Part shown: positions 1 to 64,000 of the stretch, piece after piece
Numbering within the stretch: the stretch's first letter is position 1
Layout: each line of letters starts with the position of its first letter
Source: Methylobacterium tardum
GTDB lineage: Bacteria; Pseudomonadota; Alphaproteobacteria; Rhizobiales; Beijerinckiaceae
Length of the DNA: 64,000 nt
Reading direction: 5' to 3'
Assembly (NCBI RefSeq): GCF_023546765.1
Contig: NZ_CP097484.1
Coordinates: forward strand, 1,181,501 to 1,245,500
Notes under the pieces: model-generated
Told to the model about the DNA's origin: nothing
Database searches by the model: none
Seen by the model: the letters and a program-made list of their open reading frames with translations, nothing else
Made by a program: the position numbers and the translations under genes

Positions 1-1
1 C

Positions 2-2029
2 CCGGCCGCGGTGGTGGGTCTGGGGGCGGTCGGTCTCGCCTACGGGCTGGTGCTGGAGCGAGCCCGGGACCGACAGGACTTGCGCCTGCGCACGAGCGCA
101 CGGGCGGAGGAGAACCTCAACGACCTCGTCCGGCGGCTCCCGGCCGTGCGCAGCCACGGGGCGGCCACCCTGGAGCGGACGCGCATCGCGGCCCGCGTCA
201 CCGCGATGCGCACCAACGTCGCGCGCTCCGAGGCGCGGCTGGCCTATGCGCGGGCGCCGGCCCTCGCCCTGGCGGTGATCCTGCCGGCGATCGCGGCCGG
301 CACGGCCCTGTGGCGCTCCGGACAGGCGGGACCGCAGGTTCCGCCGGTGGATCCGGCCGCCCTCCTGGCCGCGGTCGGCGCCTTCGGCCTCGCAGGCTGG
401 CTCGCCGCGATCTGCGCGCGTCTCTGGACCGTCCGCAAGGCCGTCCGTCCGCGGTTCCGCGACCTCGCCCGCATCGTCGCGTCCCTCGAGGGCCGCAGGA
501 TGCGGTCGGGCCGGACCGGCGACGCGCCGCCGCTGCCCCGATCCGGACTCCTCGCGACCCAGGGCGTGGGTGCCTTCGATCCGGCGACGGGCGAGCGCCT
601 GGCCGGCGTCGATGTCGCGGTGGCCATGCCGGGACATGTGGCGATCACCGGGAGCCGCGGCAGCGGCGCCCGGGCCCTGGCGGCGGTGCTGGCGGGGCAG
701 GTCGAGCCGACCGCGGGCGCCGTCACCTATGCGGGGGCGGATCTGCGCACCTTCGACGCCGCGGAACGCGCCCGCCGCATCGCCTTCGCGGCCGGGGAGG
801 CGATCCTGATGGCGGGCTCCCTGCGGCAGAACCTGCTCTACGGCACCGATCCGGCGAGCGCCCCGGACGATATCGCGCTGATCGGGATCAGCCGGCTCAC
901 GGGCCTCGACGGCTTCGTCTACGCCCGCGGCCTGACCGGCCGCCTCGATCCGGCGACCCAGCCGCGGCTCGCGGCCGCGATCGTCACCGCCCGCCGGACC
1001 ATGCGGCAGGCGCTCGCCGCCAAGGGAGCCGAGCGCCTCGCCGAACCGTTCGACCCCGACCGCTACAACCATCAGGCAAGCATCGGCGAGAACATCCTGT
1101 TCGGCGAGCCGGTGGGCGGCGCCTTCGCGCCGCTGCGCTTCGCCCGCCATCCCTATCTCCGGGCTGTGCTGGAGGCCGAGGGTCTTGTGCGCCCGCTCAC
1201 CGAGATCGGCCTGTCGGTAGCCCGGAGCACGGTGGAGATCTTCGCCGACCTGCCCAACGACCACCCGCTGTTCGACGCCTACTCGCTGTTCCAGGCCTCG
1301 GAGCGCGGCTATTTCGAGGATCTCGTGGTGCGGCTGCCCAACGCCGCGGCCCTGCGACGGGGCCCCGCAGGCCAGCGCGACCGCATCCGCCTGATCGGTC
1401 TCGCGCTGCGCTACAGCGAGACGCGCCACCGCTTCGGCCTGATCGACGCGGCCTTCGAGGCGCGGCTGGTCCAGGCGCGACGCTCCTTCGCCCGGATGCT
1501 GCCGTCCCATCTCGCGGGCGCCGTGGAGTTTCACGATCCGTCCCGGGTCAATCCCGCCGCCAGCCTGGAGGAGAATCTGCTGTTCGGCCGGATCAGCCTC
1601 GGCGAGGCCAATGCCGAGCCGCGGGTGCGGGAACTGGTGCGCCGGGTGCTCGCCGAGGAGGGGCTCGAGGCTTCGGTCTACGGGCTCGGCCTGGACAGCA
1701 AGGTCGAGATCCAGCCCAGCACCGGCGCGCTGGCGGACGGCGCGATCAATGCCCGCGAGCGGGTGGCGATCGAGCTGACCCGCTGCCTCGCGCGCGAGCC
1801 CGACATCCTGGTCGTCGCGATCGCCGCCGACGAGCGCAAGGCCGAGGGCCTGCGCGACCGCCTCGCCCGGCTGCGGCAGGCGCGGGCCGGGCGCGGCCTC
1901 ATCGTCTGCCTGCCCGAGACCGGCGTGCCCGAGGGCGCCGAGCCGTTCGACGCGGTGATCGTCGTGGAGAACAGCGCGGTGGTTGCGCCCGTGCCGGCGG
2001 CCCTCGAACGGGAGCCCGCCCCGGCCTGA
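2..2029 (+). CDS. Degenerate ABC-transporter-like ATPase protein, 5' end outside window
   Basis: The reading frame is open to the left edge, so the N-terminus is missing. Two hydrophobic stretches (about residues 80-100 and 115-135 of the visible part) precede a nucleotide-binding-domain-like region. The P-loop position reads GSRGSGAR, without the Walker A lysine, and no LSGGQ signature or clean Walker B DE is visible. Three copies of a Q-loop-type motif occur (GSLRQNLLYG, ASIGENILFG, ASLEENLLFG), more than a normal single ABC domain would have. It is probably an ABC-exporter relative with duplicated subdomains and weak or no ATPase activity. The fold assignment is fairly sure; the substrate is unknown. 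Confidence 0.6.
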   Translation, partial: PAAVVGLGAVGLAYGLVLERARDRQDLRLRTSARAEENLNDLVRRLPAVRSHGAATLERTRIAARVTAMRTNVARSEARLAYARAPALALAVILPAIAAGTALWRSGQAGPQVPPVDPAALLAAVGAFGLAGWLAAICARLWTVRKAVRPRFRDLARIVASLEGRRMRSGRTGDAPPLPRSGLLATQGVGAFDPATGERLAGVDVAVAMPGHVAITGSRGSGARALAAVLAGQVEPTAGAVTYAGADLRTFDAAERARRIAFAAGEAILMAGSLRQNLLYGTDPASAPDDIALIGISRLTGLDGFVYARGLTGRLDPATQPRLAAAIVTARRTMRQALAAKGAERLAEPFDPDRYNHQASIGENILFGEPVGGAFAPLRFARHPYLRAVLEAEGLVRPLTEIGLSVARSTVEIFADLPNDHPLFDAYSLFQASERGYFEDLVVRLPNAAALRRGPAGQRDRIRLIGLALRYSETRHRFGLIDAAFEARLVQARRSFARMLPSHLAGAVEFHDPSRVNPAASLEENLLFGRISLGEANAEPRVRELVRRVLAEEGLEASVYGLGLDSKVEIQPSTGALADGAINARERVAIELTRCLAREPDILVVAIAADERKAEGLRDRLARLRQARAGRGLIVCLPETGVPEGAEPFDAVIVVENSAVVAPVPAALEREPAPA

Positions 2030-2160
2030 GACCGGCCCAGCCGCAACGCGTCGATCACCCGCGCTCACGGCCGGCAGCCTCACGGCCGCCGCAATACTCG
2101 GTCAGGCCGGGTGGCCGTGCCTGTCCGGCGCCATCCCGGCTGATCCAGCGCGGACGGTCC

Positions 2161-3354
2161 ATGCCTCGAACGATCCCGATACCGCGCGCCGCGATCCTCA
2201 CCCTCCTGGCCCTGTCCGGTCCTGCCGCCGCGCAGGCCGGAAAGGCCGAGGCGCCGATCCCGGGCGCGACCCTCGCCCTCATGGCGCAGAAGGGCGTGAC
2301 GGCCGCCTCGCCGGTCCTGTTCCGGGCCTACAAGAAGGAATCGGAGATCGAGGTCTGGAAGAAGGGACCGTCCGGCTACGTCTTCATCAAGACGTTCCCG
2401 ATCTGCCGCTGGTCCGGCCAGCTGGGGCCCAAGCGCAAGAGCGGCGACCGACAGACCCCGGAGGGGTTCTACACGGTGCCCCAGCGCCAGATGAACCCGA
2501 ACTCGCACTACTACCTGTCCTTCGACGTCGGCTACCCAAATGCCTACGACCGGGCCCATGGCGGCACCGGTTCGGCCGTGATGGTGCACGGCATCTGCTC
2601 GCCGATGGGCTGCTTCGCCATGACCAACGGCACGGTCGGCGAGATCTACGCCATCGCCCGCGACGCCCTGAACGGCGGGCAGGCGGCCTTCCAGTTCCAG
2701 TCCTACCCGTTCCGGATGACCGCGGAGAACATGGCCCGGCACCGGACGGATCCGAACATCGCCTTCTGGCGCGAGCTCAAGGCCGGCTCCGACCGGTTCG
2801 AGGCCAGTCGCGAGGAACTCCAGGTCTCGGTGGTCGCCGGCCGCTACGCCTTCGCGCCCTCCCGCGACCCCGTGATCGAGGCGGCCGTGACCACGCGCCG
2901 CGCCGTGGAGGAGGCACGGATCACGGCGCTCGCCGAGGCCGGGGAGCCCGCCGTGCGCACCACCTACTCGGACGGCGGCCAGAACGCCTTCTGGGCGGCC
3001 TACACGGCCCGGGGCGGGGCGGTCGGCGACATCAGCCGGCCGGAGGCCCTGGCCTTCGCCGGGCAGGAGGTGGTGGTCGTGCCCGGACACCGCGCCGCGC
3101 GGCCGGTGCCCGAATCCGTCTGGGCCGCCTGGGCGGCGCCCGATTCCGTCCTGTCGCCGCGCTGGATGGCGGGCTTCGTCCCATCCTACCTGCGCGCCGC
3201 CGACCCGTTCGCCGCGCTCACCGCCCGCCTGCCGGCGCGCTACGGCGACGGACTGCCCTCCTGGCTGGCGACCGGACTCGGTGGCCCGCTTACCGGCCGC
3301 CCGAATCTGTCCGGCCCTGTCCCGGAGCTCCTGGCCTCGGCCGAGAGCCTCTAG
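2161..3354 (+). CDS. Secreted L,D-transpeptidase, YafK/YkuD type
   Basis: The 397-residue protein starts with a signal peptide (about residues 1-25, ending AAAQA). The YkuD catalytic domain lies at about residues 50-170. The motif HGICSPMGCFAM places the catalytic His at about 143 and the nucleophile Cys at about 151, with the spacing seen in YafK-like members. Such enzymes act in the periplasm, making 3-3 peptidoglycan crosslinks or attaching or detaching proteins from peptidoglycan. The C-terminal 200 residues are not recognised. The gene stands alone, 131 bp after the ABC-like gene; the ATG at 2161 is chosen because it gives the signal peptide directly. Confidence 0.85.
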   Translation: MPRTIPIPRAAILTLLALSGPAAAQAGKAEAPIPGATLALMAQKGVTAASPVLFRAYKKESEIEVWKKGPSGYVFIKTFPICRWSGQLGPKRKSGDRQTPEGFYTVPQRQMNPNSHYYLSFDVGYPNAYDRAHGGTGSAVMVHGICSPMGCFAMTNGTVGEIYAIARDALNGGQAAFQFQSYPFRMTAENMARHRTDPNIAFWRELKAGSDRFEASREELQVSVVAGRYAFAPSRDPVIEAAVTTRRAVEEARITALAEAGEPAVRTTYSDGGQNAFWAAYTARGGAVGDISRPEALAFAGQEVVVVPGHRAARPVPESVWAAWAAPDSVLSPRWMAGFVPSYLRAADPFAALTARLPARYGDGLPSWLATGLGGPLTGRPNLSGPVPELLASAESL

Positions 3355-3559
3355 GCATGCAGGGACCCCCGACAGCGGCCGATCCGTGTGCGCGGCCGCA
3401 CATCACAGCGGCTCGCGGCACACCAATTCATGGTACGGCAGGGGATGCGCGGTACTCCTGTCCCGTCGGCCTGCCGTATTCACATTTCCCTTCCCGGAAC
3501 GGCGACGGGGTTTCGATCATAATGGATCGGGACCGTCTGTCCGCAGATTCGTGATCGCC

Positions 3560-4486
3560 ATGTCCAACAGTTCCGAGCCGATCCTCCCGGCGGCCGACCA
3601 GGACCTCGTCCTCCGCTTCTGGGGCGTCCGCGGCTCGACCCCTGTCAGCGGCCCGCAATACGCCGAGTTCGGCGGCAGCACGCCGTGCATCGAGGTCTGC
3701 TGCGGCCAGCGCATGTTCATCGCCGACGCCGGTTCAGGTATCTACAACCTCGGCCAGGGTCACCGGACCGACCTGCCCCAGGAAGTCGATCTGCTGTTCA
3801 GTCACCTGCATCTCGACCACACGGCCGGTCTCCCCTTCTTCAAGCCGGCGGTCCTCGACTGCAACCGGGTGATCAACACCTATTGCGGCAACCTCGGCGG
3901 CGAATCGGCCGGCCCGACGCTCGACCGCCTGTTCGCGCCGCCGCTCTTCCCGGTTACGCTCGACAAGCTGTGCTGCACCTTCAACCATCATGGGTTCGAG
4001 GCGGGGCAGACGCTGACCTTCCCGGACGGGGCGCGGGTCGACACGATCCCGCTGAACCATCCGCAGGGCTCGGTCGGTTACCGGTTCGAGCATCAGGGCC
4101 GGCGCCTGTGCCTCATCAGCGACATCGAGCACAGCGACCCCTGGCCGGATCCGGATCTGGTTCGGTTCGTCAGCGGGGCCGACCTGATGGTCTACGACGG
4201 CATGTTCACCGACGGCGAGTACCCGACCTGCCGGGGCTGGGGGCATTCCACGTGGCAGAAGGGCGTCGAGCTGGCGCGGGCGGCCGGCGTGAAGGCGCTC
4301 GCCATCATCCACCTCCACCCGGCGCACTCCGATACGAGCCTGCGTGACATGGAGGCCGATCTCCAGGCCGAGATGCCCACGGCCTTCATCGCCCGGGAGC
4401 GCCAGAGCATCACGGTGGGCGCGCCCCGGACGGTGAGCCGCCCCGCCGTCGCACGGGAGATGCGCCGCCGGGTCAAGGTGGCCTGA
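3560..4486 (+). CDS. Metallo-beta-lactamase-fold hydrolase
   Basis: This is a 308-residue soluble protein. The metal-binding signature SHLHLDH lies at residues 81-87 (His82, His84, Asp86, His87), with further conserved His and Asp residues near SDIEHSD and IIHLHPAHSD. The opening FWGVRGSTP is typical of the MBL branch that includes cyclic-nucleotide phosphodiesterase and RNase Z-like hydrolases often found near signalling genes. The substrate cannot be told from sequence. A GTG nine bases upstream in frame is an alternative start. A CATAAT at 3518-3523 could be a -10 element. Monocistronic. Confidence 0.8.
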   Translation: MSNSSEPILPAADQDLVLRFWGVRGSTPVSGPQYAEFGGSTPCIEVCCGQRMFIADAGSGIYNLGQGHRTDLPQEVDLLFSHLHLDHTAGLPFFKPAVLDCNRVINTYCGNLGGESAGPTLDRLFAPPLFPVTLDKLCCTFNHHGFEAGQTLTFPDGARVDTIPLNHPQGSVGYRFEHQGRRLCLISDIEHSDPWPDPDLVRFVSGADLMVYDGMFTDGEYPTCRGWGHSTWQKGVELARAAGVKALAIIHLHPAHSDTSLRDMEADLQAEMPTAFIARERQSITVGAPRTVSRPAVAREMRRRVKVA

Positions 4487-4506
4487 GCGTCGCCGGAGCG
4501 GCCGCG

Positions 4507-4713
4507 TCAGGCGGAATGGTGCGGGGATCGCGCCCGGCGCGTTCGGGTGACGAAGCGGACGGCGAACAGCACGAACAGGGCGACGCCGATGATCAGGATG
4601 CTCCAGCCGTAATTGCTGACGAGCTGGGCGTCGATCGGATGGCCGATGCGGCCGAGGGCGACCAGAAGCCCGAACGCGGCGATCGCCGCAGAGATCAGCA
4701 TCCCTACAATCAT
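4507..4713 (-). CDS. Small two-helix membrane protein, unknown function
   Basis: The 68-residue protein has two predicted membrane helices (about residues 3-20 and 36-54) separated by a short polar loop, and a basic tail ending RTRRARSPHHSA. The start at 4713 is preferred over longer frames because GGAGAGG sits just upstream. No family is recognised. It converges on the metallo-hydrolase gene with 20 bp between stop codons. Confidence 0.6.
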   Translation of the reverse strand: MIVGMLISAAIAAFGLLVALGRIGHPIDAQLVSNYGWSILIIGVALFVLFAVRFVTRTRRARSPHHSA

Positions 4714-4931
4714 CGGGCCTCTCCGGCGCGGCCCGTGTCCAGGGTCCGGCGGGTTGAACGGGTCCGGAGGAATGCGCGGAGCCGGCAGCCGTTCCCGGAG
4801 CCGGCCCGCGCTCATCACGCGGGTGTCAAAACAGAAAGATCGGATGGCCCCTGATTGCAACGCCCGCGCCCCCCGCTCTAAGTAGGCCGCGAGAGGGCGC
4901 CCCCGGGCGCGCGCGGACCGAGACCAAGGCG

Positions 4932-6158
4932 ATGACCGGCCTAGACACGACGACTGCGAACACGTCCCGGGACACGGCGCCCCTCACGGCGTCGGGGCCG
5001 CTGCGCCCGCAATCCCAGCTCGTGACGATCTACGGCGGCTCGGGCTTTCTCGGCCGGCACGTCGTGCGGGCTCTGGCCAAGCGCGGCTACCGGATCCGCG
5101 TCGCGGTGCGCCGGCCGGACCTCGCGCTGTTCCTGCAGCCACTGGGGCAGGTCAACCAGATCGTGGCCGTCCAGGCGAACCTCCGCTACCCCGACTCGGT
5201 GACCCGCGCCGCCGAGCGCTCGGACGTGCTGATCAACCTCGTCGGCATCCTGCAGGAAACCGGGTCGCAGAGCTTCGCCAAGCTGCAGGTCGACGGCGCC
5301 GAGACGATCGCCCGCGCCGCCGCCCGGCAGGGTGCACGGATGATCCACGTGTCGGCGATCGGCGCCGATCCGGCCTCGCCCTCGCTCTACGCCCGCACCA
5401 AGGCGGAGGGCGAGGCGCGGGTCTTCGCCGCCTGCCCGGACGCGGTGGTGTTCCGGCCCTCCTTGATCTTCGGACCGGGCGACGGCTTCTTCAACCGCTT
5501 CGCCAGCCTCGCCCGGGCGCTTCCGGTCCTGCCCCTGGCGGGTGGCCAGTCGCGCTTCCAGCCGGCCTTCGTGGGCGATGTCGCCGAGGCGATCGCCCGT
5601 GCGGTGGACGGCACCGTGGCCGGCGGCAGGGTCTACGAACTCGGCGGCCCGGAGGTGGGCACGCTGGAGCATTTCGTGCGCTACATGCTCAAGACGATCC
5701 GGCGGAAGCGCCCCGTCGCCGACCTGCCGCTGCCGGCCGCCAAGCTCCAGGCCCGCCTGCTGGAGATCGCCGATACCCTGACCTTCGGCCTCCTGCCCGA
5801 CACGCTGAAGCTCACCCGCGATCAGGTCATCCTGCTCCAGAACGACAACATCGTCTCGGAAGCCGCCAAGGCCGAGGGACGGACCTTCGAAGGTATCGGG
5901 ATCACCCCGACCGCCGCCGAGGCCGTGGTTCCGGGCTATCTCTGGACGTTCCGCAAGGCGGGGCAATTCAACACCGACCGGGACGAGGAGAACCTGTCCG
6001 AGGTGCCCGACACGATGACGTCGAAGCCTCTGGCGGCCGGCTCGCAGCATCGGCCGAAGACCGCCTCGGGCCCGGCGATCGGCGCCGATGCGGGCAGTTC
6101 GCCGGGGGGCGGGCAGGGCAGCATGGGCGTCCGCTGGGGCACCCGGAAGCTGGGCTAG
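4932..6158 (+). CDS. NAD(P)-binding complex I NDUFA9-like epimerase-family protein
   Basis: The 408-residue protein has an atypical short-chain dehydrogenase fold. The Rossmann motif YGGSGFLGRHV is at about residues 36-46, followed by VSAIGADP and YARTKAEGE. This matches the NDUFA9-like family conserved in alphaproteobacteria, relatives of a mitochondrial complex I accessory subunit that binds NADPH without known catalysis. The last 70 residues are low-complexity and probably disordered. A direct role in respiration is inference; no nuo genes are in the window. The next epimerase gene follows after 65 bp on the same strand. Confidence 0.8.
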   Translation: MTGLDTTTANTSRDTAPLTASGPLRPQSQLVTIYGGSGFLGRHVVRALAKRGYRIRVAVRRPDLALFLQPLGQVNQIVAVQANLRYPDSVTRAAERSDVLINLVGILQETGSQSFAKLQVDGAETIARAAARQGARMIHVSAIGADPASPSLYARTKAEGEARVFAACPDAVVFRPSLIFGPGDGFFNRFASLARALPVLPLAGGQSRFQPAFVGDVAEAIARAVDGTVAGGRVYELGGPEVGTLEHFVRYMLKTIRRKRPVADLPLPAAKLQARLLEIADTLTFGLLPDTLKLTRDQVILLQNDNIVSEAAKAEGRTFEGIGITPTAAEAVVPGYLWTFRKAGQFNTDRDEENLSEVPDTMTSKPLAAGSQHRPKTASGPAIGADAGSSPGGGQGSMGVRWGTRKLG

Positions 6159-6223
6159 GTGACAGCTCCTGTCCCAGACCTCGCGGCGGCTCCGCCCGCG
6201 CGGCACGGATCGGCAGACCGGTC

Positions 6224-7183
6224 GTGAACCGTATCCTGGTCACCGGCGCCGCGGGCTTTGTCGGCGGCCATGTCCTCCCGCTGCTGGCAGAGACAGGCGA
6301 CCGCGTGGCGGGAATCGGCCGGGGGATGCTGCCGGACCTGCCGGCGGGCGTTACCTATGAGACGCTCGATCTTCTCGACGAAGCCGCGCTCAGCGGCTTC
6401 GTGGCCCGCTTCAGGCCGACTGCGATCCTGCACCTCGCCGGTCTCGCTTCGGTGGCCGACTCCGCCAGCGGGCCCGGACAGACGTGGCGGGTGAACGTCA
6501 ACGGCCTGATGAACCTCGTCGCCGCCGTCGAGGCCGTGCCGGGCTGCACGTTCTTCTTCGTCAGCTCCGGTGAGGTCTACGGCAGCGCCTTCCTGGCCGG
6601 GCACGCTCTCACGGAGGCGGCCGAGCCCCTGCCGCGCAACACCTACGCCCGGTCGAAATGGGTCGGGGAGCAGCTGCTGCGCGACCTGCTGCCCCGGATC
6701 GGCGTGAAGCTCGTCGTCTTGCGGCCGTTCAACCACATCGGGCCGGGCCAGGACGAACGCTTCGTTGTGGCCTCCTTCGCGCGCCAGATCGCCCGCATCG
6801 AGGCCGGGCTGGTGCCGCCGAGCCTCGCCGTCGGCAATCTCTCCTCCCACCGCGATTTCCTCGACGTGGCCGACGTGGCGCAGGCCTATGCCGACCTGAT
6901 CGGCCGGGCGGAGTCGCTGGCGGACGGGAGCGTGTTCAACATCAGCTCGGGCCATCCGCGCACGATTGCCAGCGTGCTCGCGGATCTGCGCACGCGGGCG
7001 CAGGTGCCTTTCGAGGTTCGGACTGCTCCCGAGCGGGTGCGTCCGACCGAGATCCCGCTCGCTGCCGGCGATGCCGGCCGCCTGCAGGCCGCCACCGGCT
7101 GGCGGCCGCGGGTCGATTGGGACGTGTCGTTGACGCGGGTGCTGGACGATGCCCGGGCACGCGCTGGAACGACACAGGCATAA
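6224..7183 (+). CDS. NAD-dependent epimerase/dehydratase, GDP-4-keto-6-deoxymannose reductase-like
   Basis: The 319-residue extended SDR carries the N-terminal nucleotide motif TGAAGFVGGHV, the serine motif SSGEVYG and the catalytic YARSK. The stretch RPFNHIGPGQDERFV is characteristic of GDP-6-deoxy-mannose reductases (Rmd) and GDP-mannose dehydratase relatives, which make GDP-rhamnose for surface glycans. No GDP-mannose 4,6-dehydratase is next to it, so the exact sugar is uncertain. The full catalytic set is present and the length is normal for Rmd. Confidence 0.75.
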   Translation: MNRILVTGAAGFVGGHVLPLLAETGDRVAGIGRGMLPDLPAGVTYETLDLLDEAALSGFVARFRPTAILHLAGLASVADSASGPGQTWRVNVNGLMNLVAAVEAVPGCTFFFVSSGEVYGSAFLAGHALTEAAEPLPRNTYARSKWVGEQLLRDLLPRIGVKLVVLRPFNHIGPGQDERFVVASFARQIARIEAGLVPPSLAVGNLSSHRDFLDVADVAQAYADLIGRAESLADGSVFNISSGHPRTIASVLADLRTRAQVPFEVRTAPERVRPTEIPLAAGDAGRLQAATGWRPRVDWDVSLTRVLDDARARAGTTQA

Positions 7184-7238
7184 GGCTGCCTCAGCCCGCG
7201 CCTCTCCGCGGGAGAGGCGCGCACACCAGCGCCCCGCT

Positions 7239-8435
7239 CTAGCGAAGCACGCCCTTCGCCACGAGCGCGTCCCGCGCCGCGTCCGGATAATCCAGCCGCT
7301 CGGCCAGGATTTCCCGACTCGAATCGCCCAGGCTCGGCGGCATGCGGCGCACCGGCAGCCGGCGGCCGTCGAGCCGGTACGGCGGGGCGATGACATGGGC
7401 GTTCCCCGGCGCCGCGACCACGAGCCCGGCCTCCTCGGCGCGCGCGCAGGTCAGCGCCTCGCGCAGGCCCATCACCTCGCCGCACGGGATGCCGGCCGCC
7501 CGCAGCCGCGCGATCAGCGGTGCGCGCTCCCACTTGGCGAGTTCGGCCTCTAGGACCGGGATGAAGGCGGCGCGGTTCTTCGAGCGGTCGAGATTGGTGG
7601 AAAAGCGTGGGTCGGCGACGAGGTCCGGACGGTCCAGCACCTGCTCGCAGAAGCGGCGGTACTGGCCGTTATTGCCGACCGTGATCACCACCGGCCCGTC
7701 GCCGGCTTCGAACACCCCGTAGGGCACGATCGACGGGTGGGCGTTCCCGTATCGAGGCGGGTCGATGCCGCGGGCCAGCGCCTCCAGGCCGTAATAGGAG
7801 GTCAGCGCCACGCCGCAATCGAACAGGGCGAGGTCGATCGCCTTGCCGCGCCCGGTCCGCTCCCGCTGGAACAAGGCCGCCAGCACGGCCTGTGCGGCGA
7901 ACTGACCGGTGAACAGGTCGACCGCCGCGACCCCGAACTTCAGGGGCGGCCCGCCGGCCTCGCCGTTGAGCGCCATCACGCCGGACTCGCCCTGCACGAC
8001 GAGGTCGTAGCCCGGTCGGCCGGCCTCCGAGCCGTCCGACGCATAGCCGGCGATCGAGCAGTAGATCAGCCCGGAATTCTCGGCCGACAGGTCCGCGTAG
8101 CCGAGGCCGAGCTTCTCGGCGCCGCCGGTCTTGAAATTCTGGACCAGCACGTCGCTCTCGCGGGCGAGCGCCTTCACGATCGCCAGCCCCTCGGGCGTGG
8201 CGAGGTCGACCCCGATCGAGCGCTTGTTGCGGTTCACGCTGTCGAAATACGAGGTGTTGCCGGGGCTCGTCGGCACGCCCCAGTCACGGGTGTCGTCGCC
8301 GCGCTCCGGGTGCTCGACCTTGATCACGTCGGCGCCGAGATCGCCCAGCACCTGCGCGCACCACGGCCCCGCCAGGACCCGGGACAGGTCGAGGACGCGG
8401 ATCCCCGCGAGCGGCAGGTCGGCAACGGCTTCCAT
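7239..8435 (-). CDS. CaiB/BaiF family (class III) CoA transferase
   Basis: This 398-residue cytosolic enzyme moves CoA between carboxylic acids. The start LAGIRVLDLSRVLAGPW and the catalytic aspartate in GRPGYDL (about residue 144) are the class III hallmarks. It is the last gene of a leftward operon (nitronate monooxygenase-like, crotonase, IclR regulator, this gene) and starts 12 bp after the regulator stops. Activation of a carboxylic acid before beta-oxidation is the likely job, which would complement the divergent PimF-like operon that lacks its own acyl-CoA ligase. The specific acid is not deducible. Confidence 0.9.
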   Translation of the reverse strand: MEAVADLPLAGIRVLDLSRVLAGPWCAQVLGDLGADVIKVEHPERGDDTRDWGVPTSPGNTSYFDSVNRNKRSIGVDLATPEGLAIVKALARESDVLVQNFKTGGAEKLGLGYADLSAENSGLIYCSIAGYASDGSEAGRPGYDLVVQGESGVMALNGEAGGPPLKFGVAAVDLFTGQFAAQAVLAALFQRERTGRGKAIDLALFDCGVALTSYYGLEALARGIDPPRYGNAHPSIVPYGVFEAGDGPVVITVGNNGQYRRFCEQVLDRPDLVADPRFSTNLDRSKNRAAFIPVLEAELAKWERAPLIARLRAAGIPCGEVMGLREALTCARAEEAGLVVAAPGNAHVIAPPYRLDGRRLPVRRMPPSLGDSSREILAERLDYPDAARDALVAKGVLR

Positions 8436-8447
8436 CGCGAAAGGTCC

Positions 8448-9275
8448 TCAGGCTCCCATGACGCCGTCGAGGCTGCGCACGGCGTCGATCAGTTTCGGAC
8501 GCGCCACCTCCATGAGGAAGCGCGCATCGGTGATGACGGTCGGGGCACCGCAATTGACCGACATGGGCGGCAGGCCGCCGCCGGGATGGAACCCCACCGC
8601 GATGGCGCAGACCGTCTCCTGCCACTCGCCGAAGGAGGTGCAGCAGCCGATCTCCCGGTGCTCCTCCACCGCCCGGTCGAGACCGGCGCGGAGCGCGGGC
8701 CAGGCCACGGGATCGAGCGCCTTCAGGTCCTCGTAGATCCCCTCGCGCTCCCGCTCCGGGCAGATCGCCACGTAGGCCCGGCCCATGGCGCTGCGGGCGA
8801 GCGAGATGCGCGAACCGGTGTCGAGGTTGAGCGAGATCGCGGCCGGGCCGCGCTGGCACTCGACGTAGCGCATGCTCAGCCGGTCGCGCACGCCCAGCCC
8901 CACCGAGGCGTTCGCCGCCTCCGCCACCGCCCGCAGGACCGGTCGCGCGATGGTGCGCACGTCGAGCCCGCCGAGCGCCGCCGAGCTGAGCGCGATGGTC
9001 GCGGTGCCGAGCCGGTAGCGGCCGAGCTCCGGCATGTGCTGCAGGTAGCCGAGCTTGGTGAGGGTGTAGGTGAGCCGCGACACGGTGGAGCGCGGCAGCC
9101 CGCAGGCCTCCGCGATGTCGTGGTTGGCGAGGCTCGTCCGGCCCGGACCGAAGCAGGCGAGCACCGCCAGCCCGCGGGCCAGCGCCGTGACGAAGTGCCG
9201 GTCCTCCTTGGCGCCGTCCGCAACCGGGACGGCCGCGCCGGCCTCGGTCAGCACTGTCGTCTCCCCGGCCCTCAT
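8448..9275 (-). CDS. IclR-family transcriptional regulator
   Basis: The 275-residue protein has an N-terminal winged helix-turn-helix (about residues 40-90, including [14 protein letters not shown]) followed by the IclR effector-binding domain. The start ATG overlaps the stop of the crotonase gene (ATGA), so the two are probably translationally coupled. A regulator embedded in a catabolic operon usually controls that operon and its divergent neighbour. Two palindromes in the intergenic region at 11.2-11.35 kb are the natural candidate sites. The ligand is probably a CoA-ester or acid intermediate, which is inference. Confidence 0.9.
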
Positions 9276-10009
9276 CGGCGTAGGAACGCCGCGAAGGCGG
9301 CCTGCGCCTCCGGGCCGCGACGGAGCGCGTGGAAGACCTCCGCCTCCTCGGCCATGGCGCGGGCGACGCTGTCGTCGTAGCCGCGCCGCAGAGCCCGCTT
9401 GGTGGCGGCGACCGAGGCCCGGGGGAGGGCGGCGAGCGCCCGCGCCTTGGCCAGGGCGGTCTCCAGCGCCGCGCCCGCGGGAACGGCGGCGCTGACGAGG
9501 CCGGCCGACGCGGCGTCCGCAGCCGTGAAGGGTTCCCCGAGCATCAGGAGCTCGGCCGCGCGCTTCGCGCCCGCCACCAGCGGCAGCAGGTAGCTCGACC
9601 CGCCCTCCGGGCTGAGGCCGAGCGCCGTGAACGGCAGGCGGAACCGGGCGCCGTCTCCCGCATAGGCAAGGTCGCAGTGCAGGAGCAGCGTCGTGCCGAT
9701 GCCGACCGCATGGCCCTCGACGGCCGCCACGACCGGCTTCGGACAGGCGCGCAGGGCCTTGAGGAAGGTCAGGCCGGGGCTGTCGCCCCCGGTCTCCACG
9801 TCCTGAAAATCCTTGAGGTCGTTGCCGGCGGTGAAGCAGCCGCCCGCGCCGGTGAGCACCACGGCGCCCACGGCCGCGTCCGCACCCGCCGCCTCGAAGG
9901 CGGCGGTCAGGCCCGCATAGGTCGTCCGATCGAGGGCGTTCCGCCGCTCCGGCCGGTCGATGGTGACGAGCCGGATTCCGGGCTCCGGATCGGCGACGCG
10001 GACGCTCAC
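9272..10009 (-). CDS. Enoyl-CoA hydratase/isomerase (crotonase) family protein
   Basis: The 245-residue protein has the crotonase fold. [11 protein letters not shown] supplies one oxyanion-hole segment and [16 protein letters not shown] the second. [15 protein letters not shown] holds the acid residue position used by isomerase-type members. The GTG start at 10009 overlaps the upstream stop (GTGA), and this start is preferred to a longer frame that begins with arginine-rich non-homologous sequence. It acts on enoyl-CoA thioesters in a fatty or dicarboxylic acid degradation route. Hydratase versus isomerase cannot be settled from sequence. Confidence 0.88.
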
Positions 10010-11022
10010 GAAGCGGCCTCGCCGGCGTAATCCGCGGACAGCCCGGCCATCCGCGCCCGCGCCGCCGCGTATTCGCGCGCGAGCCGGGCGACGAGATCGG
10101 CGGTTGCCGGTGCATCCGCGATGGTGCCGACCCCCTGGCCGGCGCCCCACACGTCGCGCCACGCCTTCACGCTGGCGCTGCCGAAGTTCATCGTGGTCTT
10201 GTCGCGCACCGGAAGGGCCTCGGGATCGAGCCCGGCGGCGCGGATGCTCGGCGTCAGGTAGTTGCCCGGCACGCCCGTGAAGTAGGGGGTGTAGAGGATG
10301 TCGGCCGCCGCGCTGCCGGCGATCATGTCCTTGTAGGCCGGGGCCGCGTTCGCCTCACGGGTGGCGATGAACCGGGTGCCCATATAGGCGAGGTCGGCCC
10401 CCATGGCCTGGGCCGCCAGGATCGCCGCGCCCGAGGTGATCGCCCCCGACAGGATCAGAGGTCCGTCGTAGAACCGCCGGATCTCACCGACGAGGGCGAA
10501 GGGGCTCAGCGTCCCGGCGTGCCCGCCCGCGCCGGCACAGACCAGGATCAGCCCGTCGACGCCGGCCTCCAGCGCCTTCTCGGCGTGGCGGACGTTGGTG
10601 ACGTCGTGGAACACCACGCCGCCGTAGGCGTGGACCGGACGGATCACCGCGTCCGGGGCGCGCAGCGAGGTGATGATGATCGGCACCTGGTGCCGGACGC
10701 AGGCTTCGACGTCCTGCGCCAGCCGGTCGTTGGAGGCATGGACGATCTGGTTGACCGCAAAGGGCGCGACTTTCCTCGACGGATCCGCAGCGCGGGCCTG
10801 TGCGAGCGTTTCCGTGATCCGCGTGAGCCATTCGTCCAGCAGCTCGGCAGGCCGGGCGTTGAGGGCGGGGAAGGAACCGACCACGCCGGACAGACACTGA
10901 GCGATCACCAGCTCCGGGCCGGACACGATGAACATCGGCGCGCAGATCACCGGCAGGGCGAGCCGTCCGCGCAGAGCCGCGGGCAGGCGCCCGGCCTGCG
11001 GTTGCTCGGGACCGTCGCTCAT
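10006..11022 (-). CDS. Nitronate monooxygenase-like FMN flavoprotein (2-nitropropane dioxygenase family)
   Basis: The 338-residue protein has a TIM-barrel NMO/NPD family sequence: [12 protein letters not shown] at the N-terminus, the histidine-containing loop GAGGHAG, and [26 protein letters not shown] for FMN phosphate binding. Family members oxidise alkyl nitronates, but homologues inside acyl-CoA operons may have other flavin-dependent roles. It heads the leftward catabolic operon. The start at 11022 overlaps, through ATGA, the stop of a 25-codon leader frame that has a much better ribosome binding site. Confidence 0.85.
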
Positions 11023-11096
11023 CGGCCGCGCCCGGCCATGGGCTCGCGCGCCAATCGGGCACGGCCGGGTCGCTCGCTCAGATCGATGCTGCGCAT
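11019..11096 (-). CDS. Possible 25-residue leader peptide upstream of the nitronate monooxygenase-like gene
   Basis: An ATG at 11096 is preceded by GGGGAGGAGCACG, one of the strongest ribosome binding sites in this operon. It opens a 25-codon arginine-rich frame that ends exactly in an ATGA overlap with the next gene. The next gene has no comparable site of its own. Translational coupling through a leader is therefore plausible. It could also be a chance frame, or a sign that the main gene truly starts here and a base is missing. Confidence 0.35.
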   Translation of the reverse strand: MRSIDLSERPGRARLAREPMAGRGR

Positions 11097-11179
11097 CGTG
11101 CTCCTCCCCTTCCCCGGCGCCCGGTTCTCTTCGGCACCGCATTCGCGGCGCTTGTGGCCGATCGCGCCGGGCGCGGTTT

Positions 11180-11208
11180 TGATGACACGGGCGGCAGAGG
11201 CCGGTCAA
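11180..11208 (-). promoter_or_regulatory. Candidate promoter for the leftward catabolic operon
   Basis: On the minus strand TTGACC (11208-11203) is followed after 17 bp by TCATCA (11185-11180). The -35 matches well and the -10 only weakly. It lies 84 bp upstream of the leader frame, with the left palindrome just upstream of it. Confidence 0.3.
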
Positions 11209-11227
11209 ACGGGCCCTGTTACAGAAG

Positions 11228-11240
11228 TCTGCAATGCAGA
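11228..11240. promoter_or_regulatory. Palindromic operator candidate, left copy (TCTGCAATGCAGA)
   Basis: This is a perfect 6-1-6 inverted repeat. It shares its core with the second copy at 11330-11344, 103 bp away centre to centre, close to ten helical turns. Position between divergent operons, one of which encodes an IclR regulator, makes it a likely IclR site. Confidence 0.6.
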
Positions 11241-11278
11241 ACAGGAACAGGGCCGCGCAAGCCGTAAAGCTCTTCGCC

Positions 11279-11307
11279 TTGACTGGGTCGGTTCATCAAA
11301 CCAACAT
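11279..11307 (+). promoter_or_regulatory. Candidate promoter for the PimF-like operon
   Basis: TTGACT at 11279-11284 and CAACAT at 11302-11307 are separated by 17 bp. Transcription would start near 11314, so the right palindrome at 11330-11344 would lie just downstream, a position suited to repression. Confidence 0.45.
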
Positions 11308-11329
11308 CCGGGCCAATTGCGGACAGTCA

Positions 11330-11344
11330 TTCTGCATTGCAGAA
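11330..11344. promoter_or_regulatory. Palindromic operator candidate, right copy (TTCTGCATTGCAGAA)
   Basis: This is a perfect 7-1-7 inverted repeat, 16 bp before the GTG start of the PimF-like gene. It has the same TCTGCA/TGCAGA arms as the left copy. Confidence 0.65.
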
Positions 11345-11360
11345 CAACAAGGAGTCTCGG

Positions 11361-13429
11361 GTGGTTCGTCAGGAGGTCGATGGTGGCGTGGCGGTGCTCA
11401 CGCTCGCCAATCCGCCGGTCAACGCGCTCGGCGCCGCGATGCGGGCAGCCCTCGACGGGGTCTTGGCGCAGGCCATCGCGGACGCGTCGGTCCGAGCGAT
11501 CGTCCTGGCGGCCGAAGGCAAGGTGTTCGTGGGCGGCGCCGACATCACCGAGTTCGGCAAGCCGCAGCAGCCGCCGAGCCTGCCGGACCTGTTGGACCGC
11601 CTCGATGCCAGCCCGAAGCCGGTGGTTGCGGCCATCGGCGGTGCGGCGCTCGGCGGCGGGCTGGAACTGGCCATGGCCTGCCACGGCCGCGTGGCGGCGC
11701 CGTCCGCCAGGATCGGCCTGCCGGAGATCAAGCTCGGGATCATCCCGGGAGCGGGGGGCACGCAGCGCCTGCCGCGCCTGATCGGGCCCGACGCCGCCTT
11801 CCCGATGATGCTCACCGGCGAGCCCGTTTCCGCCGAGAAGGCGGCGGCGCTCGGGATCGCCGATGCCGTGGTGCCGGGCGACCTCGTGGCGGAGGCCCGC
11901 AGGCGGGCGCTGGAGCTCGCCGATTCCGGCGCCCTGCCGCGGGTGCGCGACCGGTCTGAGAGGCTGACGCCGGCGGCCCGCGAAACCTTTGAGGCGCAGG
12001 CCGCCGAGGCGGTGAAGCGCGACCCCGACGCCACCAACGTCCATGCCCTGGTGCGGGCCGTGCGCGCCGGCCTGGAGCAGGACTTCGACGCCGCGGTGGC
12101 GGTGGAGCGGGCCGAGTTCCGCGCCCTGGTGGAGGATCCACGCTCCAAGGCCCTGCGCTACGCCTTCTTCGCCGAGCGCGAGGCCGCCCGGGTGCACGGC
12201 CTGCCGAAGGACACGCCCCGCCGTCCCATCCGCACGGCCGCCGTGATCGGCGCCGGCACGATGGGCGGAGGCATCGCGATGTGCTTCGCCAATGCGGGCA
12301 TCCCGGTGATGGTGATCGAGACCGAGGAGGGCGCCCTGGCGCGCGGCCTCGACCGGGTGAAGGGCCTCTATGCCGGCTCGGCCAAGCGCGGCTCGATCAC
12401 CGAGGCCCAGCGCGACGAGCGGGTCGGCCGGATCACCGGCGCAATCGGGCTGGAGAACGCCCAGGAGGCCGACATCGTCATCGAGGCGGCCTTCGAGGAT
12501 ATGGACGTCAAGCGCGAGATCTTCTCCAAGCTGGACCAGATCGCCAAGCCTGGAGCGATCCTGGCCACCAACACCTCCTATCTCGACGTGAACGCCATCG
12601 CGGCGGTCACGAACCGGCCGCAGGACGTGCTCGGCCTGCACTTCTTCAGCCCAGCCAACGTCATGCGCCTCGCCGAGGTGGTCCGGGCCGAGAAGACCGC
12701 CCCGGACGTGCTCGCCACCGCCCTCGATCTCGGCAAGCGCCTCAACAAACTGCCGGTGACGGTGGGGGTCTGCTTCGGCTTCGTGGGCAACCGCATGCTC
12801 GAGCGCCGCAGCCGGGCCGGCGAGCGCCTGCTGCTCGAGGGCGCGCTGCCCCACGAGGTCGACGCGGCGGTCACCGGCTTCGGCTTCCGGATGGGGCCCT
12901 TCGCCATGGGCGACCTCGCGGGACTCGATATCGGCTGGCGCTCGCGCAAGGATTTCGGCGGCCGGGCCCCGGTCGCCGATTCGCTCGCCGAGCAGGGCCG
13001 GTTCGGCCAGAAGACCGGGCGCGGCTTCTACCTCTACCCGGACGGCGCTCGCACCGGCACGCGCGACCCCGAGGTCGAGGCGCTGATCGCGCGCGTCGCC
13101 GCCGAGCACGGCGTCGCGCGCCGCAGCTTCACGGCCGAGGAGATCATCGCCCGGCTGATGTACCCGATGGTCAACGAGGGTGCGCGGATCCTGGAGGAGG
13201 GCATCGCGGCCCGGCCGGGCGACATCGATACGATCTGGATCAACGGCTACAACTGGCCGGCCTGCGCGGCGGCCCGATGCACTGGGCCGACACGGTCGGG
13301 CTGAAGACGATCGCGGAGGCGCTGTCGCGCTTCGCCGCGGAGACCGGCGACGACAGCCAGGAGCCGGCGCCGCTCCTGAAGCGCCTCGCCGCCGAGGGCG
13401 GCAGCTTCGCCGGCCTGAAGAACGCCTGA
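11361..13429 (+). CDS. PimF-like fused enoyl-CoA hydratase / 3-hydroxyacyl-CoA dehydrogenase (apparent frameshift near 13262)
   Basis: The bifunctional beta-oxidation enzyme is about 689 residues once corrected. The N-terminal crotonase domain (residues 1-190) has GGGLELAMACHGR and LPEIKLGIIPGAGGTQRLP. The NAD-binding dehydrogenase domain starts at about 293 (VIGAGTMGGGIA), with LGLHFFSPANVM further on. The frame breaks near 13262: INGYNWPA continues in another frame as RGGPMHWADTVG, which needs one extra G. The GTG at 11361 is chosen because AAGGAG lies six bases upstream. The gene heads an operon with thiolase and two acyl-CoA dehydrogenases, an order resembling pimFABCD for dicarboxylate degradation in Rhodopseudomonas, without the ligase gene. 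Confidence 0.85.
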
Positions 13430-13443
13430 GCGGGAGAGAGATC

Positions 13444-14630
13444 ATGACCGACGCGGTGATCGTCGCGACCGCCCGCACGCCCATCGGCAAGGCGCATCGC
13501 GGCGCGCTGAACCTCACCCGCGGCGCCGACCTCGCCGCCCACGCGATCCGGGCGCCCTCGACCGGGCGCGCCTGGAGCCCGAGGCGGTCGAGGAGGTGGT
13601 GCTCGGCTGCGGCTATCCGGAGAACGCCACCGGCGGCAACGTCGCCCGTCACGCGGCCCTGGTGGCGGGGATCCCGGTCGAGTCGGCCGGCGTCACGGTC
13701 TCGCGCTTCTGCGCCTCGGGCCTGGAGGCGATCGCCAGCGCGGCACGGCGGATCATCCTCGACGGCGTGCCGGTGGCGGTGGCGGGCGGCGTCGAGTCGA
13801 TCAGCCTCGTCCAGCCGAAGGTCCAGCGGGAGCTGACCCGCAACGCGTGGCTGGAGGCGCACCTGCCGGCGATCTACATGCCGATGATCGAGACCGCCGA
13901 CATCGTGGCGGAACGCTACGGCATCTCCCGGGAGGCGCAGGACCAATTCGCCCTGGAGAGCCAGCGCCGCACGGCCGACGCGCAGGCGCGCGGGCTGTTC
14001 GACGACGAGATCGTTCCGATGAGCGCCGTCATGGCGGTGACCGACAAGGCCACGGGCGAGACCCGGGAGGTCGAGACCCGGCTCGCCAAGGACGAGGGCA
14101 ACCGACCGGACACGAATCTGGAGGGCCTCGCCAAGCTCAAGCCTGTGCGCGGGGAGGGCGCCTTCATCACGGCGGGCAATGCCAGCCAGCTCTCGGACGG
14201 GGCCTCGGCCAGCGTGCTGATGTCGGCCGGCGAGGCGGCGCGCCGGGGCCTCACGCCGCTCGGCACCTTCCGGGGCTTCGCCTCGGCGGGCTGCGGGCCG
14301 GACGAGATGGGTATCGGCCCGGTCTTCGCGGTGCCGCGGCTGCTGGAGCGGCAGGGCCTCAGCGTCGCCGATATCGACCTGTGGGAGCTGAACGAGGCCT
14401 TCGCGTCGCAGTCGGTCTACTGCCGCGACAGGCTCGGGATCGACCCTGCGAAGGTCAACGTCAACGGCGGCGCGATCTCGGTCGGCCACCCGTTCGGCAT
14501 GTCGGGGGCGCGGCTCGTCGGCCACGCCCTGCTGGAGGGCCGCCGCCGCGGCGCGCGTTACGCCGTGGTGACCATGTGCGTCGCCGGCGGCCAGGGCTGC
14601 GCCGGCCTCTTCGAGATCGCCCGGAGCTGA
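13444..14630 (+). CDS. Acetyl-CoA acyltransferase (thiolase), PimB-like (apparent frameshift near 13551)
   Basis: Corrected length is about 395 residues, normal for a thiolase. The nucleophile cysteine is in [10 protein letters not shown], the catalytic histidine in [11 protein letters not shown], and the second cysteine in [10 protein letters not shown]. The first 36 residues (ending HAIRA) are in one frame and the rest (from about [17 protein letters not shown]) in another; adding one G in the run gcgccc near 13551 joins them. It cleaves 3-ketoacyl-CoA in the final beta-oxidation step. It starts 14 bp after the PimF-like gene and ends four bp before the first acyl-CoA dehydrogenase. Confidence 0.85.
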
Positions 14631-14634
14631 GTCG

Positions 14635-15831
14635 ATGGACCTGCGCTTCACCGACGAAGAGATCGCGTTCCGCGACGAAGTCCGGACCTTCTGCCGGACG
14701 GAGATCCCTGCAGAGATCCGCCGCAAGGTCTCGGAGGGACGCAGCCTCACCAAGGACGATTACGTCACGAGCCAGCGGATCCTCAACGCCAAGGGCTGGG
14801 CGGTGCCGCACTGGCCGCAGGAATGGGGCGGCCGGGATTGGACCCCGATCCAGCGCTACATCTACACCGAGGAGCTGTTCCAGGCGGCGGTGCCGCTGCC
14901 GCAGCAGTTCAACTGCTACATGTTCGGCCCGGTGCTGGCGACCTTCGGGCGGCAAGACCAGAAGGAACGCTTTCTCCCCCGCGCGGCCAATCTCGACGAC
15001 TGGTGGTGCCAGGGCTTCTCGGAGCCCGGCGCTGGCTCCGACCTCGCCTCGCTCAAAACCAAGGCGGTGCGCGACGGCGACCACTACGTCGCCGACGGCC
15101 AGAAGACCTGGACGACGCTCGGCCAGCATGCCGACTGGATCTTCTGCCTGGTCCGCACCGATTTCGAGGCCAAGAAGCAGCGCGGCATCTCCTTCCTGCT
15201 GATCGACATGAAGACGCCCGGCATCACCGTGCGGCCGATCCTGACCCTGGAGGGCCGGCACGAGGTCAACGAGGTCTTCTTCGATTCCGTCCGCGTGCCG
15301 GTCGAGAACCTTGTCGGCGAGGAGAACCGGGGCTGGGACTACGCGAAATTTCTGCTCGCCAACGAGCGGACCGGCATCGCCCGGATCGGCCTCACCAAGG
15401 AGCGGATCGCCCGGATCAAGCGCCTCGCCCGGGAGATGCCGGCCGGGTCGGGCACAATGTGGGATGATCCCGCCTTCCGGACCCGCGTCGCGGAGGTGGA
15501 GATCGAGCTGAAGGCGCTGGAGATCACCCAGATGCGGGTGGCGGCCAAGCAGGGAAGGGCGGATTCGGTGGAGCCCGATCCCGCGTCGTCGCTCCTCAAG
15601 ATCCGCGGCTCGCAGCTCCAGCAGGCGGCGACCGAGCTGCTGGTGGAACTCGCCGGGCCCTTCGCCCTCGCGGCTCCGGCGCGTGGGGCGGGCGCCAACA
15701 ACCTGCCCGGAGGCTTCGACTGGGTCGACGCGGCGGCGCCGAGCTACTTCAACAACCGCAAGGTCTCGATTTACGGCGGCTCGAACGAGATCCAGCACAA
15801 CGTCATCGCCAAGGGCATTCTGGGATTGTGA
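14635..15831 (+). CDS. Acyl-CoA dehydrogenase, PimC-like
   Basis: This intact FAD enzyme has 398 residues. It opens with MDLRFTDEEIAFRDEVR, contains WCQGFSEPGAGSDLASL for flavin and substrate binding, and ends with IYGGSNEIQHNVIAKGILGL, the usual C-terminal flavin-contact motif. It oxidises acyl-CoA to 2-enoyl-CoA and passes electrons to ETF. With the second, shorter-motif dehydrogenase downstream it probably forms the large/small pair seen for PimC and PimD, acting on dicarboxylyl-CoA. The substrate is inferred from gene order only. Confidence 0.88.
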   Translation: MDLRFTDEEIAFRDEVRTFCRTEIPAEIRRKVSEGRSLTKDDYVTSQRILNAKGWAVPHWPQEWGGRDWTPIQRYIYTEELFQAAVPLPQQFNCYMFGPVLATFGRQDQKERFLPRAANLDDWWCQGFSEPGAGSDLASLKTKAVRDGDHYVADGQKTWTTLGQHADWIFCLVRTDFEAKKQRGISFLLIDMKTPGITVRPILTLEGRHEVNEVFFDSVRVPVENLVGEENRGWDYAKFLLANERTGIARIGLTKERIARIKRLAREMPAGSGTMWDDPAFRTRVAEVEIELKALEITQMRVAAKQGRADSVEPDPASSLLKIRGSQLQQAATELLVELAGPFALAAPARGAGANNLPGGFDWVDAAAPSYFNNRKVSIYGGSNEIQHNVIAKGILGL

Positions 15832-15838
15832 GCGATTT

Positions 15839-15945
15839 CCCCTCCCCCTTGCGGGGAGGGGTCAGGGGTGGGGGTGGCCCCGGACGAGGCGCCACGGTGC
15901 CTTCTGCACCACCCCCACCTCCGGCTCCTCCCCGCAAGGGGGAGG
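15839..15945. repeat. Long intergenic inverted repeat between the two acyl-CoA dehydrogenase genes
   Basis: Arms of about 37 bases (15839-15877 and 15909-15945), rich in C/G runs, are imperfect reverse complements separated by about 30 bases. In RNA they would form a stable hairpin between two co-transcribed genes. It looks like a dispersed palindromic element rather than a terminator, since there is no T run. Confidence 0.7.
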
Positions 15946-15965
15946 AGAGAGGACGAGGGGAAACC

Positions 15966-17119
15966 ATGGATTTCGACCTGAACGAGGACCAGTCGCTCCT
16001 GCGCGACTCGGTCGAGCGGCTGGCCGCCGACCTCTACCCGTCGCTGGAGAGCCGCCAGGCGCGGCTGAAGGCGCCGCTGGGCTTCCCCGCGGAGGGCTGG
16101 GCGGCTTTTCCGAACTCGGCGTCACCGGATTGCCGTTCTCGGAAGAGGACGGCGGCCTCGGCGGCGGCCCGGTCGAGACCCTGCTGGTCATGGAGGCGGT
16201 CGGCCGCAACCTCGTGGTCGAGCCGCTGCTGGCAAGCCTCGTCCTCGGCTCGACTGCCCTGCGGCTCGGCGGCAGCGCGGCGCAGAAGGAACGCCTCGTC
16301 CCCGGCCTCGTCGCGGGCGATCTGCGCCTCACCCTCGCCCACACCGAGCGCCAGTCCCGCTACGACCTCGCCGACGTGGCCACCACGGCCCGTCGCAGCG
16401 GCGACGGCTTCGTGCTGAGCGGCGCCAAGAGCGTCGTGCCCAACGCCGACGCGGCCGGCCTGATGGTGGTCTCCGCCCGGGTCTCGGGTGAGCGGCGCGA
16501 TCTGCACGGGATCGGCTTGTTCCTGGTCCCAACCGACGCCGCGGGCGTCGCCATCGAAGCCTATCCGACCCAGGATGGCGGCCGGGCCGCGGAAGTGTCC
16601 TTCTCGGAGGTGCAGATCCCTGCCGACTCAGCCCTGGGCGATCCCGAAGGCGGCCTGCCGCTCCTCGAGCGGGTGGTGGAGCACGGGATCGCGGCGCTCG
16701 CCGCCGAGGCGGTCGGCTCCATGGACGCGCTCCACAAGCTCACGGTCGAGTACCTCAAGACCCGCAAGCAGTTCGGCGTCAGCGTCGGCTCCTTCCAGGC
16801 CCTGCAGCATCGGGCCGTGGACATGCTGATTCAGCTGGAGCAGGCCCGCTCGATGGCGCTCTACGCCGCCATGATGGTGGACACGCCGGATGCCAAGGCG
16901 CGGGCCGCGGCCCTGTCGGCCGTGAAGGTGCAGATCAACAAGGCCTGCCGCTATGTCGGCCAGGAGGCGGTCCAGCTCCACGGCGGCATCGGCATGACCC
17001 TGGAGTACATCGGCGCCCACCATTTCAAGCGGCTCGCCATGATCGAGTACCAGCTCGGCGACACCGCCCACCACCTGCGCCGGATCACGCAGGACGAGAA
17101 CGGGCTGCTGGCGGCCTGA
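15966..17119 (+). CDS. Acyl-CoA dehydrogenase, PimD-like (apparent frameshift near 16113)
   Basis: Corrected length is about 384 residues. The N-terminus MDFDLNEDQSLLRDSVER runs in one frame up to EGWAAF. From SELGVTGLPFSEEDGG onward the protein continues in another frame; one pyrimidine is missing from ttttcc near 16113. Later motifs are intact: YLKTRKQFGVSVGSFQALQHR and QLHGGIGMTLEY at the C-terminus. The sequence type is that of the small PimD-like partner of acyl-CoA dehydrogenase pairs. It is the last gene of the operon. Confidence 0.83.
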
Positions 17120-17141
17120 GGGCGGTCCATCCGACTCGCCC

Positions 17142-17257
17142 CCTCATGCTGGGGTGCCGGAGCGAAGCGGAGGCCTCGTAGGAGGCCTCCGGCCGGCCGC
17201 GCGATCCCCGAAGCCCTCGTTTGTGGCCCGCTGACGCGGGCACCTCAGGATGAAGGC
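17142..17257. repeat. Dispersed palindromic intergenic element
   Basis: The outer arms CCTCATGCTGGGGTGC and GCACCTCAGGATGAAGG are inverted with few mismatches. Inside is a perfect 9-bp stem GGAGGCCTC-gtag-GAGGCCTCC at 17169-17190. It sits between convergent genes and could also act as a transcription stop for both. Confidence 0.7.
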
Positions 17258-17276
17258 GTGTTTGGGGTAGCCGCGA

Positions 17277-18149
17277 TCAGTTGAACAGCGAGCCGACCCC
17301 GCCCTGCACCCGGCCGAGGCCGGCGCGGGCGACGGAATTGTTCGGGTCGATCGTCGAGGCGCGCTGGTAGTTCTCCATCGCCTCCTTGCGCTGGCCCGAC
17401 TTCTCGTAGGCCAGGCCGCGATAGGCCCAGGAGGTGGCGTCCTTGTTGTTGACGTTGAGCGCCGCGTTGTAGTCCTCGATCGCCTTCGGGTACTGGTTCG
17501 TGGCGATCAGGCTCTGGCCGCGGGCGGCGTAGGGCGCCGACTTGAAGGGGTCGCGGTCGATAGCGGCGTCGAAATCGGCGATCGCCTGGGTGTCCTGACC
17601 CTGCTTCTGCCGCACGAGGCCGCGGGCATGGTAGGCCTCGGCCGATTCGGGCATCAGCCGGATCGCGACGTTGAGGTCATTGAGCGCCTGATCGAGGTTG
17701 CCCTGGGCGCGCTCGACATTGGCCCGGCCGATATAGGCGGGGCCGTAATTCGGATCGATGCCGATCGCCTTGGTGAAATCCTGCAGCGCCGGGCCGTCGC
17801 GGCCGATCTGGCGGCTGGCAAGCGCCCGGTTGTTGTAGGCCGAAGCCGAGTTCGGATCGATCTGGATCGCCTTGGTGAAGTCCGCGATGGCGTCGCTGAA
17901 CTGGCCGGCACGGGCGTAGGCGGCGCCGCGGGTGTTGTAGGCCGCCGCGTCGTTCGGGTTGCGCTGCACGACCTCGGTCAGCGAGGCGATGTTCACGTTC
18001 GTGGCGCCCGTCGTGTCGGTCTCCAGCACCGCGTATTGCCGCGGGCCGGCCGCGCTCCCGACGGTCTCGCAGCCCGCAAGGCCCGCGGCCGAGATTATGG
18101 CCGCGCCGATCAGTGCCGCCGTCCGAACCAGCCCGTTGCGTACGATCAT
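17277..18149 (-). CDS. TPR-repeat outer-membrane lipoprotein
   Basis: The 290-residue protein has a lipoprotein signal peptide with lipobox LAGC (Cys at about residue 26). From about residue 50 to the end it consists of tetratricopeptide repeats, about seven units recognisable by repeated AYNTRGAAY and AIADFTKAI type blocks. NlpI-like proteins of this form act as scaffolds at the cell envelope, but no partner is visible here. The start at 18149 is chosen because it gives the lipoprotein signal and has GGGGAGAG upstream. Monocistronic. Confidence 0.8.
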   Translation of the reverse strand: MIVRNGLVRTAALIGAAIISAAGLAGCETVGSAAGPRQYAVLETDTTGATNVNIASLTEVVQRNPNDAAAYNTRGAAYARAGQFSDAIADFTKAIQIDPNSASAYNNRALASRQIGRDGPALQDFTKAIGIDPNYGPAYIGRANVERAQGNLDQALNDLNVAIRLMPESAEAYHARGLVRQKQGQDTQAIADFDAAIDRDPFKSAPYAARGQSLIATNQYPKAIEDYNAALNVNNKDATSWAYRGLAYEKSGQRKEAMENYQRASTIDPNNSVARAGLGRVQGGVGSLFN

Positions 18150-18481
18150 CGCCCCACTCTCCCCGAGGCGCGGCCCGCATCCCGCGTGCCCGCCTCGCCC
18201 CTCACGTCCAAGCGCCCGCGCCGCGCGCCGGGCACACCCGATCCGGGGCACCGTCGCGCATCACGGTGAAGGCCGGCTTAAGAAAGCGCCGCCTCGTCAC
18301 CCGGCTCGTCGCCTGTCCCGACAGGATAAAGGCGGCGCGGGTGAATCGATCGACAGCATTCGGCACCGACCACGACTTGGTGGAAGCGGCGGGATGTGGC
18401 GAAGGTATGGCTCGACGCGGCCCCGGCGCCGCGTCGGGGCCTCCGCGCGGCACGCGGCGGCGCGGGTGTGCCCCCGAAGCC
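18150..18481. other. Intergenic stretch of 332 bases without a gene
   Basis: No coding frame convinces me here. It contains a GC hairpin GGCCCCG-(9)-CGGGGCC at about 18418-18440, downstream of purK, that may help end transcription although no T run follows. The upstream part holds the promoter region of the TPR lipoprotein gene, in which I cannot point to clear boxes. Confidence 0.5.
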
Positions 18482-19594
18482 TCAGGACTCGACCGGGTCG
18501 GACCCGAGTCGGGTGACGTGCCCCATCTTCCGGCCCGGGCGCGCCTCGCCCTTGCCGTAGAGGTGCAGATGCGCGCCGGGCTCGGCCAGCAGGGCGTGCC
18601 AGTCGTCGGCCTGGGCGCCGATGAGGTTGCGCATCTCCACCGGCAGGCCGCCCACCCGGGCGGCGTCGCCCAGCGGCCAGCCGCAGACGGCGCGGACATG
18701 CTGGGCGAATTGCGAGGTCCGCGCCCCCTCGATGGTCCAGTGCCCGGAATTGTGGACCCGCGGCGCGATCTCGTTGACCACGAGGCGCTCGGCACCGTCC
18801 TCCCGCACCAGGAACATCTCCACGGCGAGCACGCCGACATAGTCCAGCGCGTCGGCGATGCGCTGGGCGATGTCGAGGGCGGCGCGGCGCGTCTCGGGCG
18901 ACACGCCGGGAGCCGGGACCCGGGTCAACGCGAGGATGTGATCGCGATGCTCGTTCTCGCATAGGTCGAACGCCGCGAAGCTGCCGTCGCGGGCGCGGGC
19001 GCCGACCACCGAGACCTCGCGCTCGAACGGCACGAACCCTTCGAGGATCAGCGGCGCGCCGCCGAACTCGGCGAACAGGGCGTTGCGGTCGCCCTCGGCC
19101 CGCTCGCGCAGCATGCGCTGCCCCTTGCCGTCGTAGCCGAAGCGGCGGGTCTTGAGCACCGCCGGCAGGCCGATCACCTCGATCGCGCGGTCGAGGTCGT
19201 CGGGCGTGTCGACCGCCCGGAACGGCGCCGTCGGGATGCCGAGACCGTTGATGAATTCCTTCTCGGACAGGCGGTCCTGCGTGGTCGAGAGCGCCCGCGC
19301 GTTCGGGTGCAGGGCGGCGTGCCGGGCCAGGATGTCGGCGGTGGCGTGCGGGATGTTCTCGAACTCGTAGGTGACGACGTCGACGCTGCGCGCGAAAGCG
19401 GCCAGCGCCTCGGCATCGTCGTAGGCCGCGCAGGTGGTGCGGGCGGCCACATCGAAGGCGGGGCTGTCCTGGTCGGGCGCGTAGACGTGGACCTTGAGGC
19501 CGTAATTGGCTGCGGCCAGCGCGATCATGCGCCCGAGCTGGCCTCCGCCGACGATGCCGAGGGTGGAGCCGGGGCCGAGGGTCTTGTCCGTCAC
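18482..19594 (-). CDS. purK: N5-carboxyaminoimidazole ribonucleotide synthase
   Basis: The 370-residue ATP-grasp enzyme converts AIR, bicarbonate and ATP to N5-CAIR in purine synthesis. [13 protein letters not shown] near the N-terminus, [12 protein letters not shown] in the ATP-grasp core and [17 protein letters not shown] are typical PurK motifs. The GTG start at 19594 overlaps the purE stop (GTGA), so the two genes are coupled, as usual for purEK. Length matches the family. Confidence 0.95.
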
Positions 19595-20088
19595 GCGTTC
19601 TCTTCCGTCACCGGCCGCTCGGCCACCGAGGCGGTCTGGGCCGCGCGCCACGCGTCGAGTCGCTCCGCCAGCTGCGGGTCAGAGAGCGCCAGGACAGACG
19701 CGGCGAGCAGGGCCGCGTTGATGGCCCCGGCCCGACCGATCGCCAGGGTCCCCACCGGGATGCCGGCGGGCATCTGGACGATGGAGAGCAGGCTGTCCTG
19801 GCCGGACAGGGCCTTGGATTCCACCGGCACGCCGAAGACCGGGAGCCGGGTCATCGCCGCCGCCATTCCGGGCAGGTGTGCGGCGCCGCCCGCACCGGCG
19901 ATCACGACCTTGAGACCGGCCGCGACCGCGCCCTTGGCGAAGGCCACGAGACGGTCGGGCGTGCGGTGGGCCGACACGATCCGCGCGTCGTAGGGCACGC
20001 CGAGCGCGTCGAGCGTCTCGGCGGCATGCCGCATGGTCGCCCAGTCGGACTGGCTGCCCATGATGATCGCGACCGGAGGCGACACCAT
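19591..20088 (-). CDS. purE: N5-CAIR mutase, class I PurE
   Basis: The 165-residue enzyme rearranges N5-CAIR to [14 protein letters not shown] binds substrate phosphate, SAHRTPDRL holds the catalytic histidine, and [12 protein letters not shown] and [22 protein letters not shown] complete the class I pattern. A longer in-frame extension exists upstream, but the start at 20088 is where family similarity begins. The DUF465 gene lies 78 bp upstream on the same strand. Confidence 0.95.
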
Positions 20089-20166
20089 CGTTGATCCCGG
20101 CAAAAGAGGGCGCTTACAGGCGGCGCAGGCCCGCGGCAAGGCGGGGCGCGGCGGCGTCCACCGGCA

Positions 20167-20385
20167 TCAGGCGATGATGTCCGGCGTCAGCGCGTCCTCG
20201 ATGTGGAAGATGCGGTCGCGCAGCGTGAGCTTGCGCTTCTTCAGCCGCTGGATCTGGAGCTGGTCCCCGGCGACGCTGAGCTCCAGCGCCTCGATGGCGC
20301 TGTCGAGGTCCCGGTGCTCCTCGCGCAGCCGGGCCAGCTCGCCCAGGAGATCCGACTGCGCACTCTCACCCGACTCTTCCGCCAT
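20167..20385 (-). CDS. YdcH-like DUF465 small coiled-coil protein
   Basis: The 72-residue protein is almost wholly charged helix: LARLREEHRDLDSAIEAL is followed by QIQRLKKRKLTLRDRI, the DUF465 pattern. Function is unknown for the family. It may be transcribed with purEK (78 bp spacing). The start at MAEESGES is preferred; an upstream in-frame ATG would add 14 residues. Confidence 0.8.
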   Translation of the reverse strand: MAEESGESAQSDLLGELARLREEHRDLDSAIEALELSVAGDQLQIQRLKKRKLTLRDRIFHIEDALTPDIIA

Positions 20386-20558
20386 TGTCACCCGCGGACC
20401 CGAAGTTCGTTCATGGCTCGGGAGCATGCGTCACGCCCGGGCGCCGGACAAGACGGCGCGGTAAGCATTCGTGAGACTTAGCAGCAGAAAACGCTTCGAC
20501 AGGTCCGGCATCCTGTGCCAATCTCGACGTGTCGAAACGATGACAGGAGATTCGGCTC

Positions 20559-20741
20559 ATGTCGCTGCAGACGCATCTGAACCAACTCGCCCGGAAGCAC
20601 GAAGCCCTCGAGCGCGAGATTCAGGAAGCGACCCACAGGCCTTCGGCGAACGACCTCCACATCGCCGAGCTGAAGCGACGGAAACTCCTTCTCAAGGACG
20701 AGATCAACAGGCTGCAAGCGGGCAACGACACGTTGCACTGA
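20559..20741 (+). CDS. YdcH-like DUF465 small coiled-coil protein, second copy
   Basis: The 60-residue protein has the same two-helix DUF465 layout (LARKHEALEREIQEA, then IAELKRRKLLLKDEINRL). It is divergent from the first copy at 20167-20385, with 173 bp between starts, so the pair probably arose by duplication. ACAGGAG lies 14 bases upstream. A clear intrinsic terminator follows. Confidence 0.85.
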   Translation: MSLQTHLNQLARKHEALEREIQEATHRPSANDLHIAELKRRKLLLKDEINRLQAGNDTLH

Positions 20742-20795
20742 GGCCTGGCACTGAGGCCTGACACCTCACCCGAGATAGCACACCCCGTATGATAG

Positions 20796-20836
20796 AAGCC
20801 GCCGCATCGGACCTCCCGGTGCGGCGGCTTTCTTGT
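20796..20836 (+). terminator. Intrinsic terminator after the DUF465 gene
   Basis: The stem AAGCCGCCGCA / TGCGGCGGCTT (20796-20806 with 20820-20830) is followed by TCTTG. It lies about 55 bases after the stop codon. Confidence 0.8.
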
Positions 20837-20942
20837 GGCGCGCACGCCGCCGCGCGGGGGCGAGGCCCACTCTCCCCGCGCGCGAGAATGGGCTACTCTA
20901 AGCCGGCCGCCGGAGAGCGGTCCGCGAGGAAACGCCGAAGCG

Positions 20943-22868
20943 ATGACGAACGCCAGCCTTCCGGGCCGCTACCCGGAGATCTACGAATCGGCCCGCCGCG
21001 ATCCGGAGAGGTTCTGGCTCGGCGCGGCCCGGTCGCTCGACTGGGTGCGCGCGCCGGAGCGGGCCTTCGCACCGGATTCGGGGCCCTACGGCCGCTGGTT
21101 CCCGGACGGCACGCTGAACGCCTGCCACAACGCGGTCGACCGTCACGCCGAGGGGGCGCGGGCGGAGCAGGTGGCGATCCGCTACGATTCCCCCGTCACT
21201 GGCACCAAGCGCAGCATCACGTACCGGGAATTGCGCGACGAGGTGGCGGTTCTGGCCGCCGTGCTGGCCGGGCTCGGCGTCGGCCGGGGCGACCGGGTGA
21301 TCCTTTACATGCCGATGGTACCCGAGGCGCTGTTCGGCATGCTGGCCTGCGCCCGGCTCGGCGCGGTCCATTCGGTGGTGTTCGGCGGCTTCGCCGCCAA
21401 CGAGCTGGCGGTGCGGATCGAGGATGCGGCGCCGAAGGTGGTGCTCGCCGCCTCCTGCGGCATCGAGCCGAACCGGGTGGTCGCCTACAAGCCCCTCCTC
21501 GACGCGGCGATCGCGGCCTCGCGCCACAAGCCGGAGGCCTGCCTGATCCTCCAGAGGCCGCAATGCGCGGCCGCCCTGACGCCGGAGCGCGACCGCGACT
21601 GGGCCGAGACCGTCGCGGCCGCCCGGGACGCGGGGCAGAGGGCGGCCTGCGCACCGGTCGCCGCCACCGACCCGCTCTACATCCTCTACACCTCCGGCAC
21701 GACGGGGAAGCCGAAGGGCGTTGTCCGCGACACCGGCGGCTACCTCGTCGCTCTCGCCTGGTCGATGCCGAATCTCTACGGCGTCCAGCCCGGCGAGACC
21801 TATTTCTGCGCCTCCGACATCGGCTGGGTGGTGGGCCATTCCTACATCGTCTACGCGCCGCTGCTGCACGGCTGCACGACGGTGCTCTACGAGGGCAAGC
21901 CGGTCGGCACGCCCGATGCCGGCGCCTTCTGGCAGGTCGCCGCCGAGTACGGCGTGACCTGCCTGTTCACGGCGCCGACGGCGCTCCGCGCCATCAAGAA
22001 AGAGGATTCCGCGGGCGCCCGGATCGGCGCCTACGACCTCTCGGCCTTCCGCAGCCTGTTCCTGGCCGGCGAGCGCGCCGACCCCGACTCAGTCGCCTGG
22101 GCCGAGCGGGTGCTGAACCGGCCGGTCATCGACCATTGGTGGCAGACCGAGACCGGATGGCCGATCGCCGGCAACCCGCTCGGGCTCGGCCTCCTGCCGG
22201 TGAAGCACGGCAGCACCTGCGTGCCGATGCCGGGCTACCGGGTCGAGGTGCTGGACGAGGGCGGCAAGCCCGTCCCGGCCGGCACGATGGGCACGATCGC
22301 GATCCGCCTGCCCCTGCCTCCCGGCTGCCTGCCGACCCTGTGGGGCTCGGACGAACGGATGCGGTCGAGCTACCTCGCCACCTTTCCGGGCTATTACGAC
22401 ACCTCGGATGCCGGGGTGATCGACGCGGACGGCTACATCACGGTCCTGGGCCGGACCGACGACATCATCAACGTCGCGGGCCACCGCCTGTCCACCGGCG
22501 GCATGGAGGCGGTTCTGGCCGGCCATCCCGACGTGGCGGAATGCGCGGTCATCGGCATCCGCGACGCGCTGAAGGGCGAGGTGCCCTGCGGGTTCGTGGT
22601 GCTCAAGGCCGGCGTCGCGCGGCCGACCGAGGCGATCGAGCGGGAACTCGTCGCCAAGGTGCGCGACGAGATCGGTCCGGTGGCGGCCTTCAAGCTGGCG
22701 CTGACCGTACCGCGGCTGCCCAAGACCCGCTCGGGCAAGATCCTGCGGGCCACCATGAAGCGCATCGCCGACGACGAGCCCTGGACGATGCCGGCGACGA
22801 TCGACGATGCCACGGCCCTCGGCGAGATCGGCGAGAGCCTGAAGGGCAGGGGCATCGGCGCCGTCTGA
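20943..22868 (+). CDS. prpE: Propionyl-CoA synthetase
   Basis: The 641-residue acyl-CoA synthetase is of the acetyl-CoA synthetase type. YTSGTTGKPKGVVRDTGGY is the P-loop and PrpE-like continuation, WWQTETGWP is the adenylate motif, and TRSGKILRATMKRI carries the C-terminal catalytic lysine. The RDTGGY segment and length favour propionate over acetate. It activates propionate to propionyl-CoA, which can enter the methylmalonyl-CoA branch linked to the ethylmalonyl-CoA pathway present elsewhere in the window. Single gene with its own terminator. Confidence 0.9.
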   Translation: MTNASLPGRYPEIYESARRDPERFWLGAARSLDWVRAPERAFAPDSGPYGRWFPDGTLNACHNAVDRHAEGARAEQVAIRYDSPVTGTKRSITYRELRDEVAVLAAVLAGLGVGRGDRVILYMPMVPEALFGMLACARLGAVHSVVFGGFAANELAVRIEDAAPKVVLAASCGIEPNRVVAYKPLLDAAIAASRHKPEACLILQRPQCAAALTPERDRDWAETVAAARDAGQRAACAPVAATDPLYILYTSGTTGKPKGVVRDTGGYLVALAWSMPNLYGVQPGETYFCASDIGWVVGHSYIVYAPLLHGCTTVLYEGKPVGTPDAGAFWQVAAEYGVTCLFTAPTALRAIKKEDSAGARIGAYDLSAFRSLFLAGERADPDSVAWAERVLNRPVIDHWWQTETGWPIAGNPLGLGLLPVKHGSTCVPMPGYRVEVLDEGGKPVPAGTMGTIAIRLPLPPGCLPTLWGSDERMRSSYLATFPGYYDTSDAGVIDADGYITVLGRTDDIINVAGHRLSTGGMEAVLAGHPDVAECAVIGIRDALKGEVPCGFVVLKAGVARPTEAIERELVAKVRDEIGPVAAFKLALTVPRLPKTRSGKILRATMKRIADDEPWTMPATIDDATALGEIGESLKGRGIGAV

Positions 22869-22887
22869 GCGTCCGCGCGCGACGGGC

Positions 22888-22920
22888 ATGACGGCGCGGC
22901 GGGTCTGGCCGCGCCGTCAT
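22888..22920. terminator. Bidirectional hairpin between prpE and the phospholipase-like gene
   Basis: A perfect 13-bp stem ATGACGGCGCGGC / GCCGCGCCGTCAT has a 7-base loop. It sits between two convergent genes. No T run follows, so it may be a weak or Rho-assisted stop. Confidence 0.65.
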
Positions 22921-22929
22921 CAGGCCGCG

Positions 22930-23400
22930 TCAGTCGGCGTCCGCCGCGTCGTCGTCCTCGTCCAGCGCCCCGGGGGCCGGTCTTTCCGGGGCCGGCGCGA
23001 AGGCGTCCGGCGCCGGACTGGTCGTGACCGAGGCCGGCATGCTCCGCGGGGCCGGCTCGGACGGGATCAGGGTGGCGGTGGCGGCGACGAGGCCGGCCAT
23101 CGAGCGCAGTTCCTGGGGCTGGCGCGGATCGCGGGAGATCAGGGTGGCCTCCCGCTGAAGGCGGAGATTGCAGGCCTGCGTGGGCAGGCCTCCTTCGGGC
23201 GTGCAGGCGTCGTGGCGGGCGCAGGCTGCGTCGAGGGCGTCGATCGGCGGCAGCGGGGCATTGTTGCCGGGCCCGCAGTAATTGCCGTGGATCAGCATCT
23301 TCGGTCCGCCAAAGGCGGCGGGCTGGGCCTGCGCCCCGCCCGCGAGGGCGGCGCAGCCGGCGGCGAGGGCGAGCGGGACGGCGAGTCTGGTGAGCATCAT
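22930..23400 (-). CDS. Secreted phospholipase A2-like protein
   Basis: The 156-residue protein has a signal peptide (about 1-26, ending GGAQA). The following region has NYCGPGNN and then DAACARHDACT, which matches the Ca-loop (YCGxGN) and the His-Asp active-site motif (CxxHDxC) of the phospholipase A2 fold. The last 50 residues are proline/alanine-rich and acidic, probably disordered. Catalysis on phospholipids is inferred from the motif only. GAGGTCCAG precedes the start; two adjacent ATG codons make the exact start uncertain by one residue. Confidence 0.7.
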   Translation of the reverse strand: MMLTRLAVPLALAAGCAALAGGAQAQPAAFGGPKMLIHGNYCGPGNNAPLPPIDALDAACARHDACTPEGGLPTQACNLRLQREATLISRDPRQPQELRSMAGLVAATATLIPSEPAPRSMPASVTTSPAPDAFAPAPERPAPGALDEDDDAADAD

Positions 23401-23587
23401 CTGGACCTCGGGCGATCTCGCCCCCTCAGGCGGTTCGCGTCGATTGCCGCGATGCGGCGACAGGGCGAAAAACGGCCGTCCGTCTCCGCAGGTTCCCACA
23501 ATCCCAGGTCGCAGGGGTGCTCTGCCGCACCGCACTGGCCGTCGTGCCCATCCTGCGCCAGAGTGGATCGACCACCGGGAGTTGCTG

Positions 23588-24706
23588 ATGACCGCTCGCC
23601 TGTTCGAACCGCTGACGCTCGATGCCCTCACCCTCGAGAACCGCATCCTGATCGCTCCGATGTGCCAGTACTCGGCCCGGGATGGCGAGGCCACCGACTG
23701 GCACATGATGCATCTCGGCCAGCTCGCCATGTCGGGCGCCGGCCTGCTCACCCTGGAGGCGACCGCGGTCTCGCCCGAGGCGCGGATCACGGCCTGGGAT
23801 CTCGGCCTCTACAACGACGGCTGCGAGCGGGCGCTGGCCCGCGTGCTCGACGCCGTGCGCGAATACGCGCCGATCCCGGTCTGCATCCAGATCGCCCATG
23901 CCGGCCGCAAGGCGTCCAGCGAGGCTCCCTGGGCCGGCGGCCAGCAGATTCCGCCGGAGCACCCTTACGGCTGGCGCACGGAGGCGCCCTCGGCTCTGGC
24001 GCACGGGGAGGGCGAGGTCCCGCCCCACGCCCTCGACGCCGCCGACCTGAAGCGCGTCCGCGACCAGTTCGTGGCCACCGCCAAGCGTGCCGCGCGCCTC
24101 GGCATCGAGGCGGTGGAGCTGCACGGCGCTCACGGCTACCTGCTGCACCAGTTCCTGTCGCCGATCGCCAACAAGCGGACGGACGAGTATGGCGGCAGCC
24201 TCGCGAACCGGATGCGCTTCCCGCTGGAGGTCTACGACGCGGTGCGCGCCGTCGTTCCGGCGGGCAGCCCGGTCTGGCTGCGCGTCTCGGCCACCGACTG
24301 GGTCGAGGACGGCTGGGACCTCGACGAGACTGTCGAACTGGCCCAGGCCCTGAAGCGGGCGGGCTCGCCCGCGCTCCACGTCTCCACGGGCGGCGTCTCG
24401 CCCAAGCAGGCGATCAAGCTCGGGCCGGGCTACCAGGTGCCCTACGCGGAGCGGATCAAGGCCGAGACCGGACTCACCACCATCGCGGTGGGGCTGATCA
24501 CCGAGCCCAGCCAAGCGGAGGCGATCCTGCAGGAGGGCAAGGCGGACGCGATATCCCTCGCCCGGGCCATGCTGTACGATCCGCGCTGGCCCTGGCACGC
24601 GGCCGCCGAGCTCGGCGCGCGCGTGCGGGCCCCCAAGCAGTACTGGCGCTCGCAACCGCGGGAGTACAAGGACCTGTTCAAGGACACGGCCTTCGGGCAG
24701 CGCTGA
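23588..24706 (+). CDS. Old Yellow Enzyme family NADH:flavin oxidoreductase (YqjM/XenA type)
   Basis: The 372-residue FMN TIM-barrel enzyme carries IAPMCQYSA near the N-terminus, the YqjM-type cysteine in the flavin pocket. ELHGAHGYLLHQFLSP and NKRTDEYGGSLANRMRF are standard family motifs. It reduces activated C=C bonds of enones or nitro-compounds using NAD(P)H, and homologues answer electrophile stress. Single gene. Physiological substrate unknown. Confidence 0.9.
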   Translation: MTARLFEPLTLDALTLENRILIAPMCQYSARDGEATDWHMMHLGQLAMSGAGLLTLEATAVSPEARITAWDLGLYNDGCERALARVLDAVREYAPIPVCIQIAHAGRKASSEAPWAGGQQIPPEHPYGWRTEAPSALAHGEGEVPPHALDAADLKRVRDQFVATAKRAARLGIEAVELHGAHGYLLHQFLSPIANKRTDEYGGSLANRMRFPLEVYDAVRAVVPAGSPVWLRVSATDWVEDGWDLDETVELAQALKRAGSPALHVSTGGVSPKQAIKLGPGYQVPYAERIKAETGLTTIAVGLITEPSQAEAILQEGKADAISLARAMLYDPRWPWHAAAELGARVRAPKQYWRSQPREYKDLFKDTAFGQR

Positions 24707-24765
24707 ACGCGGCCGCCGCGCGGGACGTCCGCGCAGCGGCGGAAACCCCGTCCTCGCTCGACCAC

Positions 24766-24807
24766 ACCGTCATTCCGGGGCGCCGTAGGCGAGCCCGGAA
24801 TCCAGAA
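24766..24807. repeat. Short palindromic intergenic repeat
   Basis: ATTCCGGG and CCCGGAAT arms (24772-24801) enclose 14 bases, flanked by CCGTC and CCAGA. The form resembles dispersed repeats common in this bacterial family. The whole intergenic stretch 24707-24898 holds nothing else I can name. Confidence 0.5.
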
Positions 24808-24898
24808 CCATTGCGCGTGCCGAAGCTTGTCGGCTTGATCGCGGACCGGGAGAGGGAGAGGCAGGCTTCCCCTCCCGTCCCCTGGCTCCGAGCCGTCC

Positions 24899-25651
24899 TC
24901 AGCGCGGCAGCGCCCCCACCAGCGGCCCGAGCGGGCGGCTGATATCGGTGCGGCCGAGATTCGGCGCGTAGAGGCTCGACACGGAGCCGTCGAGGAACAG
25001 GGCGTTCCGGCAGCCGAGATCGTCCCGGAACAGGCGCGCGAAGGCCCCGAAGGTCACCGGGCGCTCGGAGATGGCGAAGATCGCGACGTGCCCGTCCTCC
25101 GGGACGCCCACGCCGTTGCGGATCTTCTGGCTCGGCCCGTCGGTCGAGATCTTCGGGTGAATCTGGCCATCGATCACCAGCATCGGCCCGGACTGCGTGG
25201 CGTAGTCCGGGCGGATCTTCGCCCGGAGATAGCGGGCCGTGTCGAGCACGCCCGCGCGCTCGCCCTTCACCCAGAAGATGCCGTTGGGCTTGAGGTGGAA
25301 GTTGCCCGGGCCATCGGCCGTCGAGACCCGCTTCATCTCGCGCCCGTCCTCGACATAGAGGCCCACCGGCGCCTGGTCCTTGTCGTACATGCCGGCATTC
25401 ATCGCGAAGCTGAGACGCCCGCCCTGAGTCTCGGCCAGCGTGCCGAGCGAGCCGTAGGGCCGCCCATCCTGCTCGCGCCAGAACAACTTCAATCGCTGCC
25501 GCCGCAGGTCGATCGTACAGACCGTGAAGGTCTCGCCCTGCGCCTCGACGGCCCGGCAAGGCGTTGGGCCGGCCGGCGCCCCGCCAGCCCGGGCGGGGGC
25601 GGCGAGCGCGAGGAGCGCGATCAACAGGGCGTGAGCCGGGCGCATCGTCAT
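24899..25651 (-). CDS. Secreted phosphodiester glycosidase-family protein (DUF2233, NAGPA-like)
   Basis: The 250-residue protein has a signal peptide (about 1-22, ending APARA). The core shows MNAGMYDKDQAPVGLYVEDG, PNGIFWV, QSGPMLVIDGQIHP, RNGVGV and FLDGSVSSLYAPNLG, the conserved blocks of the NAGPA/DUF2233 family. Members remove N-acetylglucosamine or related groups from phosphodiesters or envelope glycans; the bacterial substrate is uncertain. A longer upstream frame lacks homology, so the ATG at 25651 is chosen. Confidence 0.8.
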   Translation of the reverse strand: MTMRPAHALLIALLALAAPARAGGAPAGPTPCRAVEAQGETFTVCTIDLRRQRLKLFWREQDGRPYGSLGTLAETQGGRLSFAMNAGMYDKDQAPVGLYVEDGREMKRVSTADGPGNFHLKPNGIFWVKGERAGVLDTARYLRAKIRPDYATQSGPMLVIDGQIHPKISTDGPSQKIRNGVGVPEDGHVAIFAISERPVTFGAFARLFRDDLGCRNALFLDGSVSSLYAPNLGRTDISRPLGPLVGALPR

Positions 25652-25852
25652 CACTCGTTCCGGATTGCTCGGAGGGTTGGAGCGGGGTGTCACCGGGGCC
25701 TCTCGCCTCGGAAAGCGGCGATTTTGGAGCCCGGAGCAAGGCCGAGGCTTGCCGCGGCCAGGAGCGGCGGCGCGCCGCAAGAGGGGACTGGACCGTTTTC
25801 GGCCTTGAAACGTTTCATGCCTCAGAGGGCGGTTTTCCACGGAGATGACGTG

Positions 25853-26326
25853 ATGAAGGGTGCAGTGCTCGGCTCGGCCCTGCTCGCAGCGGGTGCCCTG
25901 GCTCTAGCGCCGGCCAGCGCGGACGCGCGCGGATTCGGCGGTGGTGGTTTCCACGGCGGCGGCTTCCACGGCGGCGGCTTCGGCGGTTTCCGGGGCGGCG
26001 GCTTCGGCGGCGGCTTCCGCGGCGCCGGCTTCCGCGGGGGTGGCTTCTATGGTGGTCGCGGCTTCTATGGTGGTCGCGGCTTCGGCTATGGCCGGGGCTA
26101 CGGCTACGGCCTCGGCGGCCTGGGCCTCGGCGTCGGCCTGGGTCTCGCGGCCGGCGGCCTCTACGGCGGCTATGGCTACGGTTACCCGGGCTACGGGTAT
26201 GGCGGCTACTACGCGCCGGCTGCCTACGGCTACGATTACGGCTACGGCGGTGGCTGCTACACGGTCCCGCGGGTGCGCTGGACCCCCTACGGCTACCGCC
26301 GGGTCCTGGTCGAGCGCTGCTACTGA
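25853..26326 (+). CDS. Secreted glycine/tyrosine-rich repeat protein
   Basis: The 157-residue protein has a signal peptide (about 1-25, ending SADA), then repeated GGGFHGG and GGRGFYGG units, then GYGYG-type repeats. It closes with a short cysteine-containing tail (CYTVPRVRW...ERCY). Such low-complexity exported proteins are common in Methylobacterium-like genomes and have no proven function. The two tail cysteines could form a disulfide. Its own terminator follows. Confidence 0.75.
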   Translation: MKGAVLGSALLAAGALALAPASADARGFGGGGFHGGGFHGGGFGGFRGGGFGGGFRGAGFRGGGFYGGRGFYGGRGFGYGRGYGYGLGGLGLGVGLGLAAGGLYGGYGYGYPGYGYGGYYAPAAYGYDYGYGGGCYTVPRVRWTPYGYRRVLVERCY

Positions 26327-26356
26327 GCGTCGACCGGGAAGCGAAAAGACGGGGAG

Positions 26357-26380
26357 AGGCCGCCTGCGGGCGGCCTTTTC
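26357..26380 (+). terminator. Intrinsic terminator after the glycine-rich gene
   Basis: The stem AGGCCGCC / GGCGGCCT with loop TGCG is followed by TTTCC. Confidence 0.85.
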
Positions 26381-26455
26381 CTTGCGTGGACCTCTCCGAC
26401 GTTGGACAGCTCAGCCTAGGACGCTGATACTGGTATCGGACGGCGGGAGGCGGTG

Positions 26456-27760
26456 ATGAGCACAGCAACCGGGCAGGGGAGCACCGGCGTGGACGCGGTC
26501 GAGATCCGCGACGCCAGCCTCACCGCCTTCTACCGATCGATGACGCCGCCGGAGCGGCACACCTTCTGGGCGTGCGCCGCCGGATGGTGCCTCGACGGCA
26601 TGGACTTCATGATCTACCCGCTGGTAATCGGGACGATCATGGCCCTGTGGCACGTCGATTCCGGCACGGCCGGGCTCGCCGCCACGGTGACGCTGCTGGC
26701 CTCGGCGCTCGGTGGCTGGCTCGCGGGCTTCATCGCCGACCGGATCGGCCGGGTGCTCACCCTGCAGATCACGATCCTCTGGTTCTCCCTGTTCTCGCTG
26801 CTCTGCGCCTTCGTGCAGAACTTCGAGCAGCTTCTCGTCGCCCGGGCGATCCTGGGCCTCGGCTTCGGCGGCGAGTGGGCGGCCGGCGCCGTGCTGATCG
26901 GCGAGACGATCCGCGCCGAGTATCGCGGCCGCGCCGTCGGCTCCGTCCAGTCCGGCTGGGCGATCGGCTGGGGTCTCGCAGTCCTGTCGCAGGCGGTGCT
27001 GTTCTCGATCCTGCCGCCCGAGACCGCGTGGCGCTGGATGTTCGCGGTGGGCGCGCTGCCGGCGCTGCTGGTCTTCTACCTGCGCCGCTACGTGAAGGAG
27101 CCGGAGGTCGCCGCCGAATCCCGCGCCCGGGCCGCCGCCACGGGCGACCGGCCGCAGATCTGGGAGATCTTCTCCGGCCCGATCCTCAGGACGACGCTGC
27201 TCGCCTCCCTGGCGGCGGCGGGCTGCCAGGGCGGCTATTACGCGATCACCACCTGGGTGCCGCGCTTCCTGACCACCGAGCGCCACCTGTCGATCGTGTC
27301 CTCCACCGGCTACCTCGCGGCCCTGATCGTCGGCTCGTTCACCGGCTACCTCGTGGGCGCCTGGCTCGCCGACCGGCTCGGCCGGCGGCCGCTGTTCCTG
27401 ATCTTCTCGCTGGGCGCCATCGCGGTGATCGTTGCCTACACGCAGATCCCGCTCTCGAACGGGGTGCTGTGGGTGCTGGGCTTCCCGCTCGGCTTCTTCG
27501 CCTCCGGCTACTTCTCGGGCATGGGCGCGTTCCTGACCGAACTGTATCCGACCCGCCTGCGCGGCTCGGGGCAGGGGTTCTGCTACAATTTCGGCCGCGG
27601 CATCGGCGCGCTGTTCCCGGCGCTGGTCGGCTACCTTGCGGAGCGCGCCGGCCTCGCCTCCGCCATCGCGATCTTCGCGGCCGTCGCCTACGGGATCTTC
27701 TTCCTGGCGGCCTTCGCGCTGCCCGAGACGCGCGGCAAGGTCCTCCACGCGGATTCCTGA
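26456..27760 (+). CDS. MFS transporter, likely for organic or aromatic acids
   Basis: The 434-residue protein has 12 predicted membrane helices. GGWLAGFIADRIGR and ADRLGRRPL are the two MFS loop 2-3 and 8-9 motifs, and FGGEWAAGAVL fits the acid:H+ symporter branch. GGGAGG lies six bases before the ATG at 26456. It is immediately followed (two bases) by an amidohydrolase gene, which suggests uptake and hydrolysis of the same lactone-like or aromatic compound. The substrate itself is not deducible. Confidence 0.85.
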   Translation: MSTATGQGSTGVDAVEIRDASLTAFYRSMTPPERHTFWACAAGWCLDGMDFMIYPLVIGTIMALWHVDSGTAGLAATVTLLASALGGWLAGFIADRIGRVLTLQITILWFSLFSLLCAFVQNFEQLLVARAILGLGFGGEWAAGAVLIGETIRAEYRGRAVGSVQSGWAIGWGLAVLSQAVLFSILPPETAWRWMFAVGALPALLVFYLRRYVKEPEVAAESRARAAATGDRPQIWEIFSGPILRTTLLASLAAAGCQGGYYAITTWVPRFLTTERHLSIVSSTGYLAALIVGSFTGYLVGAWLADRLGRRPLFLIFSLGAIAVIVAYTQIPLSNGVLWVLGFPLGFFASGYFSGMGAFLTELYPTRLRGSGQGFCYNFGRGIGALFPALVGYLAERAGLASAIAIFAAVAYGIFFLAAFALPETRGKVLHADS

Positions 27761-27762
27761 TC

Positions 27763-28632
27763 ATGCCCGAGATCCGAGACTGCCCCGCCCCGGACCCGCA
27801 TCCGGAAGGCCCGACCCGCTACGCCGTGCCGGACGGCGCCGTCGACACCCACGCCCACGTCATCGGCCTGCCGCCGGACTACCCGCTGGTGGCCGACCGC
27901 AGCTACACGCCCCCGGCGGCGCCGGCCGAGCGGTATCTCGCGATGCTCGACGGGACCGGCATGGCCAACGGCGTGCTGATCCAGGTCAGCGTGCACGGCA
28001 CCGACAACCGGCTGATGGTCGAGACGCTGCGCGCCAACCGGCAGCGCCTGCGCGGCATCGCGGTGATCCCGCTCGGCCTGCCCGACGCGGAGCTCGCGGC
28101 CCTGAAGGAGGCCGGCGTGGTCGGCCTGCGCCTCAACGTGCTGTTCGGCGGCGGGGTCGGGCTCGACGCGGTCGAGTCCTACGGGGCGCTCGCCCGCGAG
28201 ATGGGCTGGCACCTCCAGTTCCTGCTCGATGCCCGAGAGCTGCCGCCGATCGCCGGCCGCCTGTCGCGGCTGCCGGTGCCGCTGGTCTTCGACCATATGG
28301 GCCACATGCCGACCTCGGCCGGCCTGGACCATCCGGGCTTCGAGGCGCTGCTCGGCCTCGTCGCCGACGGCAACTGGGTGAAGCTCTCGGGGGCCTTCCG
28401 GGATTCCGTGACCGGCCCGCCCTACGCGGACACGATCCCCTTCGCCCGGGCGCTCAACGACGCCGCGCCGGAACGCTGCCTCTGGGGCTCGGACTGGCCG
28501 CACGTGGCCGCCTGGGACGGGCCGCCGCGGACGCGGGACCTCCTCGACCTGATGGGCGACTGGGTGCCGGACGCGGACAGGCGCCGGATGGTGTTCGCCG
28601 ACAACCCGCGGCGGCTCTACGGCTTCGGGTAG
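27763..28632 (+). CDS. Amidohydrolase-2 family metal-dependent hydrolase
   Basis: The 289-residue TIM-barrel hydrolase has the metal motif DTHAHV near residue 28, FDHMGHMP mid-protein and WGSDWPHV near the C-terminus. This set is that of the family including LigI-type 2-pyrone-4,6-dicarboxylate lactonases and related decarboxylases. Starting two bases after the MFS gene stop, it is surely co-transcribed. The actual substrate is inference: a cyclic or aromatic carboxylate is most likely. Confidence 0.85.
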   Translation: MPEIRDCPAPDPHPEGPTRYAVPDGAVDTHAHVIGLPPDYPLVADRSYTPPAAPAERYLAMLDGTGMANGVLIQVSVHGTDNRLMVETLRANRQRLRGIAVIPLGLPDAELAALKEAGVVGLRLNVLFGGGVGLDAVESYGALAREMGWHLQFLLDARELPPIAGRLSRLPVPLVFDHMGHMPTSAGLDHPGFEALLGLVADGNWVKLSGAFRDSVTGPPYADTIPFARALNDAAPERCLWGSDWPHVAAWDGPPRTRDLLDLMGDWVPDADRRRMVFADNPRRLYGFG

Positions 28633-28665
28633 GGGCGGCCGTTCAACAGGCCCCGAAGAGCCCGC

Positions 28666-28692
28666 CGTCATCGCGAGCGCAGCGAAGCGAAG
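28666..28692. repeat. Half copy of the dispersed CGTCATCGCGAGCG repeat
   Basis: It has the same start (CGTCATCGCGAGCGCAGCGA) as the complete elements at 32.6 and 33.9 kb but lacks the opposite arm, so it looks truncated. Confidence 0.6.
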
Positions 28693-28733
28693 CAGCGCCG
28701 CGCGAGGCCCGGAAAGCGGGGGCGGTGTTTCCG

Positions 28734-28931
28734 TCAGACCCGCAGGTCGACGCTCAGCCCCTGTCCGGGAGGCGCGGGCGGGCCGGCGCTCGGCGCCTGG
28801 GCCGCGCTGTCCGCCACGAGCCCGGCCACCGCCTTGTCGGCCGAGAGCTGCTGCACGGCGACGGCGAGGCCGATCTGCTGGTTCTGGGACGAACCCAGCA
28901 TCTGCACGGCGGCTGCGGCGATCGAATCCAT
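28734..28931 (-). CDS. YjfB-family putative motility protein
   Basis: The 65-residue protein begins MDSIAAAAVQM and contains QQIGLAVAVQQL, the pattern of the small YjfB family, sometimes annotated as putative motility proteins. The C-terminal third is proline-rich. No flagellar genes are near. Function unproven. Confidence 0.7.
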   Translation of the reverse strand: MDSIAAAAVQMLGSSQNQQIGLAVAVQQLSADKAVAGLVADSAAQAPSAGPPAPPGQGLSVDLRV

Positions 28932-29000
28932 GGCGCTGATCCTAGATCGCCGGTCTGAATCCGGCGTTACCCGGATCCGGCGCCTTTGATCGGCTTGCGC

Positions 29001-30320
29001 TCACCCGTCCAGGAAGCCCCGCTGCCGCGCCCGGTAGCCGCTGATCGCCGTGACGCACAGGAACGACACGCCGGCCAGCGCCGAGCCGAACACCGCGATC
29101 GGCCACCAATGGCCCTGGAAGCGCTCGGCCAGCACGGTGCCGATGATCGGCGTCAGCCCGCCGGCGAGCGCGCCGCAGAACTGGTAGGCGATGGAGATCG
29201 CCGTGTAGCGCACCCGCGTCGGGAAGGCGCCCGCAAGGTAGCCGGCGATCACCGCGTAGAAGGTCCCGGTGCCGATGACGTTAAGGGCGAGGCCTAGCAC
29301 GATCAGCGTGACCGACTTGGTCTCGACCAGCCAGAACAGCGGGTAGGGGGCCAGCATTGCCCAGACCAGCGTCCCCTGCAGGAACAACCGCTCGTTGCGG
29401 ATCAGCTCCGCGATCCGGGCGCCCACCGGCGTCATCACCAGCTGCACCACGGCGCCGATCAGCAGGGCGTCGAGGATCGTTGCGCGCGCGATGCCAAGAT
29501 ACTGCGTAGTGAACGCGATCATGAAGGTGTTGAACAGGTAAACCGAGGCGATCGCGAAGGTGTTGGCGCCCGCCGCCAGCAGCACCGGCTTCAGGCTGGT
29601 TGTCAGGACCTCGCGCACGGGCGCCTGCGGCGGTCCGCCAGCGGCCCGGGCCTTCTCGAAGGCCGGCGATTCCGCAACGCCGAGGCGGATCGCCAGCCCC
29701 ACGAACAGCAGCAGGATGCTCACCAGGAACGGCACCCGCCAGCCCCAGGTCAGGAAGCTCTCCTTGTCGAGCAGGCCAGCAAGGCGGAAGGCCAGCAGCG
29801 ACAGGATCTGCCCGGCCGGGCTGCCGAGCTGCGCGAAGGAGGCGAAGAAGGTGTTGCGCCCGGCCGGCGCGTGCTCGGCGGCCATCAGCACGGCGCCACC
29901 CCACTCGCCGCCGACCGCGAGCCCCTGGATCAGCCGCAGGACCACCAGCATCACCGGCGCCCACAGGCCGACGGAGGCGTAGGTCGGCAGAAGGCCGATG
30001 CACGAGGTGGCGATGCCCATCATCACCAGCGTCGCCACCAGGGCGCGCTTGCGCCCGAATCGGTCGCCGAGATGCCCGAAGATCAGGCCGCCGAGCGGCC
30101 GGGCCAGGAAGCCGACCGCGAAGGTGCCGAAGGCCGAGAGCGTGGCGATGTAGGGCGATTCCGCGGTGAAGAAGAGCGGCCCGAACACCAGGGCCGCCGC
30201 GGTGCCGTAGATGAAGAAGTCGTACCACTCGATCGTGGTGCCCACGAAGGCCGCGAGCGCCGCGCGCGCCGACTGGTTCTGTCCGGGCCCGGCGGCCGGG
30301 GCTGCGGTGGTGACGGCCAT
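29001..30320 (-). CDS. MFS transporter of the metabolite:H+ symporter (MHS) family
   Basis: The 439-residue, 12-helix protein carries TIEWYDFFIYG at the first helix, FGHLGDRFGRKRALV for the loop 2-3 motif, and GLAVGGEWGGAVLMAAEHAP, all typical of the MHS family (shikimate, citrate, alpha-ketoglutarate and proline-betaine transporters). The substrate cannot be chosen from sequence. The ATG at 30320 is used; one further TTG codon upstream is possible. Monocistronic. Confidence 0.88.
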   Translation of the reverse strand: MAVTTAAPAAGPGQNQSARAALAAFVGTTIEWYDFFIYGTAAALVFGPLFFTAESPYIATLSAFGTFAVGFLARPLGGLIFGHLGDRFGRKRALVATLVMMGIATSCIGLLPTYASVGLWAPVMLVVLRLIQGLAVGGEWGGAVLMAAEHAPAGRNTFFASFAQLGSPAGQILSLLAFRLAGLLDKESFLTWGWRVPFLVSILLLFVGLAIRLGVAESPAFEKARAAGGPPQAPVREVLTTSLKPVLLAAGANTFAIASVYLFNTFMIAFTTQYLGIARATILDALLIGAVVQLVMTPVGARIAELIRNERLFLQGTLVWAMLAPYPLFWLVETKSVTLIVLGLALNVIGTGTFYAVIAGYLAGAFPTRVRYTAISIAYQFCGALAGGLTPIIGTVLAERFQGHWWPIAVFGSALAGVSFLCVTAISGYRARQRGFLDG

Positions 30321-30534
30321 CAATCCTCGCGCGGCATTATGAATTCAAACACCGCCCTGCATGCGCCAGTCGGGCTGCCGACCGCAACGCCTAGACGCAA
30401 CAGGCGGGGTGTTTCACCCGAATGCGGAACCGCATGGTGTAGGCTTCCGAGGGGCTCCACGTTTGCCGCGCGCCGGCGCATCCGATCCACCCCTCATCCT
30501 GAGGGGGTTATGGGATAGTCCGACGCTCGCCCTG

Positions 30535-31095
30535 TCAGAAGCTCGGCGGCGTGCAGGCGCTCACCACCTCGCACGGGTTGGGTCCGACGCAGCGGAACCG
30601 GTGCGGGCGGCGGCTGTCGAAGCTGTAGGCGTCGCCGGGGCCGAGGATCCGGCGCTCGGCGTCCACCGTCACCTCCAGGCGGCCGGAGAGCACGATCCCG
30701 CCCTCCTCGCCCTCGTGGGAGAGCGGCACCCGGCCGGTATCGGCGCCGGGCTCGTAGCGCTCCTTCAAGATCTGGAGCTTGCGCCCGAACAGGCTGTCGC
30801 CGACCTGACGGTACGAGATCGCCCCCTTGTCGGCCTTCCGGCCGATCTCGGTCAGTTCCTCGGCGGCGAAGAACGCCTTGCGCTCCGGCTCCGGCTCCAG
30901 CGCGAAGAACTCGGCCATGCCGATCGGCACCCCGTCGAGGATCCGCTTCAGGGCGCCCACCGACGGGTTCACGCGATTCGCCTCGATCAGCGAGATCGCG
31001 GAATTCGTCACCCCGGCGCGCTTGGCGAGCGTCCGCTGCGACAGGCCGTGGCGGGCGCGCACGAAGCGCAGCCGCGCGCCGACATCGATGCTCAT
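30535..31095 (-). CDS. XRE-family regulator with C-terminal cupin domain (PuuR-like)
   Basis: The 186-residue protein has a helix-turn-helix at about residues 8-62 (LSQRTLAKRAGVTNSAISLIE) and a cupin domain at about 110-180 (PLSHEGEEGG, then GPGDAYSF). PuuR-type regulators respond to small molecules bound in the cupin. It is divergent from the aminotransferase gene with 168 bp between starts, where a 17-bp palindrome lies, so it probably controls that gene and itself. Confidence 0.88.
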   Translation of the reverse strand: MSIDVGARLRFVRARHGLSQRTLAKRAGVTNSAISLIEANRVNPSVGALKRILDGVPIGMAEFFALEPEPERKAFFAAEELTEIGRKADKGAISYRQVGDSLFGRKLQILKERYEPGADTGRVPLSHEGEEGGIVLSGRLEVTVDAERRILGPGDAYSFDSRRPHRFRCVGPNPCEVVSACTPPSF

Positions 31096-31118
31096 CCGGC
31101 TGAAGGTCCGTTTCAGGT

Positions 31119-31135
31119 GTTGCGGATCCCGCAAC
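31119..31135. promoter_or_regulatory. Palindrome GTTGCGG-atc-CCGCAAC, operator candidate
   Basis: A perfect 7-bp inverted repeat with a 3-bp spacer lies 24 bp before the regulator start, within the divergent region. It is a likely site for the XRE-cupin protein. Confidence 0.5.
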
Positions 31136-31263
31136 GGTGCCACCCGCGGCCCCGATCCTGCAAGGGGTTGGCGGCGACCAGAAAAGGACTTGTTGCCCGA
31201 TCGGCGAAGGTGTCCCCTGGTCCCGCCGCCCGATCCGCGCCGCGTGCCCCGGAGAACCGCCCC

Positions 31264-32598
31264 ATGACCGACCATCCGCTCCGCAACACGCCCGCGATGG
31301 ACGCCTTCTGGATGCCGTTCACGGCCAACCGCCAGTTCAAGGCGGCGCCGCGCCTGCTCGTCTCGGCCGAGGGCATGCACTACACCGCCGATGACGGCCG
31401 CAAGGTCCTCGACGGCTCCGCGGGCCTCTGGTGCGTCAACGCCGGCCATGGACGGCGGGGCATCGCGGCGGCCGTGGAGCGCCAGCTCGCGACGCTCGAC
31501 TTCGCCCCGACCTTCCAGATGGGCCACCCCATCGCCTTCGAGTTCGCCGAGCGGCTGGCCGAGATCGCCCCGGGCGGCCCCGACAAGCGCCTCGACCGCG
31601 TGTTCTTCACCAATTCCGGCTCGGAATCGGTCGACACCGCCCTCAAGATCGCGCTGGCCTACCAGCGGGCGATCGGGCAGGGGACCCGGACCCGGCTGAT
31701 CGGCCGCGAGCGCGGCTATCACGGCGTCGGCTTCGGCGGCCTGTCGGTCGGCGGCATCGTGTCGAACCGGCGGGTCTTCCCGCAGCTCAACGGCACCGAC
31801 CACCTGCGCCACACCCACGATCCGGCCCGCAACGCCTTCGTGAAGGGCCAGCCCGAGCACGGGGCCGAGCTCGCCGAGGATCTGGAGCGGCTGGTGGCGC
31901 TCCACGGGGCCGAGACCATCGCGGCCTGCATCGTCGAGCCGGTGGCGGGCTCCACGGGCGTGCTCATCCCGCCGAAGGGCTACCTGGAGCGCCTGCGCGA
32001 GATCTGCACCAAGCACGGCATCCTGCTGATCTTCGACGAGGTCATCTCGGGCTTCGGCCGGCTCGGCGCGCCCTTCGCCACCGACTTCTTCGGCGTGGTC
32101 CCCGACCTCGTGACCAGCGCCAAGGGCCTGACCAACGGCACGGTGCCGATGGGCGCGGTCTTCGCCAGCCGCGCGGTTCACGACGCGCTGATGCAGGGCC
32201 CGGACGGGATCGAGCTGTTCCACGGCTACACCTATTCGGGGCACCCGATCGCCTGCGCGGCCGGCATCGCGACGCTGGACATCTACCGGGAGGAGGGGCT
32301 CCTCACCCGCGTCGCCGACATCGCCGACGACTGGGCGGCAGCGCTCCACGACCTGCGCGGGCGCAAGAACGTCATCGACATCCGCACCATCGGCCTCGTC
32401 GCCGGCATCGAACTGGCGCCGCGTCCGGACGCGGTGGGCAAGCGCGCCTACGACGTGTTCGTGGACTGTTTCGAGCGCGGCCTGCTCACCCGGGTGACCG
32501 GCGACATCATCGCGCTGTCGCCGCCGCTGATCATCGAGCGCGGCCAGATCGGCGAGATCGCCGACATCCTGGGCGCGGCGATCGACCGGGTCGCCTGA
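31264..32598 (+). CDS. Class III omega-aminotransferase (beta-alanine/omega-amino acid:pyruvate type)
   Basis: The 444-residue PLP enzyme has FTNSGSESVDTALKIA for PLP phosphate binding, LIFDEVISGFGRLG with the PLP-binding aspartate, and TSAKGLTNG with the Schiff-base lysine. The N-terminal FWMPFTANRQFK is characteristic of beta-alanine--pyruvate transaminases. It would deaminate beta-alanine, a polyamine-derived or an omega-amino acid. The divergent PuuR-like regulator fits an amine-catabolic role. Confidence 0.9.
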   Translation: MTDHPLRNTPAMDAFWMPFTANRQFKAAPRLLVSAEGMHYTADDGRKVLDGSAGLWCVNAGHGRRGIAAAVERQLATLDFAPTFQMGHPIAFEFAERLAEIAPGGPDKRLDRVFFTNSGSESVDTALKIALAYQRAIGQGTRTRLIGRERGYHGVGFGGLSVGGIVSNRRVFPQLNGTDHLRHTHDPARNAFVKGQPEHGAELAEDLERLVALHGAETIAACIVEPVAGSTGVLIPPKGYLERLREICTKHGILLIFDEVISGFGRLGAPFATDFFGVVPDLVTSAKGLTNGTVPMGAVFASRAVHDALMQGPDGIELFHGYTYSGHPIACAAGIATLDIYREEGLLTRVADIADDWAAALHDLRGRKNVIDIRTIGLVAGIELAPRPDAVGKRAYDVFVDCFERGLLTRVTGDIIALSPPLIIERGQIGEIADILGAAIDRVA

Positions 32599-32606
32599 GA
32601 ACCCTC

Positions 32607-32700
32607 CCGTCTTTGCGAGCGGAGCGAAGCAATCCAGGGTCGCGCCACGGTTCCAAACGTCCCGCTGCCCTGGGTCGCTTCGCTGCGCTCGCGATGACGG
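32607..32700. repeat. Dispersed palindromic repeat, full copy
   Basis: The outer arm CCGTCTTTGCGAGCGGAGCG has its counterpart near CTGCGCTCGCGATGACGG, with CCAGGG and CCCTGG inner arms. The same design recurs at 33902-33993 and 61767-61860. All copies are intergenic. Confidence 0.8.
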
Positions 32701-32827
32701 AGACGGTGACGCGATCACACAACCCTTGCGCGCCGCACAGGCGCCCCCGCCGCGCAGCGGGGTTGTGGCGACATCACCCGTGCCCATCTGCCCCGGACCC
32801 GGATTTGGGCCGGGCACGAGGGTTTCC

Positions 32828-33889
32828 ATGTCGAACACCGCCCTGATCGTCGGCGCCAGCGGGATTGTCGGTAGCGCCACCGCGGCGCTGCTCCACCAGG
32901 AGGGCTGGCGGGTCGCGGGCCTCGCGCGCCATCCGGTGCAGCAGGACGGCGTCGCGCCGGTGGCCGGCGACCTGCAGGATCCGGCCTCGCTGGAGAAGGC
33001 GCTGGCCGACCTCGCGCCGAGCCACGTGTTCCTGGCGACTTGGCAGCGGCGCCCGACCGAAGCGGAGATGATCCGCGTCAACCGGGCGATGGTCGAGAAC
33101 CTTTTAGACGCGCTCCGCCCGAAGAAGAGCGTCCGCCACGTCGCCCTGGTGACCGGGCTGAAGCACTATCTCGGCCCGTTCGAGGCCTACGGCAAAGGCA
33201 AGCTCCCGCAGACGCCGTTCCGCGAGGACCAGGGGCGCCTCGACATCGAGAATTTCTACTACGCCCAGGAGGATGCCGTGTTCACGGCCGCCGCCCGCGA
33301 CGGCTTCGCCTGGAGCGTGCACCGCCCGCACACGATCATCGGCAAGGCGGTGGGCAACGCCATGAACATGGGCACGACGCTCGCCTGCTACGCCACCCTG
33401 TGCCGGGAGCTGGGGCGGCCCTTCATCTTCCCGGGCTCGGCGGCGCAGTGGAACGGGCTCACCGACATGACCGACGCGCGGCTGCTCGCCCGCCAGCTGC
33501 TCTGGGCCTCCACGGAGCCGAAGGCTGCCAACGAGGCGTTCAACGTCGTCAACGGCGACGTCTTCCGCTGGAGCTGGATGTGGGGCCGGATCGCCGCCTG
33601 GTTCGGGATCGAGGCGGTGCCGTTCGACGGCACGCACCGACCCCTGGAGCCGCGGATGGCGCAGGACGGCCCGGCCTGGGCGGAGATCGCGCAGCGCTAC
33701 GGCCTCGCCGAGCCGAACCTCGAGAAGCTCGCCTCGGCCTGGCACACGGATGCCGATCTCGGCCGACCGATCGAGGTCGTCACCGACATGAGCAAGAGCC
33801 GCCGCCTCGGCTTCACGGCGTATCAGCCGACCGACGACGCGTTCGTCGACCTGTTCGGCCAGCTCCGGGCGGACCGGCTGATCCCCTGA
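32828..33889 (+). CDS. SDR family oxidoreductase, progesterone 5-beta-reductase-like (PRISE)
   Basis: The 353-residue protein has the Rossmann motif VGASGIVGSATAALL at the N-terminus. VTGLKHYLGPFEAYGKGK, FYYAQEDAV and SVHRPHTIIG are the motifs that set the PRISE (VEP1-like) group apart from ordinary extended SDRs; the catalytic Lys and Tyr lie in the first two. Homologues reduce enone C=C bonds with NADPH. The natural substrate is unknown. It is flanked on both sides by dispersed repeats. Confidence 0.85.
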   Translation: MSNTALIVGASGIVGSATAALLHQEGWRVAGLARHPVQQDGVAPVAGDLQDPASLEKALADLAPSHVFLATWQRRPTEAEMIRVNRAMVENLLDALRPKKSVRHVALVTGLKHYLGPFEAYGKGKLPQTPFREDQGRLDIENFYYAQEDAVFTAAARDGFAWSVHRPHTIIGKAVGNAMNMGTTLACYATLCRELGRPFIFPGSAAQWNGLTDMTDARLLARQLLWASTEPKAANEAFNVVNGDVFRWSWMWGRIAAWFGIEAVPFDGTHRPLEPRMAQDGPAWAEIAQRYGLAEPNLEKLASAWHTDADLGRPIEVVTDMSKSRRLGFTAYQPTDDAFVDLFGQLRADRLIP

Positions 33890-33901
33890 CGGGGATCACC
33901 G

Positions 33902-33993
33902 CCGTCATCGCGAGCGCAGCGAAGCGACCCAGGGCGGCGCGACATTGGCCGGCGTAGCGCCCCTGGATTGCTTCGCTCCGCTCGCAAGGACGG
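33902..33993. repeat. Dispersed palindromic repeat, full copy
   Basis: It begins CCGTCATCGCGAGCGCAGCG and ends GCTCCGCTCGCAAGGACGG, with CCCAGGG and CCCTGG inner arms. It lies between convergent genes. Confidence 0.8.
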
Positions 33994-33997
33994 CGGC

Positions 33998-35290
33998 TCA
34001 CCCGGCCTTGCGCTCCGTCCCGCACCACTCGGCCACGAACAGCGCCATGGTGGTCGTGATCCGCTTCACCGAGGCGAGGCTCACGCGCTCGCCGAAGCCG
34101 TGGATGTTCTGGGAGGTCGGGCCGTAGCAGAGGGCCGGCACCCGATCGTAGAGGGCGTGGACCCGGGTATCGAGGTAGCCCGCGGTCATGAAGCTCTGGA
34201 GCGGTGCGCCGATCGCCCGCTCGTGGGCGCGGCCGAGCACGGCCTCGGCCTCCGAGCCTTCCTCCAGCACGTAGCCCTCGGCGAAGAAGCCGTTGAACAC
34301 CACCCGCGGCGGGCTGTTGGCCAGGAACGGGTCGGTGCGGGAAAAACTCGCGACGGCGGCCTCGATCTCGGCGGCGGCCTGCGCGGCGGTGACGCCCGGG
34401 TAGAGCGCCACCCGGCAATGGATCCGGCACCAGGCCGGCACCGAGGAGGCCCAGTCGCCGCCCTCGATCTTGCCGATGTTGAGGTTGATCGGGTGGTCCT
34501 CGGTCTCGAAATGCGGGTGCGCGGCCTTCTCGGCGTTCCAGCGGTCCTCGACGGCGCGCAGGGCGCCGATCACCCGGTAGGTGGCGTCGATGGCGTTGGC
34601 GCCGGCGCCCATCTCGCGCACGTGGACCGGGACGCCCCGGACCTCGACGGTGAACCAGAGCACGCCGGTATTGGCGCGCACGAGCTTCTCGTCCTCGGGC
34701 TCCGGGATCAGCACGGCGTCGGCGCGGTAGCCGCGCAGGTGGGTCATCAGGGCGCCGTTGCCGGTGGATTCCTCCTCGACCACCGACTGCACCGTCACGG
34801 AGGCCGCCGGCTGCAGGCCGAGGCGGGCCAGGGCGTCGAGGGCGAACAGGTTGGCGGCGTGCCCGGCCTTCATGTCGCCGGCGCCGCGGCCGTACATCCA
34901 GTCACCCTGGATCACCGGGTCGAAGGGCCGATGGGTCCAGAGGTCGAGGGGGCCCGGCGGCACCACGTCGACATGGGCCTGCAGGATCAGCGAGCGCCCG
35001 GTCTCGGTGTTCGGCCGATGGTGGCAGACGACGATCGGCGCGTCCGAATGGTGCGCGTCGTCGATCTTCGAGCCGCCCTGATGGTCCGCGATGGCGGCCC
35101 GGTCCATGGCGAAGCGCTCGGTGGCGTAGCCGCGGGCGCGGAACTGATCGAACACGTAATCCTGGCAGGCATGCTCCTCCCCGCGCAGGGAAGCGAACCG
35201 GACCAGCGCCTGCGTGTGGGCGACCTGATCGGCAAAACCCTCCGCCACGGAGGCTTCGATCTCGGCGGCGAGGGTGGGGTCGAGGGCCAT
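33998..35290 (-). CDS. M20 family deacylase/peptidase (ArgE/DapE type)
   Basis: The 430-residue two-zinc hydrolase has ILQAHVDVVPPG (metal His and catalytic Asp), YGRGAGDMKAG (bridging Asp) and VVEEESTGNGA (catalytic Glu pair). The dimerisation domain lies around residues 210-330. It cleaves an N-acyl or peptide bond; whether it takes acetylornithine, succinyl-DAP or another substrate is not resolvable. The start at 35290 fits the family; a longer frame upstream is arginine-rich and unlike it. Confidence 0.88.
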   Translation of the reverse strand: MALDPTLAAEIEASVAEGFADQVAHTQALVRFASLRGEEHACQDYVFDQFRARGYATERFAMDRAAIADHQGGSKIDDAHHSDAPIVVCHHRPNTETGRSLILQAHVDVVPPGPLDLWTHRPFDPVIQGDWMYGRGAGDMKAGHAANLFALDALARLGLQPAASVTVQSVVEEESTGNGALMTHLRGYRADAVLIPEPEDEKLVRANTGVLWFTVEVRGVPVHVREMGAGANAIDATYRVIGALRAVEDRWNAEKAAHPHFETEDHPINLNIGKIEGGDWASSVPAWCRIHCRVALYPGVTAAQAAAEIEAAVASFSRTDPFLANSPPRVVFNGFFAEGYVLEEGSEAEAVLGRAHERAIGAPLQSFMTAGYLDTRVHALYDRVPALCYGPTSQNIHGFGERVSLASVKRITTTMALFVAEWCGTERKAG

Positions 35291-35542
35291 GGGAACTCCG
35301 AACCGTCTGCGGCCGGGAGGAAGCGCCCGGGCTCGGGCAGCTGTCAACCGGCGGTTGTCGGGAGCATGGCGCGTGCCGCGGCCCCTGCGCTTGCGGCACC
35401 CCTCCGATGCGGCGGGTGACAACCCGCCGCGCACCCGCTCAGCAAAGCGTGACTACGCACCGCCTGCAACCGCCGGAACCGCGCTGTTGCCAACGGCTTA
35501 GCCTGTCGGCAAACCCGCGAGGTTTCGCAGTCGGAGTCGCTC

Positions 35543-36181
35543 ATGCGTATCGGTCTGATCTCGATCCTGTCCGGCGTTCTCCTGTGGGCCGCGGCGCCCG
35601 GCGCCGCCAACGCGGACGTGCTCGTCAACGTCGACAAGACCTCGCAGCGCATGGAGGTCTCGGTCGACGGGCAGCCGCGCTATTCGTGGCCGGTCTCCAC
35701 CGGCGTCGCGAGCTACGACACTCCGTCGGGATCCTACCGCCCGTTCCGGATGGAGCGCACGCATTTCTCGAAGGAGTGGGACGACGCGCCCATGCCCTTC
35801 GCGATGTTCTTCACAACCCAAGGTCACGCCATCCACGGCACGAACCACGTGCGCAGTCTCGGCCGCGCGGCGTCGCACGGCTGCGTGCGCCTGTCGGTTC
35901 GCAACGCCGCGACGCTGTTCAACCTCGTGAAGAGCCAGGGTATGGGCCGGACCCGCGTGGTGATCGACGGCGCGGATGCCCCGGTCGCGGAGCGCGGGCA
36001 GCGCGGGGTCCGCGTCGCCCGGCACCGCAGCCCCTACGAGACGGACGATCTGCTGGCGGACAGCGACCAGATGGGCCGCCGGTCGCTGCCGGCCTATTAT
36101 CGCCCCGCCGCGCGGCCCGCCTACGCGCCGACGACGGTCTACGGCTACCCGGCCGACACCGACGCGATGGACAGCTGGTAG
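35543..36181 (+). CDS. Secreted L,D-transpeptidase (YkuD family)
   Basis: The 212-residue protein has a signal peptide (about 1-24, ending ANA) and then a YkuD domain at about 26-140. His98 lies in AIHGTNHV and SHGCVRLS (residues 111-118) gives the catalytic Cys114. It makes 3-3 crosslinks or anchors proteins in peptidoglycan. The C-terminal 60 residues are Tyr/Pro/Ala-rich. This is the second transpeptidase of the window, of the more canonical type than the one at 2161. Confidence 0.92.
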   Translation: MRIGLISILSGVLLWAAAPGAANADVLVNVDKTSQRMEVSVDGQPRYSWPVSTGVASYDTPSGSYRPFRMERTHFSKEWDDAPMPFAMFFTTQGHAIHGTNHVRSLGRAASHGCVRLSVRNAATLFNLVKSQGMGRTRVVIDGADAPVAERGQRGVRVARHRSPYETDDLLADSDQMGRRSLPAYYRPAARPAYAPTTVYGYPADTDAMDSW

Positions 36182-36198
36182 CCCATCCCGGAACCGCT

Positions 36199-36233
36199 CG
36201 TCGTCCGCCCGCGAACGTCAGGGCCGGACGACG
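36199..36233 (+). terminator. Hairpin after the L,D-transpeptidase gene
   Basis: Perfect 9-bp arms CGTCGTCCG / CGGACGACG are enclosed by an outer CATCCCG / CGGGATG pair (36184-36190 with 36251-36257). There is no T run, so its role as a stop is inferred from position. Confidence 0.5.
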
Positions 36234-36334
36234 CGACCCATTGCCGAGGGCGGGATGCCGGCCTAGCTCCTGCGCGGCCATTAGAGCCTGCGCGGCCCCT
36301 GCCGCGACCTGAGACGGACGGAGACACCCCCAAG

Positions 36335-36820
36335 ATGCCCCTCGCTTTCTGCCGGTCCCTTCCCATCGCCGCCCTGGCGCTCGCCGCGGCCACCGTGCCG
36401 GGCTACGCCCTGGAGGTGACGCGCTCGGCCGACATCGCCGCGCCCCCGGCCAAGGTCTGGCAGACCATTGGCGAGTTCTGCGGCATCGGCGACTGGCACC
36501 CGGCGATCGAGAAGTGCGCCCTGTCCGACAAGGACGGCATGAAGGTCCGCACCCTCAGCCTGAAGGGCGGCGGCACCATCAAGGAGGAGCAGGTGTCCCG
36601 GGACGACAAGGTGATGAGCTACACCTACACGATCCTGGAGAGCCCGCTGCCGGTCTCGGACTACAAGTCGACGCTCTCAGTTGCTCCTGCGGGCTCCGGC
36701 TCGAAGGTGACTTGGACCGGGACCTTCAACGCGAAGGGCGCGCCCGACACCGTCGCCACCGACGCGATCCAGGGCATCTACGATTCCGGCCTGAAGGCCC
36801 TCGCCGACAAGGCGAAGTAA
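36335..36820 (+). CDS. Exported SRPBCC (START/Bet v1-like) family protein
   Basis: The 161-residue protein has a signal peptide (about 1-25, ending GYA). The mature part reads as a polyketide cyclase/dehydratase-like SRPBCC fold: SADIAAPPAKVWQTIGEF, followed by alternating strands and the closing long helix DAIQGIYDSGLKALADKA. The fold binds hydrophobic ligands. The export signal points to a periplasmic location. Ligand unknown. Confidence 0.8.
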   Translation: MPLAFCRSLPIAALALAAATVPGYALEVTRSADIAAPPAKVWQTIGEFCGIGDWHPAIEKCALSDKDGMKVRTLSLKGGGTIKEEQVSRDDKVMSYTYTILESPLPVSDYKSTLSVAPAGSGSKVTWTGTFNAKGAPDTVATDAIQGIYDSGLKALADKAK

Positions 36821-37019
36821 GCCTGTCACGATTCGGAGCGCGCCGCCGACGCCGGATGCCGGTGGCGCGCACCAAGACCTTCCGACGACAGCGGAATCGC
36901 GCGTTTCCGACGTTCTACGCCCCGCGTTCCGCGCCCCTTCGGCATGTGGCCGGCGCGATTGACCCACTGCCAAGCTCGGCTCAAAACCTCGGCGGCGCGG
37001 CCCCTCGCGCCCCAACAGG

Positions 37020-37364
37020 ATGATCGCCGTGCCCGCGTCCCGCCTCTCGATGCGCCTCAGCCTCGTCGCCCTCGCCGTCGCGGCGCTGGGCGCCTGCCAG
37101 CAGCGCGCCACGCCCGCGGTCACGGAGCCCGCGCCGGTCGTCCCGGCCCCGCTGGCGCTCCCCACGGGCAGCGGCTGCGGCCCGGAGGTCGCGCGCACCC
37201 GGGCGATCGTCGCCAGCGACGTGGCGACCGGAAACCTCAACGCGCCGGTGGGCGAGCGTTTCGACGCCGACCTCGCGCGCGCCGCCGCGGAATGCGCGGC
37301 GGGCAAATCCGGAGAGGCCCTGCACCTGCTCGCCGCCGCCAAGAGCCGCTACGGCTATCGCTGA
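37020..37364 (+). CDS. Small putative lipoprotein, unknown function
   Basis: The 114-residue protein has a lipoprotein signal with LGAC (Cys at about 26). A Pro/Ala linker follows, then a short helical region (ARTRAIVASDVATGNLN, AAECAAGKSGEALHLL). GTG at 37029 is an alternative start. The 3' end overlaps by ten bases the stop of a LysR remnant on the other strand. No family recognised. Confidence 0.65.
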   Translation: MIAVPASRLSMRLSLVALAVAALGACQQRATPAVTEPAPVVPAPLALPTGSGCGPEVARTRAIVASDVATGNLNAPVGERFDADLARAAAECAAGKSGEALHLLAAAKSRYGYR

Positions 37365-37590
37365 GCTGGCGTCGCGCCGGGCTCCGGCGCGATCCCCGGG
37401 ACCGCGCGGAGCTCCGCGGCGAGGCAATCCGCCAGAAGCCGGACCCGCGTGATCCCGGCCCGCTCCGGCACGATCAGCAGGCTGAGCGGCACGGACGCCA
37501 CGGCGTAGTCCGACAGGACCGTTTCGAGCCGCCCATCGGCGAGGCAGTCCGCGACCAGCCAGCGGTGCGCGGGGGCGATGCCCCGCCAGG
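37355..37590 (-). pseudogene. C-terminal remnant of a LysR-family regulator
   Basis: The minus strand encodes GIAPAHRWLVADCLADGRL and then about 45 residues ending in VRLLADCLAAELR, which matches the closing part of LysR effector domains. Upstream (above about 37590) similarity stops and no HTH is found. The gene has therefore lost about three quarters of its length. Confidence 0.55.
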
Positions 37591-37614
37591 ACCGCCGCCC
37601 GCGCGGCGCCCCCG

Positions 37615-37728
37615 ATCCCGTTCCGGCGGCAGAACGGCGGCGATTACCGCATCCCGAGCATGCAGCTCCGGCCGGGGCTGGAGGCCCCGGGCACGCGCGG
37701 GTTCGCCCTCCACCGCGACGGCGCATGA
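37615..37728 (+). pseudogene. Possible 3' remnant of an unknown gene
   Basis: A plus-strand frame of 37 codons (containing NGGDYRIPSMQL and TRGFALHRDGA before TGA) has natural-looking residue composition but no start. It abuts the broken end of the LysR remnant, so a deletion may have joined the two genes' tails. Family not recognised. Confidence 0.3.
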
Positions 37729-37746
37729 CCGGCGGGGGAGGGGCGC

Positions 37747-38742
37747 TCAGATCACGAACAGCAGGTTCAGCCCGGCGCGCCGAAACCCTTCCTCGGCGAT
37801 CTTCAGATCGAGCCCGTAGGAGGCGATGTCGTCCGCCACCGGGTCGAGCGTCGGGGCCCGGTGCTGGTGCAGGTGCTTGATGTAGCTGTGGCAGGTCGTG
37901 CAGGTCTCGACCTGGATGTCCTTCGAGACCTCGTCGAGCCCGTAATAGCTGACGTTCTCACCGTCGCCGCAGGCTGTGCAGCGGATCCGGACGTGGTTCC
38001 AGTACGTGCCGCAGAGCGAGCAGCTCAGGTACCGAGCCTTGTCGGCCGGGGTCCAGGCGACCACGACGCTCGCCACCGGCGCGCCGCCGCAGCACGGGCA
38101 GACGCCGTCGGCCACCGGCTTCAGCGCCTTGGTGTCGAGGCGCGCGGCCTGCTCGGCGAGGCGCACCTGCAGCGCCGCCGAGACGAACACGCATTCGGCG
38201 ATCCGGTCCACCGGCAGCGCCCCTTCGAAGACCTGCAGGGCGAGGTCGAGGCGATCCTCCCGGGAGGCGGCGCGCAGGGACTCGCGCGCCGCGGCCGAAG
38301 CTTCGGGCGCCGTGTTGAGGTCCAGCGCGTCGAGCAGCGCCAGGAGGGTACCGTCGAAGCCCGTATCGGCCTCCAGGCTGTGCCGCGACAGGGGCGGCAT
38401 GCCGTGCTCGCTCCGCAGCGCTAGATCGGCGGCCTCCGGCAGCGTGGGAGCCGGGTCCTGCGCCTGGATCGCGCTCTGCGCCCGGGCAACCTCGGCGACG
38501 AACCGGAGATAGGCCTCCAGCGGATGACCGGGCGCGGCCTCGGCCAAGCGGGTGGCGCGGTCAGAGAACAGCGTCGTCGGATCCGGCAGGCGCACGAACG
38601 GGACCGAGCCGGAGATCCCGATCTTGTCCGGATCGGGCTTCAGCTCGCTGAAATCCCGGCGGCGGGGTTTGGGCGCCTCGGCGGGCGTCGGAGCCTTGTC
38701 CGCGGCCGGAGCCGCAGGTTTCCGCTTGAAGAAATTGGCCAC
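37747..38742 (-). CDS. fdhE: Formate dehydrogenase accessory protein FdhE
   Basis: The 331-residue cytosolic protein needed to mature respiratory formate dehydrogenases has four zinc or iron-binding CxxC pairs (CPCC, CSLC, CTAC, CTTC) spread over about residues 217-290. EETCTTCHSYIK-like C-terminal blocks and YYGLDEVS are FdhE-typical. GTG start, three bases after the gamma subunit stop, so it is the last gene of the formate dehydrogenase operon. Confidence 0.92.
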   Translation of the reverse strand: MANFFKRKPAAPAADKAPTPAEAPKPRRRDFSELKPDPDKIGISGSVPFVRLPDPTTLFSDRATRLAEAAPGHPLEAYLRFVAEVARAQSAIQAQDPAPTLPEAADLALRSEHGMPPLSRHSLEADTGFDGTLLALLDALDLNTAPEASAAARESLRAASREDRLDLALQVFEGALPVDRIAECVFVSAALQVRLAEQAARLDTKALKPVADGVCPCCGGAPVASVVVAWTPADKARYLSCSLCGTYWNHVRIRCTACGDGENVSYYGLDEVSKDIQVETCTTCHSYIKHLHQHRAPTLDPVADDIASYGLDLKIAEEGFRRAGLNLLFVI

Positions 38743-38745
38743 AAC

Positions 38746-39468
38746 TCAGGATCCGCGCTTGTCCACCGAGCCGTGGCGCGCCTTGCCGCCCGCGATCTGC
38801 CGGAACCACTTGCGGTGATGCCGGTAGGCCCAGCCGCCCGTGACCGTGCCGCGGACCATCGCCCGGCCGGTGCCGCGCACCCAGATGCCGGCATAGATGT
38901 GGACCACGATGATCGCGATGGCGATCACGGCGGCCAGCGAGTGGGCGAGCAGCGCCCAGCGCTGGGTCTCGATCGAGGTGAGCCCCCCGAAATAGGTGTT
39001 CCAGATCACCAGCCCGGTCACGAACATCACGCCGATCAGCGCGGTCTGGCCCCAGAACACGCCCTTCTGGCCGGCATTGTACTTGTCGAGCTCCGGCAGC
39101 CGGTCGTCGCGGTTGGTGACCACGTCGCCGATGTGCTTGGTCCACTCGACATCGTCCCTGTTGGGGATGTTGAGCTTCCAGAAGCGCACGAACAGGAAGA
39201 AGAAGCTGATGGCCAGCGCCACGCCGAACCACGGGTGGATCGCCCGGGTCGCCTGCCCGCCGCCGAACAGGCCGGTGAGCGAGAACAGGTAGGGCGTGAA
39301 CATCGCGAGCCCGGAGAGCGTCAGCAGCGTGAACAGAATCGCGGTGATCCAGTGGTTCACGCGCTGCACGCCCGTGTAGCGCGGGACGTACATCACCTCC
39401 GGCGCCGCGGACTTGGCGTGGTGGAGGGGGCGGGGATCGCCGTCCCGGATATCGCTGTGGATCGTCAT
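38746..39468 (-). CDS. fdoI: Formate dehydrogenase gamma subunit, membrane cytochrome b556
   Basis: The 240-residue protein has four membrane helices. QRVNHWITAILFTLLTLSG starts helix 1 with a heme-ligand histidine, FGVALAISFFFLFVRFWKL is helix 2, and HSLAAVIAIAIIVVHIYAG is the last with two histidines. It carries electrons from the beta subunit to the quinone pool. It is separated from the beta gene by 157 bases that contain a hairpin. Confidence 0.92.
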   Translation of the reverse strand: MTIHSDIRDGDPRPLHHAKSAAPEVMYVPRYTGVQRVNHWITAILFTLLTLSGLAMFTPYLFSLTGLFGGGQATRAIHPWFGVALAISFFFLFVRFWKLNIPNRDDVEWTKHIGDVVTNRDDRLPELDKYNAGQKGVFWGQTALIGVMFVTGLVIWNTYFGGLTSIETQRWALLAHSLAAVIAIAIIVVHIYAGIWVRGTGRAMVRGTVTGGWAYRHHRKWFRQIAGGKARHGSVDKRGS

Positions 39469-39584
39469 CGGCCTTCTCGCGCCTGATGCGGTGCCGGCCC
39501 CGCATCGCCGCGGAGGTGGCTCTGAAACGAAAAATAGGGTGGGACGGCTGCGCCGTCTCCACCGTGTCGGCTCCTGGATCCGCC

Positions 39585-39615
39585 TCTCCCCTTCCCCCTC
39601 GGAGGGGAAGGGAGA
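39585..39615. other. Hairpin in the fdoH-fdoI gap
   Basis: TCTCCC-c-TTCCCC pairs with GGGGAAGGGAGA around a 6-base loop, with one bulge. Lying inside an operon it may set mRNA stability or lower fdoI expression. Confidence 0.55.
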
Positions 39616-39625
39616 TCGTCACATC

Positions 39626-40561
39626 TCAGTGCGGCCGGGCCTCGCCGCCGCCATTCTCGCGGCGCTTGGCCTCGTCGTACTCGACCGCCTCTTCCTCCTC
39701 CTCGGGCACGACCTCGTTCGGGCCGGCCGTCACGTAGTGGAAGAAGCCCGCCACCGCCGCGAAGCCCATCGCGGCGAGACCGAACACCTTGGCGCCGCCC
39801 TTCCAGAAGGCGACCAGCGGTGAGATCTTCGGGTCGTTCGGCAGGCCGGCATAGAGGCTCGGCTGGTCGGCGTGGTGCAGCACGTACATGACGTGCGTGC
39901 CGCCGACCCCGGCCGGGTCGTAGAGGCCGGCATGCTCGAAGCCGCGCGACTTCAGGTCCTCGACGCGGTCGTGGGCCTGATCGATCATGGCCTGCTTGGT
40001 GCCGAACATGATCGAGCCGGTCGGGCAGGCCTTGGCGCAGGCCGGAGCCTGCCCCACCGCCACCCGGTCCGAGCACAGGGTGCACTTGTACGCCTTGTGG
40101 TCGGTCTGGCTGATGCGCGGAATGTTGAAGGGGCAGCCCTTCACGCAGTAGCCGCAGCCGATGCAGTTCTCCTCGATGAAGTCGGCGATGCCGTTGGAGT
40201 ACTGCACGATCGCGCCCGGCGACGGGCACGCCTTGAGGCAGCCCGGCTCGGTGCAGTGCATGCAGCCGTCCTTGCGGATCAGCCATTCGAGGTTGTTGGT
40301 CTCCGGGTTCTCGTACTCGGTAAACCGCATCAGGGTCCACGACTTCGGCGTGAGGTCGTGGGGGTTCTGGTAGGTGCCCGTATTGACACCGATGTCGTCG
40401 CGCAGGTCGTTCCACTCCTCGCAGGCCGACTGGCAGGCCTTGCAGCCGATGCACTTCGACACGTCGATGAGTTTGGCGACCTCCACCTGACGGCGGATCT
40501 CCGGCGGCGTCTCCGTGGAGGCGGAGCGCTGGCGGATGTCGAGGGAGCTGTAGTCAGCCAT
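39626..40561 (-). CDS. fdoH: Formate dehydrogenase beta subunit, 4Fe-4S ferredoxin type
   Basis: The 311-residue protein binds four [4Fe-4S] clusters. The cysteine groups are [37 protein letters not shown] and CTLCSDR...CAKACP. A single C-terminal membrane helix (about 255-275, [16 protein letters not shown]) anchors it. It relays electrons from FdoG to the gamma subunit. GGGGGAGCGG precedes the start, 15 bases after fdoG ends. Confidence 0.95.
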
Positions 40562-40576
40562 GTCTGCCGCTCCCCC

Positions 40577-43500
40577 TTACGCGACCGCGTCCGACGGAGG
40601 CGTGGTCGGCTCGATGTTCACGAGCCAGGCCTTGAACTCCGGCGTCTCGGTGTTCGCGTCGCCCACGACCGGCGTGAGCGAGTTCGGGTGCCATCCTTTC
40701 TTGGTGTGGCCCATGAAGCCCCAGTGCTGCGGGATGCCGACGACGTGGACGGGCTTGCCGTCGCAGATCAGCGGCTTGATCCGCTTCGTCACCACGGCCT
40801 TGGCCTTCAGGGAGCCGCGCTTCGACCAGACGCGGACCCATCCGCCCTTGGCGATGCCCTTCTCCTTGGCGAGCTCCTCCGAGATCTCCACGAAGGCCTC
40901 CGGCTGGAGGATCGCGTTGATCCGGGCGTGCTTGGTCCACCCGTGGAAGTGCTCGGTCAGGCGGTAACTCGTCGCCGCGTAGGGGAACTCCTTCGCGTCG
41001 CCGAGATCGGCCAGATCGTCCTTGAAGATGCGGGACGCGGGCGCGCCCTTGATCTTCGGGAAGGCGAGGTTGGCCACCGGGGACTCGAAGGGCTCGTAAT
41101 GCGCCGGGAACGGCCCGTCGCGCATGAGACCCCGGGTCCACAGACGGGCGACGCCCTCCTGGTTCAGGATGAACGGCCCGACGCCCTTATCGGGGGCGAC
41201 GGTGACGCCGTAATCCGGCACGTCGAAGCCGATCCACTGCTTGCCGTTCCACTCGATGAGCTTCTTCTTCTCCGACCACGGACGACCCTCGGGGTCGCAC
41301 GAGGCGCGGTTGTAGAGCACGCGCCGGTTGGCCGGCCACGCGAAGGCCCAGTTGGGCGCGATGCCGCGATCGCCGGGATCGGTGTTGTCCCGGCGGGCCA
41401 TCATGTTGCCCTTCTCGGTGTAGCAGCCCGAGTAGATCCAGCAGCCGCAGGCGGTCGTCCCGTCGTCCTTAAGCTGGGCGAAGCCGTCGACCTGCTTGCC
41501 CGCCGGGATGATGGTCCCGTTGAGGTCCGGCGTCGGCGCCAGCGTGTAGCCGTTGAGCTCGCGGGCGAGCTCGGTCGGCGTCGGCGACTCGGCGATCGCG
41601 TAGTCCCACTTCAGATTGACAATCGGGTCCGGGAAGGCCCCGCCGTCCTTCTTGTAGGCCGCCTTCACGCGGAGGAAGATCTCCGACATGATCTCGATGT
41701 CCGAGCGGCACTCGCCCGGCGCTTCCTGCGCCTGCCAGTGCCACTGCAGCCAGCGGCTGGAGTTCGACAGCGAGCCTTCCTCCTCCACGAACAGGGTGGT
41801 CGGAAGCTCGAACACCTCGGTCTGGATCTTGGTCGGATCGACGTCGTTGTACTCGCCGTGGTTCTCCCAGAACCGGGCCGTCTCCGTCTTGAGCGGATCC
41901 ATCACCACGATGAACTTCATCTTGGAGAAGGCTTCCGTCATCTTGGCGCGATTCGGGAACGACAGCAGGGGGTTGAAGCCCTGGATGACGTAGCCGGTCA
42001 TCTTGCCCTGCTTGGCGAGCTCGAACCCGCGCAGCACATCGTAGGTCGGCACGTCGAGCTTGGGCAGATAATCGTACGCCCAGTCGTTCTCCTTCGTGGC
42101 CTTGTCGCCCCACATCGCCTTCTGAAACGAGACGAAGAACTTGTTGTAGTTCTGCCAGTAGCTCGTCTGTCCGGGACGCAGCGGCTTGAACTGCCGCTTG
42201 GCGATGTAGCTCGCGTAGTCGGGCTCCTTCTCCACCGGGATGTTGAGGTACCCGGGGATCAGGTTCGACATCAGTCCGATATCGGTCAGCCCCTGGATGT
42301 TGGAGTGACCGCGCAGGGCCTGCATGCCGCCGCCGAGCACGCCGATGTTCCCGAGCAGCGTCTGCACGATGCACATCGAGCGGATGTTCTGCGAGCCCTT
42401 GGAGTGATGGGTCCAGCCGAGGGCGTAGAGCGAGGCCATCGACTTCTCGGGGGAAGCCGTCGTCGCCATCAGCTCGCAGACCTTCAGGAAGGTCTCCTTG
42501 GGCGAGCCGCAGATCTTCTCGACCATCTCGGGGGTGTAGATCGAGACGTGCTTCTTCAGGAGCTGCATCACGCAGCGCGGGTGCTGCATCGTCTCGTCGA
42601 CCACGGCGTAGCCGTCGGGGCCGATCTCGTAGTCCCAGGTGGTCTTGTCGTAGTCGCGCTTGTCCGCGTCGTAGCCCGCGAACAGGCCCTCGCTGAAGTC
42701 GTAGCCCTCGCGGACCACGTACCCGGCGTTGGTGTAGGCGGAGACGTAGCGGTGCTGCAGCTTGTCGTTGTCGAGCAGGTACTTGGCCACGCCCGACAGG
42801 AACGCGATGTCGGTCCCCTGCCGGATCGGGCAGTAGAGATCGGCCACCGACGCCGTGCGGGTGAAGCGCGGATCGGCGACGATCAGCTTGGCATTGTTAT
42901 GAGCTTTCGCCTCGGCGACCCACTTGAAGCCGCAGGGATGCGCCTCGGCGGCATTGCCGCCCATCACGGTGATCACGTCCGCGTGCTTGATGTCCATCCA
43001 GAGGTTGGTCATCGCACCGCGTCCGAAGGAGGGCGCCAAACTGGCGACCGACGGACCGTGTCAAACTCTGGCCTGATTGTCGAAGACCAGAGCCCCCATG
43101 CTTCGGACTGTCTTGTAAGTCAGCCAGGCCGTCTCGTTGGTAGTGGCCGAGGCTCCGAGGAAGCCCATCGTGGTCCAGCGGTTGACCGTGAGGTCGCCGT
43201 TCTTGGCCACGAAGTTCTTGTCCCGATCCTCCTTCATCAGCTGCGCGATGCGGTCGAGGGCGAAGTCCCAGGAGACTCGCTTGAACTCGGAGGAACCCGG
43301 GGCGCGATGGAGCGGGTACTTGGTGCGGGTTTCGGCGTGCACGAAGTCGAGCAGCGCCGAGCCCTTCGGGCAGAGCGTGCCACGGTTGACCGGATGATCC
43401 GGATCACCTTCGATATGCATCACCGAGGAGCGCGCGTTCTTCGAACGGTCGCCCAGACTGTAGAGGATGACGCCGCACGCGACCGAGCAATACGGGCAGG

Positions 43501-43657
43501 TGTTGCGGGTCTCGCGCATCTGCGCGAGCTTGAAGGGCCGCACTGCGGCGGCCATGGCGGGCTCAAGTCCGCCGAATCCGAGCGCGCCTAGCGAGCCGCC
43601 CGCGAGGCCGGCGCCGGCCCCCTTGAGCAGGCCACGCCTCGAGACCTGGACCGTCAT
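40577..43657 (-). CDS. fdoG: Formate dehydrogenase catalytic alpha subunit, selenocysteine-containing (UGA at 43061-43063)
   Basis: The frame runs from ATG 43657 to 40577, 1026 residues counting one in-frame UGA as residue 199. The start has a twin-arginine export signal (SRRGLLKG), so the enzyme faces the periplasm. CPYCSVAC (Cys54, Cys57, Cys61) with Cys96 binds the [4Fe-4S] cluster. DNQARV-U-HGPSVASLAP matches the active site of E. coli FdnG/FdoG, where the residue is selenocysteine at almost the same position (196). Length also matches (1015 in E. coli). A SECIS-like hairpin follows the UGA. It oxidises formate with molybdenum or tungsten bis-MGD and feeds FdoH/FdoI. Reading the UGA as stop would split it in two. 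Confidence 0.93.
43031..43063 (-). promoter_or_regulatory. UGA codon and bacterial SECIS-like hairpin in fdoG
   Basis: Eleven bases after the UGA the mRNA can fold as GGU-CGCCA-GUU-UGGCG-CCC: a 5-bp upper stem with apical loop GUU, an unpaired U in the 5' arm, and a G-C lower pair set. The E. coli formate dehydrogenase SECIS has the same 11-base spacing, loop GU and bulged U, the features read by SelB. Confidence 0.85.
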
Positions 43658-43755
43658 CTCCGCTCCGTAAAAGCGATCTGGTATAATTCCAGGGTGTCCC
43701 AAAAAATCGTGCCCCAGGCAAGTGCGGTGGCGTGACACAGCAAACGACTTTGTCC

Positions 43756-43779
43756 CGGGTGAAGCAATACGTTCACCCG
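43756..43779. other. Perfect hairpin upstream of fdoG
   Basis: CGGGTGAA / TTCACCCG arms surround an 8-base loop. It lies between the small secreted gene's stop and fdoG, in AT-richer sequence. It may be an operator for the formate operon or a terminator of the upstream gene; no T run follows on the minus strand. Confidence 0.5.
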
Positions 43780-43811
43780 AGCCATTATCATCCTGCCGTG
43801 AAACGATTTTT

Positions 43812-44162
43812 TTACTTGCTTGGATTTGCCGGGTTGGTCCCCGAGGGGCTCGCCGTGCGGTGCTCCAGGGGGGCCTGCGGCTCGGTGGCGGAGGAGCCGC
43901 CAGGATTGGCCGGCGGGACCGGACGGTTCGCGTTTTCCTGGATCGAGTGGCCACCCGGATCCGGAGCATCCTTAGCGGCAGATTGCTCCCGGGGGACAGG
44001 CGCTTGGCTCCAGCCGTCCTGGGCGCTGCGGGACTTATCGCCCATGGCGTCGATGCCCTTGATCTCCCCCGGCTTCGTCTGAGCGCGAGCGGGCGATCCG
44101 ACCGCCACCGCCGCGAGGATTGCCAGCACCGGCAAGGAGACGAAGGACAGCGAGCGGGACAA
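43812..44162 (-). CDS. Small exported protein, unknown function
   Basis: The 116-residue protein, TTG start at 44162 (the only usable start; GGAG lies seven bases upstream), has a signal peptide of about 27 residues ending ARAQ. The mature part is Pro/Ser/Asn-rich and probably disordered. It lies upstream of the formate dehydrogenase operon on the same strand, with a hairpin between. No family recognised. Confidence 0.45.
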   Translation of the reverse strand: MSRSLSFVSLPVLAILAAVAVGSPARAQTKPGEIKGIDAMGDKSRSAQDGWSQAPVPREQSAAKDAPDPGGHSIQENANRPVPPANPGGSSATEPQAPLEHRTASPSGTNPANPSK

Positions 44163-44340
44163 GGAGCGGCTCCGGGTAGCGGGAGATCAGCCGGGCAACG
44201 TCGCCCTCGCGCGGCCAGTTCCGACCTGCGACGCCGGCCGCGCCCCGCCATGGCATGCCAGCCCTGCATCGCGCGCAGTGACATCTCCTTAACCAAGCGC
44301 GGCCATTCTGGCGGAGTGCAGGCGCGAGGGTTTTCGGATC

Positions 44341-44526
44341 ATGTCGAAACCGCTTCCGGAGCGTCCTGGCGAGACGGCACCGAATTCCGCCGCCGCGACC
44401 CTGACTGCAGGCGTGCGCCGCCATCTCGGCCAGAACCTGCGCACCCTCTATGCCGACACCCTCGCGGCGCCGGCCAATCAGCGCCTCGAAGATCTGGTGG
44501 CCCAGCTCAGCAAGCCGAAGCGCTGA
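44341..44526 (+). CDS. NepR-like anti-sigma factor, small protein
   Basis: The 61-residue protein has GVRRHLGQNLRTLYADTLAA followed by NQRLEDLVAQLSKP. This resembles the NepR core (two helices with a conserved hydrophobic and LR-x-x-Y pattern) that binds sigma-EcfG and is titrated by PhyR in the alphaproteobacterial general stress response. phyR and ecfG are not next to it, so it may be an orphan paralogue. The assignment rests on a short pattern. Confidence 0.5.
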   Translation: MSKPLPERPGETAPNSAAATLTAGVRRHLGQNLRTLYADTLAAPANQRLEDLVAQLSKPKR

Positions 44527-45021
44527 AACGGCTGCATCGCCGGCCGCTCCCGCAGCCCTACGGACGTCTCTCCGAGATCGCCTTACCCTCGGCGCAGTGA
44601 GGGCGCTGAACCGGCGCCTCGGCCCAGCGCGATCCTGTGCACGGGCACACGAGCGACGCGAGGCCCAACCTCGATGGGCGCCGATGGACCGACACGGTGC
44701 GCACCGCGCACTTTCGGACCCGACACCGCCAGACACTTATTCATGTGTGATGGCGCACGTCAGATCGTTCGCTTCGCCAAACCCTGCGAGGCGTAAAGTT
44801 TCTTCCCCGTGGAGTTAGTCCGGGAGAAGATCCATGCCATCTGGGGAGCTACATCTCTGATCAGGCTTGCCTTCTCGGCGAATCCAACGATCCTTCGCCA
44901 GGCATGAACTCGCGTGGCCTCACGCGTCGAGCTTGACTTCGTTCGGTAAAAAGAACGATTTCCCGGTATCTGGGGCGCAGGCCCCTGCGACGCATCCGCG
45001 AACGGCTGGGGATCGGACGAG
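44527..45021. other. 495-base intergenic region before the sulfate operon
   Basis: No convincing gene. It is less GC-rich than its surroundings after 44740. TTGACT at 44933-44938 could be a -35 box, and an inverted repeat TCGTTC-(8)-GAACGA at 44939-44958 overlaps its downstream side, suggesting a regulated promoter for the sulfate genes. Two tiny start-stop frames (44834, 44904) were seen but not supported. Confidence 0.4.
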
Positions 45022-46059
45022 ATGAAGAACGCTTCAGGCCGGGGCTGGGTCGCCCGGGCGATCGGGCTGTCGCTGCTGGCCGGAGCCGGCCTATGGACCT
45101 GCGCGCTGCCGGCCGCGGCGGAGACCGCGCTCCTGAACGTCTCGTACGATCCGACCCGCGAGCTCTATCGGGAGATCAACGCCGCCTTCGCGGAGCAGTG
45201 GAAGGCGAAGACCGGCGAGGCCATCACGGTGCGGGCTTCGCATGGTGGCTCGGGCGCGCAGGCGCGCACGGTGATCGACGGCGTCGACGCCGATGTGGTC
45301 ACCCTTGGCATCCCGTCCGACATCGATGCGATCGCCAAGCTCACCCACAAGATCCCGGATGACTGGCGCAGCAAGCTGCCGAACACGGCGACGCCCTACA
45401 CCTCCACCGTGGTGTTCCTCGTCCGCAAGGGCAATCCGAAGGGCATCAAGGACTGGGCCGACCTGATCAAGCCGGACGTGAAGGTGATCACCCCGAATCC
45501 GAAGACCTCGGCAGGCGGGCGCTGGAACTTCCTCGCCGCCTGGGGCTACGCCTACAATCAGGAGAAGAAGGCTGACGCGGCCGATGCCTTTGTCGGGCAG
45601 GTCTACAAGAACGTGCCGGTGCTCGACACCGGTGCCCGCGGCTCCACGGTGACCTTCGCGCAGCGCGGCCTCGGCGACGTGCTCCCGACCTGGGAGAACG
45701 AGGCCTACCTGGTGCTTCAGGAATTCGGTGCCGACAAGTTCGACATCGTCTCGCCGCCGAGCTCGATCTACGCCGAGCCGCCGGTCGCCCTCGTGGCGGC
45801 CAATGCCGAGCGCAAGGGGACGACGAAGGCCGCGCAGGCCTATCTCGACTTCCTCTACACCGACCGGGCGCAGGCGATCTTCGCCAAGCACCATTACCGG
45901 CCGATCAAGCGTGAGGCCGCGGCGCCGGCCGACCTCGCCCAGCTCCCCGACATCAAGCTGTTCAAGATCGAGGATCTGCAGGGCTCCTGGGACGAGATCC
46001 AGAAGCGGAACTTCGACGCCGGCGGCCTGTTCGACCGTTTGAGCCGGGCTGGCCGCTGA
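45022..46059 (+). CDS. Periplasmic sulfate-binding protein of the ABC transporter
   Basis: The 345-residue protein has a signal peptide (about 1-34, ending AAAE). The mature protein starts LLNVSYDPTRELYREIN, contains SHGGSGAQARTVIDG (sulfate-binding loop) and NPKTSAGGRWNFLAAWGYA, as in Sbp and CysP. It is the first gene of the sulfate operon and delivers sulfate or thiosulfate to CysT/CysW. Sbp and CysP cannot be told apart with confidence. Confidence 0.93.
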   Translation: MKNASGRGWVARAIGLSLLAGAGLWTCALPAAAETALLNVSYDPTRELYREINAAFAEQWKAKTGEAITVRASHGGSGAQARTVIDGVDADVVTLGIPSDIDAIAKLTHKIPDDWRSKLPNTATPYTSTVVFLVRKGNPKGIKDWADLIKPDVKVITPNPKTSAGGRWNFLAAWGYAYNQEKKADAADAFVGQVYKNVPVLDTGARGSTVTFAQRGLGDVLPTWENEAYLVLQEFGADKFDIVSPPSSIYAEPPVALVAANAERKGTTKAAQAYLDFLYTDRAQAIFAKHHYRPIKREAAAPADLAQLPDIKLFKIEDLQGSWDEIQKRNFDAGGLFDRLSRAGR

Positions 46060-46070
46060 GGCTTGAGACC

Positions 46071-46925
46071 ATGGTCGAGACGCCCCGCCCTCGTTGGACC
46101 TTCCGACGGCCGAGCGTGATCCCGGGTTTCGGGATCAGCTTCGGCTACACGCTGACCTGCCTCGGCCTGATCGTACTCCTGCCGCTCGCCGGGCTGGTGG
46201 TGAAGGCGTCGGGGCTCGGTCTCTCCGGGATCTGGGACGTCGCCACCGATCCGCGGGTGGCGAGCGCCCTGCGGATCAGCTTCGGCGTCTCCGCCATCGC
46301 GGCTCTCGTCGCCTCCGTGTTCGGTTTTCTCGTGGCCTGGGTGCTGACGCGCTACCGCTTCCCGGGTCGCAAGCTCGTCGACGCGGCGGTGGACCTGCCC
46401 TTCGCCCTGCCGACCGCGGTCGCCGGCATCGCGCTCGCCTCGCTCTACGCCCCGGACGGGCTGCTCGGCGCGCCGCTCGCGCGCCTCGGCATCCGGGCGG
46501 CCTACACGCCGATCGGCATCTTCATCGCCATGGTGTTCATCGGCCTGCCCTTCGCGGTGCGGACCGTGCAGCCGCTGATCGCCGAGATCGACAAGGAGAT
46601 CGAGGAGGCCTCCGCCACCCTCGGGGCGACGCGGTTCGGGACGCTCACCCGGGTCGTGCTGCCGCCGCTGATCCCGGCGGTGCTCACCGGCTTCGCCCTG
46701 GCCTTCGCCCGGGGCGTCGGCGAGTACGGCTCGATCATCTTCATCGCCGGCAACCTTCCTTACGTGTCGGAGATCGCGCCGCTGCTGATCGTCATCAAGC
46801 TCTCCGAGTTCGACTACGGCGGCGCGGCCGCCATCGCGACGATCATGCTCGGGATCTCGTTCCTGACGCTGCTCGCCATCAACCTGATCCAGGCCTGGTC
46901 ACGGAGGCGGTTCGGCTATGTCTGA
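46071..46925 (+). CDS. cysT: Sulfate ABC transporter permease CysT (CysU)
   Basis: The 284-residue inner-membrane protein has six helices. Its EAA-loop reads [24 protein letters not shown] and contacts Cys[15 protein letters not shown] is typical of CysT. It starts 12 bases after the binding-protein gene and overlaps cysW by eight bases. Confidence 0.93.
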
Positions 46926-47799
46926 GATCTTCTCGCCCGCCTTCGTGCCCGCCGCCAAGCCGGCACCGGCCGCCTCCGAGGGCGCCGGCGTCCGCGCGGT
47001 CCTGATCGGGATCGCGGTGGCGTTCCTGGCCCTGTTCCTGGTGCTGCCGCTGTTCGCGGTGTTCATCCAGGCCTTCTCGAAGGGGATCGACGCTTTCCTG
47101 GACGCCTTCCGGGAGCCCGATGCGTGGAGCGCGATCCGCCTGACCCTGACGGTGGCGGCGATCGCGGTGCCGTTCAACGTGGTGTTCGGGCTCGCCGCCT
47201 CCTGGGCCATCGCCAAGTTCGAGTTCCCCGGCAAGTCGCTGCTGATCACGCTCATCGACCTGCCGTTCTCGGTCTCGCCGGTGGTCTCGGGGATGATCTA
47301 CGTGCTGCTGTTCGGGTCCCAGGGCCTGTTCGGCTCCTGGCTCATCGATCACGGCATCCAGATCCTGTTCGCGCTGCCGGGGATCGTGCTGGCGACGGTG
47401 TTCGTGACCTTCCCGTTCGTCGCCCGCGAGCTGATCCCGCTGATGCAGGAGCAGGGCACCGCCGAGGAGGAGGCGGCGCTGACGCTGGGCGCCTCCGGCC
47501 TGCACGCGTTCCGGACGGTGACGCTGCCCAATATCCGCTGGGGCCTGCTCTACAGCGTGCTCCTCTGCAATGCCCGGGCGATGGGTGAATTCGGAGCGGT
47601 GTCGGTGGTGTCGGGCCACATCCGCGGCCTGACCAACACCATCCCACTCCACGTGGAGATCCTCTACAATGAGTACAACTTCGTCGCCGCATTCGCCGTC
47701 GCTTCGCTCCTCGCCGTCCTTGCCCTCATCACCCTCGTCCTCAAATCCGCCCTCGAATGGCGCTTCGCAGGCGACCTCGCGCACGGCCGGGCTCACTGA
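46918..47799 (+). CDS. cysW: Sulfate ABC transporter permease CysW
   Basis: The 293-residue permease partners CysT. It has six helices and an EAA-type loop ([24 protein letters not shown]). [15 protein letters not shown] and [11 protein letters not shown] near the end are CysW-specific. Its 3' part overlaps the only in-frame ATG available for cysA by about 130 bases. Confidence 0.93.
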
Positions 47800-48841
47800 C
47801 CGGGTCTCCACGGCGATCCGGGTCGAGAACGTCTCGAAGACCTTCGACACGGCCGCCGTGCTGCACGATTTGTCCCTGGACGTGCGGGCGGGCGAGCTGA
47901 TCGGGCTGCTCGGTCCCTCGGGCTCGGGCAAGACGACGCTGCTGCGGATCATCGCCGGGCTCGACGCGCCGGACCGGGGCCGGATCCTGTTCGGGGGCGA
48001 CGACGCCACGGGCCTGCCCGTGCAGGAGCGGGCGGTGGGCTTCGTGTTCCAGCACTACGCCCTGTTCAAGCACATGAGCGTCGCCGACAACATCGCCTAT
48101 GGGCTGAACGCGCGCCGCCGCGCCGACCGGCCGGCCAAGGCCGAGATCAAGCGCCGGGTCGGCGACCTGCTCGACCTGATCCGGCTCTCAGGCTTCGGCG
48201 ACCGCTACCCGTCGCAGCTCTCCGGCGGGCAGCGCCAGCGCGTCGCGCTCGCCCGGGCGCTCGCGGTCGAGCCGCGGGTGCTGCTGCTCGACGAGCCGTT
48301 CGGGGCGCTGGACGCCCAAGTCCGCAAGGACCTGCGCCGCTGGCTGCGCGAGATCCACGACCGCACCGGCCAGACCACGATCTTCGTGACCCACGACCAG
48401 GACGAGGCCCTGGAGCTGTCCGACCGCGTGGCCGTGCTCGACCGGGGCCGCCTGGAACAGGTCGGCACCCCCGACGAGGTCCAGGAGAACCCGGCCTCGG
48501 CGACGGTCATGAAATTCCTCGGCGATTCCGTCGAGGTGGAGGCGATCGCCGAGGGCGGGCGCGTCCTGGTGCGCGGTCGCGAGACGCCGGTCACCGCGCC
48601 GGCCGGGATCATCGGCCCGGTGAAGCTCTACGTGCGGCCCTGGCAGCTGCAGCTCGCCGAGCCCGAATCCGCGCACCTGTCCGGCACCGTGCGCAGCTCG
48701 TACCGGTCCCAGGGGCGCCAGCGGATCGAGGTGGCCGACGCCGAGGGGCGGGTGCTCGCCGTGGAGGACTTCGACGGCATCCGCTACCCCGCCGGTCACC
48801 CGGTCGGCCTGCGGATCAACGGCGGGCACGTGTTCGGGTGA
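47669..48841 (+). CDS. cysA: Sulfate ABC transporter ATP-binding protein CysA
   Basis: The core begins at about 47816 ([10 protein letters not shown]). [11 protein letters not shown] is Walker [17 protein letters not shown] the signature, [11 protein letters not shown]alker B and [11 protein letters not shown] the H-loop, followed by a C-terminal regulatory domain. The only ATG in frame is at 47669; it adds about 49 Ser/Pro-rich residues encoded inside cysW and gives 390 residues, longer than usual. Either translation begins from an unusual codon near 47800, or a base is missing upstream. CysA hydrolyses ATP to drive sulfate import. Confidence 0.88.
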
Positions 48842-48880
48842 GGCTCGCCAGCGGCCGCGCAGCATCCTAGGCTCCCGACC

Positions 48881-49930
48881 ATGACCGTACCGAGTCGCGA
48901 ACCCGCCGCCGACGTGCTGACCGCCATCGGCCAGACGCCGCTGATCCGCCTGCGCCGCGCCTCCGAGGAGACCGGCTGCACCATCTACGGCAAGGCCGAG
49001 TTCCTGAATCCCGGGCTGTCGGTGAAGGACCGTGCCGCGCTCTCCATCGTGCGGGACGCGGAGGCGAAGGGCCTGATCCGTCCGGGCGGCACGATCGTCG
49101 AGGGCACCGCCGGCAACACCGGCATCGGCCTCGCCCTGGTGGCCTCGGTGCGCGGCTACCGGACGCTGATCGTCATCCCGGTCACCCAGTCCGAGGAGAA
49201 GAAGCAGACGCTGCGGCTCGCGGGCGCCCGGCTGGTCGAGGTCCCGGCCGTGCCCTTCGCCAACCCGAACAATTACGTCCACGTGGCAAGGCGGCTCGCC
49301 GAGAAGCTCGCTGCCACCGAGCCGGCAGGCGCCTTCTTCGCCGACCAGTTCGACAACGTCGCCAACCGGCAGGCGCATTTGGACGGCACCGGCCCGGAGA
49401 TCTGGGCGCAGACCGGCGGCCGGGTCGACGGCTTTGTCTGCGCGGCCGGAACCGGCGGCACGCTCGCCGGCACCGCCGAGGCCCTGCGCGCCCGGAATCC
49501 GCAGGTGCGGATCGCGCTCTCCGATCCGGAAGGCTCGGCCCTCTACGCGCATTACACGACCGGAACGCTGAAGGCCGAGGGCTCCTCGATCACCGAAGGC
49601 ATCGGCCAGGGGCGGATCACCCGCAACCTCGAGGGCTTCACCCCCGATCGCGCCTTCCGGATCCCGGACCGCGAGGCCCTCGACATCGTCTTCGGCCTGA
49701 TGCGCGAGGAAGGGCTGTCGCTGGGCGGGTCGTCGGGCATCAACGTCGCCGGAGCGATCCGGCTGGCGCGGGACCTCGGGCCCGGCCACACGATCGTGAC
49801 GATCCTCTGCGACGGGGCGGCGCGCTACGCCTCCAAGCTGTTCAATCCGGCCTTCCTCACCGAGCGCAACCTGCCGGTGCCGGGCTGGCTCGACGCGCCG
49901 GAGGCGGCCCTGCCGGACTGGCACGCTTGA
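48881..49930 (+). CDS. cysK: Cysteine synthase A-like PLP enzyme (O-acetylserine sulfhydrylase)
   Basis: The 349-residue enzyme has the Schiff-base lysine in LNPGLSVKDRAA (Lys49), GTAGNTGIGLALV for substrate carboxylate, AGTGGTLAGTAEAL for PLP phosphate, and GGSSGINVAGAIRLA near the end. It makes cysteine from O-acetylserine and sulfide. It lies 39 bases after cysA, so import and fixation of sulfur are grouped. The sequence EGSALYAHYT is of the Cys-synthase A-like group seen in alphaproteobacteria. Confidence 0.9.
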   Translation: MTVPSREPAADVLTAIGQTPLIRLRRASEETGCTIYGKAEFLNPGLSVKDRAALSIVRDAEAKGLIRPGGTIVEGTAGNTGIGLALVASVRGYRTLIVIPVTQSEEKKQTLRLAGARLVEVPAVPFANPNNYVHVARRLAEKLAATEPAGAFFADQFDNVANRQAHLDGTGPEIWAQTGGRVDGFVCAAGTGGTLAGTAEALRARNPQVRIALSDPEGSALYAHYTTGTLKAEGSSITEGIGQGRITRNLEGFTPDRAFRIPDREALDIVFGLMREEGLSLGGSSGINVAGAIRLARDLGPGHTIVTILCDGAARYASKLFNPAFLTERNLPVPGWLDAPEAALPDWHA

Positions 49931-49978
49931 GGCCGGCGGCCGCATCCGGACTTTTCACACAAAAGCTTGGCTGGGCGT

Positions 49979-50004
49979 TGAACGGAACGGATTGTCGCAG
50001 CGTT
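49979..50004 (+). promoter_or_regulatory. Sigma-EcfG-like promoter before the DUF3309 gene
   Basis: TGAAC-N17-CGTT differs by one base from the alphaproteobacterial general-stress consensus GGAAC-N16/17-CGTT. It lies 47 bases before the start codon of the DUF3309 gene. Confidence 0.45.
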
Positions 50005-50050
50005 TGAACGGTCACGCTCGCATCAGCGCAGCCGTTCGGAGAGCCCGACC

Positions 50051-50206
50051 ATGTCCCTCGTCACCATCCTGCTCATCATCCTGATCATCCTGGCCTTCGG
50101 CGGCGGCGGCTTCCTCGGCGGCGGTGCGTATCGCGGTCCCGGCTTCGGCCTCGGCGGCATCCTGCTGATCGTGCTGATCGTGCTGCTGGTCACCGGCCGG
50201 CTGTAA
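50051..50206 (+). CDS. DUF3309 family small membrane peptide
   Basis: The 51-residue protein is MSLVTILLIILIILAFGGGG at the start and ILLIVLIVLLVTGRL at the end, with a Gly-rich middle. It has two hydrophobic segments. DUF3309 peptides are widespread in alphaproteobacteria and often stress-induced; the promoter upstream fits that. Function unknown. Confidence 0.8.
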   Translation: MSLVTILLIILIILAFGGGGFLGGGAYRGPGFGLGGILLIVLIVLLVTGRL

Positions 50207-50258
50207 GCCCGAGCCCGATCTTGAGCGGATGGGCGTCGGCTCGCCGACGCGGGTCCGC

Positions 50259-51731
50259 TCAGCGGCAGGTGATCGCCACGACGGCGGGCGCGACCGCGCC
50301 GGGACCACCATCCCGGCGCGGCGTCGCCGCGGAGAGGCCCTGGGCCGCCAGGAAGGCCGCGACGGCCCGCGCCGGCACCAGCGGCAGGCGCGCAGGCGGC
50401 ACCACCCCGGCGACCCGCCGCGGCGCCGCGGGATAGCGCGCGACGAGTCCGACGAGGGCCCCCGACCGGTCGAGCACCGGCGCACCGCCGGATCCCGGCT
50501 GGAGCGCGGCGATCACATCCCCGCCCCGCGCCTCGCCGGGCGCGGCCTGGACCCCGTCCGGGCCCGGCGCGAGGGCGATCAGGCTCTCCTCAGTGCCGAC
50601 GGGATCGGTCCGGATCGCAGGCTGGAGCGGGGCAGGGGCACCGGAAATTTCGAGGAGGGCGAGGCCCGCGGAATCGGTGGCGAGCACCCGCGCCGGCGCC
50701 GACCCGATCCGGGGCTGGGCGCAGCCCTCCAGCACCGCGGCGGCGGTCAGCACGCGTCCCGGCGCCACCGTGAGACCCGCGCCCGACGCCGGAGCGGACG
50801 ACAGGCTCGCCGGCTTCAGGGGTGCCGCGGCCTGCGGCGAGGGTGCCGGGTTGCCGGCAGCGCGGGTCGCCGGCGCCGATCCCGGGCCTGCCGGGATCTG
50901 AGCGGCCGGCGCCACGGCCGAGTCCGGAAACGGCACGAAGGCGTTCGCCACGGCGATGACGAGCCGGTCGACCTCCGGCGCCAGGGCGCGGTCGTAGCCG
51001 AGCAGGAAGCCGCGCACGCCCTCCGGTCCGGCGGCATAGCGGATGTAGGACAATCCCGGCCCGGTCTCGGCGGTGACCACCACGGCGTCGGGCCGCCGCA
51101 GCTTGTAGGTCACCTTGCGGCCGGGGAGCGGCGCGGTAGCCTTCTCGAACAGGGTGTCTAGGGTCTCGGTCCCCGGCGGGAAGACGCGGGATTCCAGGGT
51201 CACGCGGCCGTCCTGGCTCTGCCAGCGGGTTCCGGAGGGCAGGGCGGTGCGCTTCGCCAGCAGGCGCTCGGGCACCCCCATCAGGGCACCGGTGCCGGGA
51301 TCGACCGAGACGCGGAAGCGCGCCGCGCTCCTCGCCGCCGCGCCAGCGGCGAGCAGCGCCGCCCGGACGCGCGGATCGAGAGGATCGGCCCCGCCGGTCC
51401 GGGCGCCGTAGGCGTTGAGCGCCTCGAAGGTCCGGCGCCCGAAGGCCCCCGACACCACGGCGTTGAAGTCACCGGTCCAGACCAGGGCGTCCTGGACCGC
51501 CTTGCGCTCGGCTTCCGGCAGCGCCTCGAAGGTCACCTTCGCGGCCTCGAAGGCGGGATCGGTCGGAGCCGCCGGCGCCGGCCTCGGTGCGGCCCGGGCC
51601 GGCACCGGCCGATCCTGAGCCTGAACCGGCAGGCTGCCGAAGCCGATCAGGATCGCGAGCGATGCCCCACACCGGGAGCGGCCGCGCGACGCGCCCGGAG
51701 GCCGACACCGCGACGAGTCACCCGAATCCAT
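50259..51731 (-). CDS. Exported protein with peptidoglycan-binding-like and degenerate trypsin-like domains
   Basis: The 490-residue protein has an N-terminal signal (QAQ near residue 39). Residues about 65-115 resemble a peptidoglycan-binding helical domain (FEALPEAERKAVQDAL, FGRRTFEALNAYG). The C-terminal 170 residues follow a trypsin-like order (VLTAAAVLEGC, then SAGLALLEI, then GSGGAPVLDRSGALVG). The His and Asp of the triad are replaced (A and G), leaving only the serine loop. It is likely a binding or regulatory pseudo-protease in the periplasm. Confidence 0.6.
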   Translation of the reverse strand: MDSGDSSRCRPPGASRGRSRCGASLAILIGFGSLPVQAQDRPVPARAAPRPAPAAPTDPAFEAAKVTFEALPEAERKAVQDALVWTGDFNAVVSGAFGRRTFEALNAYGARTGGADPLDPRVRAALLAAGAAARSAARFRVSVDPGTGALMGVPERLLAKRTALPSGTRWQSQDGRVTLESRVFPPGTETLDTLFEKATAPLPGRKVTYKLRRPDAVVVTAETGPGLSYIRYAAGPEGVRGFLLGYDRALAPEVDRLVIAVANAFVPFPDSAVAPAAQIPAGPGSAPATRAAGNPAPSPQAAAPLKPASLSSAPASGAGLTVAPGRVLTAAAVLEGCAQPRIGSAPARVLATDSAGLALLEISGAPAPLQPAIRTDPVGTEESLIALAPGPDGVQAAPGEARGGDVIAALQPGSGGAPVLDRSGALVGLVARYPAAPRRVAGVVPPARLPLVPARAVAAFLAAQGLSAATPRRDGGPGAVAPAVVAITCR

Positions 51732-51926
51732 CTCCGCCCCCCGACCGTCGTCGTCCCGATCCTGGCAGAGGCCGCAGCGGCAGGCCAGATCAAACCGCCT
51801 CTCCGCCCCGGTGCGCCCGGAGCGGCAATGCGCTACAGGGCGGATGTCCGGCCCTGGGCGGCAGCCGGATTGCCGGATCGGTCGACCGGCCACGCGAGGC
51901 CGCCCCGGTTCGACGCGGAGCCCGGC

Positions 51927-52103
51927 ATGAGCGACTCGAACAATACCTTCAAGAAGGCGCCCAAGCGCAAGCCCACCAAGGGCAAGAGCATCAGCGTCTC
52001 TCCGGAGATGCGGCAGGCCTATGCCGACCTGATCCAGCAGCGCGCGGACAAGGAGGAGGTCTACGGCCGCCATCTGCCGCAGGACGAGTCGCGCCGGCGA
52101 TAA
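51927..52103 (+). CDS. Small basic protein, unknown function
   Basis: The 58-residue protein has a Lys-rich start (FKKAPKRKPTKGKSIS) followed by a helix SPEMRQAYADLIQQRADKEE. It starts at 51927; an upstream in-frame ATG would add 33 residues. No family recognised. It is divergent from the pseudo-protease gene. Confidence 0.55.
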   Translation: MSDSNNTFKKAPKRKPTKGKSISVSPEMRQAYADLIQQRADKEEVYGRHLPQDESRRR

Positions 52104-52139
52104 CCGACAGACGGCGATCGTCCCGGCAGGGCCGTCCGC

Positions 52140-52439
52140 TCAGCGCTTGCGCACGAATTCGGTGCGCAGCACCAAGCCCTTGATGGTGTCGTGGCGGCAG
52201 TCGATCTCCTCCGGGTCGTCCGTGAGCCGGATCGACCGGATGACCGTGCCCTGCTTCAGGGTCTGGTTCGCGCCCTTGACCTTGAGGTCCTTGATCAGCG
52301 TGACCGAATCGCCGTCGGCCAGGGCGTTGCCGGCCGCGTCGCGGACGGCAATCGTCTCGAGGGCCGTGGCCGCGGAGCCGGGCGGGAGCCATTCGCCCGT
52401 CGCCTCGTCGTAGACGTAAGCCTCGTCGTCGCCGCTCAA
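52140..52439 (-). CDS. PhnA/YjdM-family protein
   Basis: The 99-residue protein, TTG start at 52439, carries the PhnA domain: GDSVTLIKDLKVKGANQTLK and GTVIRSIRLTDD and CRHDTIKGLVLRTEFVRK. The zinc-ribbon that often precedes it is missing. Despite the name, PhnA has no shown role in phosphonate breakdown here. It converges on the small basic gene with 36 bases between. Confidence 0.75.
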   Translation of the reverse strand: MSGDDEAYVYDEATGEWLPPGSAATALETIAVRDAAGNALADGDSVTLIKDLKVKGANQTLKQGTVIRSIRLTDDPEEIDCRHDTIKGLVLRTEFVRKR

Positions 52440-52609
52440 ATCCGTGCCCCCATTTCGGATCGGGGCCGGGTCCTGTCAGGATCTCGTGGGCCCGTCATCC
52501 GCGCGTCCCGGCACACCGAACCGGTCGCCGAGTCGGCGCGGGACGCCGGGAGCTTAGCCGATCGGGCCGGCCCCACGCGAGAGCGGCGGGGCCGGCCCGA
52601 CGGAGTGCC

Positions 52610-53895
52610 TTACCGCTTGAGCGGACCGGCCTCGATCACGTCCTCGACCGTGCGCAGGCCGGCGCGGGGCGAGTTGACGAGGCAGGCCATGTTGCCCGGC
52701 GGGTGCTGGTTCTTCCACATCTTGGTGTGGGCCTGGGGGATCTTGTCCCAGGGGAAGACCTCGCTCATGCACGGGTCGATCCGCTGGTCGAGCACGAACT
52801 GGTTCGCCGCCGAAGCCTGCTTGAGGTGGGCGAAGTGCGAACCCTGGATGCGCTTCTGCCGCATCCAGACGTAGCGGGCGTCGAAGGTGATGTTGAAGCC
52901 GGTCGTGCCGGCGCAGAACACCACCATGCCGCCGCGCTTCACCACCAGCGCAGAGACTGGGAAGGTCGCCTCGCCGGGATGCTCGAACACGATGTCGACA
53001 TCCTGCTTGCCGGTGATGTCCCAGATCGCCTTGCCGAACTTCCGCGCCTCCTTGGTCCAGGCGTGGAACTCGGGGCTGTTGACCTTCGGCAGCTGGCCCC
53101 AGCAGTCGAAGTCCTTGCGGTTGATGACGCCCTTGGCGCCGAGGCTCATGACGTAGTCGCGCTTCGACTCGTCCGAGATCACCGCGATTGCGTTGGCGCC
53201 GGAGGCCGCGCAGAGCTGCACGCCGAACACGCCGAGGCCGCCGGAGGCGCCCCAGATCAACACGTTCTGGCCCGGCTTCACCGTGTGCGGCGCGTGGCCG
53301 AACAGCATGCGGTAGGCGGTGGCCAGCGTCAGCGTGTAGCAGGCCGCCTCCTCCCAGGTGAGGTGCTTGGGCCGCGTCATCAGCTGGCGGGACTGCACCC
53401 GGCAGAACTGCGCGAAGGAGCCGTCCCCGGTCTCGTAGCCCCAGATGCGCTGCGAGGGCGAGAGCATCGGGTCGCCGCCGTTGCACTCCTCGTCGTCGCC
53501 GTCGTCGCGGTTGCAGTGGACGATGACCTCGTCGCCGACCTTCCAGCGCTTCACCTTGGAGCCGACCTTCCAGACGATGCCGGAGGCGTCGGAGCCCGCG
53601 ATGTGGTACTCGCCCTTGTGGACGTCGAAGGGCGAGATCGGCTCGCCGAGGCCGGCCCAGACGCCGTTGTAGTTGACGCCCGCGGCCATGACGTAGACCA
53701 GCACCTCGTCGTCGCCGATCTCCCAGACCGGCAGCACCTCGAGCTGGTGGGACTGCTCCGGGGTCCGTGCCGCTCGCGCCGGATCGCCCAGGCATACATC
53801 TTGGCCGGCACATGACCCAGCGGCGGGATTTCACCCATCTCGTAGAGGTCCTTGACCTCCCCGCCCGTCGGACTGATCGCAGCGCTCGCCGCCAT
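52610..53895 (-). CDS. ccr: Crotonyl-CoA carboxylase/reductase (apparent frameshift at 53760-53763)
   Basis: The key enzyme of the ethylmalonyl-CoA pathway makes ethylmalonyl-CoA from crotonyl-CoA, CO2 and NADPH. It is about 428 residues when corrected. N-terminus DLYEMGEIPPLGHVPAKMYA; AGVNYNGVWAGLGEP; GASGGLGVFGVQLC for NADPH binding; FEHPGEATFPVS; all typical. The first 44 residues lie in a different frame from the rest; one C is missing from a run (gggg on the plus strand at 53760-53763). A strong GAGGAG precedes the start. With katA and ecm it forms the well-known cluster. Confidence 0.9.
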
Positions 53896-54012
53896 CTCGC
53901 TCTCCTCTCGTCCCGCGTGTTGCTCACGGCCGCGGTTCTCCCTCGCGCTATAGCGGCGATGCTTGAGGCCTCCAAGTGGGTCGAAAGTCGAAAGCCGATG
54001 GTTTCCGGCATG

Positions 54013-54040
54013 AAAAAGGCGCCGGCACAGGGCCGGCGCC
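54013..54040 (-). terminator. Intrinsic terminator of katA
   Basis: On the minus strand GGCGCCGGC / GCCGGCGCC is followed by TTTTT. It lies about 40 bases after the katA stop. Confidence 0.9.
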
Positions 54041-54076
54041 CACGTATTCAAATTCGGCTTTTCGAACGACCAAGTA

Positions 54077-55549
54077 TTATTCGGCGGCCGCCTTGCCGGT
54101 CTCGATCCCGAGACCTTCCGCGACGCCCCGCCCAAAGTCTGGGTGGACTTTATACCAGTGGCCGATCATCCGCTCCTGGATATGACGCGGCGAGTCGCCC
54201 ATCGAGGTGACGATGTTCTTCACCAGGCGCTGGTGGGCGCCCTCGCCGAGCACCTTCGACCACAGGTCCCGCGGCTGGCCGTAGAGATCCGCGTCGTCGT
54301 TGGGCCAGCCGTACCGGGCGGCGTCGCCCCGGATCCGGAGCGGCGGCTCGGCGAAGGACGGATCCTCGACGGGCCCGCCGAACGAGTTCGGCTGATAATC
54401 GACCTGCGCGCCGTGGTTGCCGTCGGTGCGCATCGCGCCGTCGCGGTGGTAGGTCTGGACCCTGGCGTTCCGGGCCTGGTTCACCGGGATCTGGTGGTAA
54501 TTCACCCCGAGCCGGTACCGGTGAGCGTCCGCGTACGACAGGATGCGGTTCTGGAGCATCTTGTCCGGCGAGAAGCCGATGCCGGGCACGACGTTCGACG
54601 GCTCGAAGGCCGATTGCTCGATCTCCGCGAAGTAGTTCTCCGGGTTCCGGTTCAGCTCCATCTCGCCGATCTCGATCAGCGGGTAGTCGCCGTGCGGCCA
54701 GACCTTGGTCAGGTCGAACGGGTTGATGCGGTAGGTGTCGGCGTCCAGCTCGGGCATGATCTGAACCTTCACCGCCCATTTCGGGAAGTCGCCGGCCTCG
54801 ATCGCCGAGGACAGGTCGGCGGACGAGTAATCCGGGTCCGTGCCGGCGAGCGCGTCGGCCTCGTCGGCGGACAGGTTCTGGATGCCCTGCTTGGTGTGGA
54901 AGTGGAACTTCACCCAGGAGCGCTCACCCTTCTCGTTCCAGAGCGAGAAGGTGTGCGAGCCGTAGCCGTTCATGAAGCGCGCCGATTTCGGCGTGCCGCG
55001 ATCGCTGTACAGGATCATGACCTGGTGGATTGCCTCCGGCGACAGGCCCCAGAAATCCCAGCGGCGCCAGTGCGGCTTGAGATGCGTGCGCGGATCGCGC
55101 TTCTGCGTGCGGATGAAGTCCGAGAACTTGATCGCGTCGCGCACGAAGAAGATCGGCGTGTTGTTGCCGACGAGGTCCCAGTTGCCCTCGTCGGTGTAGA
55201 ACTTGAGGGCGAAGCCGCGCGGGTCGCGGACGGTGTCGGCGGAGCCGGACTCGCCGCCCACCGTCGAGAAGCGGGCGACCATCGGCACGTCCTTGCCGAC
55301 CTCGGTCAGGACCTTGGCGCGGGTGTACGCGGCGAGCGACTTGGTCAGCCGGAACGTCCCGTAGGCGCCGTAGCCCTTGGCGTGCACCACTCGCTCCGGG
55401 ATCCGCTCCCGATTGAAATGGGCCATCTTCTCGATGAGGTGGTAATCCTGCATCAGCACCGGCCCGCGGGAGCCGGCGGTGAGCGAGTTCTGGTTGTCGG
55501 AGATCGGGTTGCCGAACGCGGTCGTGAGACGCGGGCTCTGGTCGGCCAT
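54077..55549 (-). CDS. katA: Catalase, small-subunit monofunctional heme type
   Basis: The 490-residue enzyme has the catalytic histidine in [12 protein letters not shown], the asparagine in [12 protein letters not shown], and the heme tyrosine in [14 protein letters not shown]. It removes hydrogen peroxide, useful in methylotrophic growth. AAGGAGCG precedes the start at 55549; a longer frame upstream lacks family similarity. It lies between ccr and ecm, divergent from the latter. Confidence 0.97.
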
Positions 55550-55872
55550 CGCGGTCGCTCCTTGTCGTTGAGGACGGGCGGGCGCAGGCGCGAACCGTGT
55601 TGCGCGCGATGCGATCGCTGGCGGCCCAACGCGCGGGTTCCCGATTGGAGCCATCGCGAAGTGTATCAGAGCTGACAATTCCGTGTGGGCGATGCGGCCG
55701 CGCGACACGCCTCAAATCGGGCTGTCCCGGCGGACAAGTTTTTTAAAGCCCGGCCGGGTGCTGCGGGGGCCTCTTGCACTTCTGTCCCGGATGACGGGCC
55801 GCCCGGCCTTCGCTACGGTGGCCGCAAGGCTGCGCCCCGCGCGCGGATACAAAGATCACACGGAGGCGAGGG
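55550..55872. other. Divergent promoter region between katA and ecm
   Basis: 323 bases without a gene. On the plus strand a 5-bp stem TGTCC-cggc-GGACA (55723-55736) followed by T6 is nested in a CGGGCT / AGCCCG pair, a terminator-like structure with no plus-strand gene before it. Promoter boxes are not clear to me. Confidence 0.4.
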
Positions 55873-57914
55873 ATGGCCGCAAGCGTCGCGGAGACCAAGA
55901 GCGACAAGTCTAGCCGCGACAAGCCCTGGATCATCCGCACCTATGCGGGGCACTCGACGGCCGCGGAATCGAACAAGCTCTATCGCGGAAACCTCGCCAA
56001 GGGCCAGACCGGCCTGTCGGTCGCCTTCGATCTGCCGACCCAGACCGGCTACGACCCCGACCACGAATTGTCCCGCGGCGAGGTCGGCAAGGTCGGCGTC
56101 TCGATCGCGCATCTCGGCGACATGCGGACCCTGTTCCAGGACATCCCGCTCGCCCAGATGAACACCTCGATGACGATCAACGCCACGGCCCCGTGGCTGC
56201 TGGCGCTCTACCTGGCGGTGGCCGAGGAGCAGGGCGCGCCGATCGCCGCCCTCCAGGGGACGACCCAGAACGACATCATCAAGGAATACCTGTCGCGCGG
56301 CACCTACGTGTTCCCGCCCGCGCCGTCCCTCCGGCTCACCAAGGACGTGATCCTGTTCACGACCAAGAACGTGCCGAAGTGGAACCCGATGAACGTCTGC
56401 TCCTACCACCTGCAGGAGGCGGGGGCGACGCCGGTCCAGGAGCTGTCCTACGCGCTGGCCATCGCCATCGCGGTGCTCGACACGGTGCGCGACGATCCGG
56501 ACTTCGACGCCGCAAGCTTCCCGGAGGTGTTCGGCCGGATCTCGTTCTTCGTGAACGCGGGCCTGCGGTTCGTCACCGAGATCTGCAAGATGCGGGCGTT
56601 CTCCGAGCTCTGGGACGAGATTGCCCGGGAGCGCTACGGCATCGACGACCCGAAGAAGCGCATTTTTCGATACGGTGTGCAGGTCAACAGCCTCGGACTG
56701 ACGGAACAGCAACCGGAAAACAACGTCCACCGCATCCTGATCGAGATGCTGGCGGTGACGCTCTCCAAGCGCGCCCGCGCCCGCGCGGTGCAGCTGCCGG
56801 CCTGGAACGAGGCGCTGGGCCTGCCGCGCCCCTGGGACCAGCAATGGTCGATGCGCATGCAGCAGATCCTGGCCTTCGAGACCGATCTGCTGGAATACGA
56901 CGACATCTTCGACGGCAGCCACGTGATCGAGGCTAAGGTCGAGGCGCTGAAGGTCGAGACCCGGGCCGAGCTGGAGCGGATCGGCGGCATCGGCGGCGCG
57001 GTCGCGGCGGTCGAGACCGGGGCGCTCAAGCGCGCGCTGGTGGAGTCGAACGCGCGCCGGATCTCGGCGATCGAGGCCGGCGAGCAGATCGTCGTCGGCG
57101 TCAACAAGTGGCAGCAGGGCGAGCCCTCGCCGCTGACCGCCGGGGAGGGGGCGATCTTCTCCGTCTCCGAGACGGTCGAGATGGAGGCGCAGAACCGCAT
57201 CCGCGAGTGGCGCGGCCGCCGCGACGAGAACGCCGTGGGCCGGCCCTCGACGCCCTGGAACAGGCGGCGCGCTCCGGCGCCAACATCATGCCGCCGTCGA
57301 TCGAGGCCGCGAAGGCCGGCGTTACCACCGGCGAGTGGGGGGCGCGCCTGCGCGCGGTGTTCGGCGAGTACCGGGCGCCCACCGGCGTGACCGTGGAGAC
57401 GATCTCGTCCGGCGCGGCCGAGGAGGCCAAGCTGCTGATCGCCGACCTCGGCGAGCGGCTCGGCGAGACGCCGAAGCTCGTGGTCGGCAAGCCCGGCCTC
57501 GACGGGCATTCCAACGGCGCCGAGCAGATCGCGCTCCGCGCCCGGGATGTCGGCTTCGACGTCACCTATGACGGCATCCGCCAGACCCCGGCCGAGATCG
57601 TCGCGAAGGCGAAGGAGACCGGCGCCCACGTGGTCGGCCTGTCGATCCTGTCCGGCTCCCACGTGCCGTTGGTGCGCGAGGTCCGGGCCAAGATGCGGGA
57701 AGCGGGGCTCGACCACGTCCCGGTTGTGGTCGGCGGCATTATCTCGCCCGAGGATGAGCTCGTCCTCAAGAATATGGGCGTGCGCGCCGTCTACACGCCG
57801 AAGGACTACGCCATCGACCAGATCATGGTCGGGCTCGCCAAGGTGGTGGAGAAGGGCCTAGAGCGCCGGGACGGCCCGTCGGAAAGCCTGCGCGCGGAGG
57901 CCCAGGTCTACTGA
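55873..57914 (+). CDS. ecm: Ethylmalonyl-CoA mutase, B12-dependent (apparent frameshift near 57243)
   Basis: The enzyme converts (2R)-ethylmalonyl-CoA to methylsuccinyl-CoA and is about 680 residues when corrected. TYAGHSTAAESNKLYRGNL and GLSVAFDLPTQTGYDPDHEL open the TIM-barrel. The C-terminal cobalamin domain has the histidine motif GKPGLDGHSNGAEQ. The Ecm-type substitutions (GHS at the Mcm GFS position) favour Ecm over methylmalonyl-CoA mutase. The frame breaks at GDENAVGR, with one G missing (ggccggccc for ggccgggccc). Start at 55873 gives the expected N-terminus. Confidence 0.9.
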
Positions 57915-58023
57915 GGGGCTGCGGTGCTCAAGTTGAATCGACTGCTAACGTCTCTCAAACAAGTTTAACCGTTCCCGGGTCATAACACCTTCGGTCCTCC
58001 TTCGGGACCGAGGGCGAAGTGAC

Positions 58024-59709
58024 ATGCGCACTGGTATCTCGATCGCGGCCAAGCTCGGGCTCTGCCTCGCCGCGCTGTTTCTCCTGATCGCCGCCACGAG
58101 CGGCCTCTCGCTGTCCGAGCTGCGCAGCGTCAACGCCACCGCGGCGGAGCTGCGCGACGTGCGCGTTCCCACCACGGACGCGCTCGGGCGGATCGGCGTC
58201 CTCATCATGCGCCAGCGGGTCAACGGCGGGCGCCTGATCACCGCCGACACGCCGGAGCTGCGCACCGAGGTTGCGAGCATGATCGCCAAGCGCGGCGACC
58301 AGCTCGCCGCGCAGTTCACCCGCTACGAGGCCGAGCCGCTCACGCAGGCCGAGCGCGACACCTACGCGACCCTGCGCCGGAACCTCGACGCCTACACGGC
58401 CCTGCAGAATCAAGCCGTCGACAAGGCCACGTCCGGCGACGTCGCCGGCGGCCTGCGGATCTACAACACGGCGATGTCGGCCGGCATCAACGCCGTGCTC
58501 TCGGAATGGGACCGGCTGGTCGACCTGAACGCCGCCGGCTCGAAGGCGAGCGGCACGCGGATCGAGGAGACCTACGCGGCCGCCAACCGCAACATGCTGG
58601 CGCTCGCCGGCCTCGCGTTGATCGTCGCCCTGGGCGCTCTGGCGATGGTGCTGCGCGGCGTCAGCCGGCCGCTGCGGGCGATCTCCGCGGCGACGCAGCG
58701 CCTCGCGGCCGGCGACACCGAGGCCGAGATCCCGGGCCAGAGCCGCCGGGACGAGATCGGCGCGCTGGCCGGTTCGGTGGTGGTGTTCCGCGACACCCTG
58801 ATCCGGAGCCGCGCCCTCGAGGCCGAGACCGCGCTCGCCCGCGCGGATGCCGAGACCCAACGCCGGGCCGCGACCCGGGCCATGGCCGACGCGTTCGAGC
58901 AGGCGGTCGGCGGCATCGTCGGCGGCGTCTCGGCGGCCGCCACCGAGCTGGAGGCGACCGCCCGGTCCCTGACCGGCAGCGCGGCGGATTCGGCCGGCCA
59001 GTCGGGCACGGTCGCGGCGGCGGCCAACGAGGCTGCCGCCAACGTCAACACCGTGGCGGCGGCGGCCGAGGAGCTGGGCTCATCGGTCCAGGAGATCGGC
59101 CGGCAGGTCAGCGGCTCGGCGGAGCTGGCGCGGATCGCCGTCGCCGAGGCCGCCGACACGGTGGCGCTGGTGCAGGACCTGAGCGCCGCCGCCGCGAAGG
59201 TGGGCGACGTGGTCGGCCTGATCTCGACCATCGCGGCCCAGACCAACCTCCTGGCCCTCAACGCCACCATCGAGGCGGCCCGCGCGGGCGAGGCCGGACG
59301 CGGCTTCGCGGTCGTCGCCACCGAGGTCAAGGAGCTGGCTGGCCAGACGGCGCGGGCCACCGAGGAGATCACCGGTCAGATCACCCGGATCCAGGCCTCC
59401 ACCGGGCAGGCCGCCACCTCGATCGACGGGATCGGGCGGCGCATCCGCGAGATCGACGGTGTGGCGGCCTCGATCGCCGCCGCGGTGGAGCAGCAGGGCG
59501 CGGCCACGCAGGAAATCGTCCGCAACGTCGCCGAGGCGGCGGCCGGGACCGGCGCGGTCACCGGCACCATCGCGAGCCTCGCCCAGGCCGCCGAGGAGAC
59601 CGGTGCGGCCGCCGCCCAGGTGCTCGGCGCGGCCTCCGAGATGTCGCGCCAGTCCGAGCACCTCACCGCCGAGGTCGGACGCTTCCTCGCCACGGTGCGG
59701 GCGGCGTGA
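58024..59709 (+). CDS. Methyl-accepting chemotaxis protein
   Basis: The 561-residue receptor has membrane helix 1 at about 8-28, a periplasmic four-helix-bundle sensor (about 30-185), helix 2 at about 190-210, HAMP at about 211-263, and the cytoplasmic signalling hairpin with [36 protein letters not shown]. The ligand is unknown. A CGGTCC-(7)-GGACCG hairpin lies in its 5' leader (about 57994-58012). No che genes adjoin it. Confidence 0.92.
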
Positions 59710-59751
59710 GCCGCCCTCACGGTCACGCCCGGGATGGCGTAGGACGGCCCC

Positions 59752-60789
59752 ATGCCGTCCGCGCTGCCCACGCTCCTGCTTCTCGCCGTCCCGCTGGCCG
59801 CCGCCCTCTCGGCCGGGCTGATCCTGCGGCTGTTCCCGCTTCTGCAGCGCTACGCCCTGGCGCGGCCGAATGCCCGGTCCAGCCATACGGTGCCGACCCC
59901 GCAGGGCGGCGGGATCGCGGTCGTCACGGCTTTAGTCACGATCTCGGGCCTGTTCATCGCGGCCCCCGAGATCGGCGGCCGGCCGGACTGGATCTGGCTC
60001 GCCGGCTGCGCGCTCGCGCTGGCGGTCCTGGGTGCGGTCGACGACATCCGCCCGCTGCCGGCCGCGTTCCGGCTCGCCGTGCAGGCGGCGACGGTCGGCC
60101 TGCTGGTCTGGCACCTGGACGGGCGGCTCCTGCCTGAAGCTCCCCTCTGGCTCGAGCGCGGCCTCACGCTTCTCGCCGGCCTGTGGTTCGTGAATCTGAC
60201 GAACTTCATGGACGGGCTCGATTGGATGACGGTGGCCGAGTTCGTCCCGGTCACCGCGACTCTTCTGCTGCTCGGGCTCGCTGGGCCCCTGCCGCCGCTG
60301 CCCGCCCTGGTGGCGGCCAGCCTGCTGGGGGCCGTGCTCGGCTTCGCGCCGTTCAACCGGCCGGTCGCGCGGCTCTTCCTCGGCGATGTCGGGTCGCTGC
60401 CGATCGGGCTCGTCACCGCCTGGCTGCTCTGGCAGCTGGCCGTGGCGGGCGGCCTCGCGGCCGCGTTGCTGCTGCCGCTCACCTACCTGGCCGATGCCAG
60501 CCTGACGCTGATCGCCCGGGCCGGCCGGGGCGAGCGGGTCTGGGAGGCGCATCGCGGGCACTATTATCAGCGGGCCACCGTGAATGGCCTGCGCGTTCCG
60601 GGCATCGTGGCGCGCGTCTTCGTCGTGAACCTCGCCCTGGCGGCGCTGGCCGCCGCGACCTTGCTTTGGCCGTCCTGGCCGGTCACCCTCGCGGCGCTCG
60701 CGGCCGGGCTCGTCCTGGTCGCGATCCTGCTCCGCCGCTTCGCCCGCGCCCCGGCGCCGGCCCCAGCCGAAAGTGCCGTGCAGCCTTGA
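59752..60789 (+). CDS. Undecaprenyl-phosphate sugar-1-phosphate transferase (WecA/MraY family, WreU/WbpL-like)
   Basis: The 345-residue, about 10-helix enzyme has GGGIAVVTAL near helix 2, LGAVDDIRPL, NLTNFMDGLDWM (catalytic Asp, metal) and FLGDVGSLPIGL. It starts surface glycan assembly by moving a HexNAc-1-phosphate, probably QuiNAc or GlcNAc, to undecaprenyl phosphate. The next gene starts in its stop codon. The sugar is inferred from neighbours. Confidence 0.85.
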   Translation: MPSALPTLLLLAVPLAAALSAGLILRLFPLLQRYALARPNARSSHTVPTPQGGGIAVVTALVTISGLFIAAPEIGGRPDWIWLAGCALALAVLGAVDDIRPLPAAFRLAVQAATVGLLVWHLDGRLLPEAPLWLERGLTLLAGLWFVNLTNFMDGLDWMTVAEFVPVTATLLLLGLAGPLPPLPALVAASLLGAVLGFAPFNRPVARLFLGDVGSLPIGLVTAWLLWQLAVAGGLAAALLLPLTYLADASLTLIARAGRGERVWEAHRGHYYQRATVNGLRVPGIVARVFVVNLALAALAAATLLWPSWPVTLAALAAGLVLVAILLRRFARAPAPAPAESAVQP

Positions 60790-61706
60790 CCGGACTCATC
60801 GCGCTCACCGGGGCAACCGGGTTCATCGGCCGCCATCTCCTCGCCGATCTCACGGCCCGCGGCTACCGCGTCCGGGTCCTGCTGCGCCGGCCGACGGCCC
60901 TGCCCGAGGGAGCGGCGAGCGCGATGGTCGGTGACCTGACGCGCCCGATCAACATGGCGGCGGCACTCAGCGGCGTCGACGCGGTGGTGCACTCGGCCGG
61001 GCTCGCCCACGCCATGTCGGGTGCCCCCGAGGACGATTACCGCACGCTCAACACCGAGGCGACGCGCAAGCTCGCCGAGGCGGCGGCCCGCGCCAAGGTG
61101 CGCCGCTTCGTCTTCCTGTCCTCGATCCGCGCCCAGGTCGGGGCGAGCGCGCCGGGCGTGGTCGGGGAGGGCGATCCCGCGGAACCCACCGACGCCTATG
61201 GCCGCTCCAAGCTCGAGGCCGAGCGGGCGCTCGCCGAGACCGGGCTCGACTGGGTCGCCCTGCGCCCAGTCCTCGTCTACGGCGCGGGCGTGAAGGGCAA
61301 CATGGCCGCGCTCCTGGGGCTGGCACGCAGCCCCTACCCCTTGCCGCTGGGCGGCCTCGCGGCGCGGCGCTCGCTGATCTCCCTGGACAGCCTGTCGGGG
61401 GCCGTGGAGACGGTTCTGCGGGCGCCGCAGCCGCTGAACCGGGCCCTCGTCGCGGCCGACCCGGATCCGCTCAGCCTGCCCGAGATGATCGCGGCGCTCC
61501 GCGCGGGCCTCGGCCGCGGCGCGGGGCTCGTCCCGGTCCCGGCCGGCCTCCTCAAGCTGGCCTGCCGGATGACGGGGCGGGAGGCGCAGTTTGCCCGCAT
61601 CGCCGAAGGGTTGGTGGCCCGCGCCGACGGCCTCGTGGCGCTCGGCTGGCATCCGGCCTGCGCGACCCGGGACGGGCTGGCGCGGCTCGCGCGGGCGGGC
61701 GGTTGA
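60786..61706 (+). CDS. NAD-dependent epimerase/dehydratase, UDP-4-keto-6-deoxy-HexNAc reductase-like (WreQ-like)
   Basis: The 306-residue extended SDR has TGATGFIGRHLL at the N-terminus, the serine block FLSSIRAQVG and the catalytic YGRSK. Translation starts at TTG 60786 overlapping the upstream TGA (TTGA). Genes of this type next to a GT4 transferase and a CapD dehydratase reduce the 4-keto sugar to UDP-QuiNAc or UDP-FucNAc before transfer. Product sugar not settled. Confidence 0.8.
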   Translation: MTGLIALTGATGFIGRHLLADLTARGYRVRVLLRRPTALPEGAASAMVGDLTRPINMAAALSGVDAVVHSAGLAHAMSGAPEDDYRTLNTEATRKLAEAAARAKVRRFVFLSSIRAQVGASAPGVVGEGDPAEPTDAYGRSKLEAERALAETGLDWVALRPVLVYGAGVKGNMAALLGLARSPYPLPLGGLAARRSLISLDSLSGAVETVLRAPQPLNRALVAADPDPLSLPEMIAALRAGLGRGAGLVPVPAGLLKLACRMTGREAQFARIAEGLVARADGLVALGWHPACATRDGLARLARAGG

Positions 61707-61766
61707 ACGCTCCGGGCGGGACGGCACGGTTTCCGGCTGAAGCCCTCGGGTGGCGGACCCGCTCCG

Positions 61767-61860
61767 TGTGATCACGAGCGAAGCGGAGCAACCCTGGGCG
61801 GCGCGGCCCTGGTCATTCTGGCGCGGCCCTGGATTGCTTCGCTCCGCTCGCAAAGACGGT
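61767..61860. repeat. Dispersed palindromic repeat, full copy with inner duplication
   Basis: Arms TGATCACGAGCGAAGCGGAG and GCTCCGCTCGCAAAGACGG with inner CCTGG blocks; GGCGCGGCCCTGG occurs in more than one copy inside. Lies between convergent polysaccharide genes. Confidence 0.75.
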
Positions 61861-61924
61861 GAGACCGAGGTGATCCCCGCGGGAAGGATCTGACAGGCCG
61901 CTCCGTTTCCGAAAGCCGGATGCG

Positions 61925-63919
61925 TCAGCCGATGGCCGGAGTCGCACCGGCAAGCGGCGCCTCCTCGGTTATCCCATCGCCGGTCGCCGGGATTGGCCCG
62001 GCCCGCTGGGCCTTGCGCTCGCGGAAATGCGGCACCGCCGCCTCGAAGACGGAGTCCGCGCCCGCCCGGTCGCCCGCCGCCACGGCTCCGCGCAGCTGCG
62101 CGACCCAGGTATCGAGGCGCGCCTTGTCGGCGAAGACCGGCCGCGCCGCCATCACCCCGTCGATCCCCGGCAGCGTGACGCGCGGCTCCTCGCGGGCGAA
62201 CAGGATCTCGTTGAGCCGCTCACCCGGCCGCGCCCCGGTATAGGCGATCTCGATCTCCACGCCGGGCTCGAATCCGGCAAGCCGGATCATGCGCTCGGCA
62301 AGATCCGCGATCCGCACGGGCTGGCCCATCTTGAGCACGTAGACCGCGGCGCGCGCCGAATCCGCAGCGGCGCGCGCCTCGCCGTCGGCGTGGGAGGCGG
62401 CCGTGAGAACGAGGTCGCAGGCCTCGCGCACGGTCATGAAGTAGCGGACCATATCCGGATGGGTGACGGTGACCGGGCCACCGCGGGCGATCTGCGCCTT
62501 GAACACCGGCACCACCGAGCCGGCGGAGCCGAGGACGTTGCCGAATCGCACGGCGATCAGCCGGGTGCGGTGTTCCGGACGGACGGATTGCTCGGCGTCG
62601 AGGGCCTGGGCGACCATCTCGGCGAAGCGCTTGGTGACGCCGAGCTGCGAGACCGGCTCGATCGCCTTGTCGGTGGAGATCATCACCAGGGCCCGGGCGC
62701 CCGCCGCGACCGCGGCCTCGGCGACGTTGATCGAGCCGAACACGTTGGTCTTGATCCCCTCCTGCCAGTCCCGCTCCAGGTAGGGGACCTGCTTGAGCGC
62801 GGCGGCGTGGAGCACGTAATCCGGCCGGAAATCCGCGATCACTTGATGCGTCCGCTCCCGGTCGCGGATGTCGGCGAGGACGCCCGTCACCTCGGCCTCC
62901 GCGGCCAGGATCGCGGGGTGGCTGAGGATCCCGTGGAGTGCCGGCTCGGACGAGTCGAGAATCAGCACCGCGGCGGCCCCGAAGGCCACAGCCCGCAGGC
63001 AGATCTCGGAGCCGATCGAGCCGCCGCCGCCCGTGACCACCACGCGGCGGCCGGTCAGGAACGCCTCGAGACGCGTCCGGTCGATGGCCACGGTCGGCCG
63101 CAGCAGCAGATCCTCGATCTCCAGCGGCGCCAGCTGCGGCCCCTGCGCGCCTTCGCCGAGGCCGGCCACGCGGGCGAGCGGCAGGCCGAGACGGCGGGCC
63201 CGGACGAGGAGGTCGTCGGGCGCAGCCTCCGGGGCGAGGGCGCTCGGGGCGGCCACCAGTCGCCGCACCGGCTCACCGCGGGCGGCGAGATCGGCCACCA
63301 CCTGCTCGAGATCCGGGAAGCCGCCGAGGACCGGCACGCCGCGCATGAACTGACCGCGCTCGTCCGCCCGGGGCGAGAGGATGCCCCGCGGCGCCAGCTT
63401 CTTCACCGAACCGGCCTCGATCGCCCGGATCAGCACGTCGATATCGGCCCCGCGTCCGAGCAGAAGCGTCGGGACCGTGGCGGCCCGGGCGCTCGACTGC
63501 CGGGATCGCGTGTCCTTGAGGTAGCGGAACGCGAGCCGCGCGCCGCCCAGGAAGAAGATCTGCAACACCCAGTAGAGCAGGATCGCGATCTTGCCGAAGA
63601 AGTAGAACCCGTAGAGGTCGGACGAGACCAGCACCCAGTCGGTCACCAGCAGCGCCAGGGCCAGCACGCTGGCCGCGCGCACGATGCCGGCGAGATCCTG
63701 CAGGGACGCGAAGCGCCACTTGGTCCGGTAGAGCCGGAAGCGGCCGTAGACGAGGCCCGCGAAGACCAGGAACGGCGGCAGCAGGAGGGGCAGGGCGTGC
63801 AGGCGCTCGGCGAGCATGCCGCCCTGGAAGCGGAACAGGAAGGTGAGCACCACGGCCGCAGCGGTCGCCGCGAGGTCGTGGGCCACCATCACCGCGGTCT
63901 TGTAGAAGCGCTGCTGCAT
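61925..63919 (-). CDS. Membrane-bound UDP-HexNAc 4,6-dehydratase (CapD/WbpM/WreV-like)
   Basis: The 664-residue protein has four N-terminal membrane helices (about residues 10-120), a CoA-binding-like middle domain, and a C-terminal SDR domain from about 290. VVTGGGGSIGSEICLRA is the nucleotide site and STDKAIEPVSQLGVTKR holds the catalytic Lys with neighbours; WbpM members use a modified Met/Lys in place of YxxxK. It makes UDP-4-keto-6-deoxy-GlcNAc. With the transferase and reductase at 59.7-61.7 kb it completes a QuiNAc-type pathway. The true start could be further upstream, to 63973. Confidence 0.88.
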   Translation of the reverse strand: MQQRFYKTAVMVAHDLAATAAAVVLTFLFRFQGGMLAERLHALPLLLPPFLVFAGLVYGRFRLYRTKWRFASLQDLAGIVRAASVLALALLVTDWVLVSSDLYGFYFFGKIAILLYWVLQIFFLGGARLAFRYLKDTRSRQSSARAATVPTLLLGRGADIDVLIRAIEAGSVKKLAPRGILSPRADERGQFMRGVPVLGGFPDLEQVVADLAARGEPVRRLVAAPSALAPEAAPDDLLVRARRLGLPLARVAGLGEGAQGPQLAPLEIEDLLLRPTVAIDRTRLEAFLTGRRVVVTGGGGSIGSEICLRAVAFGAAAVLILDSSEPALHGILSHPAILAAEAEVTGVLADIRDRERTHQVIADFRPDYVLHAAALKQVPYLERDWQEGIKTNVFGSINVAEAAVAAGARALVMISTDKAIEPVSQLGVTKRFAEMVAQALDAEQSVRPEHRTRLIAVRFGNVLGSAGSVVPVFKAQIARGGPVTVTHPDMVRYFMTVREACDLVLTAASHADGEARAAADSARAAVYVLKMGQPVRIADLAERMIRLAGFEPGVEIEIAYTGARPGERLNEILFAREEPRVTLPGIDGVMAARPVFADKARLDTWVAQLRGAVAAGDRAGADSVFEAAVPHFRERKAQRAGPIPATGDGITEEAPLAGATPAIG

Positions 63920-64000
63920 CGGGTGCCGGATCGGGATGCCGCGGGGTATCCGCCGCGGCACCGGCCCTGTCAACGCGGCGGGAAGCCGGCCCGGCGCTGC

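Follow-up and report, generated by a model that had tools for sequence, protein, structure and literature searches.

A predicted selenocysteine codon in the formate dehydrogenase gene fdoG of Methylobacterium tardum, and a second SelB lineage beside a probable selenoprotein in the genus

Background

Formate oxidation is central to methylotrophs such as Methylobacterium. In the genome of Methylobacterium tardum (G000; 6.94 Mb in 2 contigs) the gene fdoG for a formate dehydrogenase (FDH) alpha subunit carries a TGA triplet within its reading frame. The locus raises the question of whether this TGA ends translation or is decoded as selenocysteine (Sec), and whether the genome encodes the machinery for the latter. 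Here, the window denotes the whole 64-kb stretch of DNA that was analysed around fdoG. From comparative sequence data we conclude, with a probability of roughly 95%, that fdoGHI-fdhE encodes a formate dehydrogenase of the FDH-N/FDH-O type in which UGA codon 199 is decoded as Sec. This fdoG belongs to a well-known family; the new lead is another SelB found together with a probable selenoprotein.

Coding potential across the in-frame UGA

The sequences flanking the TGA form two minus-strand ORFs (44296-43061 and 43039-40577) in the same frame. Read through the UGA from the ATG at 43657, the full-length protein matched TIGR01553 (FDH-N alpha) with 1413.4 bits at a cut-off of 814.2; the protein used in our searches (P0001) carries two extra codons ahead of this ATG. 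In the alignment, the UGA residue lies opposite the X of E. coli FDH-N (1kqf_A), the common context being ARV-X-HGP. A first-pass annotation, made from the DNA sequence alone, had proposed that the TGA is the sole break between two in-frame halves of fdoG, that it occupies the Sec site of E. coli FdnG and FdoG and that ordinary gene calling splits the gene in two. The ORF listing and the read-through product agree with the first of these points, the alignment bears out the second for FDH-N, and a mechanical ORF listing did return two pieces. We take the N-terminus of FdoG, with its motif SRRGLLK, to be of the Tat type.

Downstream of fdoG, fdoH, fdoI and fdhE follow on the same strand (Table 1). 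The fdoGHI genes adjoin each other, and this adjacent, co-directional arrangement of the beta and gamma subunit genes suggests an operon. FdhE comprises three FdhE Pfam domains, and fdhE follows fdoGHI in the fdo operon of E. coli as well.

Table 1. Positions of the features discussed. Plain numbers refer to the window, C1 to a contig of the M. tardum assembly and L to individual regions.
Feature	Position	Strand	Remarks
fdoG	40577..43657	-	formate dehydrogenase-N/O alpha subunit; 1026 aa; predicted Sec at residue 199
In-frame UGA	43061..43063	-	predicted Sec codon
SECIS stem-loop, lower helix	43018..43060	-	nt 4-46 from the U of UGA
SECIS upper hairpin	43032..43049	-	unpaired U17 at 43047; loop G23 and U24 at 43041 and 43040
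fdoH	39626..40561	-	formate dehydrogenase beta subunit (iron-sulfur); TIGR01582, 462 bits, cut-off 335
fdoI	38746..39468	-	formate dehydrogenase gamma subunit (cytochrome b556); TIGR01583, 175 bits, cut-off 116
fdhE	37747..38742	-	formate dehydrogenase accessory protein; TIGR01562, 259 bits, cut-off 188
tRNA-Sec	C1:1991806-1991894		anticodon TCA; 76.1 bits
selA	C1:6346970		527.7 bits, over curated cut-off; frame-broken near 3' end
selB	C1:6844715; L034:4674-6677	- (L034)	271.4 bits, cut-off 242
selD	C1:6486395		412.6 bits, over curated cut-off
Second FDH alpha gene (P0002)	C1:3024969-3028135 (L032:6970-10136)	- (L032)	in-frame TGA, ARI-U-HSSSV
Solute-binding protein gene with UGA	L238:10799-12367 (G095)	-	near selB-B; SECIS-like hairpin
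Solute-binding protein gene with UGA	plasmid NZ_CP090580.1:278052-279614		

A SECIS hairpin downstream of the UGA

Bacterial SECIS elements follow the rule of an unpaired U and a GU loop at a fixed spacing. Counting from the U of UGA as 1, the hairpin of fdoG has an 11-nt spacer after the UGA (CACGGUCCGUC), a stem G15 G16 / C31 C32, an unpaired U17, 5 bp and a loop with G23 U24 U25; U17 and G23/U24 are presumably the bases that SelB reads. The 11-base spacing, the bulged U and the GU apical loop described in the first-pass annotation were all recovered in the fold, and the interval it had given for the element (43015-43070) was adequate, the Rfam match extending over 43008-43066. This match to SECIS_3 scored 63.9 bits (E 1.3e-12), exceeding the gathering threshold of 63 by 0.9 bits only, and was the sole Rfam match at gathering in the window.

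To assess conservation we used 43 distinct 50-mers that carry the TGA, drawn from Methylobacterium and from other bacteria, with two TNA loci and a TGC locus excluded. The columns T17, G23 and T24 were invariant in 43 out of 43. Covariation amounted to 25 two-sided changed cells against 7.1 +/- 2.0 in shuffled data, with 0 out of 500 shuffles as high, although kinship alone may let sequences beat shuffles without any structure; 86.5% of the cells were paired, as opposed to 33-50% in slid controls. Folding, a check proposed by the first-pass annotation, gave the predicted hairpin shape, whereas the folding energy was not above chance (z -0.76; 33 out of 200 shuffles folded equally well). Hence it is the Rfam match and the covariation, not the folding energy alone, that mark the hairpin as more than chance. 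Synonymous diversity after the UGA was 0.106 (9 four-fold sites) compared to 0.250 (509 sites elsewhere) in 36 distinct Methylobacterium coding sequences, a low value that ranks merely 60th among 876 gene windows. The contrast was small in 50 distant loci, with 0.409 (10 sites) versus 0.473 (374 sites).

Genes for selenocysteine synthesis and insertion

The first-pass annotation had implied a selenium pathway (selA, selB, selC, selD) elsewhere in the genome. A genome-wide search for tRNA-Sec and the sel genes, on which the Sec reading depended, located all of them at four separate places (Table 1). Since the tRNA-Sec family search also matches other tRNAs, a second match over cut-off (51.5 bits) was inspected and is a tRNA-Ser according to ARAGORN. 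The genes for SelB, SelD and tRNA-Sec are unbroken. Thus, the genes of the anticipated pathway are present, while a frame break in selA and a second UGA-bearing FDH gene had not been foreseen. The selA gene changes frame at C1:6348.17-6348.21 kb, corresponding to about position 408 of the model; in each of the 46 further genomes whose selA exceeds the cut-off, the match continues to model position 444 or more.

The second FDH alpha gene has its TGA at the place equivalent to that in fdoG. It differs from fdoG by a weaker SECIS_3 score (32.7 bits, E 4.9e-5), by an identity of only 39-43% and by being frame-broken in M. tardum, near C1:3026.1 kb, where the gene is open in both relatives inspected. 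An Rfam search of this region gave nothing at gathering. Across the genome, 150 of 4405 candidates were scored with SECIS_3, and the hairpins of fdoG and the second FDH gene were the two found. The folding energy of the latter is above chance (z -2.08 versus shuffles). The gene occurs in 11 out of 111 Methylobacterium genomes, the codon being TGA in 10 of them and TGN in the eleventh.

SelB of M. tardum has GTPase, beta-barrel and winged-helix domains and is the sole SelB over the cut-off in this genome. Identity of this protein, here called SelB-A, to SelBs encoded near FDH genes of other bacteria was 33-60%, mostly 33-43%, the upper values coming from short pieces. In a tree of 27 rows it shared a fully supported branch of length 2.14 with the proteins of M. 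haplocladii and M. jeotgali. In both of these species the gene for SelB of type A is co-directional with fdoG and lies some 3-4 kb downstream of it. Judged by its sequence, SelB of M. tardum is a strikingly divergent lineage.

Distribution of the selenium trait in Methylobacterium

An FDH-N orthologue of full or almost full length was found in 38 out of 111 Methylobacterium genomes, M. tardum included. The Sec codon is TGA in 37 of these, and in the remaining one (G068) it contains an N. The codon was TGA in 107, TNA in 2 and TGC in 1 of 110 loci from Methylobacterium and other bacteria, which come from two overlapping collections and do not represent 110 independent genomes. No SECIS sequence is left in the single TGC locus (L143), which comes from a Methylobacillus MAG. 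G068 was considered as a stop-free or Cys variant of fdoG and rejected on account of the N in the codon. In this strain, Methylobacterium sp. 2A (L050, L070, L179, L221), the lone N of each locus is in the Sec codon. The codons of its two FDH genes read TNA and TGN, as if a stop had been masked.

Matches over the cut-off were obtained for selA in 47, for selB in 48 and for tRNA-Sec in 48 of the 111 genomes. All three were present in 46, in line with the first-pass expectation that not all members possess the pathway. They occur together in 36 out of 38 FDH-N genomes compared to 10 out of 73 others. The FDH-N genome G108 (420 contigs) yielded no tRNA-Sec. For G038, which has FDH-N with the UGA, none of selA, selB and tRNA-Sec was found at the thresholds used. 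Its fdoG (L209) has a nearly identical hairpin, the match ends at residue 928 of 1028, and the gene is perhaps a remnant of the selenium trait. Conversely, G012 and G098 contain the machinery and none of the three selenoproteins (FdoG, the second FDH and the solute-binding protein described below) at strict thresholds. A tRNA-Sec match of 59.8 bits was seen in G010 without selA or selB, and selB and tRNA-Sec without selA in G050 (93% complete). Overall, the selenium trait is patchy across Methylobacterium.

Alternative readings of the UGA and of the frame breaks

The two pieces in the mechanical ORF listing are what a plain stop in a broken fdoG gene would leave. This reading is extremely improbable, as the identical UGA stands in 37 out of 38 genus orthologues and in other bacteria, the protein is conserved on both sides of it and the SECIS covaries. 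Hardly any more credible is a sequencing error concealing a true TGC or TGT. Indels do seem to be present in the assembly, but the TGA recurs in other assemblies, as the same 37 of 38 orthologues document, a SECIS would be pointless with Cys, and the lone TGC locus is the one without the SECIS sequence. For near-cognate suppression, by which e.g. Trp or Cys instead of Sec would be inserted, no support was found. The position of the UGA, the SECIS and the co-occurrence with selA, selB and tRNA-Sec make it very unlikely.

A different alternative grants that fdoG is a Sec gene by descent and holds that this strain has really lost Sec synthesis, selA and the second FDH gene being truly frameshifted. 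It draws on selA lying in two frames, on the split of the second FDH gene at a point where both relatives inspected are open, and on G038, a relative suggesting that loss of the pathway occurs. We compared the protein frames of the window genes of M. tardum with the corresponding regions in four relatives, since lists of nucleotide gaps, tried as a frame test, were noisy. Genes of M. tardum are split at 16.1 kb (16079-16109), 53.76 kb (53761) and 57.24 kb (57243) of the window relative to 4 out of 4 relatives. A further split at 13265-13551, likewise relative to all four, is in a region where the relatives disagree among themselves. Split genes numbered 5 out of 34, 7 out of 33, 7 out of 31 and 6 out of 29 against the four relatives and 0 to 6 in the other twelve comparisons, whose nonzero counts reflect noise from antisense ORFs that this method picks up. 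The assembly thus appears to carry scattered indels. Because several unrelated genes of the window are also broken, errors of this kind are the likelier cause of the breaks in selA and the second FDH gene. Moreover, fdoG, fdoH and fdoI show no gap relative to G043, fdoG is alignable over its whole length in the relatives, and selB, selD and tRNA-Sec are without break. A true loss is therefore unlikely, and decoding of the UGA as Sec is the reading that we follow below.

A candidate selenoprotein linked to a second SelB lineage

A second lineage, SelB-B, was found in 20 out of 111 genomes, M. tardum not among them, and was confirmed by sequence identity in all 20. It is one of two or more SelBs in 18 genomes and the only one in G046 and G102. 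To judge from bit scores, the other SelB of most of the 18 genomes would be of type A. As the genomes are related, the counts are not independent. In G069 the other SelB, encoded beside fdoG, is of the common type and not SelB-A. In G046 selB-B, selA and tRNA-Sec form a cluster next to a putative selenate ABC transporter (332.9 bits to TIGR04553, cut-off 250), and by homology G102 has the same arrangement of these genes and the transporter (L217 and L218 for G046 and G102). A phrase search of open-access papers for two SelBs gave no match.

Directly upstream of SelB-B, two conserved sequence pieces were present in the six regions first examined. In 5 out of 6 these are ORFs of the same frame with one stop between them; the three stops that were read are TGA. 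Joined, the pieces give a solute-binding protein of family 5 (117 bits to PF00496) with the context EGHW-U-VIDAPGPWGTGPF. It occurs in 21 out of 111 genomes (22 loci), with TGA at that residue in every locus; in G084 the copy is fragmentary, and in two loci a further stop precedes the likely start. The 20 genomes with an intact gene are exactly those with SelB-B, G041 having two of each, so that an intact copy of either is never found without the other in the 111 genomes. The solute-binding protein gene is followed directly by selB-B on the same strand in 18 out of 20 genomes. In G046 and G102 it lies about 2.4 kb from selB-B on the opposite strand, past selA and tRNA-Sec.

The hairpin after this UGA begins at the same distance of 11 nt; its stem contains an unpaired U18, and its loop reads GUGGG. 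G24 and U25 are present in 22 out of 22 loci, and the unpaired position 18 holds U in 16 loci and C in the other 6. The stem predicted for G046 is without a bulge. The folding energies of two of these hairpins were not above those of shuffles (z -0.63 and -1.01), and Rfam gave no match for the four loci tried. Within the gene, synonymous diversity is at its minimum over codons 200-208 (0.046 compared to 0.326 elsewhere; 21 loci), and these codons account for the 2 lowest of 195 windows. The Thr codon ACT, which makes up 1.3% of Thr codons elsewhere in the gene, is kept in this stretch in 21 out of 22 loci.

A protein database search returned 640 matches. Among the 120 listed, nearly all are 295-332 aa long and most cover 57-63% of the query; as the search admitted about 288-915 aa only, pieces preceding the UGA could not appear. 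The database proteins whose sequence was inspected start immediately behind the UGA or some twelve residues further on. Seven full-length distant relatives have Gly (five), Leu (one) or a gap (one) at the UGA residue and Cys in no case, so that the family would escape searches that rely on Cys homologues. The proteins P0003, P0004 and P0005 did not match the models NF040727 and NF040735 at E 0.001, which represent the Sec-containing ABC substrate-binding proteins SaoB/SaoX (PMC13188914). In the PLSDB gene table, which is incomplete, no gene is given between the MarR regulator and selB on the M. radiotolerans plasmid pNYY1_1. A structure model of the solute-binding protein had a mean pLDDT of 84.7; confidence is low around the predicted Sec residue 194 (below 50 at 190-192), so that the model gives nothing firm on a possible site. 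The protein is not described in the accessible parts of PMC9312934, PMC13188914 and PMC12013277. Taken together, the protein is probably a selenoprotein that has not been described before, seemingly with a SelB of its own.

Discussion

In the decoding that we favour for fdoG, SelD would make selenophosphate, SelA would turn Ser-tRNA-Sec into Sec-tRNA-Sec, and SelB-A would bind the fdoG hairpin at U17/G23/U24 and deliver Sec-tRNA to the UGA. The product of fdoGHI would be a membrane-bound, periplasm-facing molybdenum/tungsten formate dehydrogenase with Sec at FdoG 199 as a ligand of the active site. Folded FdoG would be exported by Tat, and electrons from formate would pass via FdoH/FdoI to quinone.

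For genomes with both lineages, co-occurrence and gene order raise the possibility of a split in Sec insertion with a shared tRNA-Sec, SelB-A reading the FDH hairpin and SelB-B that of the solute-binding protein. We put this forward tentatively and at somewhat less than even odds. Exceptions to such a split are the common-type SelB linked to FDH in G069 and the unpaired C in 6 out of 22 loci.

For annotation, the findings mean that gene callers split two enzymes of one genome. For Methylobacterium, they point to a selenium trait present in some species and absent from others. Sec-containing FDH-O encoded in fdoGHI-sel gene clusters has been described for Rhizobiales and other orders of the Alphaproteobacteria (Mukai 2021, PMC8124441), with Methylobacterium unmentioned in the main text. 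In contrast to these clusters, tRNA-Sec, selA, selB and selD of M. tardum are each located elsewhere in the genome. M. nodulans has been reported as an orphan-SelD species, and the portions consulted of these two studies describe no Methylobacterium selenoprotein (PMC5029168, PMC5322559).

Compared with FDH-N (FdnGHI, 1kqf) and FDH-O (FdoGHI) of E. coli, the M. tardum system is alike in subunit set, Sec position, VUHGP context and SECIS type, the residue-by-residue comparison referring to FDH-N alone. It is unlike the E. coli FDH systems in its selB, which is of a divergent lineage. With a divergent SelB facing a standard FDH hairpin, SelB-B accompanied by a probable selenoprotein, and a genome that has the UGA gene but in which the machinery was not found, the pairing of SelB and SECIS becomes testable within one genus.
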